Under the pieces are notes generated by a model. The model did not search any database. It had not been told where the DNA came from and was given only the letters and a program-made list of their open reading frames with translations. A stretch of DNA of 39,003 nt from Candidatus Cloacimonadota bacterium (GTDB taxonomy: Bacteria; Cloacimonadota; Cloacimonadia; JGIOTU-2), in assembly GCA_014382495.1 (NCBI GenBank), contig JACNJR010000041.1, forward strand, positions 1-39,003, written 5' to 3'. Positions 1 through 39,003 of this stretch are shown in pieces (the first letter of the stretch is position 1; each line of letters begins with the position of its first letter). The translations under genes were made by a program, and so were the position numbers.

Positions 1-416
1 CAAAACTTCCGAAAGGAACGAAAATTCCTTGGAATACTTATCGTGGGAATTATCAAAGAACTGGATTTTATGGCGATAATATCATAACAAATATTGACCC
101 AAATTTCGTTCAAAATCAGAATTTTTATCTTTATCAAAATTACCCAAATCCCTGTAATTCATTTACAAATATTTCATTTTATACTTCAAAAAGTTTAGAT
201 AATCCAATTATAAAAATATTTAATATAAAGGGACAACTTGTAAAACAATTAAAAATTCAATCCCCAATTAAATTGGGGACAAAATTAAAAATTAACAAAG
301 TAATTTGGGATGGGACTGATAAAAATAATGAATCCGTTGCTTCTGGAATTTATTTCTATAAATTATTTTCTAATAACTATTGCAGTTCTGTAAAAAAATT
401 GCTTTTGTTAAAATAA
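1..416 (+). CDS. C-terminal fragment of a secreted protein with a type A sorting-like (FlgD-Ig-like) domain
   Basis: The frame beginning at base 3 is open from the window edge to a TAA ending at 416; the ORF track missed it because the start lies outside the window. The roughly 137 visible residues contain the pattern NYPNPCNSFT, then IKIFNIKGQLVK, VIWDGTD and ASGIYFYKL. This is the usual layout of C-terminal type IX secretion sorting / FlgD-like Ig domains in FCB-group bacteria. By family knowledge such a domain is the export and anchoring signal of a larger surface or secreted protein, whose function cannot be read here. A 36-bp in-frame insertion-like repeat (separate entry) interrupts the domain just before VIWDG. 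The gene is convergent with the MATE gene, with only 7 bp between the two stops. Domain assignment is good; the identity of the full protein is unknown. Confidence 0.8.
   Translation, partial: KLPKGTKIPWNTYRGNYQRTGFYGDNIITNIDPNFVQNQNFYLYQNYPNPCNSFTNISFYTSKSLDNPIIKIFNIKGQLVKQLKIQSPIKLGTKLKINKVIWDGTDKNNESVASGIYFYKLFSNNYCSSVKKLLLLK
247..293. repeat. 19-bp palindrome flanked by 11-bp direct repeats, inside a reading frame
   Basis: A perfect inverted repeat, TCCCCAATT-A-AATTGGGGA (261-279), is bordered by CAA on both sides and by two identical copies of AATTAAAAATT (247-257 and 283-293). The repeat period is exactly 36 bp, so the extra segment adds 12 codons without a frameshift and gives a duplicated Leu-Lys-Ile at protein level. 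The arrangement looks like a tiny palindromic insertion with a target-site-like duplication, but it could also be local slippage around a hairpin. Confidence 0.75.
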
Positions 417-423
417 CTTTTGA

Positions 424-1764
424 TTATTTTTTTAGAAGAATCAGATGTTTTTTCAAAGCAAAATGTGCGATAATTCCCGCGAGACAATATGCTAATGCAA
501 TCCCAGAAAATATTCCTTTGATTCCGAAAAAATGAGAGCCGAGATAAGCAAACGGAATGCAGAAAACAAACATTTGCATAATTACCAAACCGGCCGCCTG
601 AAACGGCTTATGGAAAACATTCAAAGATGTATTGCTAATCAATAAAATTCCCTGAAATCCATAACTAATTGGCACGATTGATAAATAGAAAACAATTGTC
701 TCAATCACAATCGAATCTTTGTTGAAAATGCCTGCAATTGAACGAGAAAAAAGTAAGAGAATTATGAAAATTAACGCTCCGGTAATAATTGAAAAATTTT
801 CACTTAGAACAATTCCACGCTCGATTCTGTGAATTTTCTTTGCTCCAAGATTTTGCCCAATGAATGGTCCGAAGACGGCTGCCAAAGACCTAACAACTGC
901 CAAAGCAAAGAATTGTATTCTCGAAGCAACTCCAAAACCTGCGACATATTTCAGTCCGTATTTTGCGATTATGCTTGTAATTATTCCAATTGTAATGGGC
1001 GTAATGACTCGTGCGCCTGCAATCGGAAGCCCGATAAACAAAATTGATTTCCACGATTGGAATATTTCTTTGAGTTTAGTGAATTTGAAATTTATCATTT
1101 TTTCGCGGTGGTAAATAATCCATAATGCCACCAAGAATGTGATGAAACGAGCAATTACAGTTGCAATTGCAGCGCCTTTTATTCCCAAATTTGGAAATGG
1201 TCCTAAACCAAAAATCAGAAGTGGATCCATTATCGAATTCACTGTTACTGCTACTAACATAATTATGGTTGGCGTTATTGTATCTCCCGTTGCCCTGATT
1301 GCGTTGTTTGCGATCATCGGCACGACAACAAATGGCATTCCAGCATACCAAATTGTCATATATTCTTTTATCAATGGAACAATTTCCGGCGTTGCACCGA
1401 GTGCTTTGAATAAAATTTCAATCGTAAAGAAACCGATAATGACAAACGACACAACAATCAGAAAAGCGAGAATCAGCCCGTCAGTTGTAATGCGTTGAAC
1501 TTTGTGATGATCGCCTTCTCCGATAGCGATGGAGACGAGCGCTGAGACACCAATTCCAATTCCCAAAGCGATACTGATAATTACGAGAATAACTGGAAAT
1601 GTGAAACTCAGCGCAGCAAGTTCGTTTGTGCCAAGTTTTCCGACAAAATAAGTATCCACGAGATTAAACGCAACCATACTCACAAAACCTAAAATCATTG
1701 GAGCGGTTAATTTAATTAGAGTTTTGGCAATAGAACCGTCTGTCAATTTGGCACTTTTTTTCAT
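424..1764 (-). CDS. MATE family multidrug/Na+ antiporter-like efflux protein
   Basis: The 446-residue product has about twelve hydrophobic segments in two similar halves, as expected for the MATE (NorM/DinF) family of inner-membrane cation-coupled exporters. The N-terminal half has the family pattern TLIKLTAPMILG...VDTYFVGKLGTNELAALSF, and the matching second-half segment (FIGLPIAGARVITPITIG) is also present. Length is typical (about 440-470). The ATG at 1764 is preceded only by a weak A-rich ribosome site. Export of drugs or metabolites is inferred from the family; the substrate cannot be told. It lies downstream of the cold-shock gene but is separated from it by a terminator, so it probably has its own promoter, which I could not place. 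Confidence 0.9.
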   Translation of the reverse strand: MKKSAKLTDGSIAKTLIKLTAPMILGFVSMVAFNLVDTYFVGKLGTNELAALSFTFPVILVIISIALGIGIGVSALVSIAIGEGDHHKVQRITTDGLILAFLIVVSFVIIGFFTIEILFKALGATPEIVPLIKEYMTIWYAGMPFVVVPMIANNAIRATGDTITPTIIMLVAVTVNSIMDPLLIFGLGPFPNLGIKGAAIATVIARFITFLVALWIIYHREKMINFKFTKLKEIFQSWKSILFIGLPIAGARVITPITIGIITSIIAKYGLKYVAGFGVASRIQFFALAVVRSLAAVFGPFIGQNLGAKKIHRIERGIVLSENFSIITGALIFIILLLFSRSIAGIFNKDSIVIETIVFYLSIVPISYGFQGILLISNTSLNVFHKPFQAAGLVIMQMFVFCIPFAYLGSHFFGIKGIFSGIALAYCLAGIIAHFALKKHLILLKK

Positions 1765-1803
1765 ATATTTTTCTTATTAAAATTCTGTAATTTTGATTAA
1801 TTC

Positions 1804-1842
1804 AAAAAATAATGCGATGCACAAATAAATGTACACCGCATT
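1804..1842 (-). terminator. Rho-independent terminator of the cold-shock gene
   Basis: On the minus strand a 12-bp stem (1831-1842 pairing with 1811-1822, two G-T wobbles) with an 8-nt loop is followed by a T-run (the A-run at 1804-1809 on the plus strand). It starts about 20 bp after the csp stop codon. A T-run on the plus-strand side (1841-1847) means it could also work in reverse, although no plus-strand gene ends here. Confidence 0.8.
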
Positions 1843-1863
1843 TTTTTAATCGTACCTTCAAGC

Positions 1864-2076
1864 TTATAATTTAACTACATCTTGTGCTTGTGGACCTTTA
1901 TCGCCCTGAGTAACTGTGAAACTAACTTTTTGTCCTTCGTCCAAAGTTTTATATTCGTTCTCACCTTGAATCGATGAAAAATGGACAAAAACATCGTCAC
2001 CATCTTCTCTTTCAATAAATCCAAACCCTTTAGTAGAGTTGAACCACTTGACAGTACCTGTTTCAGTTTTAGCCAT
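1864..2076 (-). CDS. csp: CspA-family cold-shock protein
   Basis: A 70-residue single cold-shock domain covers the whole protein. The nucleic-acid-binding motifs RNP1 (KGFGFI, about residues 16-21) and RNP2 (VFVHF, about 29-33) are intact, and the family start [15 protein letters not shown] is clear. These small OB-fold proteins bind single-stranded RNA/DNA and act as RNA chaperones or antiterminators. A very strong ribosome site (AAAGGAGG) precedes the ATG. The gene stands alone: about 265 bp of non-coding DNA lies upstream and a terminator downstream. The SD region can pair with an upstream segment (separate entry), which may affect translation. Confidence 0.95.
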
Positions 2077-2079
2077 CTA

Positions 2080-2114
2080 CTGAAACCTCCTTTATATTAA
2101 TACTGTTGGTTCAG
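2080..2114 (-). promoter_or_regulatory. Possible SD-sequestering hairpin in the csp leader
   Basis: On the minus strand CTGAACC (2114-2108) can pair with GGTTTCAG (2087-2080) with one bulged base, enclosing a 20-nt loop that carries most of the AAAGGAGG ribosome site; the last two G of the site lie in the stem. Cold-shock mRNAs in other bacteria have structured leaders, so a role in temperature-dependent translation is possible. This was seen by eye only; stability was not computed. Confidence 0.35.
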
Positions 2115-2290
2115 ACAATTCTAAACAACTTCAAGAAAAATTTTTCAGTTAATTCAGAACGATCTCCAACATAAGTGCAGATTTTTGTCGATGGTTTTTT
2201 CTTGTCAATAAAAAAATGAAATTTATACAAAATTTATTTGAAAATATTATTGTAACTGCGAATTGTTTTTATGTATATGTGAAATTTTTA
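2115..2290. other. Intergenic region between csp and tRNA-Lys
   Basis: No open frame of convincing composition is present. It should hold the csp promoter and a leader of up to about 260 nt on the minus strand. A TTGACA lies on the minus strand at 2208-2203, but no good -10 box follows at normal spacing, so I do not call that promoter. No known riboswitch or small RNA was recognised. Confidence 0.4.
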
Positions 2291-2320
2291 TTGACATTGA
2301 TACGCAGAATATTTTTTGAT
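2291..2320 (+). promoter_or_regulatory. Candidate promoter of tRNA-Lys
   Basis: A perfect TTGACA (2291-2296) is followed after 18 bp by TTTGAT (2315-2320), a weak -10 box. The tRNA begins 21 bp further on. The -35 is convincing, the -10 is not. Confidence 0.3.
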
Positions 2321-2341
2321 AGCTTTTTATAGTTGAGACAT

Positions 2342-2417
<76 letters not shown>

Positions 2418-2421
2418 TTTT

Positions 2422-4149
2422 TTAATTTACTGCCACAACTCGATAGAATTTCTTTTCATAACTTGCAGAATCAGTCCAAGAAGTTCCCACTGTTACTTCA
2501 GCTTCCAAATTTGTGAAATCACCATTTGGATTTGTATCGGAATATACTTTATACGAAGTTGCATTCTCTACAGAATTCCAAGAAATTGTCACAGAAGTTC
2601 CAGTCACATTTATTTGGATGTTTTGTGGAATTTGAGGATTTATTACGCTTTCAGAAATATCATCCGCATCCTTCGGTTCAACTTTGAAGTTATCATACGA
2701 ATAATCAACAATGCCGGTAACATCATAATTTGTTCCCAAGGTAGGTGAAAACGCAAACATCAAATCATCAATGCGGCAACTTCCGCTGTCATCATCAATT
2801 TCCCACTCGCCCCAACCCAAATTTGTATCTGTGCATTCTGCATTTTCTACTTTAACTAAAACACCTTCATACATCTCTTGGTTTACTTGATAAGTTGTGA
2901 TTGTCACGGCATTTGGCAATTCATTTCCAATAGAATTTACCACATATTGGGTAATCGTTATTAATTCCGTTTTGTCGTAATATTCTGCAACTTCACCTAA
3001 AACTGTAATTTCATCACCAATATTTGGATTATTTGGATTATTTGAATTATCATAAATATAAATTCCATTCCAAGCACCAACTCCATCTTGAATGAAATAA
3101 CCGGTTGAAAAAGTTCCCGTTACAATGCCGGTCAGTTCCACATTTTGCCCTTCATATTCCGAAGAATTTTGCTGAATATCAGAAATAGTTAAAGTAGGAC
3201 TACCTCCCGAAATACTGATAAAATCTGCATAAACCGGCAGATGGTCAGAGGCGTTATAAAGTGCATCGGCAATTTCAGCAGAGACAGCGGAATTGTAACC
3301 ATCGTTAATGCTGTCATTGAAGTGATTTCCGTCATTTCCAAATGGTGTTAAACTATTTGCGACATATTCGATTCCTTCACTATTATCTAAATTATACGAA
3401 GTGAAAATCATATCAAATCTATCATCTAAACCGCCGCCAGCGCCGCCGCCAAATGCACCTGTTCTTGTAGATTGTGTGTGAACGGAAACATATGTTGCAG
3501 AATTGTGCCAATTTCCAATTTGGTCACATAAATCTTCTGCTCTGCCGTCATTATCTGTTTCATCTGCGATAAATTTCTGATAGGCAGATTCTGAACTTGT
3601 ATAGATATTCATATCGCCGACAATAATAAATTCCGTTCCAGCGGTAAGTGCGTTCAGATGGGCGCGTAAAATCGTAACCTCTTCCAATCTTTTGTCTTCG
3701 TTTTCCTCGCCTTCCGATGCTTTCAAGTGGCAACTGTAAAATCTGATTTCATTGCCGTCAATTTGCATAATATATTCTGAAATTTCGCGACGCGGCGTCT
3801 CAATTTCATTTTGACTTATCAAAGTCGCAATCGAATTTTTATAGTAAAGAATGTTATCCATATCAAAACCATTCACAAAATTAGCGCGGGAATATACAGA
3901 GCCATTACTATTCAATTCATTCAATATCATATCTACGCCGGATTCACTTTCCATCTCTTGCATCAATAAAATATCGGGTTGGGTTTCTGTAAAAATAGTG
4001 CCAAAATCATTCAATCTGCCGACACCATTCTGACTCGGAAAATAGAGAGCATTGTATGTCATTACTCTGAAATTTGTGTCTGCAAAAAGCGATGAAAGCA
4101 AGATATAGAATAAGAAAAAAGTAAAAGTAATTCTCATCATTTTTTTCAT
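2422..4149 (-). CDS. Secreted endonuclease/exonuclease/phosphatase (DNase I-fold) protein with OB-fold and FN3-like domains
   Basis: The 575-residue protein starts with a signal peptide (about 1-23). Residues about 27-310 match the endonuclease/exonuclease/phosphatase fold: RVMTYNALYF (Asn33), LLMQEMES (metal-binding Glu near 65), IVGDMNIY and the terminal ASDHLPVYADF with the catalytic Asp-His pair. An OB-fold-like domain follows (ISDIQQNSSEYEGQNVELTGIV...IGDEITVLGEV), of the kind that accompanies extracellular nucleases. The last roughly 80 residues are fibronectin type III-like (SVENATSYKVYSDTNPNG). The likely role is extracellular nucleic acid degradation, but phosphodiesterase action on other substrates is possible. 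No C-terminal sorting signal is seen, so it is probably periplasmic or released. GAAAGGAAA precedes the ATG and a promoter candidate lies upstream. Confidence 0.85.
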   Translation of the reverse strand: MKKMMRITFTFFLFYILLSSLFADTNFRVMTYNALYFPSQNGVGRLNDFGTIFTETQPDILLMQEMESESGVDMILNELNSNGSVYSRANFVNGFDMDNILYYKNSIATLISQNEIETPRREISEYIMQIDGNEIRFYSCHLKASEGEENEDKRLEEVTILRAHLNALTAGTEFIIVGDMNIYTSSESAYQKFIADETDNDGRAEDLCDQIGNWHNSATYVSVHTQSTRTGAFGGGAGGGLDDRFDMIFTSYNLDNSEGIEYVANSLTPFGNDGNHFNDSINDGYNSAVSAEIADALYNASDHLPVYADFISISGGSPTLTISDIQQNSSEYEGQNVELTGIVTGTFSTGYFIQDGVGAWNGIYIYDNSNNPNNPNIGDEITVLGEVAEYYDKTELITITQYVVNSIGNELPNAVTITTYQVNQEMYEGVLVKVENAECTDTNLGWGEWEIDDDSGSCRIDDLMFAFSPTLGTNYDVTGIVDYSYDNFKVEPKDADDISESVINPQIPQNIQINVTGTSVTISWNSVENATSYKVYSDTNPNGDFTNLEAEVTVGTSWTDSASYEKKFYRVVAVN

Positions 4150-4184
4150 AATAATTTTAGATTTCCTTTCTATTTATGAAATTG

Positions 4185-4213
4185 AATGTAGAAATATTTC
4201 GTAATTTTGTCAA
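4185..4213 (-). promoter_or_regulatory. Candidate promoter of the secreted nuclease
   Basis: On the minus strand a perfect TTGACA (4213-4208) is followed after 17 bp by TACATT (4190-4185). The expected transcript start leaves a leader of about 30 nt before the ATG at 4149, with the ribosome site inside it. This suggests the nuclease is transcribed separately from the hyp pair upstream. Confidence 0.45.
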
Positions 4214-4227
4214 GATATTTGTGTTAG

Positions 4228-4956
4228 TTAATCAAAAATTTTAGGGATAATTTTTTCTAAATCCTCAGCAAATTCGGTTTTGTAAAGTTTGTCTATATTC
4301 CCAATTGCGTTTTCCAAATTTTTATCGAAATAGATTTCACCTAAAAATGGCAATTGATATTTTTCTACTTGAATTTTTATTGATGAGTTTTCAGAAAATT
4401 TCATATTTTCGATAATTCCAATGATTGGCATCTTCAATTCTAGAAGGAGATTGATTGATTTTTTCACGATTTCAAAAGCGAGTTTTGACGGAGTTGAAAT
4501 CATAATAAATTTCACTCTTTTCATAGTTCTGATGATATCTAAAGTTGTGTCGCCGATTCCTGGCGGCATATCGATAATCAGGAAATCAAGAGAACCCCAT
4601 TGAGTTATCGCAAGCAGTTCTATGATTGCATTTGAAATATCAATTCCTCGTAATGGTGCAGGATTTTCACCAGCAAAACTGATGATAGACATAAATTTTA
4701 TTCCGAAATATTTTGATGGAATAATGCCTTTGTCTTCTTTCGGAAAATCATAATTTCTTATTCCTAAAATTATATGAGTTGAAGGACCGGAAAAATCCAA
4801 ATCAAGCAGTCCAACTTTATGACCTTTTTTTGCCAAACTTGCTGCAAGAGTGGCAGATACAGAGCTTTTCCCAATTCCGCCTTTTCCGCCAGAAATTGCA
4901 ATTATTTTTCTGATATTTTTTAATCTTTTATCAATAACTTCAATTCGCGTGTCCAT
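4228..4956 (-). CDS. Mrp/MinD-type P-loop ATPase, probable archaeal-style HypB for hydrogenase nickel insertion
   Basis: The 242-residue SIMIBI-class ATPase has the deviant Walker A GGKGGIGKS (residues 23-31), the switch segment LLDLDFSGPS (50-59) and Walker B-like FLIIDMPPGIGDTT. General annotation would be Mrp/ApbC iron-sulfur carrier, but the protein contains no cysteine at all and lacks the C-terminal CxxC those carriers use to hold the cluster. It starts 3 bp after the hypA stop, with its AAGGAG ribosome site inside the end of hypA. In Thermococcales (family knowledge) a cysteine-poor Mrp/MinD ATPase replaces the GTPase HypB and works with HypA to deliver nickel to [NiFe] hydrogenase. 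The neighbour has the matching HypA subtype. ATPase class is certain; the HypB role is strongly suggested by context but unproven. No hydrogenase subunit lies in the window. Confidence 0.85.
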   Translation of the reverse strand: MDTRIEVIDKRLKNIRKIIAISGGKGGIGKSSVSATLAASLAKKGHKVGLLDLDFSGPSTHIILGIRNYDFPKEDKGIIPSKYFGIKFMSIISFAGENPAPLRGIDISNAIIELLAITQWGSLDFLIIDMPPGIGDTTLDIIRTMKRVKFIMISTPSKLAFEIVKKSINLLLELKMPIIGIIENMKFSENSSIKIQVEKYQLPFLGEIYFDKNLENAIGNIDKLYKTEFAEDLEKIIPKIFD

Positions 4957-4959
4957 AAT

Positions 4960-5373
4960 TTATCGCTCTCCTTCAACCGCATCCAGCCAGATTCCTCTCC
5001 CAATTTTTATCTCAAAATCTGGGCTTTTGCATTTTGGGCATCTGAGATAAATATGGGCAGTTTCGGGAATGAAATGTATCGATTCTGTCTCATCTTCATC
5101 AAGATTTTTTCTTGCATTTTCGAAGAGCCATTCATTTTTGCAAACGCGACATTTCAGAATTGCTTTCTCGGTTTCTATTTCTATATCGGCATTTCCAAGA
5201 ATTTCTTGTTGCGGCTGAATAACTTCTTTAAGAGCGAAATTGAAAATTTCTTCATCAATTGTCTGAAGTTCTCCAATTTTTATTACGATTTTAGTAATTT
5301 TTTTTAGATTTTCTTTTTCAGCAACTTTTAATGCTGAAGTTACAACTGCATCTGCCAGTGCCCATTCGTGCAT
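4960..5373 (-). CDS. hypA: HypA nickel-delivery protein, Thermococcales-like long form
   Basis: The 137-residue protein begins MHE, whose His2 and Glu3 belong to the nickel site in HypA proteins, and continues with GELQTIDEEIFNFALKE, typical of the family. A zinc-binding domain has C75xxC78 and C112xxC115. The 33-residue gap between the two CxxC pairs, carrying IHFIPETAH, is far longer than the roughly 12 residues of ordinary bacterial HypA and resembles my recollection of archaeal Thermococcus HypA, which also begins MHEWALAD. HypA docks on the hydrogenase large subunit and brings nickel with HypB. The ATG has a good AAGGAGT site. It is divergent from the lipoprotein gene; the 167-bp spacer holds a minus-strand TTGACA (5432-5427) but only weak -10 boxes. 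Confidence 0.9.
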   Translation of the reverse strand: MHEWALADAVVTSALKVAEKENLKKITKIVIKIGELQTIDEEIFNFALKEVIQPQQEILGNADIEIETEKAILKCRVCKNEWLFENARKNLDEDETESIHFIPETAHIYLRCPKCKSPDFEIKIGRGIWLDAVEGER

Positions 5374-5477
5374 AGTTTACTCCTTATTTTATTATAATTT
5401 TGTTAAAATTAATAAATTAATTTTTCTGTCAATATTTTTAGAATTTGCTTGAAATTTCAAAAATCCATTTGAAAAAT

Positions 5478-5504
5478 TTGACAAATAATATTTCTCTTTA
5501 AAAT
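5478..5504 (+). promoter_or_regulatory. Candidate promoter of the plus-strand lipoprotein gene
   Basis: A perfect TTGACA (5478-5483) is followed by TAAAAT (5499-5504) at a short 15-bp spacing; at the normal 17 bp the hexamer is AAATTT. The position, 37 bp before the start codon, is reasonable. Confidence 0.3.
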
Positions 5505-5540
5505 TTTAAGAAAAAATTCAATATTTGAAAGGAGAAAGTT

Positions 5541-6374
5541 ATGAAAGTTTTATTTTTCTCATCTATTGCTTGTTTAGCTCTTATCTTTTCTTGTGCAAAA
5601 CAGAACGGAAATGAGCAAAATATTTATTCAGCATCAGATTTCTGGAATGATGAATATTTTCACCAAACAAATGTCGTCACACCCGAAGCAGAAGATAGCA
5701 CGATAAAAGCAAAAATTGATGGCAAATGGCAAGAATTTACACTTTTAGAATTCCCAGAAAAATTTATGAAATGGAATGTCGAAAGACGCCTCGAATCTGT
5801 GGCAGGTTTTAGAGAGATGAAACCGCCAAGGTGGGCAGGACCGCATAATGGCATTGTCGCTTCGTATGGATTCAAACGAGGGGATTCAAACTTCAAATTG
5901 AATAATGCTGTAAAGGGAATGGGATTTCTTCCCAAAAAAGAAAAAATCAAGGAAATTATCAAACTTCTCGAAGATACTATGGATATTCCGTTTTCGAAAA
6001 AATTAGACCAGTTGGATGATTTCTATCATAATGTGGATTCATTGTTTGATTTGAATAAGCAAATTTCGTTGGAACTTTATTCGGTTCCTAAATTTGAAAC
6101 CCAGACATTTCTCAATCAGATGACAAATCCGATTTCCACAATTGTCTTTCTGGATATTCCTTCATTCAAACTGAAAACAATTGTGCAATTATTGCATCCA
6201 GACGACCCCAAATTGACGGAATATGAGAAAGATATAGTGAAATATATCAATCTTATTCACAGTTATTTTCACGGAAAATTTCCGAAAGATTATATTGCAG
6301 TAATTTATTATGTTGTAGAAATTTATGACAATTCACCTGGCAGAATGGATGCAATGGGAAGAAGAATTCCGTAA
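5541..6374 (+). CDS. Lipoprotein of unknown function
   Basis: I do not recognise this 277-residue protein. It has a lipoprotein signal: a hydrophobic start ending LALIFSC with the lipid-modified Cys at residue 18, followed by Lys and Gln, so outer-membrane sorting is likely. The rest is soluble, mixed and moderately charged, with a Trp- and Pro-rich stretch near residues 88-115 (FREMKPPRWAGPHNG) and then predicted helical segments. No catalytic motif stands out. A strong AAAGGAG ribosome site lies 7 bp before the ATG. It is the first gene of a four-gene plus-strand island; 71 bp separate it from the OsmC gene, which has its own candidate promoter. Gene reality is near certain, function open. 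Confidence 0.85.
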   Translation: MKVLFFSSIACLALIFSCAKQNGNEQNIYSASDFWNDEYFHQTNVVTPEAEDSTIKAKIDGKWQEFTLLEFPEKFMKWNVERRLESVAGFREMKPPRWAGPHNGIVASYGFKRGDSNFKLNNAVKGMGFLPKKEKIKEIIKLLEDTMDIPFSKKLDQLDDFYHNVDSLFDLNKQISLELYSVPKFETQTFLNQMTNPISTIVFLDIPSFKLKTIVQLLHPDDPKLTEYEKDIVKYINLIHSYFHGKFPKDYIAVIYYVVEIYDNSPGRMDAMGRRIP

Positions 6375-6401
6375 AAAATTTAGCAAAAATTTAAATAAAA
6401 T

Positions 6402-6430
6402 TTGACAAGGATAATTTCAGACACCTTAAT
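6402..6430 (+). promoter_or_regulatory. Candidate promoter of the OsmC-family gene
   Basis: TTGACA (6402-6407), a 17-bp spacer and CTTAAT (6425-6430). The predicted start leaves a leader of only about 9 nt, and no SD-like sequence precedes the ATG at 6446, so the mRNA would be nearly leaderless. Confidence 0.4.
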
Positions 6431-6445
6431 GTTGTCCATAAAAAT

Positions 6446-6853
6446 ATGAAAGCAGAAGTCAAATATATCGACAATTTACAATTCAGTGCCGTTGCAGATT
6501 CCAACCATAGTATCATACTTGATGCGGATAAAAATTTAAGTTTAGATCAAGGTTCTAGGCCAAAAGAACTGCTTTTAATGGGGCTCGCCGGTTGCACCGC
6601 AATGGATGTTGTCTCAATTCTCAAAAAGATGAGAGTTGAATTTCGAGATTTTTCAGTTACCGCAGAAGCAGAAAATTCGGATGAACATCCAAAAGTTTTT
6701 ACTTCAATCTCAATCAAATATTTCATATCTGGAAATGTCGGAGAAGAAAAATTGGAAAAAGCAATTGAACTTTCTCAAACTCGCTATTGCGGAGTTTCTG
6801 TAATGCTAAAAAAAGCAGCTCCGATAACTTATTCATATGAAATAAAAAAGTAA
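6446..6853 (+). CDS. OsmC/YhfA-family protein
   Basis: The 135-residue protein covers the whole OsmC-like fold. The family motif LLMGLAGCTAMDVVSILKKM places the first redox Cys at residue 50, and the second is Cys115 in TRYCGVSVML. The layout fits the small YhfA-like subgroup rather than the classical osmotically induced OsmC. Members with both cysteines reduce organic hydroperoxides with thiol cofactors, so a peroxide-defence role is likely, though many YhfA-like members are uncharacterised. No ribosome site is visible upstream. It lies between the unknown lipoprotein and the response regulator, each with its own promoter candidate, so operon membership is doubtful. Confidence 0.9.
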   Translation: MKAEVKYIDNLQFSAVADSNHSIILDADKNLSLDQGSRPKELLLMGLAGCTAMDVVSILKKMRVEFRDFSVTAEAENSDEHPKVFTSISIKYFISGNVGEEKLEKAIELSQTRYCGVSVMLKKAAPITYSYEIKK

Positions 6854-6857
6854 AATT

Positions 6858-6886
6858 TTGACATTAATGATTGATTCCAATAAATT
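6858..6886 (+). promoter_or_regulatory. Candidate promoter of the response-regulator gene
   Basis: TTGACA (6858-6863), a 17-bp spacer and TAAATT (6881-6886) form the best sigma70-like promoter in the window. It starts 4 bp after the OsmC stop codon and leaves a leader of about 35 nt with an AAGGTGAG site. Confidence 0.5.
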
Positions 6887-6928
6887 ATTTCCGTCCTTAA
6901 AAAGTAAGGTGAGAAATTTTTCTTTCAT

Positions 6929-7288
6929 ATGAAAACATTGTTAATCGTTGATGACGAAGTTGATACTCTGAAATATCTGAGTATTCTTCTGAAAAAACAT
7001 TCACTCGAAGTCATCACGGCGGATAATGGTTTCGATGCGTTGCAAAAAGTTCGTGAGGAGACAATCGATATCATTTTATCAGACATTGCGATGCCAGATA
7101 TGGATGGATACGAACTTTACAAACAAATTAGAGATTTTGACGAGAATATTCCAGTTATAATGATGACCGGCTTCGGATATGACCCAAATCATACTTTGGT
7201 AAAAGCAAAGCAGGACGGCCTGCACGACATTATTTTCAAGCCATTTGAGGTTGATGATTTATTGAATCTTATTAATAAAGTAATTTAA
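6929..7288 (+). CDS. Stand-alone response regulator receiver protein
   Basis: The 119 residues form one CheY-like receiver domain and nothing else. The acidic pair D8-D9, the phosphoacceptor D52 in LSDIAMPDMDG, T80 in IMMTGFG and K104 in FKPFE are all present, so it should be phosphorylatable. There is no DNA-binding or enzymatic output domain and no histidine kinase in the window; it must act by protein contact or in a phosphorelay. It is followed after 23 bp by an unknown small gene, probably co-transcribed. The AAGGTGAG ribosome site is rather far (about 15 bp) from the ATG. Confidence 0.95.
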   Translation: MKTLLIVDDEVDTLKYLSILLKKHSLEVITADNGFDALQKVREETIDIILSDIAMPDMDGYELYKQIRDFDENIPVIMMTGFGYDPNHTLVKAKQDGLHDIIFKPFEVDDLLNLINKVI

Positions 7289-7311
7289 AAAATAAAAAAA
7301 TAGGAGGAACG

Positions 7312-7641
7312 ATGAAAAATAACCTGACACGAAATAAGGTTTCACCAAAAAGTCACAAGAAGGTCATAACATTCGTTTATGCCGATAATCTCGTCGGAGA
7401 TGATGTCGTTCATTTAGAGAATTATCTCGAAAAACGAAAGGTCCTTCATCACATTTATATCGTTGTCTCAAATTCTCCAGACAAGCAAGTCAGAACGGTT
7501 TGCAATAGATATAATCATCTAAAATTAATTTATAGCCAAAACCCAAAAATAGAAATTAATGACATAAAAAATCAATATGACGGCGTTGATGTAAAATTTG
7601 AAGAACGCAAATTTGATGAATTAAAAGAGAGAAGTTTATAA
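7312..7641 (+). CDS. Hypothetical protein, probably co-transcribed with the response regulator
   Basis: I do not recognise this 109-residue protein. It has a basic N-terminus (about 17 residues), then alternating strand/helix patterns (KKVITFVYADN, HHIYIVVSN, HLKLIYSQN), which suggest a small alpha/beta fold, and a charged C-terminal helix. It has no signal peptide, no membrane segment, and one Cys. A strong AGGAGG site precedes the ATG. The gap after the receiver gene is short and a terminator follows its stop, so these two genes likely form a unit; a role as partner or output of the receiver is only inference. Confidence 0.75.
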   Translation: MKNNLTRNKVSPKSHKKVITFVYADNLVGDDVVHLENYLEKRKVLHHIYIVVSNSPDKQVRTVCNRYNHLKLIYSQNPKIEINDIKNQYDGVDVKFEERKFDELKERSL

Positions 7642-7659
7642 TTAAAAATTAAATTTTGC

Positions 7660-7697
7660 GGGCAATAAAGGATTTTCTTTTATTGCCCATTTTTATT
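7660..7697 (+). terminator. Rho-independent terminator, bidirectional, overlapping the uvrC stop codon
   Basis: A perfect 10-bp stem, GGGCAATAAA (7660-7669) with TTTATTGCCC (7679-7688), has a 9-nt loop and is followed by ATTTTTATTT on the plus strand. It ends the response-regulator unit. The right arm is also the last codons and stop of uvrC; on the minus strand the tail after the stem is less T-rich but may still terminate. Confidence 0.8.
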
Positions 7698-9494
7698 TAG
7701 AAAATCCAAAATCTTTCGTGCTAATTTTTTATTAATTCCAGAAATTGAAATTAGTTCAGAAATTTTTGCATTTGCAATATTTTTTACAGATTTGAAATGT
7801 TTGAGAAGTTCGTTTTTTCGTGCTTCCCCTATTCCTGAAATTTTATCTAATTTAGAAAATTTTGTCTTTTTATCTCTCAAATTTTTATGATATTTGATTG
7901 CAAATCTATGCGCTTCATTCCTAATTTGCTGAAGTAATTTCAGAGCATAAGAGGTTTTCGGAATGATGATTGGCTCCTTTTGACTCACAGAAAAAATCTG
8001 CTCTAATTTTTTAGCAATTGAAAAGAGTTCAATTTTGTATGAATATTTTTCAAGTGCTTTCTCGGCGAAAGTGAGTTGTCCTTTTCCGCCATCAACAATA
8101 ATCAAATCGGGAATTTCCGTCTGCTCTTCATCAAGATGAGAAAGATAACGAGTCATTGCTTCTTCGAGCATTAGATAGTCATTTATTCCTTCAACGGTTT
8201 TAATTTTGAATCGGCGATATTGGCTCTTTTTCGGTTTGCCATTATCAAAAAAAACCATTGAAGCAACTGCTTCGTTTCCTTGCAAATTAGAGACATCGAA
8301 AGCTACGATTTTTCTGGGAAGTTTCGATAATCGCAATTTGTCTTTCAATTCTTTTACGGCAAAAACTGTTTTATGCGATGATTTCAGATAGGATAATTTT
8401 TTTTCTTCAACCAAAAGAGAAGCGTTCTGCTTCGCCATTTCGAGCAATTTCTTCTTGTCACCTTTTTGTGGAATGAAAATTTTCACATAAAGCCATTCTG
8501 AAATAATTTCATTGTTTCTCGGTAATTTTTGAAGTAAAATTTTTTGTGGAATATCTTCTTGATGAGAATAATATTGAGCCAAAAACTGAGACAAAATTTT
8601 AGGAATTTTTTCCTTGAAAGTATTATCCAAAAAATAATGTTCTCGCTTTATTAGTTTGCCTTCGCGAATCTTCATCACCACAGAACAGCAGAGATTTTCA
8701 TCTTGTGAAATTCCTATTATATCTAAATTTTCCTTGCTGATTTTGCTCACGATTTGCCTTGTAGAAATGCTTTTGATTTTTCTGATTTGGTCACGAAATT
8801 CAGCAGCTTTTTCAAACAGATTTTCCCCAGCAGCTTTTTCCATCTCTTCCTGAAGTATTTCTATAACTAAATTTGTTTGCCCTTTTAGAAATAGAATTAC
8901 CTGCTCTATTTTCTTTTTGTATTCATCAAAATCAATTTTTCCGATACACGGCGCATCACATTTATGAATCTGAAAATTCAAGCAGGGCTTTTCATATGAG
9001 GAATTTGTTTTTGGTATTTTTTTGTTGCAAGTCCGCAGCCGAAATATCTTTTGCAAAATGTGTAGCGTGTGGCGGATGGAACTCGATTTTGTATAAGGGC
9101 CGAAGTATTTTGCACCGTTTTGTGCGATATTGCGAGTAATAATAGCTCGCGGGAAATTGCTCTTTACATCAATTTCGATATACGGATATTTTTCGCTATC
9201 TTTCAGCGCAATGTTATATTTTGGACGATATTTTTTTATCAGATTTGCTTCCAAAATCAGTGCATCCAATTCGGTTCTTGTAACAATATATTCAAAATTT
9301 GTAATATTTGCGACAAGGATTTCTGTTTTTGGTTGGTCAAAATTTTTCTTTGTAAAATATGATGAGATTCTTCTTTTCAAATTCTTTGCTTTGCCGATGT
9401 ATATTATCTTTCCATTGGAATTTTTCATTAAATATACGCCGAAATTTGGCGGAGTAAGTTTTAATTTCTCTGCAATATTCTGATTTTTATTCAT
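7680..9494 (-). CDS. uvrC: UvrC, excinuclease ABC subunit C
   Basis: UvrC makes both incisions around DNA lesions in nucleotide excision repair. In order: the GIY-YIG nuclease domain near the N-terminus (FGVYLMKNSNGKIIYIGKAKNLKRRISSYF), a Cys-containing segment, the UVR motif that binds UvrB (about residues 190-225), the RNase H-like second nuclease (VAFDVSNLQGNEAVASMVF ... DLIIVDGGKGQL) and C-terminal helix-hairpin-helix motifs. I use the ATG at 9494 (604 residues) because family members start shortly before the EKL...PGVYLM segment; the track's ATG at 9560 adds 22 untypical residues and would overlap murJ by 23 bp. No good SD is seen for either. It is last in the long minus-strand run and ends in the shared hairpin. 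Confidence 0.95.
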   Translation of the reverse strand: MNKNQNIAEKLKLTPPNFGVYLMKNSNGKIIYIGKAKNLKRRISSYFTKKNFDQPKTEILVANITNFEYIVTRTELDALILEANLIKKYRPKYNIALKDSEKYPYIEIDVKSNFPRAIITRNIAQNGAKYFGPYTKSSSIRHTLHILQKIFRLRTCNKKIPKTNSSYEKPCLNFQIHKCDAPCIGKIDFDEYKKKIEQVILFLKGQTNLVIEILQEEMEKAAGENLFEKAAEFRDQIRKIKSISTRQIVSKISKENLDIIGISQDENLCCSVVMKIREGKLIKREHYFLDNTFKEKIPKILSQFLAQYYSHQEDIPQKILLQKLPRNNEIISEWLYVKIFIPQKGDKKKLLEMAKQNASLLVEEKKLSYLKSSHKTVFAVKELKDKLRLSKLPRKIVAFDVSNLQGNEAVASMVFFDNGKPKKSQYRRFKIKTVEGINDYLMLEEAMTRYLSHLDEEQTEIPDLIIVDGGKGQLTFAEKALEKYSYKIELFSIAKKLEQIFSVSQKEPIIIPKTSYALKLLQQIRNEAHRFAIKYHKNLRDKKTKFSKLDKISGIGEARKNELLKHFKSVKNIANAKISELISISGINKKLARKILDFLNKNGQ

Positions 9495-9537
9495 ATTTTT
9501 CTTGAAAATTTTGATGTTTAAATCGTAAAAAATGGAA

Positions 9538-11106
9538 TTATTTTCTTCTGAAAATATCAAATAACATTTGAGAAGATTTTACTTTGAGAAATTTCAAACC
9601 GGAAAAGTAAATCAGAGACGAAATTATCATAATAACTAAGATTTTCAGAAACAGCAGAATTCGCCAATTTAGCATTGATGTAATTGTGATTTGATTAAGA
9701 TAAAAACAGACAAATCCGAGTAAAATAGAGATTATACATATCTTCAAAAAATTAGATAATATATTTGAGAAATTGATTTTTCCGATATTTTTTTGCAAAA
9801 CAAAGAATAGAATAAATGCTTGAATTGTTGCGGAGATCGAGGTTGCAAGTGCAAGTCCTTTCAACTTAATAAAATGCATCAGAATAATGTTGAGAATAAT
9901 ATTGCAGACAACAGTAATAGCAGCAATTTTCATTGGAGTTTTGGTATTTTTCAGAGCAAAAAACGCTGATGCAAAAATTCTTACAGAACTATGCGAAACA
10001 AGTCCAATAGAATAAAATAGTAATGCAGCAAATGTCATGGGGAGCGCATTTTTTTCGTCAAATGCTCCGTGAAGATAAATAAGCGAAATCATATCTCTGC
10101 CCATCACAAGAATGATAGCAATTATTGGAAGCATTATAATGAGAATCAGATTAAACGCATCTTTTAAAGATTTTTTCAGTTTGTCTGTCTGATTGTTTGC
10201 AATGTATCTGGAAAAGAGTGGCAGAAGAGCAGTCCCAATTGCAATTCCAAAAACGCCTAATGGGAGCTGCATCAAACGATTTCCATATTGTAAAGCGGCA
10301 ACGCTTCCAACTGCCAACACCGAAGCGAGAATTGTGTCTACGACCACATTTATTTCTCGAATTCCAATTCCAACTATTCCAGGAATCATCCTTTGCCAGA
10401 CCTGTTTTATCTCTTTTTGTTTTAGATTAATGCGAAATTTAAATTTGTATCCAATTTTTCTCAATAAAGGCAAATTGACAGATAATTGGCAAATCCCGCC
10501 AAATAAAACTCCAGCGGCAAGAATGAATGCTTTCTCTTCGATTGATGATTCTTTCAAAGTAGTATAAATAATTGCAGGAATGATAATTCCGAGATTGAAC
10601 ATCATCGGTGAAAGCGATGGCAAAAAGAAAATCGAATGAGCGTTCAGAATGGCGATGACGACAGATGTAAGTCCAATTAAAAATAGATATGGAAAAAGAG
10701 TTTGCGTAAGTTGACTTGTTAGAGATTGGAATTCTAGTGCAAAACCTGGTGCGATGAGTTTTACTATAATTGGTGCGAGAACAATTCCAATTCCGACAAG
10801 AATTATTAGCAAAATGATTAAAATCGAAAGAATATTTAGAGCAAATTGGATTGTTTCTGCTTTGGATTTTTTCTCTTTGAATTCGGTATAAAGTGGAATA
10901 AAAGCTGCGGAGAGAGCACCTTCGCCAAAAAGTCCTCTGAGCATATTTGGAATTACAAACGCCACTCCAAAACTATCAGCGACAGAAGTTGCTCCCAAAA
11001 AATGAGTTAAAACAATATCGCGAGCAAGTCCGGAAATTCGACTTAGAAATGTTCCGCTTGAAATTTTCCCAACATTTTTTGCTAAATTGTCACTTTTCTT
11101 TTTCAT
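9538..11106 (-). CDS. murJ: MurJ, lipid II flippase
   Basis: The 522-residue membrane protein has about fourteen hydrophobic segments and the MurJ/MviN signature in the first hundred residues: GTFLSRISGLARDI, ADSFGVAFVIPNMLRGLFGEGALSAAFIP. It belongs to the MOP superfamily and moves lipid-linked peptidoglycan precursor across the inner membrane. Length is normal. The ATG has no clear SD; it begins 51 bp after the preceding barrel gene, so it may depend on transcription from the surface block or on an unseen internal promoter. Being an essential cell-wall gene, its position behind a large accessory-looking block is noteworthy. Confidence 0.95.
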   Translation of the reverse strand: MKKKSDNLAKNVGKISSGTFLSRISGLARDIVLTHFLGATSVADSFGVAFVIPNMLRGLFGEGALSAAFIPLYTEFKEKKSKAETIQFALNILSILIILLIILVGIGIVLAPIIVKLIAPGFALEFQSLTSQLTQTLFPYLFLIGLTSVVIAILNAHSIFFLPSLSPMMFNLGIIIPAIIYTTLKESSIEEKAFILAAGVLFGGICQLSVNLPLLRKIGYKFKFRINLKQKEIKQVWQRMIPGIVGIGIREINVVVDTILASVLAVGSVAALQYGNRLMQLPLGVFGIAIGTALLPLFSRYIANNQTDKLKKSLKDAFNLILIIMLPIIAIILVMGRDMISLIYLHGAFDEKNALPMTFAALLFYSIGLVSHSSVRIFASAFFALKNTKTPMKIAAITVVCNIILNIILMHFIKLKGLALATSISATIQAFILFFVLQKNIGKINFSNILSNFLKICIISILLGFVCFYLNQITITSMLNWRILLFLKILVIMIISSLIYFSGLKFLKVKSSQMLFDIFRRK

Positions 11107-11157
11107 TTTATGTCAGCGGCAAATTCTTTGGACAAAAAATTGTTTTTTGAAAAAAAA

Positions 11158-12135
11158 TTAATGTAAAATGTCAAAAGAGATTCTTAGTATATTATGAGTT
11201 TCTTGAATCTGATATGCGATATCAAAATTAAAAGTTGTATCTCGCCAGATTTTGAGCAGTTCAAAACCAATTCCAAAACTGAATCTTCTGTTTTCGCCAG
11301 TGAATAATTCCTGCGAATATCCTGCTCGTAATGCCAACAATTTGTTGAAAAATTTCGTTTCAATTCCTGTTTTTATTTCGTCTTCACAATCGCTTGATAA
11401 CGCTTTGTCATAATCCATAGAAAAGGTGAATTTGTCGTTTTCAAAAGCATAACCGAAAATAAGGTCAACTGCTCGCGACTCGGAATATTCTCCTTTTGCT
11501 GTTCCCACATCATTCTTAGAATTCCAAAGAATATTATTTATCGGATTACGCCACATTAATCCGAATTTATCATTTTCAGAAATCATAAATTGCAATCCAA
11601 AATCAATTCCAAAACCACTTGCTGAACCAGAAATCTGGTGTTCGCCATCGCCATCAATGTATGAACCATCGTTATTATTCCCAAAAGAGTGACTATAATA
11701 TTTTAGATTCATTCCAAAATTAAATCTATCTGCAAGTGAGGGCAAACGAACCAAATTATCACTTATAAATTTACCATTTATAGCAGAAGAGAGAAATAAA
11801 ACTGCTTCAGAGAAAACATCATCACCACAATATATCATTGCGATTCCAAATGATATATTCTCTTGATTTTTGTAAGAATATCCCAAAAAAGAATAATTGA
11901 CAAGGTCAAGAAGGTTTGAATTATCAAAAGTAAAAGAATGCAGATTTTGAATATTACAAAGTCCTGCTGGATTCCAAATTATACTGCTCGGTTTATCTGC
12001 CAATGCTACAAAAGCGCCGCCCATTCCCATTGGTCTCGCTCCAAATTCATAAAAATTGGGATCAATATCATCTAATTCTGCAATTAGAAAATTAACAGCA
12101 TATAAAAACAAAACGAGCAATAATATTTTTTTCAT
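11158..12135 (-). CDS. PorV/PorQ-like outer-membrane beta-barrel protein
   Basis: The 325-residue protein has a signal peptide (about 1-19) and then FGARPMGMGGAFVALADKPSSIIWNPAGL, the characteristic opening of the PorV/PorQ (UPF0164, FadL-related) outer-membrane family. The rest alternates hydrophobic and polar residues like a barrel (FGMNLKYYSH, FGLMWRNPINN, LRISFDI at the end). In Bacteroidetes PorV shuttles type IX cargo to the surface attachment complex; many FCB genomes encode many paralogues of unknown task. It starts 4 bp after the giant gene's stop without a visible SD, suggesting translational coupling, so a role in exporting or anchoring the giant protein is a reasonable inference. 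Confidence 0.85.
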   Translation of the reverse strand: MKKILLLVLFLYAVNFLIAELDDIDPNFYEFGARPMGMGGAFVALADKPSSIIWNPAGLCNIQNLHSFTFDNSNLLDLVNYSFLGYSYKNQENISFGIAMIYCGDDVFSEAVLFLSSAINGKFISDNLVRLPSLADRFNFGMNLKYYSHSFGNNNDGSYIDGDGEHQISGSASGFGIDFGLQFMISENDKFGLMWRNPINNILWNSKNDVGTAKGEYSESRAVDLIFGYAFENDKFTFSMDYDKALSSDCEDEIKTGIETKFFNKLLALRAGYSQELFTGENRRFSFGIGFELLKIWRDTTFNFDIAYQIQETHNILRISFDILH

Positions 12136-12139
12136 AATT

Positions 12140-15100
12140 TTATTTTATTAAGATAATTGTTTTAACAATCTCTTCTTTATGATTTGCATCTTCGGCAATA
12201 ATCTGGATTACATATCGTCCATTTCTTGCCATTTTACCATTTTTTGTCATTCCATCCCAATTGAGTGTAAACTCTTCGCCAGCTTCATAATTTCCTTTTA
12301 GCATTGGACGATTTTCTGCAATTGTCCGAACCAAAGTTCCAGTTAATGTATAAATTTTTGCTGTGATTTTTGGATATCGGCTTATCTTCGAAGAGATTTT
12401 GAAAATTATTTGAAGTCCCATATTTTTGCCAATTTGGTCATACGGAGAAAATGGGTTGGGAAGTAATTTCAAGTCATAAATTCCGAGCTGTTTAGATTCT
12501 GCTACAACGCCATATTCACCCAAACAAGGAATTGAATCCAGCTGTAAATATTCATAATTTTTTCTATTGCCGTTTGATGATGCATCCACCCATTCTAATT
12601 TTTCAACATCCCAATAAGCGATAAAAATACCAGACAAATCAATTCCTTCGTCAAATTCAAAGATAATTCCTGGCATTTTGGCAAAATTGGCAGTAGATCT
12701 GATATCAAACACTGAAGCCATAAGCTCAGAAGTTACAGTTGTTTCTTGCATCGGAGAGACCTGAACTTTTTCCAAATAAAGTTTTGCTGATCCAGAACTA
12801 AGCATTGCTTCTGGTAAGGTCAAATTGCAACCTTCTCCGCTATACAAAGTATCAGGTGAATTGGGGAAATCTAATTTTATGTAAACTGTGATTTGTTTTT
12901 CTGCCGTTACTTCGGTTCCATCATTTGGATCAAACGCCCAAACTTCTAAATCAAATTGACCAACAAAGTTTGAGTCAGGATTATACAGAATACTTTCTTG
13001 AACTTTTTCAAGAGTTCCTATTATCGAATCAACTGGTTCAAATTCAAAAAAATCTACATACATCGACGAACCTTCTGCTGAAACTGTAAATGAACAGGAT
13101 TCGTTATTTTGGATTTCATTTGGTCCATCAATAAGCAAATTTGCCAAATGCATATCTTTTACCTGAATGTCTTCAGTTTCTAATCTAATTGTAATTTCTT
13201 TCAAAGTAACTTTTGCTTTTATTTTTCCTATTCCATTATTATCTGCTGCTTTAAATAAAATCAATCGTTTTTCATCCGGAATTTGCTCAATTTCACCAAT
13301 AGTTGAATCTGATAAACTCCAAAAAACAGAACCAGAAACGTCAACAGAATCATTCAGACAATTACCTGCATCATCCCAAAGATTCGCTTCAAATGTAGTT
13401 TCTTGATTGTAAGCAAAAAGTGCTTCATTTGGTGTTATGTTGGAATAATCGTGTGAAAGCATTCCTTCAGAAGTTAAGGTCCAAATATATGGAGAACTTT
13501 GGTTGCTGAATGTAATTCCAAGTGTATCCGATTGTGAATTAAACCAAAATGTTATATCACCAGATTTCAATTGTGGAGGAATTTTAAATATTAAAAGTGT
13601 GTCATTTTCATCTGTCATTTCAATTTCATATTCGTTATTATCAGCATCTTTGTAATGTAAAAATACTTGGTCATTATATGTGCCTTTGTGCAAAGATATT
13701 TTGATAGAATCCAAAGCTGATTGTGATACAATTTGTGATTTATCAAACTGAAGCGGCAATTGTTTCTCTTGAGAATAACATCGCAAAGTGTCCAAAGTTA
13801 AAGTATACGACAAAGGATTTATGTAATCTCCGAAAGAACCGGTAGATTTTGAAATTAAAATTGAATATTCTCTCGTATGAAGAGTGGAATCAGTAGAACA
13901 ATTTCCGGTAGAATCTGTATAAATCGTTGTGTTGAAATTTGCCGAAGTTATTTTTACTGAAACATTTTGAATTGGAGTTGAACCATCTTCGGTAATTGTA
14001 AATTCAATACTACACAAAACATAATCAAAAGTATAATCAATAGTTGTATCATCTGTTATTGAAATATTTAAAATGTCGTGTGAAAATAATTCATTATCGT
14101 ATTCGGCTTCAATTTGTAAATTGTAAATTCCATCTTCTAAATCCGTAAAAATGTATTCTCCATATTGGTTTGTCGATGTAGTATCAATTGGAAAATTTGT
14201 AGAATCTTTAAGAATAATGTTTGCAGAAGGTAATGCTTCATCTTCCATTTTAATAAATCCACTTACATTTGCCGCGTTCGGATTATAAATGAATTCATTA
14301 TATCTATAAACTGAATCTCCGATTGAAACAGAAATATCTAATTCCTGAAAATTGAAATTAATACTTTCATAAGTGGCATTTATTGATAAATCATAATTCC
14401 CATCTGATAATTCGTCAAATTCATATTGGCTTAGAGAGATTTCCTCTTCAAAATCATTTTCTGGACATTCAAGAATAATTGTGGCACTTGTTGGATGTAC
14501 GGTATTAGGATGATCTGTAGATTTATTTATTATCCATATTTCACCAGTTAGTTTTGATGGTTTGGGTTGTAAAATCAATTCAAGATAGCAATTATTTTGA
14601 TCTGAAGTTAGCTCGATTTCCGAAATTTCAGAAATATAATAATTTTCTTTTTCAGCATAGATTGAATAAATTCCAATAGAATCTACTTGAATCGAATATG
14701 ATCCTTCTGCATCCGTAGTATCCGAATATGTGTTGCCGTTTCTTTCGGCAAAAACTACAGCAGCTTGTAATGGCTCAGAATTTGTATTTTTCACTAATCC
14801 GAAAATTGTGAGTAATTTTTGAGTCAAATAAAAATCAACGGTTGATGGGTCAGAAATTCCACCAGATAATGAAACGATTGTATCAGGAATATCCTCATAT
14901 CCTAAATGTGAAACTGAGACGTGATATATTCCATCTTCCAAATTTGAAAATAAAATTGAACCATTTGATGTTGTCACCAAACTGTCGATAACCTCGTCAT
15001 TTTTAAATAATTTCACTTTTGCATTTGCTATACCGTCTTTTGACTCGTTTTCATAAACTCCGCCAGATATTGAATTCTCCAGAAAACTTAGATTAAATCT

Positions 15101-18100
15101 TGGAAGTTCGACCGTCTGTCCTTCATCAATTTCAACTTGTGGGAATGTTTCCTCAGCTGTAAATCCTTCTAAAATAATACTAATATCATAAGTTCCAGCT
15201 GTTATTCCCGGCACATCAAATTTACCATTTGAATCTGTTACATCGCTCATAACTTGACCACTCATAATATTGGATGCATAAACAATCACGCCCGCTTTGG
15301 GATTATCATTGTAATAAACTTCTCCAATAATATGTGATGCTTGCATAAGCTCAATATCGATACAAATTGGCTGACCATTTTCTATTCCTATTCCTTGAAA
15401 TTGACTCACCAAATCATCTCCAACCTCTGCCCAAATATCATAATATCCTGATAATCCAGTAATCGAAAAATCGCCGAATTCATTTGAATATGTTTCATTT
15501 GAAAAGCCATCAAGATTTTTTGCTGTGATAAGAGAAGAACCGACTTCAACTCCGTCATCATAAACTGTACCCAGAACTGAATTTGGAATCATATCAAGAG
15601 TAATTGAGACATCGGTTGAATCGGTCGTTAGCGAATCTGGATGTGAATAATCATTATATCCAAGTTTTGAGCAGGTTAAGGAATAATTGTGAAGTTCTTG
15701 TAAATTTGAGATAGAAAACACGCCTGCAGCGGAAGTAGTATCAATAAATTCTTCATCATTGTGACATAAAGTAACAATTACATTTTTCAAAAATGTTTCC
15801 TCAGAATTTTTTACAATTCCCGAGATGGAACCTAATTCCGGTTCAAGCTGGAAATTGTAATTTAGTATTTCAAAATCTTCCAAATCGAGCATTTCACTTT
15901 GTGCAACATATCCTGGACGAGTTGCTGATAATTCGTAATTTTCCTCATAAAGATAAGAAAACTCATAATTCCCATTTTCAGAAGTTATGAAATTTTGGAT
16001 TTCATCACCAAAAGCCAAAACAACTTCAGCATTTGAAATTGGATTTGAAGTAGTATCTTCAATAATTCCAGATATTTTTGCAGAATGAATGTCGATTACC
16101 AAATTAATATTTGTGATATTTTCGGTTTCAACAGAAATCAATGTGTCGGCATTGTCATAATCATCTGATGGAAGGTTTGAACCAATTGTCGTGGTTGTAT
16201 ATGGGTTGACATTTTCAAATATAAAAAGTCCACCGCTGTCTGTCGTATCACTCAATAATTGCTCCTGATTAAATAGGTTTATGGAAGTGGAATCAATTGG
16301 TCTGTTATCCGTGTCGATCAAATAACCGGAGATGTCTATAGAGTCTGTATATGTAAGATCAATGTTTTGAGTTGTTTCTGACCTGTGTGCCACATATACA
16401 CTATCAATAATTTTTGTCTCATACGATTGTTTGGATATGGTAAAATCGTAATTCCCTTCATATAAAAATTTGATCGAATATGTTCCGTCAGGTTGGGATG
16501 TTCCGGAATAGGTGTTACCATTTTCGGCTTGAATGGTTATCATTGCACCCTGAACCGGATCCCCGGTAACATCGTTTGTAACGGTTCCCACAAATTCCGA
16601 GGTGTGGAGAGACATTGTCAGGCTGTTTGGCATAGAATTAACGGGATCATCTTCAATTGTAAATACGGTATCAGTATTTTCCCAACCTTGTTGGTATTTA
16701 TCGGTTGCAACCGTATAAGTTTCATAAGGGGCTAATTCCTGAAGAGAAAACTGTCCGTCAGAATTTGTGATTCCCGCACTTGATGCAGTTGGTGAAGTTG
16801 CAGTTACATCTACATTTTCCAGAGTATTTCCCTCTTGATCAACCACAACACCGGTTATTGATTTGTTATTAGGAATCATTATTAATGTTGTATCATAACT
16901 TGCTTGATAAAGAGGTATTGTGTCCGGCTGAACATCTGTGTAATCTTCCAAAGAAAGAGTTATCACATAATCTCGATTTGGATTTAGATTCTGCAATGTG
17001 AAATTTCCTACCGGATCCGTTGTAGTATTTCCAGAAAATCCATCTAAACTAACTGCACAAACTTCCACATTTCCCAATCCAATACTTTCATCATCAATTA
17101 CCTTACCAGTAATAGACGCATTTGTAAGTTCCATTGTGAATTTTAATGTGAGTGTTTCATTTGGTTCAATTGTTATTAAAGTATCATCACAAACATAGTT
17201 CGTTTTGCTCGCAGAGATATTGTATTCAACATATCCTGCCAGTCCAGTTAATTGACAAAATCCATCAGAATTTGTCACATCGGAAGTAATCACGCCGGTT
17301 AAATCGTTTTCTGCAGAAATTGTTACATTGCTCAATGGATTTGAGTTTTGATTTACTACTTCGACTTTAAGGGTTGAAGTTAGAGAAGTTAATTCGGCAT
17401 TTTTGGTAATTGTTGCTCCAGCTGGAATTACAATATTAGTTAAAATTTCTATTTCGTAATTTTCTTTTGTAATAGTAATTGTGTAATAAAAACCTGGTAA
17501 AATATTTTCCAAAATATAAAATCCTGATGAATTGCTGTAGGTTGCTCCTCCGCCACCAGAAGATAGATTTGCTGAGATAAATGCATTTTCTATCGAATTT
17601 CCAATTGTAGCATCTGTTATGGTTCCTTGAATTGTGCTGAAATTTTCTTCCAAAAATAATGTTGTGTCAATCGTTGAACCAGGATTTATCTCCAAATTAA
17701 TTGTGTTTTGCAAATATCCATTCTTATATGCAGTAATCTCATACTCACCTTGGCTAATTCCAAGAGTAAATTCGCCATTGGAAGCAGAAGTGGTCTGAAA
17801 TGTATTAGTATCTTGCACAGCTTGAATTGTTACTTGTCCTAAAGGATATAGATTGCCTTCATAATCATAGGATTTCACATAACCATTTACAGATGAAGAA
17901 AGTGCAGAAAGGGTTAATTCGGTTGAGAAGGATTGTTCAAGTTCTAAGGGTACTTCGGTTGTTGCTTCGTCAGATGAATATCCTGTTTTACTTCCAATAA
18001 TGTTATATTCTACCAATGGTGTTACAATTAAAGAAAAATTTCCATAAACGCCACTAACTGTAGAATAAGAATTTTCAGGATTGTTAACTTCCTCAATATC

Positions 18101-20848
18101 TATAGAAACATTTCTTAGGACATTTCCTGATTGAGTTACAGTTGTGCCTGTGATATACGCTTCATAAGGAGTTAATTCAATATTTTGATTGGAAATTGTT
18201 TGACCTGGTCCAACTGTAATATCAAGTGTATCGCCTTCGTCGCAGATAAAACCATTTTTCTCAGCCCAAATTTTATATGTTGCAGAATAGAGATTTAATT
18301 CGTAATTTCCATCATTATCCGAATTTGTCCCTTGGATATAAGAGCCATTGCTGACTTTAAAACCGGTTATTTGAGCATTTGCAATGCTGTTTCCAGAAGA
18401 AAGAATTGTTCCAGAAATTACGCTTGCATTTGGATTCAAAACAAAATTTATACCTTGAATAGTTTGTCCTGCGCCAATAGAAATTGTCTGCGGTTCACTG
18501 CTTGTGTATCCACTTTTAGTTGCTGAGACAAGATATGTTTCGGGACTTACATCGATACTATAATTTCCTGAATTATCTGTAATATCCTGATTGTCGCCGG
18601 CAAAAACAGTTACATCGGAAAGTCCGCTCCCGCTTGATGTTACCGTTCCTTCTATATAGCTGTCGTCAGGAAGAAGTATGAAATTTATACCATTGACAGT
18701 TTCGCCGACAGAAAGATTTAATTGATGTGTATTTTGGGAAGTATAATTATCAAAAATTGCGGTTAATTCATAATTTCCACTTAAAAGATTTAATGTATAA
18801 TTTCCATATTCATTTGTATAAGTGCTAACCGGATTTCCTGCAGATGGAGTAGCTCTTATCTCAACATCTTCTAATACAATAACGCTATTATTTGCATTTC
18901 CATTGACGATATTCGCTTGAGGTGTAAGTATAATATCACTCAAAGTCATTGATGAAGGAGATGAGATTGTAATATCAACAATAGTAGGGTCTGGCGAATA
19001 ATATCCATTTTTCTGCGCATAGATAGACCATTCGCCAAGTTCCAATCCATTAAATTGATATAAACCACTTGAATTTGTAGATTTTGTTCGTGTGATATCA
19101 CCTTTTGTTGCAGTAACAGTTACACAAGAAAGAGGAACGCCAGAAGTATTCTTCACGGCACCTGTTACATCTTTATCGTTCAAAACTAACACCAAATCAT
19201 CAAGATTTGCATTCTCGCCTAAACCGATGTTATATTCTATTGAAGATTGAAGCGAATAACTTTCTTTATCCGCAGTGATTGTCCACATTCCGGGAATAAC
19301 AGCGATAGAATAATTTCCGTTTGAAGTCGTATTTGTTCTGATTTCCCCATCATCTTTTTCAGCCGTAATCTCACAATTTTCTATAAGATATCCATTTGTG
19401 TCTACAACTGAACCATAAAAGAAACAGGTAGAATATTCTAAAGTTATTGGCACATATACAGTATCACCTGGCACAATTAGGTTTGCAGTTTCAGAATTCG
19501 TTTCGTATCCTTCTTTGCTGGCGGTAAGAATGTATTCTCCAAGTGGAAGTGTTTTGTATTCATATCCTGACTGTCCAACCGATAATGGAATATTATCGCC
19601 AGAACCTTCAACAGGGTCAATGATAACATTTGCAAAACCAATTCCAATCAAATCTTCTTCAACTTCGTGATTGACAAATATCTTAAATGTTCCGACCGGA
19701 ATATGATATGTAAATTCAAATGTTTCGCTGCAAGCACTATTTCCATCTTCGTCGGAAGCAATTACTTTCCAAACATATCTCGCATCAACCAAAATTGAAC
19801 TCGCATTGAAATCGATTAAATTATTTGTTGTAACTTCATTCCAAACTGGATATTGAACTTCGCTTCCAGATTCAATTATTATTTCAGAAAGATAAATATG
19901 GTAAGTTGCTGCTTCTTCTACATCACTCCATTCGAATGTGATGTAATCGTCGCCATCGATAATTGTTGTGTCGCCTGGAGTTGTGTTTTCTGGACTAATG
20001 AGTTCTGGTGCTTCGATTGTAATTTCTGCTGCATAAGTAAATCCAAACGGGGTTGATGCAACATCTGAAGTCAAAAGCGGGTCATTGCCGTAATTATTCA
20101 TAACAATCCAATTATAGTCAATTTCATTAACAAGTGGCGGAGCATCGTATGAAAAATTTCCAGATGGATCGGGGGAGCCATAATCTGCGAAATTATTTGG
20201 AGTAATTACCGACCAAATTGGATTTAGTCCAGTTACAACTAAATTGCCTTCGTTATCGTGAGTAAGCGAAAAAGGGCTGTCTGACAAAATTAAAAAATAA
20301 TATGGCACACCTGGATTAGTATCCCAACTAAAAGTAGGCACTTGTTCTTCAATCACTGTTCCATTTGCTGGTGCATTCATACTTACTGCATCCGATGATT
20401 CAATAATTAGCTGAAATTCTGCTGAGGTCCACTCTTGCACCGCATTGTATATTACGCAATAATAAACTCCAACTCCAATTCCAATATCATCTGCACACGT
20501 TTCAATACTTGATCCATCGTTAATATTTACGCCAAAACCCGAAATTCCGCTTGGTATATAATTATCTATTTCAGTTCCACCTGGAGCAGTTGAATAATAC
20601 AAAATACCTAAACTATCTTCTGGAAGCCAGGAAATTCCAAATGTTTCATCTGCTTTGAAGAGATCCATCGGAATTTCTATCAACACAATTTCATTATCAC
20701 GATTTGAAGGGTTAAAAAGTAAATCCTGATTTATATTGCTTTCTGAAAATAGATTAAAATTTGCCGAAAGAAAATTGAAGTTTGCTATAAATATTCCAAA
20801 GCAAATCAAAATTACAAATTTTCTAATGTTCAATTTTTTCATTTTCAT
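12140..20848 (-). CDS. Giant (2902-residue) secreted protein with about 22 carboxypeptidase-regulatory-like domains and a C-terminal sorting-like domain
   Basis: After a signal peptide (about 1-30), residues about 35-380 hold strand-rich and FN3-like modules (ITFEWSDVEEAATYHIYLSE). A PEGA-like unit follows near 385-465. From about 469 to 2353 there is an uninterrupted array of about 22 domains of 80-90 residues with the pattern ISGxV...PLxNVxVTA...T.S.GNYSI.....G.Y.ISA.K.GY, typical of CarboxypepD_reg-like prealbumin folds. A mixed region follows, and the last about 110 residues (LKLLPNPFSPYD ... AKIYTLTGTLVRTI ... GRYVIQII) form a FlgD-like/type A sorting-like domain. The likely role is a long surface fibre, adhesin or stalk; no enzymatic domain is seen. 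The start overlaps the upstream stop as TAATG; a second ATG two codons in is possible. Confidence 0.9.
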   Translation of the reverse strand: MKMKKLNIRKFVILICFGIFIANFNFLSANFNLFSESNINQDLLFNPSNRDNEIVLIEIPMDLFKADETFGISWLPEDSLGILYYSTAPGGTEIDNYIPSGISGFGVNINDGSSIETCADDIGIGVGVYYCVIYNAVQEWTSAEFQLIIESSDAVSMNAPANGTVIEEQVPTFSWDTNPGVPYYFLILSDSPFSLTHDNEGNLVVTGLNPIWSVITPNNFADYGSPDPSGNFSYDAPPLVNEIDYNWIVMNNYGNDPLLTSDVASTPFGFTYAAEITIEAPELISPENTTPGDTTIIDGDDYITFEWSDVEEAATYHIYLSEIIIESGSEVQYPVWNEVTTNNLIDFNASSILVDARYVWKVIASDEDGNSACSETFEFTYHIPVGTFKIFVNHEVEEDLIGIGFANVIIDPVEGSGDNIPLSVGQSGYEYKTLPLGEYILTASKEGYETNSETANLIVPGDTVYVPITLEYSTCFFYGSVVDTNGYLIENCEITAEKDDGEIRTNTTSNGNYSIAVIPGMWTITADKESYSLQSSIEYNIGLGENANLDDLVLVLNDKDVTGAVKNTSGVPLSCVTVTATKGDITRTKSTNSSGLYQFNGLELGEWSIYAQKNGYYSPDPTIVDITISSPSSMTLSDIILTPQANIVNGNANNSVIVLEDVEIRATPSAGNPVSTYTNEYGNYTLNLLSGNYELTAIFDNYTSQNTHQLNLSVGETVNGINFILLPDDSYIEGTVTSSGSGLSDVTVFAGDNQDITDNSGNYSIDVSPETYLVSATKSGYTSSEPQTISIGAGQTIQGINFVLNPNASVISGTILSSGNSIANAQITGFKVSNGSYIQGTNSDNDGNYELNLYSATYKIWAEKNGFICDEGDTLDITVGPGQTISNQNIELTPYEAYITGTTVTQSGNVLRNVSIDIEEVNNPENSYSTVSGVYGNFSLIVTPLVEYNIIGSKTGYSSDEATTEVPLELEQSFSTELTLSALSSSVNGYVKSYDYEGNLYPLGQVTIQAVQDTNTFQTTSASNGEFTLGISQGEYEITAYKNGYLQNTINLEINPGSTIDTTLFLEENFSTIQGTITDATIGNSIENAFISANLSSGGGGATYSNSSGFYILENILPGFYYTITITKENYEIEILTNIVIPAGATITKNAELTSLTSTLKVEVVNQNSNPLSNVTISAENDLTGVITSDVTNSDGFCQLTGLAGYVEYNISASKTNYVCDDTLITIEPNETLTLKFTMELTNASITGKVIDDESIGLGNVEVCAVSLDGFSGNTTTDPVGNFTLQNLNPNRDYVITLSLEDYTDVQPDTIPLYQASYDTTLIMIPNNKSITGVVVDQEGNTLENVDVTATSPTASSAGITNSDGQFSLQELAPYETYTVATDKYQQGWENTDTVFTIEDDPVNSMPNSLTMSLHTSEFVGTVTNDVTGDPVQGAMITIQAENGNTYSGTSQPDGTYSIKFLYEGNYDFTISKQSYETKIIDSVYVAHRSETTQNIDLTYTDSIDISGYLIDTDNRPIDSTSINLFNQEQLLSDTTDSGGLFIFENVNPYTTTTIGSNLPSDDYDNADTLISVETENITNINLVIDIHSAKISGIIEDTTSNPISNAEVVLAFGDEIQNFITSENGNYEFSYLYEENYELSATRPGYVAQSEMLDLEDFEILNYNFQLEPELGSISGIVKNSEETFLKNVIVTLCHNDEEFIDTTSAAGVFSISNLQELHNYSLTCSKLGYNDYSHPDSLTTDSTDVSITLDMIPNSVLGTVYDDGVEVGSSLITAKNLDGFSNETYSNEFGDFSITGLSGYYDIWAEVGDDLVSQFQGIGIENGQPICIDIELMQASHIIGEVYYNDNPKAGVIVYASNIMSGQVMSDVTDSNGKFDVPGITAGTYDISIILEGFTAEETFPQVEIDEGQTVELPRFNLSFLENSISGGVYENESKDGIANAKVKLFKNDEVIDSLVTTSNGSILFSNLEDGIYHVSVSHLGYEDIPDTIVSLSGGISDPSTVDFYLTQKLLTIFGLVKNTNSEPLQAAVVFAERNGNTYSDTTDAEGSYSIQVDSIGIYSIYAEKENYYISEISEIELTSDQNNCYLELILQPKPSKLTGEIWIINKSTDHPNTVHPTSATIILECPENDFEEEISLSQYEFDELSDGNYDLSINATYESINFNFQELDISVSIGDSVYRYNEFIYNPNAANVSGFIKMEDEALPSANIILKDSTNFPIDTTSTNQYGEYIFTDLEDGIYNLQIEAEYDNELFSHDILNISITDDTTIDYTFDYVLCSIEFTITEDGSTPIQNVSVKITSANFNTTIYTDSTGNCSTDSTLHTREYSILISKSTGSFGDYINPLSYTLTLDTLRCYSQEKQLPLQFDKSQIVSQSALDSIKISLHKGTYNDQVFLHYKDADNNEYEIEMTDENDTLLIFKIPPQLKSGDITFWFNSQSDTLGITFSNQSSPYIWTLTSEGMLSHDYSNITPNEALFAYNQETTFEANLWDDAGNCLNDSVDVSGSVFWSLSDSTIGEIEQIPDEKRLILFKAADNNGIGKIKAKVTLKEITIRLETEDIQVKDMHLANLLIDGPNEIQNNESCSFTVSAEGSSMYVDFFEFEPVDSIIGTLEKVQESILYNPDSNFVGQFDLEVWAFDPNDGTEVTAEKQITVYIKLDFPNSPDTLYSGEGCNLTLPEAMLSSGSAKLYLEKVQVSPMQETTVTSELMASVFDIRSTANFAKMPGIIFEFDEGIDLSGIFIAYWDVEKLEWVDASSNGNRKNYEYLQLDSIPCLGEYGVVAESKQLGIYDLKLLPNPFSPYDQIGKNMGLQIIFKISSKISRYPKITAKIYTLTGTLVRTIAENRPMLKGNYEAGEEFTLNWDGMTKNGKMARNGRYVIQIIAEDANHKEEIVKTIILIK
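13780..19438 (-). repeat. Protein-level array of about 22 CarboxypepD_reg-like domains
   Basis: Counted by eye from recurring unit starts such as DSYIEGTVTSSGSG, ASVISGTILSSGNS, NASITGKVIDDE, SAKISGIIEDTT and ASHIIGEVYYND. Units are 80-95 residues and clearly diverged; I saw no near-identical DNA copies, so this is an old array and not a recently expanded one. The boundaries are approximate. Confidence 0.8.
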
Positions 20849-22566
20849 TAAAACTCATAAGTCAATGTTGTTCTCAAAATTGGTGAAGGCAAAGCGATTA
20901 GATTTAAATCGATAAATGAATTTTTATAAACTCTGAAACCAAAACCAATTGCTAAAGAACCAAGCGGGATATTTTTCATTGGCTCAACTGTTTCGTCATT
21001 ATCATCTTTGAAACCTTCTAATATCTGGTCGGCAAGAATAAACTGTCCGCTTATTGCCAATCTTCCGTAGCCGACTGCAAACTTGAAATTGTGCTGCATC
21101 TTTAATCCAAGTGTGTAGCTCTTGTGGGTTGTATCTGCATAATCTATGAAATCGCCATTTTCACTCTTATTTCTGCCGTCTTCATATACATCACATTCAT
21201 AATGAAAAGAGAGTTCTCCTAAGGGTTTTTTATAAGATAAGATAAATTTCCAAGGACCATTTTTTGCTGCTGCGCTAAATTCAATTCCACCGGGATAAGA
21301 TAATTCCAGTATATTACTTTCGTAAACGGTTCTGTTTGTATATGTAAGTTCAGCAGGTTTTAGCAGTTCCATGTCAAAAAGTTCCTCGCCATCTAAATTT
21401 AATGCCCCAAGAGTATGTTGAACGATTCTTAAAGAGCCGTTAAGATTTGCTTTTTTCGGCAAATTATAAACAGCATCAAGATATAGCCAATTGTTGGGCT
21501 TATAACTACACGCAAGTTTTGCGCCAAACAGATTTTTATGAAAATCTATTTCAATCGAATCATTCAAAGTATTTCTATAACTAACATTGGGGTCATTAAA
21601 AGCAACATTAATATCGATATCGCCGCCAGTTTGACGAATCATACCGTTTATTTTTGCAGTTAGGTTTGAAACAATGTTACAATCCAAAAAATTCACTCCG
21701 ATTCCGACAGACAAATCGTCACTAATTTTTCTCCCGAATCCAATATCCACTTGGCTAAAATCAATATTAAGATTAGAAAAAAGTTCAATGCCAAGAGGAA
21801 CCAATGTTGTTTCAAGATTTCCATCACTATTTGTCGAAGTATCTTTTATAGTTACAGAAATTCCGTTTCCGATAAGTTCAAAATCAAGCATCAAAGGTTT
21901 ATGAAAAGCGATTCCCCAGCTTCCAAATTCTGTTTGTGAAAATGTATAAGCGAAACCATTCAATCCGCCTATCTGCCCGCCGAAAATATCTATTTCTGGA
22001 TATGTTGGCTCCAAATCTTCAGATTTCATATCTTCAATTCCGTTATCAACTTGCGTCTCTATCATATTGTTCAATTGCCAATAATAATCGCCAGCATTCA
22101 CGGAAAATGATGGGCTGTAATCCAGCGATAATTTTCTCACATTTATTGGAATTTCTATCCTACTAATTTCAAAATCTTTAAGAATTCCAATTAAATCTTT
22201 TCTGGAAGTTTTTTCCACAGGAAAAATCAACGGCACGCCGTCAATTTCCAATCTATCCACAGCTTTTTTTAGGTATTCTATCGATGCTTTTTCAATATCG
22301 ATTGTTGTATATTTCTCGATGAAAACAAGTCCCGCAGGATTGTTGCAAGCAAGGGATGGGTCGTTAATTATCGAAGAAATAGTATTGCCAAAGTTGCTGC
22401 TGTGCGCTCCAATTCCCATCAAGGCGCTGCTATAAAATTTAAAGTTAATTTTATGATTCCCACCTTCAAATGTCGTTATTTCATTATCTGCTAAAAGTGG
22501 AGAAATTAAAATAAATAAAATGACAAAATTACTTATTAAAAATTTCACAATTTTTTTCTTATTCAT
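20848..22566 (-). CDS. Outer-membrane beta-barrel protein (PorV/FadL-like)
   Basis: The 572-residue protein has a signal peptide (about 1-26). The segment ALMGIGAHSSNFGNTISSIINDPSLACNNPAGLVFIEKY resembles the start of PorV/FadL-type barrels, with the NPAGL signature. Many amphipathic strands follow (VGIGVNFLDCNIVSNL, FAVGYGRLAISGQF) and the C-terminus is ILRTTLTYEF; a terminal Phe is the classical outer-membrane insertion signal. It lies between the TPR-barrel gene (14 bp upstream) and the giant gene (1-bp overlap), with no clear SD. A dedicated pore or anchor for the giant protein is inferred; substrate transport as in FadL is the alternative. Family membership is likely, the exact subgroup uncertain. 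Confidence 0.8.
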   Translation of the reverse strand: MNKKKIVKFLISNFVILFILISPLLADNEITTFEGGNHKINFKFYSSALMGIGAHSSNFGNTISSIINDPSLACNNPAGLVFIEKYTTIDIEKASIEYLKKAVDRLEIDGVPLIFPVEKTSRKDLIGILKDFEISRIEIPINVRKLSLDYSPSFSVNAGDYYWQLNNMIETQVDNGIEDMKSEDLEPTYPEIDIFGGQIGGLNGFAYTFSQTEFGSWGIAFHKPLMLDFELIGNGISVTIKDTSTNSDGNLETTLVPLGIELFSNLNIDFSQVDIGFGRKISDDLSVGIGVNFLDCNIVSNLTAKINGMIRQTGGDIDINVAFNDPNVSYRNTLNDSIEIDFHKNLFGAKLACSYKPNNWLYLDAVYNLPKKANLNGSLRIVQHTLGALNLDGEELFDMELLKPAELTYTNRTVYESNILELSYPGGIEFSAAAKNGPWKFILSYKKPLGELSFHYECDVYEDGRNKSENGDFIDYADTTHKSYTLGLKMQHNFKFAVGYGRLAISGQFILADQILEGFKDDNDETVEPMKNIPLGSLAIGFGFRVYKNSFIDLNLIALPSPILRTTLTYEF

Positions 22567-22580
22567 CGATTGATTTCGTG

Positions 22581-25500
22581 TTAAAATTTTATCATACTTT
22601 CGAGTGAAAATGCGATTCCTTTTGTGTTTCCAGGATTTGGTGAACCATAATTTCTGATATCAAAATTAAGTTCCAAATGTTCAAAATCTAAACCACTTCC
22701 AAACGAATAATAAGTTGCTTCGCCAAATCCAAATTCTGCGCGAAATGGCATCCAACTTAGCAAACGATAATCTGTCAAAAGTGAAATTTTAGCTTTTTTA
22801 GAAGTAAAAATACTATTCTCAAATCCTTGCTGATAATCAAGATAAAATGTTAGATTTTTCCATCGATATGTCCCTTCCAAGTGAAGTTCTAATGGGATTT
22901 TCTGCTCAATATTTCCAATCGAAAATGAAGTATCAGAATCGACAATTAATGAGTCGTCAAAATCAGCAAAAAAGATTGAATCGGCAGAAATATTGAAATG
23001 ATGTTCTTCACATTTTTCAGTCCAATTTATATTTCCAAATAAATTTTTCAGAGAGAATCCGACCGCAAATTTTCTATTAATTTGAGAAAAAATTCCGACA
23101 TCAGTTCGAAATCCTGTTCCAGCCGGAACGGAAATTTCTTTATTATCCGAATCGTATCCAGCACTTTTCAAAATCAATTCATTTTCGAAAGAGAATCCAG
23201 CATCTGATGAGCAGAAATTTGATTCAGATTGTTCAAGTTTTGCGTAAGCCAATCCAGTTAAATATCCAAAACTTATTCCTGCATAAACTGGTGGAAAATT
23301 TTTAAGAAAAGGGAGAAATTTTGATGCTGAAAGTTTTTCTCCATATCCAAATTTTGTTTCAACAAACGAAACAAATTCCATATTATTATTCGGAAATTTA
23401 TAAACTGTTTCCCACTCATTTCCATTTAGAAGCAAATCAAAAAATTCTTTGGAAATATTTACAGAACTTGCGATTATTATGTCGTTTGTCAAAGCAAAAT
23501 TTGATAATGAAAATGAACAAATTGGTGCCACTAAATTGATTTCAGAATCGATTCCAAAACCTTCATCAGGAATGTAATCCAGAAAATCCTGTTTATCATT
23601 TTCAGACAAATTTTTGCCCATCAAATCATTGTAATAATCGATTGAAAATGAGTTATTTGAAATATCAAAATTGGATTGAAACAAGTTCATCGAAAAAGAA
23701 TTTTCTTTCAATCCGAGATAAGCGGGATTCCATTTCAGTGATTGAAATCCAGATTTTTTTGAAAGATAAATCATCTTTTCCGCTTCTATCTTTTGCTCAA
23801 ATATTTTTTGAATCGCTTCGAGCGAATTTTGAAGAATTATAATTTCTGGATTATCATCTTTCAATTTTTGCTTGCGAATTTTTAGAGCTTTTTGGTAAAA
23901 TATTTTTGCTTGTGTATATTTTTTTTGACTAAAATATAGTTCGGCGAGATTGGCTTGAATCACAGCAACTTGCAGATGTCCATCGCCAAAAACTTTTTTT
24001 CTGATTTTCAATACTTCATTGAACAGAGATTCTGCTTTGGGAAAATTTTTCTGAATCAGATACAAAACTGCGAGATTATTTTTTGAAGTTGCAATTGTAG
24101 GATGTCCTGATTCAACATTTTTCTTTTTGATTTCCAAAGAGCGTTTATACATCAGCTCGGCTTCTTGATAATTTTTCTGTTCCCTATAGACAGCAGCAAG
24201 ATTGTTCAGTGTCGTCGCAACTTGCATATGAGTGGTTCCGAGCGTCTTTTCAAAAATATCCAAAGCTTGAAGATAAAATGATTCTGCTTCACCATATTCT
24301 TCTTTCGCAAAGTAGAGCAATCCAAGGCTATTCAAGGTTTGAGCGACATCTTGATGTATTTCGCCAAACACTTTTTTGCGAATTTTTAATGCCCGTTTGA
24401 GCAGCAAATCGGTATTTGAATATCTACCTTTGATTCTATACAATTCTGCAATATTATTCAGAGAAGTTGCGATATCAGGATGATTTGGATCTAAAATTTC
24501 TTCACGAATAGATAATGCTTTTTCGAATTTTTCTTCAGCCGCATCATAAAGATTTTGTGCAAAATAAATCAGCGCAAGATTGTTTAACGATTTTGCGACA
24601 TCTGGATGTTTAGCATCAAAAATTTTCTTTCGAATATTTATAGATTTTTTAGCCAAAATTTCTGCTTGCTCATAATTTTTCAAACGCCGATAAATCAGAG
24701 CCAAATTGTCTTGAGATTCTGCAATTTTTGGATGTTCAATATCGAAAATTTCTTTGCGTATTTTCAATGCCTGTTTTGCAAATTTTTTAGCTTCGGAATA
24801 TGCACCTTGTTCGAAATAAAGTAAGGCCAAATTGTCCAAATCTGTAGCGATATTTGGATGATTTTCACCAAAAATGTCTCTATCGTTTTTTAACACTTCT
24901 TTGAAGATTGGTTCCGCCTTTGAGTAAAGTCCGATTTTTCTGTAAATTAAAGCTAGTTCGTGTTTTATAGAAGTTACGATTGGATGCTTGGTGCCAAGAA
25001 CTTGCTGAATTGTTTCAATTGCATCTTTCAAAAGAGGTGCCGCTTTATCGTATTTTCCTTTAGTAATATATGATTTCGCAAGATTTTTCCGATAAATTGC
25101 AATCGTTGGATGATTTGGATTTAATATTTTTTGAATCGTTTGGAGAGATTCTTCGAATAGAGATTCCGCCTTTTCATACTCGCCTTGAGTATAATGAAGC
25201 ATTCCCAAATTATTTTGGGATTGTGCTACATCGGGATGATTTTTACCAAAAAATTCTTTTCGAATTTCGAGTGAGCATTCGTATAAAGATTTTGCCTTAT
25301 CGTATTGACCTTGCGTATAATAGAGCATTGCGAGATTATTCTGCGATTGCGCCACATCCGGATGATTCGAACCGAAAGATTGCTTTCTGATTTCCAAAGA
25401 TTGTTTGAAAAGTTTTTCTGCTTTTGAATATTCGCTTTGATAACGATATAATTCTCCAAGATTATTTAATGTGCTCGCCATTTGCAATGGATTTGTTTCA

Positions 25501-26063
25501 GATGATTCTTGGTAAATTTTCAACGCTCGCTTATACAACGGTTCGGCTTTAGAATATTCTCCTTGAATATGATAAACTAGTGCCAAACTATTCAAAGATT
25601 CAGCAATATTGGGACTATTTTCAGCAGAAATATTTTCACGAATTTCTAATGATTGTTTGGAAAATGATTCTGCTTTTTTGTAATTTCCTTGTGCGTAATA
25701 GAGCAGTGCTAAACTGTTTAGCGTTTGTGCTACATCAGAATGATTTGTTCCAAAAATGTTTTTACGAATCTCCAAAGAGCGCTTGTAAAGAATTTCTGCT
25801 TCGTCGTATTGACTTTGAATATGGTAAAGCAGAGCAAGATTATCTGCTGATTCCGCAACTTCGGGATGCGTTTTTCCGAAAGTATTTTCTGCGACTTTTA
25901 GAGCTTTTTCTGCAACAAGCACAGCTTCAGAATAATTGCCATTTTGATATAACTGAATTGAATTTTCAGTTAATGAAATCCACAATGAATCTTGAGAATA
26001 TACCAATCCAAATATCAAAGAAAATAGCAAGGCAAGCAAAATTTTTAGATTTTTATTTTTCAT
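22581..26063 (-). CDS. Fusion of about 17 kinesin-light-chain-type TPRs to an outer-membrane barrel
   Basis: I use the ATG at 26063 (1160 residues); the track's start at 26078 is a TTG five codons earlier. A signal peptide (about 1-24) ends near LVYSQD. Residues about 25-745 contain about 17 tandem 42-residue units with the pattern FG..HPDVAQSLNNLALLY...G.Y..AE.L...SLEIRK, typical of TPR_10/TPR_12 repeats. From about 765 the composition changes to strand-rich: LKWNPAYLGLKENSFSMNLFQSNFDI (a WNPA signature like its neighbours), ending SMIKF with a terminal Phe. So a periplasmic or surface TPR superhelix is joined to an outer-membrane barrel in one chain. TPRs bind proteins; a chaperone or docking role for exported partners is inferred. 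Confidence 0.85.
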   Translation of the reverse strand: MKNKNLKILLALLFSLIFGLVYSQDSLWISLTENSIQLYQNGNYSEAVLVAEKALKVAENTFGKTHPEVAESADNLALLYHIQSQYDEAEILYKRSLEIRKNIFGTNHSDVAQTLNSLALLYYAQGNYKKAESFSKQSLEIRENISAENSPNIAESLNSLALVYHIQGEYSKAEPLYKRALKIYQESSETNPLQMASTLNNLGELYRYQSEYSKAEKLFKQSLEIRKQSFGSNHPDVAQSQNNLAMLYYTQGQYDKAKSLYECSLEIRKEFFGKNHPDVAQSQNNLGMLHYTQGEYEKAESLFEESLQTIQKILNPNHPTIAIYRKNLAKSYITKGKYDKAAPLLKDAIETIQQVLGTKHPIVTSIKHELALIYRKIGLYSKAEPIFKEVLKNDRDIFGENHPNIATDLDNLALLYFEQGAYSEAKKFAKQALKIRKEIFDIEHPKIAESQDNLALIYRRLKNYEQAEILAKKSINIRKKIFDAKHPDVAKSLNNLALIYFAQNLYDAAEEKFEKALSIREEILDPNHPDIATSLNNIAELYRIKGRYSNTDLLLKRALKIRKKVFGEIHQDVAQTLNSLGLLYFAKEEYGEAESFYLQALDIFEKTLGTTHMQVATTLNNLAAVYREQKNYQEAELMYKRSLEIKKKNVESGHPTIATSKNNLAVLYLIQKNFPKAESLFNEVLKIRKKVFGDGHLQVAVIQANLAELYFSQKKYTQAKIFYQKALKIRKQKLKDDNPEIIILQNSLEAIQKIFEQKIEAEKMIYLSKKSGFQSLKWNPAYLGLKENSFSMNLFQSNFDISNNSFSIDYYNDLMGKNLSENDKQDFLDYIPDEGFGIDSEINLVAPICSFSLSNFALTNDIIIASSVNISKEFFDLLLNGNEWETVYKFPNNNMEFVSFVETKFGYGEKLSASKFLPFLKNFPPVYAGISFGYLTGLAYAKLEQSESNFCSSDAGFSFENELILKSAGYDSDNKEISVPAGTGFRTDVGIFSQINRKFAVGFSLKNLFGNINWTEKCEEHHFNISADSIFFADFDDSLIVDSDTSFSIGNIEQKIPLELHLEGTYRWKNLTFYLDYQQGFENSIFTSKKAKISLLTDYRLLSWMPFRAEFGFGEATYYSFGSGLDFEHLELNFDIRNYGSPNPGNTKGIAFSLESMIKF
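23830..25990 (-). repeat. About 17 tandem 126-bp (42-residue) TPR units
   Basis: Recurring landmarks (THPEVAE, NHSDVAQ, NHPDVAQ twice, NHPTIAI, NHPNIAT, KHPDVAK, NHPDIAT and others) occur every 42 codons. Some neighbouring units are very alike (the two NHPDVAQ units), which suggests fairly recent duplication in the middle of the array. Unit count and ends are by eye. Confidence 0.8.
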
Positions 26064-26123
26064 TTTCAATTCTTTCAAATTATGCTGAAGACAGCGACCT
26101 CGGAAAATTTACTCTTCCCATAA

Positions 26124-28589
26124 TTATTCAGAAATGTGCACATTTACTTCAAGATAGCCGAAGATTCTTATATTATCACTTCCATAAATGGTAACCTCAT
26201 TGCCATCGGTTCCAATAATTGAAAATTCCACACCAAGATAAACATCAGGATTTAAGAATACATCGAAGTTTTGAGTAGCATTAATTTCGTCTAATGATAT
26301 TTCTATTTCACTCGTTTCATCAGCAAGAATGGATAACGAATCAATTATCAAATATGGCGAATCTTCCGATTCTGTCCAAATTTCTGTAGAATCATTTGTA
26401 AAATATAATTTTGTAATTGTACCAAAAGGAAGAGAATTTTCGGTAGTAAAAAGCAGTTTTACACTATTAAAATTTTCTTCAATAATGTCTTGCGTATCTT
26501 CATCAATTTCTATATGCTCAAGCGAATCCATTTTCATTGTATGGTTATTTATGATAAATTTAAGAGGAGTTTGTAAAGTATAACTTCCAGAAATTATATT
26601 ATCTTTTGAAATTGTTCCATTTCCATTTATTTCTGCATATGAATCTTGAATTTTTATGTGTGTGGGAAAGATATTAAGAAGTTCCGGAATTCCATCTGTG
26701 ATTATGATAGGTTCGCCTGGAATGATTGATTCTTCAATATCAATTTGCACACTGTCACCGGAATTGTTTTCGCCTGTTAGATGCAGAATCAAATCACAAT
26801 TAAATCCAATTCCATTATCAATTTCTAACTGAAGTTCGGCATTTTGAAATAAAAAAATTCCCTGCAACGTATCTGCGAATTCGCCCAAATCTATCTCTTC
26901 ATCCATATCATCAAGGTCTATTCTTTTGTCGTTTATTATTCCTGTTATCTCCTGGAAAATCAAATCACTTATGGTAATATCTGCATTGACATTATCAGTT
27001 GAAGTAATTGTAATAATATCTGCTGGCGTGTTTACGTTTACATTGTAATGCACAATCTGGTCTGGCGAAACAATTATAGAATGATTTGCAAAATTGTAAT
27101 TTACAAAATCGGTATTCGTAATTTCGACAGGATTGCCGATTTCATCTTTAATTTTATCAAATATAATTTTTATTTCAGGTTCGAAACTCAAACCAGAGAG
27201 TTCAATGTTTGCAAATCCGTTTTTAATCGTTGCTTGTTGCAAAATAATCTTTCCGCTTTCATCCTCGATTGAAAAAGAATCTTGATGTTCAAAACTCTGA
27301 TCAACATATCCAGAAACCTCTTCAAACCACATTTCACTAAGCTCGATTTTGGTATATATACTTTGTGTTTCATCAATTGTAACAAATCCGTCTGTTGAGT
27401 CGGTCGTAACAAAATACGAAAAATGCAAAGCATCTAAAATTTGCTTTTCTGCCCTTATTTCATAACCAGAAAAATCTAAATGATAATCAAGTGAATCATT
27501 TGCAGCGATTTCTAAATCTATTTGTGCAAGATTATCAAATGTATCAAATAATTCATCAAACTGAATTGTCACATTTGCACTAATTGGCAAATTATTCTTA
27601 ATCTTAATATTCCACACGCAACTATCAATTTTTGCAGAAGTTAATTGTATTTCATCATCTTCTATCGGAATTTCATCAATGTGTTGAATATGTTCAGCGG
27701 GAAGTTTCGCGCTTGCTTCAGTTACAGTCATTTCGCTAATACTGAATTTTATAACAAGCAGATCACCTTCTGATATATTTGCTGGCTCTGTGCCTGTGCC
27801 ATCTGTGGTAAGATATACTCTTAACGAATTATTCATATAAACCTTCTTCCCTGAAAGGTTTAATTCAACGGATTCAGTCGAACCTGCTTGAATGATATGG
27901 TCTATCTCGTGGTCTAATATCAAATTTTCAGGTGAAATTGGGTTTCCATAAATTTCTATTTTCATATAATGTTCTGGATCACTAGAACTTAATGGAATTT
28001 CAGTATTGTTGATAAAGTCGATATGTGCAAAGCCAGAATCTATGACAACATACTCGATGTTTTCATTTGGAAATGGTAAAAACTCGGTATCTAATGAAGG
28101 AATATTATAATAAGGCGGAATTGGTGTTCCTTGAACTTCACCCAATGATTCTGACAAATCTATCTCGGCTTGTGCTTCACCAGTTGCTTCAACAACTATT
28201 CTGTCCAATCCTTTGTCAAATTGGCTAATCAGTGAGTCAATTTTCAACTCATCACCAATTTGCACATTGAACGATTCCATTCGTTCTTCGATTTGAAGTT
28301 CATCACCAATTTGCTTATTAAACGATTCTGTCTGCCCTCCAACTTTCAGTTCATCTCCAATTCTCATTGTATCAAGTTCTCCAGAAAATGAAAACTGCAT
28401 CGTATCATTCTCAACTGCGAAAATAAAATCATCTGTCGTGTCGGCAAGTTCAGACATATAATACTTTTCGCTGATAAGTGGAAGGTTCAATTTCGTATCC
28501 CATTCTGGCGCTTGTGGCTCCTTTAGCGAACAGTTGAATAAACCAATTAGAGAAAAAACCATTGTAAAAAATAGAAAATATCTTTTCAT
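26124..28589 (-). CDS. Large strand-rich lipoprotein of unknown function, first gene of the surface block
   Basis: The 821-residue protein has a lipoprotein signal with LIGLFNC and modified Cys20. Residues 76-126 hold three tandem 17-residue repeats (IGDEL core). The rest is acidic, rich in Ile, Asp, Glu and Thr, and looks like consecutive beta-sandwich modules of 130-150 residues that open with similar phrases (ISEMTVTEASAKL, LSEMWFEEVSGYV, ISDLIFQEITGII). I recognise no enzyme motif. A GGGAG ribosome site lies 6 bp before the ATG and a promoter candidate is just upstream. As the first gene before three barrels and a giant secreted protein, it may be an outer-membrane accessory lipoprotein of that system; this is inference from position. 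Confidence 0.8.
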   Translation of the reverse strand: MKRYFLFFTMVFSLIGLFNCSLKEPQAPEWDTKLNLPLISEKYYMSELADTTDDFIFAVENDTMQFSFSGELDTMRIGDELKVGGQTESFNKQIGDELQIEERMESFNVQIGDELKIDSLISQFDKGLDRIVVEATGEAQAEIDLSESLGEVQGTPIPPYYNIPSLDTEFLPFPNENIEYVVIDSGFAHIDFINNTEIPLSSSDPEHYMKIEIYGNPISPENLILDHEIDHIIQAGSTESVELNLSGKKVYMNNSLRVYLTTDGTGTEPANISEGDLLVIKFSISEMTVTEASAKLPAEHIQHIDEIPIEDDEIQLTSAKIDSCVWNIKIKNNLPISANVTIQFDELFDTFDNLAQIDLEIAANDSLDYHLDFSGYEIRAEKQILDALHFSYFVTTDSTDGFVTIDETQSIYTKIELSEMWFEEVSGYVDQSFEHQDSFSIEDESGKIILQQATIKNGFANIELSGLSFEPEIKIIFDKIKDEIGNPVEITNTDFVNYNFANHSIIVSPDQIVHYNVNVNTPADIITITSTDNVNADITISDLIFQEITGIINDKRIDLDDMDEEIDLGEFADTLQGIFLFQNAELQLEIDNGIGFNCDLILHLTGENNSGDSVQIDIEESIIPGEPIIITDGIPELLNIFPTHIKIQDSYAEINGNGTISKDNIISGSYTLQTPLKFIINNHTMKMDSLEHIEIDEDTQDIIEENFNSVKLLFTTENSLPFGTITKLYFTNDSTEIWTESEDSPYLIIDSLSILADETSEIEISLDEINATQNFDVFLNPDVYLGVEFSIIGTDGNEVTIYGSDNIRIFGYLEVNVHISE
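28212..28364 (-). repeat. Three tandem 51-bp repeats (17 residues each) in the lipoprotein gene
   Basis: The units are residues 76-92, 93-109 and 110-126, each beginning (R/Q)IGDEL and continuing toward ESFN or SQFD. At DNA level the phrase TCATCACCAATTTGC (plus strand) recurs at exact 51-bp spacing, the outer copies with a few changes. No frameshift results from changes in unit number. Confidence 0.85.
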
Positions 28590-28627
28590 ATATCTCCCAA
28601 AAAATTTTAGAAATTAATCAAAAAAAC

Positions 28628-28656
28628 ATAATCAAATTTCTTGAAAATTCTGTCAA
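28628..28656 (-). promoter_or_regulatory. Candidate promoter of the surface block
   Basis: On the minus strand a perfect TTGACA (28656-28651), a 17-bp spacer and GATTAT (28633-28628). It overlaps the rnhB stop codon and leaves a leader of about 30 nt before the lipoprotein ATG. It is the only good promoter I see for the block from 28.6 to 7.7 kb. Confidence 0.45.
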
Positions 28657-29273
28657 TATTTTTTATATTCATTTTCTGAAATTGGTGAGAAGGATTTTCT
28701 GTGAATTAGTGCAATACCATATTTTTCTAATGCGGAAATATGTTTTTTTGTTGGATAACCTTTATTATTTTTAAAATCAAATTGTGGATATTTTTTATGA
28801 TATTTCATCATTAGATTATCTCTCGAAACTTTTGCGAGAATTGATGCAGCGGCAATGCAAATAAACTTCTCGTCTCCTTTTACTATCGCCTTTCCCTCGA
28901 TATTTAATTTACAATTTCCAAATTTTGTCGGAAGAAATGGACCATCTACTAAATAATAATCTGCTAAACTTTCCAATTTTCTGATAACATTTCTCATCGC
29001 TAAAAATGTTGCTTTGAGAATATTTATTTTATCAATTTTTTTCGCTGTCACTTTCGTAATTGCATAACATTTTGCAGATTGAATAATCTCTTCGTATAAT
29101 TTTTCTCGTTTGGATTTGGACAATTTTTTTGAATCATCAATTCCGACAATACGACAATCTTTTGATAAAATTACAGCGGCAGCAACGACAGGTCCGGCGA
29201 TTGGTCCGCGACCAGCTTCGTCAACGCCAATTATTCTTCCGTAATTTTTATATGTTTGATATTCTGAAATCAT
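28653..29273 (-). CDS. rnhB: Ribonuclease HII
   Basis: RNase HII cuts the RNA strand of RNA-DNA hybrids and removes single ribonucleotides from DNA. The 206-residue protein has the opening IIGVDEAGRGPIAGPVVAAAV with catalytic D18 and E19, D110 in YYLVDGP, and D134 in VKGDEKFICIAAASILAKVSRD, so the metal-binding DEDD set is complete. Length is typical. Its ATG overlaps the pdxA stop (ATGA), which implies translational coupling with pdxA. A possible promoter for the next block begins at its stop codon. Confidence 0.97.
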   Translation of the reverse strand: MISEYQTYKNYGRIIGVDEAGRGPIAGPVVAAAVILSKDCRIVGIDDSKKLSKSKREKLYEEIIQSAKCYAITKVTAKKIDKINILKATFLAMRNVIRKLESLADYYLVDGPFLPTKFGNCKLNIEGKAIVKGDEKFICIAAASILAKVSRDNLMMKYHKKYPQFDFKNNKGYPTKKHISALEKYGIALIHRKSFSPISENEYKKY

Positions 29274-30223
29274 CGCATCATCTTGTCGGCAAGTTTGAAT
29301 GCGGCAAGCAAACTCTTCTCAGAAGCGATATTTTTTCCTGCAATATCGAACGCAGTTCCATGATCGACCGATGTGCGAATGTATGGAAGTCCAAAAGTCA
29401 CATTTACTCCTGACCCAAAAGAAAGCATCTTGAACGGAATCAATCCTTGGTCGTGATATGGTGAAATTATCATATCATATTTCTGATATTTTTTTGTGAA
29501 AAATGTATCTGCCGAGAACGGTCCTTCGATGAAAATTCCTTCTTTCGCCAAATTTTTAATAACAGGAATAAGTATTTTCTGCTCTTCATTTCCAAATGCT
29601 CCATTTTCGCCACAATGCGGATTTACAGCAAGCAATGCTAATTTGGGACAGGAAAATTTTAGATATTTTCTCAGCGCTTTGTGAATTAATTTTATCTGAT
29701 TTTCAATCTTATCGATAGACAAATTTTTCGAAACTTCATTAAGCGCAAGATGTGTTGTAAGAAGTGCTATATTTATCTTTTTACTGAAAAAAGACATCAC
29801 AAAATTTTTCGAATTCGCTTGTTTTGCAAAAAATTCAGTATGCCCAATAAAATCAGGATATGTCAACTGAATATGAGATTTGCTTATTGGACCAGTAACA
29901 ATTGCATTTAATTCACCATTTAATGCATCTTTACCTGCAATTTTGATTGTTTCAAAAGCAGCAATACCGCTCATTTTTGAAGGATTTCCAAACTCGAATT
30001 TTTCTTCAGGATGGATTTGAATCCAGAATTTATTTCTGTCGGGAAATTTGTTGATTTCTGAAATTTTAGATATTTCGATTAGTGAATTTGTTTTTGAAGT
30101 TGGTGGAAAATTTCCATAAATAACGATGATATTTTTTTCGGATAATTTCTCAATTGCTTTAAGAATTATTTCTGGTCCAATACCTGTCGGTTCGCCAATT
30201 GTCAATCCGATTTTTTTCTTCAC
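29270..30223 (-). CDS. pdxA: PdxA, 4-hydroxythreonine-4-phosphate dehydrogenase
   Basis: PdxA oxidises 4-phospho-hydroxy-L-threonine with NAD in the DXP-dependent route to pyridoxal phosphate. The 317-residue protein shows the family landmarks IGLTIGEPTGIGPEII at the start, ITGPISK, DFIGHTEFFA, AVNPHCGENGAFG, PYHDQGLIPFK and SVDHGTAFDIAGK; the His residues in GHTE, YHDQG and VDHGT are the metal ligands. The start is GTG with an AAAGGA site 5 bp before it. tRNA-Phe lies 61 bp upstream on the same strand and rnhB overlaps downstream. No pdxJ is in the window. Paralogues acting on other hydroxy-acid phosphates exist, so the vitamin role is probable but not certain. Confidence 0.93.
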   Translation of the reverse strand: MKKKIGLTIGEPTGIGPEIILKAIEKLSEKNIIVIYGNFPPTSKTNSLIEISKISEINKFPDRNKFWIQIHPEEKFEFGNPSKMSGIAAFETIKIAGKDALNGELNAIVTGPISKSHIQLTYPDFIGHTEFFAKQANSKNFVMSFFSKKINIALLTTHLALNEVSKNLSIDKIENQIKLIHKALRKYLKFSCPKLALLAVNPHCGENGAFGNEEQKILIPVIKNLAKEGIFIEGPFSADTFFTKKYQKYDMIISPYHDQGLIPFKMLSFGSGVNVTFGLPYIRTSVDHGTAFDIAGKNIASEKSLLAAFKLADKMMR

Positions 30224-30284
30224 AATTTCCTTTGTAGATTTGAAATTACTTTTGTGAAATTCGTGGATTTGTAGTTGAAAATTA

Positions 30285-30360
30285 TGGTGCCGGGACGCGG
30301 AATCGAACCACGGACACAGGGCTTTTCAGGCCCCTGCTCTACCGTCTGAGCTATCCCGGC
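30285..30360 (-). tRNA. tRNA-Phe(GAA), CCA encoded
   Basis: On the minus strand the acceptor arms GCCGGGA/TCCCGGC pair perfectly, with discriminator A and genomic CCA. The anticodon stem GGGGC/GCCCT (one G-T pair) holds the loop CTGAAAA with anticodon GAA; the T-loop is GGTTCGATTCC. It sits between the SurA-like gene and pdxA, inside a long same-strand gene run. Confidence 0.95.
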
Positions 30361-30398
30361 AATTAATAATTTCAAAATTTCTCCACTTTTTTTTAGAT

Positions 30399-32513
30399 TT
30401 AATTTTTGCTGTCAAGTTTTTGAAATTCTGGGTTCTCATTCTGAATAAAAAAAACTTTTACATTCTTCTCTTTTTTAAAATTTTCAAGCCATTCCGTGAA
30501 TTTCTTTTTGTAATAATCTCTACAAAATTTGTCCTTGTCAAATCGAAATTGCTCGTAATCAATCTCCTTTTTATCTTCAACAAAATAAAATCCAAAACCG
30601 TCTACACACAATCTAATTGGCTGACTGAAGCTAAATTTAGAATGTGAAAATGCGTCGTTCAAAACAATTTCATCATTCTCAAAATCTTCGACTTCATCGG
30701 AACATAAAAGCCAATCCGTCTCAGTGAATCCACCAAAAATTGGCAAAAGTGATTTATTCCCATTTTTCAAATTTTCAATGATAAATCTGGTAAATTTTTT
30801 ACACTGTTCGTATTTTATTATTTTCGCAAATTTTTCTCTTGCTAAGTTAAATGCTTGATATCCCGAGATTTTTTCGCTCGGAATTTTCTCTTTCAGAAAT
30901 AAAATCAGATAGCCATTTTTTCTATAACTAATTTTCGGAAATTTTTCTCCTATTTGAGAATTTTCAATTATCTCAAAATCGATTTTGTGAAGCCAAAATA
31001 GCGAATCAATTAGAACAGAATCGGAATCAAGCAAAATATAATCAGTTTCTCGGAGCGAATCTAAATATTCCACAAAAATAGAATCTTGCGTGGAATTTAC
31101 TGAATTGAAAAGTTTCGAAACATTTTGAGAATCAGCAATATTTGGAAAAAATAAATATTGTAATTTGAATTTTTCTTTTGTAAAATATGTGTCCTTTTGA
31201 CTTTGATAATACTCTTGAAAACGACTTTCCCAATTTTCATCCCACTTTTTTCTAACCTTTTTTTCAATCAAATTTTTTAGATTTTTTTTCTGCGAATTTG
31301 GAATTTTTTCTTTTTTATTTATTCTGCCAATAATAATATTTCCAGCTCTTTTTTTGATAAAAATCGAATCTTTCGAAGTTGTAAAAATTGTATCAGATAT
31401 CATCTTGAAAAAATTTTCATAATAAGGAATTTTTTCGATTAATTCAATATTTTCTGCAATTTTCGTATTGGGAATTGAGTCACCAAAATCGTTATTTTGA
31501 ACTTTTTGAATAATTTCCCCAATTAAAGAATCTGTAAGAATTTTTTGCTCATTTTCATAAAGAGTTTCATAAATTTCGCCTTGAACTTTTTCGATTAGCA
31601 AAGTATCTCGAACCGTCACAAATTCCTCAATATTTTTTTTATAATAGCTCTCAATTGAGTCCTGTTCAATGTTTATATCAAATGTAAAATTTTTTTTATT
31701 GAACGAAAAGTAGCTTAAATTCACTTTGCAAATTTCGTGATTTTCTATATTTTCTTTGTAATAATCATTCGCAAAATTTTGGAAAAACAAATCTTTGCCA
31801 TTTAGAATATATTCCTTCCAAATTTTCATAGAATCTTTTTGAGAATTCCTTGTGAGAAACCAAAAAATATTTTTGGAAGCTAGAATTTTTCTCTTATTTT
31901 CTTGATAAAATTTCTGAAAATATGATGGAGTAGAAGGAAATAAACTCGGCATAAGTGAATCTGGGAAAATGATATATTTCAGTTTTATCTCGGAATTTCG
32001 CTTGAAATATTCCTCAAAAAGTTCTCTCTCCGAAAGCTGAAATTTTTCTTCGATGATTTTCGTTATCTTATTTTTTAAAACATCATTTCTAATTTGCTCG
32101 ATAATTTGTCTGAATTTTTGAGGATATTTATTTTTGAAATTTTGAAATTTTTGAGTGTCAAATAAACCATTTGTCAAAAACATTTTATTATTTGAATAAA
32201 TTTCTTTGAAAGTTGTAATCAATTCCTGATTCGAAATATAAATACTATTTTCCTTCGCGTAAATTTTGAATAATTCTTCTTTGATTAATTGTTTGATAGC
32301 GAGTTTTTTCAAATCATTTGCATAGGTTTCTTCGGAAATTTCAGGATATTTAGAACTGTTTTTCTTCCAATTTTTCCACAAAATTTGATATCTATTTTGC
32401 ATTTCCAACCAAGTAATCGGTTTGCCATTGACTTCCGCTACAATGTCAGCAAAGGAAATTTTTATCGATAAAATTAAAATTATGAAAATTAAAAACGATG
32501 TAATTTTTTTCAT
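30399..32513 (-). CDS. SurA/PpiD-like periplasmic chaperone
   Basis: The 704-residue protein starts with a signal peptide (about 1-22), then ADIVAEVNGKPITWLEMQNRY, the typical opening of SurA_N domains, and LKKLAIKQLIKEELFKIYAKENSIYISNQEL, which matches the following helical part. Such proteins help outer-membrane proteins fold in the periplasm. The remainder is Lys-, Phe-, Ile- and Asn-rich; two weak parvulin-like stretches may exist (after about 180 and near 480-600), but I cannot find the GGDLG-type signature of an active peptidyl-prolyl isomerase. Length exceeds ordinary SurA (about 430) and is nearer PpiD. The start abuts the MBL-fold gene's stop. Chaperone role likely; isomerase activity doubtful. 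Confidence 0.75.
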   Translation of the reverse strand: MKKITSFLIFIILILSIKISFADIVAEVNGKPITWLEMQNRYQILWKNWKKNSSKYPEISEETYANDLKKLAIKQLIKEELFKIYAKENSIYISNQELITTFKEIYSNNKMFLTNGLFDTQKFQNFKNKYPQKFRQIIEQIRNDVLKNKITKIIEEKFQLSERELFEEYFKRNSEIKLKYIIFPDSLMPSLFPSTPSYFQKFYQENKRKILASKNIFWFLTRNSQKDSMKIWKEYILNGKDLFFQNFANDYYKENIENHEICKVNLSYFSFNKKNFTFDINIEQDSIESYYKKNIEEFVTVRDTLLIEKVQGEIYETLYENEQKILTDSLIGEIIQKVQNNDFGDSIPNTKIAENIELIEKIPYYENFFKMISDTIFTTSKDSIFIKKRAGNIIIGRINKKEKIPNSQKKNLKNLIEKKVRKKWDENWESRFQEYYQSQKDTYFTKEKFKLQYLFFPNIADSQNVSKLFNSVNSTQDSIFVEYLDSLRETDYILLDSDSVLIDSLFWLHKIDFEIIENSQIGEKFPKISYRKNGYLILFLKEKIPSEKISGYQAFNLAREKFAKIIKYEQCKKFTRFIIENLKNGNKSLLPIFGGFTETDWLLCSDEVEDFENDEIVLNDAFSHSKFSFSQPIRLCVDGFGFYFVEDKKEIDYEQFRFDKDKFCRDYYKKKFTEWLENFKKEKNVKVFFIQNENPEFQKLDSKN

Positions 32514-33137
32514 CTATAAAACAAATGGATTGTTGCGTTTTTCGTGAGTAATTGTTGTAGTTTCGCCGTGTCCGGGATAAATTTTTGTCGAATCTGGAAG
32601 TATAAAAAGTCGGTTTTTTATGCTGCGAATTAATTTCTCTGGTTCTGCTCCTGCTAAATCGGTTCGTCCAACTCCTTCAAAAAAAAGTGTGTCTCCACTT
32701 ATTAAAAATCCATCGCCTAAAAGACATATACTCCCTTTGGAATGACCTGGCGTGTGTATCACTTTTAATTTTTCTGAACCGAATTTTATTTCATCACCAT
32801 CTTTCAATTCAATATCTGCTGATGGCGAGACAATATTATATCCACTTAATCTGCTAAAATTTAAACCTGAATTTGATAACATAGGATTGTCCAAAGAGTG
32901 AATGCAAATTTTCGCTTTTGTGAGATTTTTCAGTTCAGCATTTGCGCCGATATGGTCGCCGTGACCGTGAGTATTTACGATGAATTTAATTTCAAAATCA
33001 AACTGTTTGGATTTTTGAAAAATTGTTTTTGCTTTATCTGCTGGATCGACAACAATTCCCTTTTTTGTCTTTTCATCCCAAATAAGATATGTATTTGTGA
33101 AAAAAATGTCGAGCAGATTTAGCTTTTTTATTTTCAT
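32514..33137 (-). CDS. Metallo-beta-lactamase-fold hydrolase (glyoxalase II-like)
   Basis: The 207-residue protein shows the metal-binding motif THGHGDHIG, a later IHTPGHSKGSICL, the bridging Asp in LISGDTLFFEGVGRTDL and the terminal His in IYPGHGETTTI. This is the short YcbL/GloB-like group of the superfamily, which hydrolyses thioesters such as S-lactoylglutathione or related substrates; the exact substrate cannot be read. A full-length glyoxalase II would have an extra C-terminal domain that is absent here. It lies 12 bp after the PHP gene and directly abuts the SurA-like gene, so the three are probably co-transcribed. No SD is evident. Confidence 0.9.
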   Translation of the reverse strand: MKIKKLNLLDIFFTNTYLIWDEKTKKGIVVDPADKAKTIFQKSKQFDFEIKFIVNTHGHGDHIGANAELKNLTKAKICIHSLDNPMLSNSGLNFSRLSGYNIVSPSADIELKDGDEIKFGSEKLKVIHTPGHSKGSICLLGDGFLISGDTLFFEGVGRTDLAGAEPEKLIRSIKNRLFILPDSTKIYPGHGETTTITHEKRNNPFVL

Positions 33138-33149
33138 TTTTGAAATTTA

Positions 33150-34013
33150 TTAATTTGATAAAAACTTTTTCAAAGGTGATACTGATTTTTTCTCCATTCT
33201 CCATTTTGTTTTTAAATTTTCGAGATAATTTTCTTTCAGCAACATCATTCCCAATCTATTATCTACTCTTGTTTTTCCGTGAAAATCGGAACCGCCTGTG
33301 ATGACTAAATCATATCTTTTTGCGAGTTCAAGATATACATCTTTTTGATAAAATGTGTGAAGTGGATAGAAAATTTCCAGTCCATCTAATCCCAATTTTA
33401 CAAGTTCGGGAATGACAAAATCGTTTTTGATAATTCCAGGATGAGCAAGCACCGAAAGACCGCCAGCTTGCCTAATAATTCTGAAAACATCACTTGGCGA
33501 ATAGGTTGATTTTCTGATATGTGCTGGACAATTATTTCCGATATAATTATAAAATGCGTCGGTATATTTTTTAATCTGAGCATTTTTTAGCATTACGCTT
33601 GCGAAGTGCGCTCGGCTAATAACATTTTTGTTTTTTGATTCCTCGTATAACTGCTTCATACTAATATCGATGCCCAATTCATTCAATTTCTCAACCATTT
33701 TTATAGCGCGTTCAGTCCTTCCTTTTTGGAGAAATTTCAACATATTTTTTAGCTCTTTATTTTTGGGATTAATAAAATATGCTAAAATATGAATATCATA
33801 ATCTCGATAATAGCAACTAATTTCTGTGCCAGGGATTAATTCGATTTTATATTTTTTTGCCAATTTTTTTGCGGAAAGATATCCATCGACACAATCGTGG
33901 TCAGTAATTGAGATAGTAGAAAATTCAATTTCTTTGGCGGTTTGAAGAATTTGCTTTGGCGTATATGAGCCATCAGAAAATGTGGTGTGAATGTGCAAAT
34001 CAATTTTTTTCAT
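33150..34013 (-). CDS. PHP-domain phosphoesterase (RNase AM / YciV-like)
   Basis: The 287-residue protein carries all PHP metal motifs: DLHIHTTFSDG at the start, ISITDHDCVDGY, PGTEISCYY, SRAHFA, VLAHPG and ITGGSDFHG. Layout and length match the YciV/TrpH family, whose characterised members dephosphorylate 3',5'-nucleoside bisphosphates or trim 5' ends of RNA. It is therefore probably an RNA-processing or nucleotide-recycling enzyme of the cytoplasm. It lies 32 bp after the Na/Pi transporter gene and 12 bp before the MBL-fold gene. No clear SD precedes its ATG. Function at the family level is good; the exact substrate is inferred. Confidence 0.9.
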   Translation of the reverse strand: MKKIDLHIHTTFSDGSYTPKQILQTAKEIEFSTISITDHDCVDGYLSAKKLAKKYKIELIPGTEISCYYRDYDIHILAYFINPKNKELKNMLKFLQKGRTERAIKMVEKLNELGIDISMKQLYEESKNKNVISRAHFASVMLKNAQIKKYTDAFYNYIGNNCPAHIRKSTYSPSDVFRIIRQAGGLSVLAHPGIIKNDFVIPELVKLGLDGLEIFYPLHTFYQKDVYLELAKRYDLVITGGSDFHGKTRVDNRLGMMLLKENYLENLKTKWRMEKKSVSPLKKFLSN

Positions 34014-34045
34014 AAGTTATAATCTCGTCAATTTTCCAAATATTC

Positions 34046-35758
34046 TTATGTTATTTGCCTAAGTGCTTGTGCAATATTTAGTGAATTATCACCGATGTGT
34101 TCGTAATATCTCAAAAAATCTATGTAAAGCAATTCAGTTTGAACATTTGCACCTTTTTGCAGACGCTTTCTGGCACCTTTTTTGTATTTTGCTCTGCATT
34201 TATCAATCTCTTTTTCTGATTCAATCGCATACTTGAAATCCTTCTTGTGCAGATGTTCGCCCAAATGTTCTTGGTAAAATTTTATACAGTCAACAATTAA
34301 TTTTGAGAAGTTTTGAATTTCAGATAATGCAGTTTTATGTAAAATTATTTTCTTATTATATTTTCTCTGAGCAAGTAATATAAGGCGATAAATGCTATCG
34401 CCTACACTTTCTAATTCGTGAACTATGCGCATCATTGCATTCAAATTATTTATCTCTGTGTCACTTAATTCTTCCTTTGAGCATTCTGCAAGATATTTGG
34501 AAATTTCTATCTGCATTTGGTCCGTTAATTCTTCCAAATCTTTCACCTCTCTTATTTTGTTATCCATTTTTTTATCTGGATTTGAAAATACTTTTAGGAA
34601 GATATTGAACATTTTTTCTGTAACTTCCGCCATCTTAGTAACTTCTCTTTTTGCTTCGAGAATATTTATTTGAGTCGTATCTTGTAATCCTGTCGAAATG
34701 TATTTTAGTTTATATTCTTTTTTTGAGATATCTCCCTTTTTGGGCTTAACTAATTTTTCTACAGCTTTCGCAAAATATTTTACGAAACCGATACAAACAG
34801 CTGTATTAATTAGATTGAAAACTGTATGAAAAAGTGAGAGATTCAGTGGGAAATTTATACTTTTTGTCGGATTCCAACCCAAGAGAGCTAATTTGTAAAT
34901 AATTCCATTTTCTGCAGTAAATAGTTTGAATAGAAATCCCATCCAGATAACGCCAAAAATATTGAATAAAAAATGTGCTCGTGCTGTTCGGCGTGCATTT
35001 ACATTTGCTCCCAAAGAAGCCAAATATGCCGTGACAGTTGTTCCAATATTTTCTCCAAGTACCATTGCAGCAGCGTTTTCAAAATTTATCCAACCAAAAA
35101 ATGCCATCGTTATTGTTATCGCCATAGAGGCACTTGATGATTGTATCACAATTGTCAGAATTGTTCCAACTGCAATAAATAGAAAAAAGGACAATGGATA
35201 TGTCAAATCATTGTAATTTTGGATAAATGATAGAACTGCTGGATTATTTGTGTCGATGTGTGGAACCGAACTTTTTAGAAACATCAGACCCAAAAAGAGA
35301 AGTCCAAAACCGATAAGAATTTCGCCGAAATCGCGTCGTTTCTTTACTTTTGAAAACAGAAAAGGTAGACCAAACCCAACGACGGGAAGTGCAATTGCAG
35401 TAATTTTGAATTTGAAACCAATTACAGAAATTATCCAAGCCGTTATTGTTGTGCCGATATTTGCACCCATTATCACACCAATTGCTTGAGTAAGATTCAG
35501 CAAAGATGCGTTGACAAAACTCACCAACATTACTGTTGTTGCAGACGAAGATTGGATAAAAGAAGTTACCAAAAAACCGGTAAAAACTGCGGCGAAGCGA
35601 TTGCTTGTCATATAGTTTAGAATGTTTTGCAATTTGTTGCCAGCTGCTTTTTGAAGTCCATCGCTCATTACTCGCATTCCATAAAGAAATAGACCGAGCG
35701 AACCTAATATCCTAAAAATTATCGGAAGTGCGTTCCAAAAATTAATGATAAAATTCAC
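34046..35758 (-). CDS. Na+/Pi-cotransporter family protein with a PhoU-like C-terminal domain
   Basis: The 570-residue protein has the two inverted NptA-type repeats: GSLGLFLYGMRVMSDGLQKAAG, then TSFIQSSSATTVMLVSF with GVIMGANIGTTITAW, and in the second half IVIQSSSASMAITI with LGENIGTTVTAYLAS. The paired QSSS motifs are the hallmark of sodium-phosphate cotransporters. About residues 350-570 form a soluble helical PhoU-like domain with possible regulatory function. The start codon is GTG with no strong SD, 4 bp after the nucleotidyltransferase-like gene stop, so translation may be coupled. Phosphate uptake is the family expectation; related bacterial proteins may carry other anions. Confidence 0.9.
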   Translation of the reverse strand: MNFIINFWNALPIIFRILGSLGLFLYGMRVMSDGLQKAAGNKLQNILNYMTSNRFAAVFTGFLVTSFIQSSSATTVMLVSFVNASLLNLTQAIGVIMGANIGTTITAWIISVIGFKFKITAIALPVVGFGLPFLFSKVKKRRDFGEILIGFGLLFLGLMFLKSSVPHIDTNNPAVLSFIQNYNDLTYPLSFFLFIAVGTILTIVIQSSSASMAITITMAFFGWINFENAAAMVLGENIGTTVTAYLASLGANVNARRTARAHFLFNIFGVIWMGFLFKLFTAENGIIYKLALLGWNPTKSINFPLNLSLFHTVFNLINTAVCIGFVKYFAKAVEKLVKPKKGDISKKEYKLKYISTGLQDTTQINILEAKREVTKMAEVTEKMFNIFLKVFSNPDKKMDNKIREVKDLEELTDQMQIEISKYLAECSKEELSDTEINNLNAMMRIVHELESVGDSIYRLILLAQRKYNKKIILHKTALSEIQNFSKLIVDCIKFYQEHLGEHLHKKDFKYAIESEKEIDKCRAKYKKGARKRLQKGANVQTELLYIDFLRYYEHIGDNSLNIAQALRQIT

Positions 35759-35762
35759 AATT

Positions 35763-36500
35763 TTATTTGGTTATAATACTTTCAAGTTTGTCAACGATTT
35801 CAGAAAGTTTATCAATTGTTTGAATATATCTTTCAAAAAAATCCACAAACTGCTGTTTCTTCATCTTGATTTTCTTATTTTTGATATCAAGCGCTTGCAG
35901 AAATACAGAAAAATCGATTTGGAGAAGTTCTGCAATTTTCCGAATGATATCGATATTTTGCGATGGAACCGATTCATTTTTTATGACAAGAATTGCCTTC
36001 ATAACAGGAATAAAACTTAAAAGTGAAGTTGAAACCAAATTTTGCATAAATTTAATATTGCCAACATTTTCCAGAAAAGCTAATCTGAGAAGAAGAAGTT
36101 TCCCTTTCAATTCTCTTTCTGCTTGCAAACGCAGATGTTCTGAATTGATTTTCAGATTCTCAAAACAATCTTCACCATAAATTTTTTTATGATTTACCTT
36201 GATATTCAGAAATTCGATTGGAAATGTGTCGAGTGAATTTTCAATATACTCTTTTGTGAGAAAGAGTGGCACAGTAACACGCTTTTTTTGAAATTTTTTG
36301 ATGACATTTTTAGCAGAAATTAGTGTGTCAAGTTTTGAATCCTCCAAAATTATTGCGAGATTAATGTCTGAAGTTTTTGGATTGAAATCTTCTGTAACAA
36401 CACTTCCATACAGACAAATTGAAATAAGTTTTTCGCCAAATTTTTTTTCATATTCTCTAATAATTTCTGAGAAAAGTTTGTTTTTATCTTTAATTTTCAT
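35763..36500 (-). CDS. Nucleotidyltransferase-like protein with an incomplete catalytic triad
   Basis: In this 245-residue protein the N-terminal half has the polymerase-beta-type pattern LYGSVVTEDFNPKTSDINLAIIL, where the Gly-Ser is present but the expected D-x-D reads D-x-N. The third acidic position is probably the Glu in FPIEFLNIKV. The second half is helical (a possible HEPN- or KNT-like bundle). Proteins of this type are common and mostly uncharacterised; the altered triad suggests weak, altered or lost transferase activity. It begins 12 bp after glyQ with an AAGGA site and ends 4 bp before the transporter gene. It could be a sensor or a protein modifier; I cannot choose. Confidence 0.75.
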   Translation of the reverse strand: MKIKDKNKLFSEIIREYEKKFGEKLISICLYGSVVTEDFNPKTSDINLAIILEDSKLDTLISAKNVIKKFQKKRVTVPLFLTKEYIENSLDTFPIEFLNIKVNHKKIYGEDCFENLKINSEHLRLQAERELKGKLLLLRLAFLENVGNIKFMQNLVSTSLLSFIPVMKAILVIKNESVPSQNIDIIRKIAELLQIDFSVFLQALDIKNKKIKMKKQQFVDFFERYIQTIDKLSEIVDKLESIITK

Positions 36501-36512
36501 AATTATTTTCCT

Positions 36513-37364
36513 TCAATTTCCAAGAAACGCTTTTGCGCATTTTTTCGCCAGATCTCTTATTCTTTTGATATAAATTGCTCTTTCGGTCACAGAAATTGCA
36601 CCACGCGCATCTAACAAATTAAAAATATGAGAACACTTCAGAAGATATTCATAACCTGGGTAAATCAGTTCGCTTTTTATCTGATTTTCTGACTCATTTT
36701 CGAATTTATCAAAATCATCAAAAAGCATTTTGCGATTTGCCGTGCTGAAATTAAATTCGGAAAATTCCTTCTCTTGTTGCGTATAAATTTTTCCGTATGA
36801 AATTTTTTCATTCCACGCAATCTTCTTAAAATCATCGACCTGCTGAATGTACATTGCGAGACGCTCAAGTCCATAAGTCAATTCCACCGGAATAGATTTC
36901 AGCTCGATTCCAGCCATCTGCTGAAAATATGTGAATTGTGAAATCTCCATTCCATCAAGCCAAACTTCCCAGCCAAGTCCAGACGCACCAAGTGTTGGCG
37001 ATTCCCAATCATCTTCCACAAAACGGATATCGTGATTTTTTATCGGAGTGCCAATCGCTTCCAAACTTTTCAGATATAATTCTTGAATATTGTCGGGAGA
37101 AGGTTTTATCACAACTTGGAATTGATAATATTTTTGCAGCCGATTTGGGTTTTCTCCATATCTTCCATCTTTGGGACGGCGCGATGGTTGCACATACGCA
37201 ATTTTCATCGGTTGGTCTGATATTGAGCCAAAAAAAGTTTCAGGATGAAAAGTTCCTGCACCCATTTCCATATCATACGGCTGGTGAATAATGCATCCAT
37301 TTTCAGCCCAGAATTTTTGGAGATTAAAAATGATTTGTTGGAAAGTTAATTTCTTATTCATCAT
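36513..37364 (-). CDS. glyQ: Glycyl-tRNA synthetase alpha subunit
   Basis: GlyQ is the catalytic alpha subunit of the bacterial-type alpha2beta2 glycyl-tRNA synthetase. The sequence is diagnostic: [58 protein letters not shown], the motif region [26 protein letters not shown] and [15 protein letters not shown]. The length of 283-287 is a little below the usual roughly 300. The track's start is a TTG at 37376; I prefer the ATG at 37364 (or the next one at 37361), which lies inside the end of the upstream TPR gene (ATGATGAATAA), giving overlap and probable coupling. The usual partner glyS does not follow; a nucleotidyltransferase-like gene does. Confidence 0.95.
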
Positions 37365-38979
37365 AAAATTTGTCAAATTTTGTCTCTTCGATGAGAAGAT
37401 TGACGGTTGATATTTTCTCTTTCAATTTCTCTTTCATAAAAAAATCTGTCATCATCAAATTCGCTTTGGAATAATATTCCTTCGCAGCGACAAAATACGA
37501 TTGAGATTTCTTCTTATGAAATCCACGCAATTTGTTATTCTCACCATATTCGCTACTTAAATCAGGATTTTTTGCTTTCTCATCATAATCCACAAATTTC
37601 CGATAATGAATGTAACCACATTCGTTATCGATTTCGCCCAGAAGGAGATAGGCTTCTGGTTCGTCTGGTGCGATTTCGGCAGATTTCTTTGCATTTGAAA
37701 CTGCCTTTTCATAATTTTTCATCTGACGGTAAACATCAGATATTCTGTTGTATCCAATTGCGGAATTTGGAGCAAGATTGATGAATTTTCTCAATGCATT
37801 CAATGCTTTCTCGAAATTTTCTTGTGTTGTATATGCTGCTGCTAAATTGAGAAAAGATGAAGCTTTTGTGGAATCTTTTTTGATAATTTCCAAATTTTGT
37901 TGAATACATTCTTCGAGCCGACCAGTTTTCTGATAGGCAATAGCGAGTTTCTTTTCCACATCTTTTTCATTAATTTCTGAGTTCAAAAATGTTTTTAAAT
38001 AGTGAATCGCTTCATCAAAGCTATCATTTTCAAAATATAATAATCCGATATTTTTGCAAGCTTCCATACAGGTTGAATCTTGCTTAATTGCTGATTGATA
38101 CGCATCAATTGCACATTCAATGTTCTCTTGGATTTTATAAATCTCTCCAACTTCATTCCAATAATCAATCTTTTCCGGAACGATTTCAGTTAATAGAATA
38201 TAATTTTCCAGAGCCATTTCATAATCCTCATTTATTTTGTAAGACCACGCCAATCCTTCAAGCGCTTCCAAATATTCGGGGTCAATTTCCAGTGCGTCTT
38301 GATAGTATGAAATTGCAGTTTCATAATCTTCTTCAACTGCCGAAATATACGCAAGATATGTGTATGCCGTCTTCTCATTTGGATTAATTTTTAGCAGATT
38401 TAGAAATGCACTTTTCGCATCAGCATATTGTTCTGCTGTAAAAAAATTCAGCGCAATATCCTTTGCTTTTTCCTCAGCAAATTTTTTCAATTCAAGCGCT
38501 TTATTCAAAATCGATGTAACTGCTTCAGCTCTTTTTTCGGTCTTCTTCTCAACTTGCTTCCTTTCGAATTTGATATCTTCAGTTTGCGTATCCAAAATAA
38601 AGAAATTCACATTAAAAAGCGTTCTATCAATTTGAGAAACCTCTCCCCAAATGCTAATATCTGCATTCACTTTCTCGGCAAGATTTAATACAATTGCCGG
38701 ATCTAATTTTTCCAATTTTGTCCTTTTCAGTACATTTTTTATCTCTATTGAATTGATGATTTCAATCTGCGGAATACCTTCAGCAACTTTTTGAAAATCA
38801 TCTGGAAGGTATTTATTGCTCATACTACGACTTTTGAGGTCAAGATAATGAAACCCCCAAACTGCTATTTTAATTGTATTGGTTGTGCTTTTTTCGGCAA
38901 CTGCATTTTGGCTACAACATAAAAGTTGCAATATGACAAAAATCATAACGAACTTTGTAAAAATTCTTCTTTTTTTCAT
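37354..38979 (-). CDS. TPR lipoprotein with a CsgG/TolB-N-like N-terminal domain
   Basis: The 541-residue protein has a signal ending QLLCC (Cys21 or Cys22 as lipid site), so probably a lipoprotein. Residues about 35-160 ([12 protein letters not shown] ... [40 protein letters not shown]) resemble the nucleotide-binding-fold-like domains of CsgG, FlgO and TolB-N families that precede TPRs in many envelope proteins. From about 175 to 465 there are eight or so 34-residue TPRs ([30 protein letters not shown] and so on). The last 75 residues are helical and charged. A strong AAGGAG site precedes the ATG. It overlaps the glyQ start by a few codons. An envelope scaffold role is inferred; no enzymatic motif is seen. 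Confidence 0.85.
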
Positions 38980-39003
38980 TACTTCTCCTTTTTGGTCAAA
39001 ATT

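Follow-up and report, generated by a model that had tools for sequence, protein, structure and literature searches.

A long-form hypA gene paired with an ATPase-type hypB in Cloacimonadota and other bacteria: a probable Thermococcus-type nickel-insertion module for [NiFe] hydrogenase maturation

Introduction

Hydrogenase maturation in bacteria is usually described as dependent on the GTPase HypB. A nickel-insertion module consisting of HypA and the ATPase mmHypB is already known from Thermococcus, and the 2013 discovery paper on mmHypB of T. kodakarensis reportedly described mmhypB as adjoining hypA and as conserved among species that have no hypB. The nickel ligands of T. kodakarensis HypA, including His98, have been described (PMC7055735). 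A 2025 review ascribed the use of ATP to 'some archaeal HypB homologues' (PMC12134894), and CooC is a MinD-type ATPase that takes part in nickel insertion (PMC9164220). Our literature searches on ATPase-type or Mrp-type HypB, outside the scope of which lay the 2013 and 2015 mmHypB papers, returned no bacterial case. It is the wide bacterial range of the module that we found described nowhere.

The stretch of DNA analysed here, called the window, is the whole contig C3 (JACNJR010000041.1, 39,003 nucleotides) of a Cloacimonadota metagenome-assembled genome (MAG) of 1.37 Mb, 94% complete and 0.08% contaminated. A preliminary description of its sequence had taken two adjacent genes to suggest a GTPase-HypB-independent hydrogenase maturation module outside archaea.

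Results

The hypA gene and its product

The two genes are located on the same strand, with mmhypB immediately downstream of hypA:

Window 4960–5373, minus strand: hypA, long form, nickel metallochaperone of 137 aa (assigned from NF003008 score, PDB relatives, and nickel and zinc ligands)
Window 4957–4959, minus strand: 3 bp separating the hypA stop codon from the mmhypB start codon
Window 4228–4956, minus strand: mmhypB, Mrp/MinD-type ATPase, ATPase-type HypB of 242 aa (assigned from Pfam/NCBIfam, PDB search, tree and AlphaFold2 model)

The short gap is consistent with translational coupling. The N-terminus of the window HypA reads MHEWALADA, and the two CxxC motifs (residues 75–78 and 112–115) are spaced by 33 residues; on both points, the MHEWALAD start and the spacing, the preliminary description was exact. 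The cysteines constitute the zinc site C75xxC78...C112xxC115, and M1-H2-E3 the MHE nickel site. Long HypA is marked by 31–33 residues between the CxxC pairs and an NF003008 score over the cut-off. With the NCBIfam model NF003008/PRK03824 the window HypA reached 176 bits (cut-off 125), and with the general HypA model TIGR00100 73.9 bits, short of the cut-off of 88.1. A PDB sequence search gave T. kodakarensis HypA as the closest solved relative (3A43/5AUN, 1e-32); H. pylori HypA was a much weaker match (1e-5). Residue H100 aligned with T. kodakarensis His98, a nickel ligand. By its spacing, its NF003008 score and its possession of MHE and the His98 equivalent, the window protein is a long (Thermococcus-type) HypA. 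H100 was kept in 82 of 82 aligned long HypA, M1-H2-E3 in 81 of 82 and the four zinc cysteines in all, a conservation that is partly a selection effect of the scan patterns MHEWALAD or E[SD][ILM]HFIPE, though these are two patterns. All 29 short HypA, of which 28 came from Cloacimonadota and one from a spirochaete, had a gap in the H100 column.

The expectation that the protein would stand apart from ordinary short HypA was borne out in quick trees resting, for HypA, on few columns: the split between long and short HypA had an SH-aLRT of 93, or of 92 with the insert removed, and Cloacimonadota HypA formed one clade (support 99). The earlier likening to Thermococcales HypA held with a qualification. 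The protein does group with the long Thermococcus-type HypA, but the type is not specific to Thermococcales and the tree position is a mixed bacterial and archaeal one.

The ATPase and its relation to Mrp carriers

The window ATPase has the deviant Walker A motif GGKGGIGKS (residues 23–31), which matches KGGxGK[ST], and the Walker B motif LIIDMPPG. It matched PF10609, named 'NUBPL iron-transfer P-loop NTPase' in Pfam, with 191 bits, and its NCBIfam matches were to MrpORP/ApbC only, all below cut-off; GTPase HypB (TIGR00073) was not among them. Family-level annotation of this kind, with the PF10609 score and the sub-cut-off MrpORP match, would make the protein an ordinary Mrp/ApbC/NBP35 iron-sulfur carrier that lies beside hypA by chance. 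We consider this very improbable and rejected it as largely refuted by the motif, the tree, the structural model and the pairing with hypA. The cluster motif of Mrp, CPxC after ENM, was found in 0/74 mmHypB relatives, as against 19/19 Mrp inspected and the true Mrp of the same genome (CPHC, contig C56). The 242-aa product contains neither CPxC nor any cysteine, as had been noted from the sequence together with the 3-bp distance from hypA. The argument drawn from this, that a protein free of cysteine is no iron-sulfur carrier, stands for the window ATPase but is no rule for the family, in which 36 of 74 members are cysteine-free; it is CPxC after ENM that 74/74 lack.

In a quick tree a branch with an SH-aLRT of 100% separated mmHypB (n = 74) from Mrp (n = 20), and the window ATPase fell on the mmHypB side, in a clade with mmHypB and away from true Mrp as the preliminary description had proposed. 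The closest solved relative was T. kodakarensis HypB (3VX3/5AUN, 1.6e-70), compared with 1.6e-38 for A. fulgidus Mrp. An AlphaFold2 model, built from an alignment of 44 relatives (mean pLDDT 92.3), had T. kodakarensis HypB chains as all of its top 12 PDB matches (TM 0.86–0.95, identity 44–47%), the value of 0.95 being reached with HypAB-bound HypB (5AUO/5AUN). True Mrp/Cfd1/ApbC came next (TM 0.78–0.83, with Mrp/ApbC at 0.78–0.81), and the predicted structure resembles HypB far better than Mrp. Among solved structures, the nearest to the window HypA and ATPase were the two partners of a single crystal complex, T. kodakarensis HypA/mmHypB. Pairing with hypA recurred in further genomes of the family and at 74 of 80 separately retrieved long-HypA loci, and is not due to chance. 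Automatic naming of the gene as Mrp/ApbC, by the Pfam 'NUBPL' label or the NCBIfam matches, would be wrong, as had been anticipated.

The hydrogenase pathway of the host genome

The window genome encodes a single HypA. The genes hypF-hypC-hypD-hypE stand in a row on contig C67, and contig C89 carries a group-3-like [NiFe] hydrogenase, whose large subunit retains the four ligand cysteines (RICGVC, DPCLACATH), together with a small subunit resembling VhuG and a maturation protease. No gene for GTPase HypB scored above cut-off in this genome, the best matches of the HypB model being FtsY and MeaB, the latter adjoining methylmalonyl-CoA mutase. The whole-genome picture agrees with the earlier proposal: hypF-C-D-E and a [NiFe] hydrogenase are present, GTPase HypB is absent, and mmHypB replaces it. 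The hypA-mmhypB pair, hypFCDE and the hydrogenase are located on three different contigs, and their link in this genome is one of co-presence, not of one operon.

Some neighbouring genes were recorded as well. On C89 a LarA-family (nickel-pincer racemase-like) gene (L009:8463–9851, minus strand) immediately precedes the genes for the small and large subunits of the hydrogenase. Genes for citrate synthase, aconitase and isocitrate dehydrogenase follow farther downstream, and malate dehydrogenase flanks the LarA-family gene on the opposite side. The window also encodes a predicted secreted protein of 2,902 aa with many carboxypeptidase-regulatory-like repeats (12140–20848, minus strand), flanked by two outer-membrane-like proteins (11158–12135 and 20848–22566).

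Distribution within Cloacimonadota

We surveyed 125 Cloacimonadota genomes, 17 of them from the window's family. Genes for mmHypB were present in 12/17 family genomes and in none outside the family; GTPase HypB was found in 0/17 family genomes and in 34 genomes outside, including one of another family of the same order. None of the 125 genomes carried both. A Fisher test of this co-occurrence gave p = 1.2e-5, a value that is not independent of descent and reflects mostly one replacement event; the spread across other phyla described below carries more weight as evidence. The genomes are MAGs, and absence of GTPase HypB in single cases could be due to incompleteness.

Five family genomes were scored as lacking mmHypB; in two of them (G115 and G124) the contig stops right after hypA. 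Contig ends split the hypA-mmhypB pair in G116 and G120, and the family genome G118 is only 61% complete. HypD was present in G109 and G111, yet neither HypA nor either HypB type was found in these two. Overall 16 of the 17 family genomes had HypD, and the one without it is 57% complete. Apart from the window genome, 12 family genomes were searched for [NiFe] large subunits, and all of them had one. Only the hypA-mmhypB pair is conserved within the family; the flanking genes mostly differ. In genus g2 of the family (L025, L027, L028) the two genes are often separated by about 170–570 bp of non-coding sequence with repeats of the type TTTCGTGxxTTTCGTGG, perhaps because an intergenic repeat that is spreading has inserted into the operon.

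Distribution beyond the phylum

The two patterns named above were used to scan 85,462 species genomes, with the phylum taken from record titles. This yielded 80 long-HypA loci, of which 31 were bacterial, from about 12 phyla according to the titles, and the others archaeal. The bacteria comprised Cloacimonadota, KSB1, Zixiibacteriota, Stahlbacteria/WOR-3, Bacillota, Actinomycetota (Hydromicrobium), Elusimicrobiota, Caldisericota, Spirochaetota, Fraserbacteria, Dependentiae, a Deltaproteobacterium (Myxococcota) and further bacteria. An ATPase gene followed long hypA on the same strand at 74/80 loci with a median gap of 8 bp. The remaining six were three loci that lie on or close to the end of a contig (L148, L152, L160), one running into masked sequence (L161), one in which HypA was not read as one open frame and the ATPase is nevertheless present (L213), and one from which the adjoining ATPase is truly missing (L162). 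At five bacterial loci (L159, L166, L172, L186, L204) the pair stands at the end of a cluster that also holds hypF, hypD and hypE, and at L188 it is preceded by hypE and followed by hydrogenase genes. In an Elusimicrobia locus (L174:4398–4646) a second, overlapping HypA-like reading frame lies right after hypA and may represent a partial duplication or a frameshift.

Only one of 38 long-HypA genomes, a Spirochaetaceae, had a GTPase HypB above cut-off. In this genome (MAG fen_1364, G145) the GTPase HypB lies beside its own short HypA (L225), and the long HypA-mmHypB pair is located elsewhere (L208). A [NiFe]-family large subunit was detected in 48/50 genomes searched and not found in the other two (G126, G138); the large-subunit model also matches NuoD, and six short matches that were read out all had both cysteine motifs.

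Bacteria and non-Thermococcales archaea were interleaved in the trees, which suggests several transfers between the domains; 'archaeal-style' accordingly names the place of discovery and not a proven donor. The distances between HypA proteins correlated with those between mmHypB proteins (r = 0.87; none of 999 permutations reached this value). Genes that travel as a pair would be expected to show such a correlation, although shared descent alone would also raise r.

Other targets and other origins

The pair could be thought to insert nickel into an enzyme other than hydrogenase, either a nickel-dependent CO dehydrogenase, by analogy with CooC, another MinD-type ATPase of nickel insertion (PMC9164220), or a LarA-type enzyme, a LarA-like gene being adjacent to the hydrogenase genes in the window genome. 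However, no bacterial CO dehydrogenase scored above cut-off in the 12 family genomes searched, including the window's, and a single weak match of 24 bits was seen in G122. The frequency of HypD in the family, the [NiFe] large subunits in the 12 others searched and in the window genome (G000), and the position of the pair inside hypFCDE or hydrogenase clusters in several bacteria argue for hydrogenase. Nickel reaches LarA as the NPN cofactor, a product of LarB, LarC and LarE, and this speaks against LarA as the target. We rejected another nickel enzyme as the target on the missing CO dehydrogenase, on HypD and the [NiFe] subunits, and on the hyp clusters, and regard it as having only a slender chance of being correct. 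Archaeal contamination of a bacterial MAG, conceivable in that both protein types are known from archaea, is the least probable reading and was rejected because the pair occurs repeatedly in bacteria, with the ATPase in 12 family genomes, a family HypA that forms one well-supported clade, contamination of the MAG at 0.08%, and the pair present on a 3.67-Mb contig of a Deltaproteobacterium (Myxococcota; L221) and a 262-kb contig of Spirochaetota (L193).

Discussion

We propose, with a probability of about 0.9, that the products of hypA and mmhypB would carry out nickel insertion during [NiFe] hydrogenase maturation, in the form described for Thermococcus. The proposal is based on gene identity, fold, conserved nickel and zinc ligands, pairing, the remaining pathway genes and the absence of GTPase HypB; gene identity, pairing, pathway genes and that absence equally support the module independent of GTPase HypB, outside archaea, that the preliminary description had suggested. 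Complex formation, nickel affinity, the ATP cycle and all biochemistry are carried over from T. kodakarensis. By that analogy ATP-bound mmHypB would dimerise and bind two HypA molecules, and H100 of HypA (His98 in T. kodakarensis) would be brought beside the N-terminal M1-H2-E3, creating a square-planar nickel site of nanomolar affinity. Loading with nickel would then trigger ATP hydrolysis, and HypA would depart with the metal.

With modest confidence, we lean towards a wider view in which long hypA-mmhypB is a mobile two-gene cassette that repeatedly displaced GTPase HypB/short HypA in archaea and bacteria alike, in the latter across about a dozen phyla. It would serve group 3 and group 4 [NiFe] hydrogenases, and each type of HypB would require a particular type of HypA, since His98 is found in long HypA alone. 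The Spirochaetaceae genome that holds both pairs is a natural test of this view and makes partner specificity directly testable. If the nickel-insertion proposal itself is right, bacterial genomes that seem to be missing HypB can be complete after all, bacterial 'Mrp' genes of the mmHypB kind bear the wrong name, and two NTPases can interchangeably drive nickel insertion, each together with the HypA that matches it.

The window ATPase shares superfamily, fold and deviant Walker A with the Mrp/ApbC/NBP35 carriers (PF10609). Those proteins have ENM...CPxC for the cluster, unlike the window ATPase, and a true Mrp is encoded separately in the same genome (C56). CooC, the nickel ATPase for CO dehydrogenase, is likewise a MinD-type ATPase of nickel insertion, but it serves an enzyme that was not found in the window genome. 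GTPase HypB (TIGR00073, G3E family) with short HypA (TIGR00100) acts at the same pathway step and is the pair used by other families of Cloacimonadota; it differs in NTPase family and nucleotide, and short HypA is without the His98-bearing segment. The closest system is that of T. kodakarensis. Its mmHypB (3VX3, 5AUN–5AUQ; Sasaki 2013, Watanabe 2015) is about 47% identical over the whole chain (TM 0.95) and is likewise encoded right after a long hypA, in a genome without GTPase HypB, and has no CPxC; the window protein differs in its bacterial host and in its tree position, its clade being a separate one outside Thermococcales, in a region where bacteria and archaea are mixed. T. kodakarensis HypA (3A43, 5AUN; NF003008) is 42% identical to the window HypA and has the same MHE and His98 ligands, 33-residue spacing and four zinc cysteines, while the window HypA comes from a bacterial host and has two additional residues near positions 52–57.
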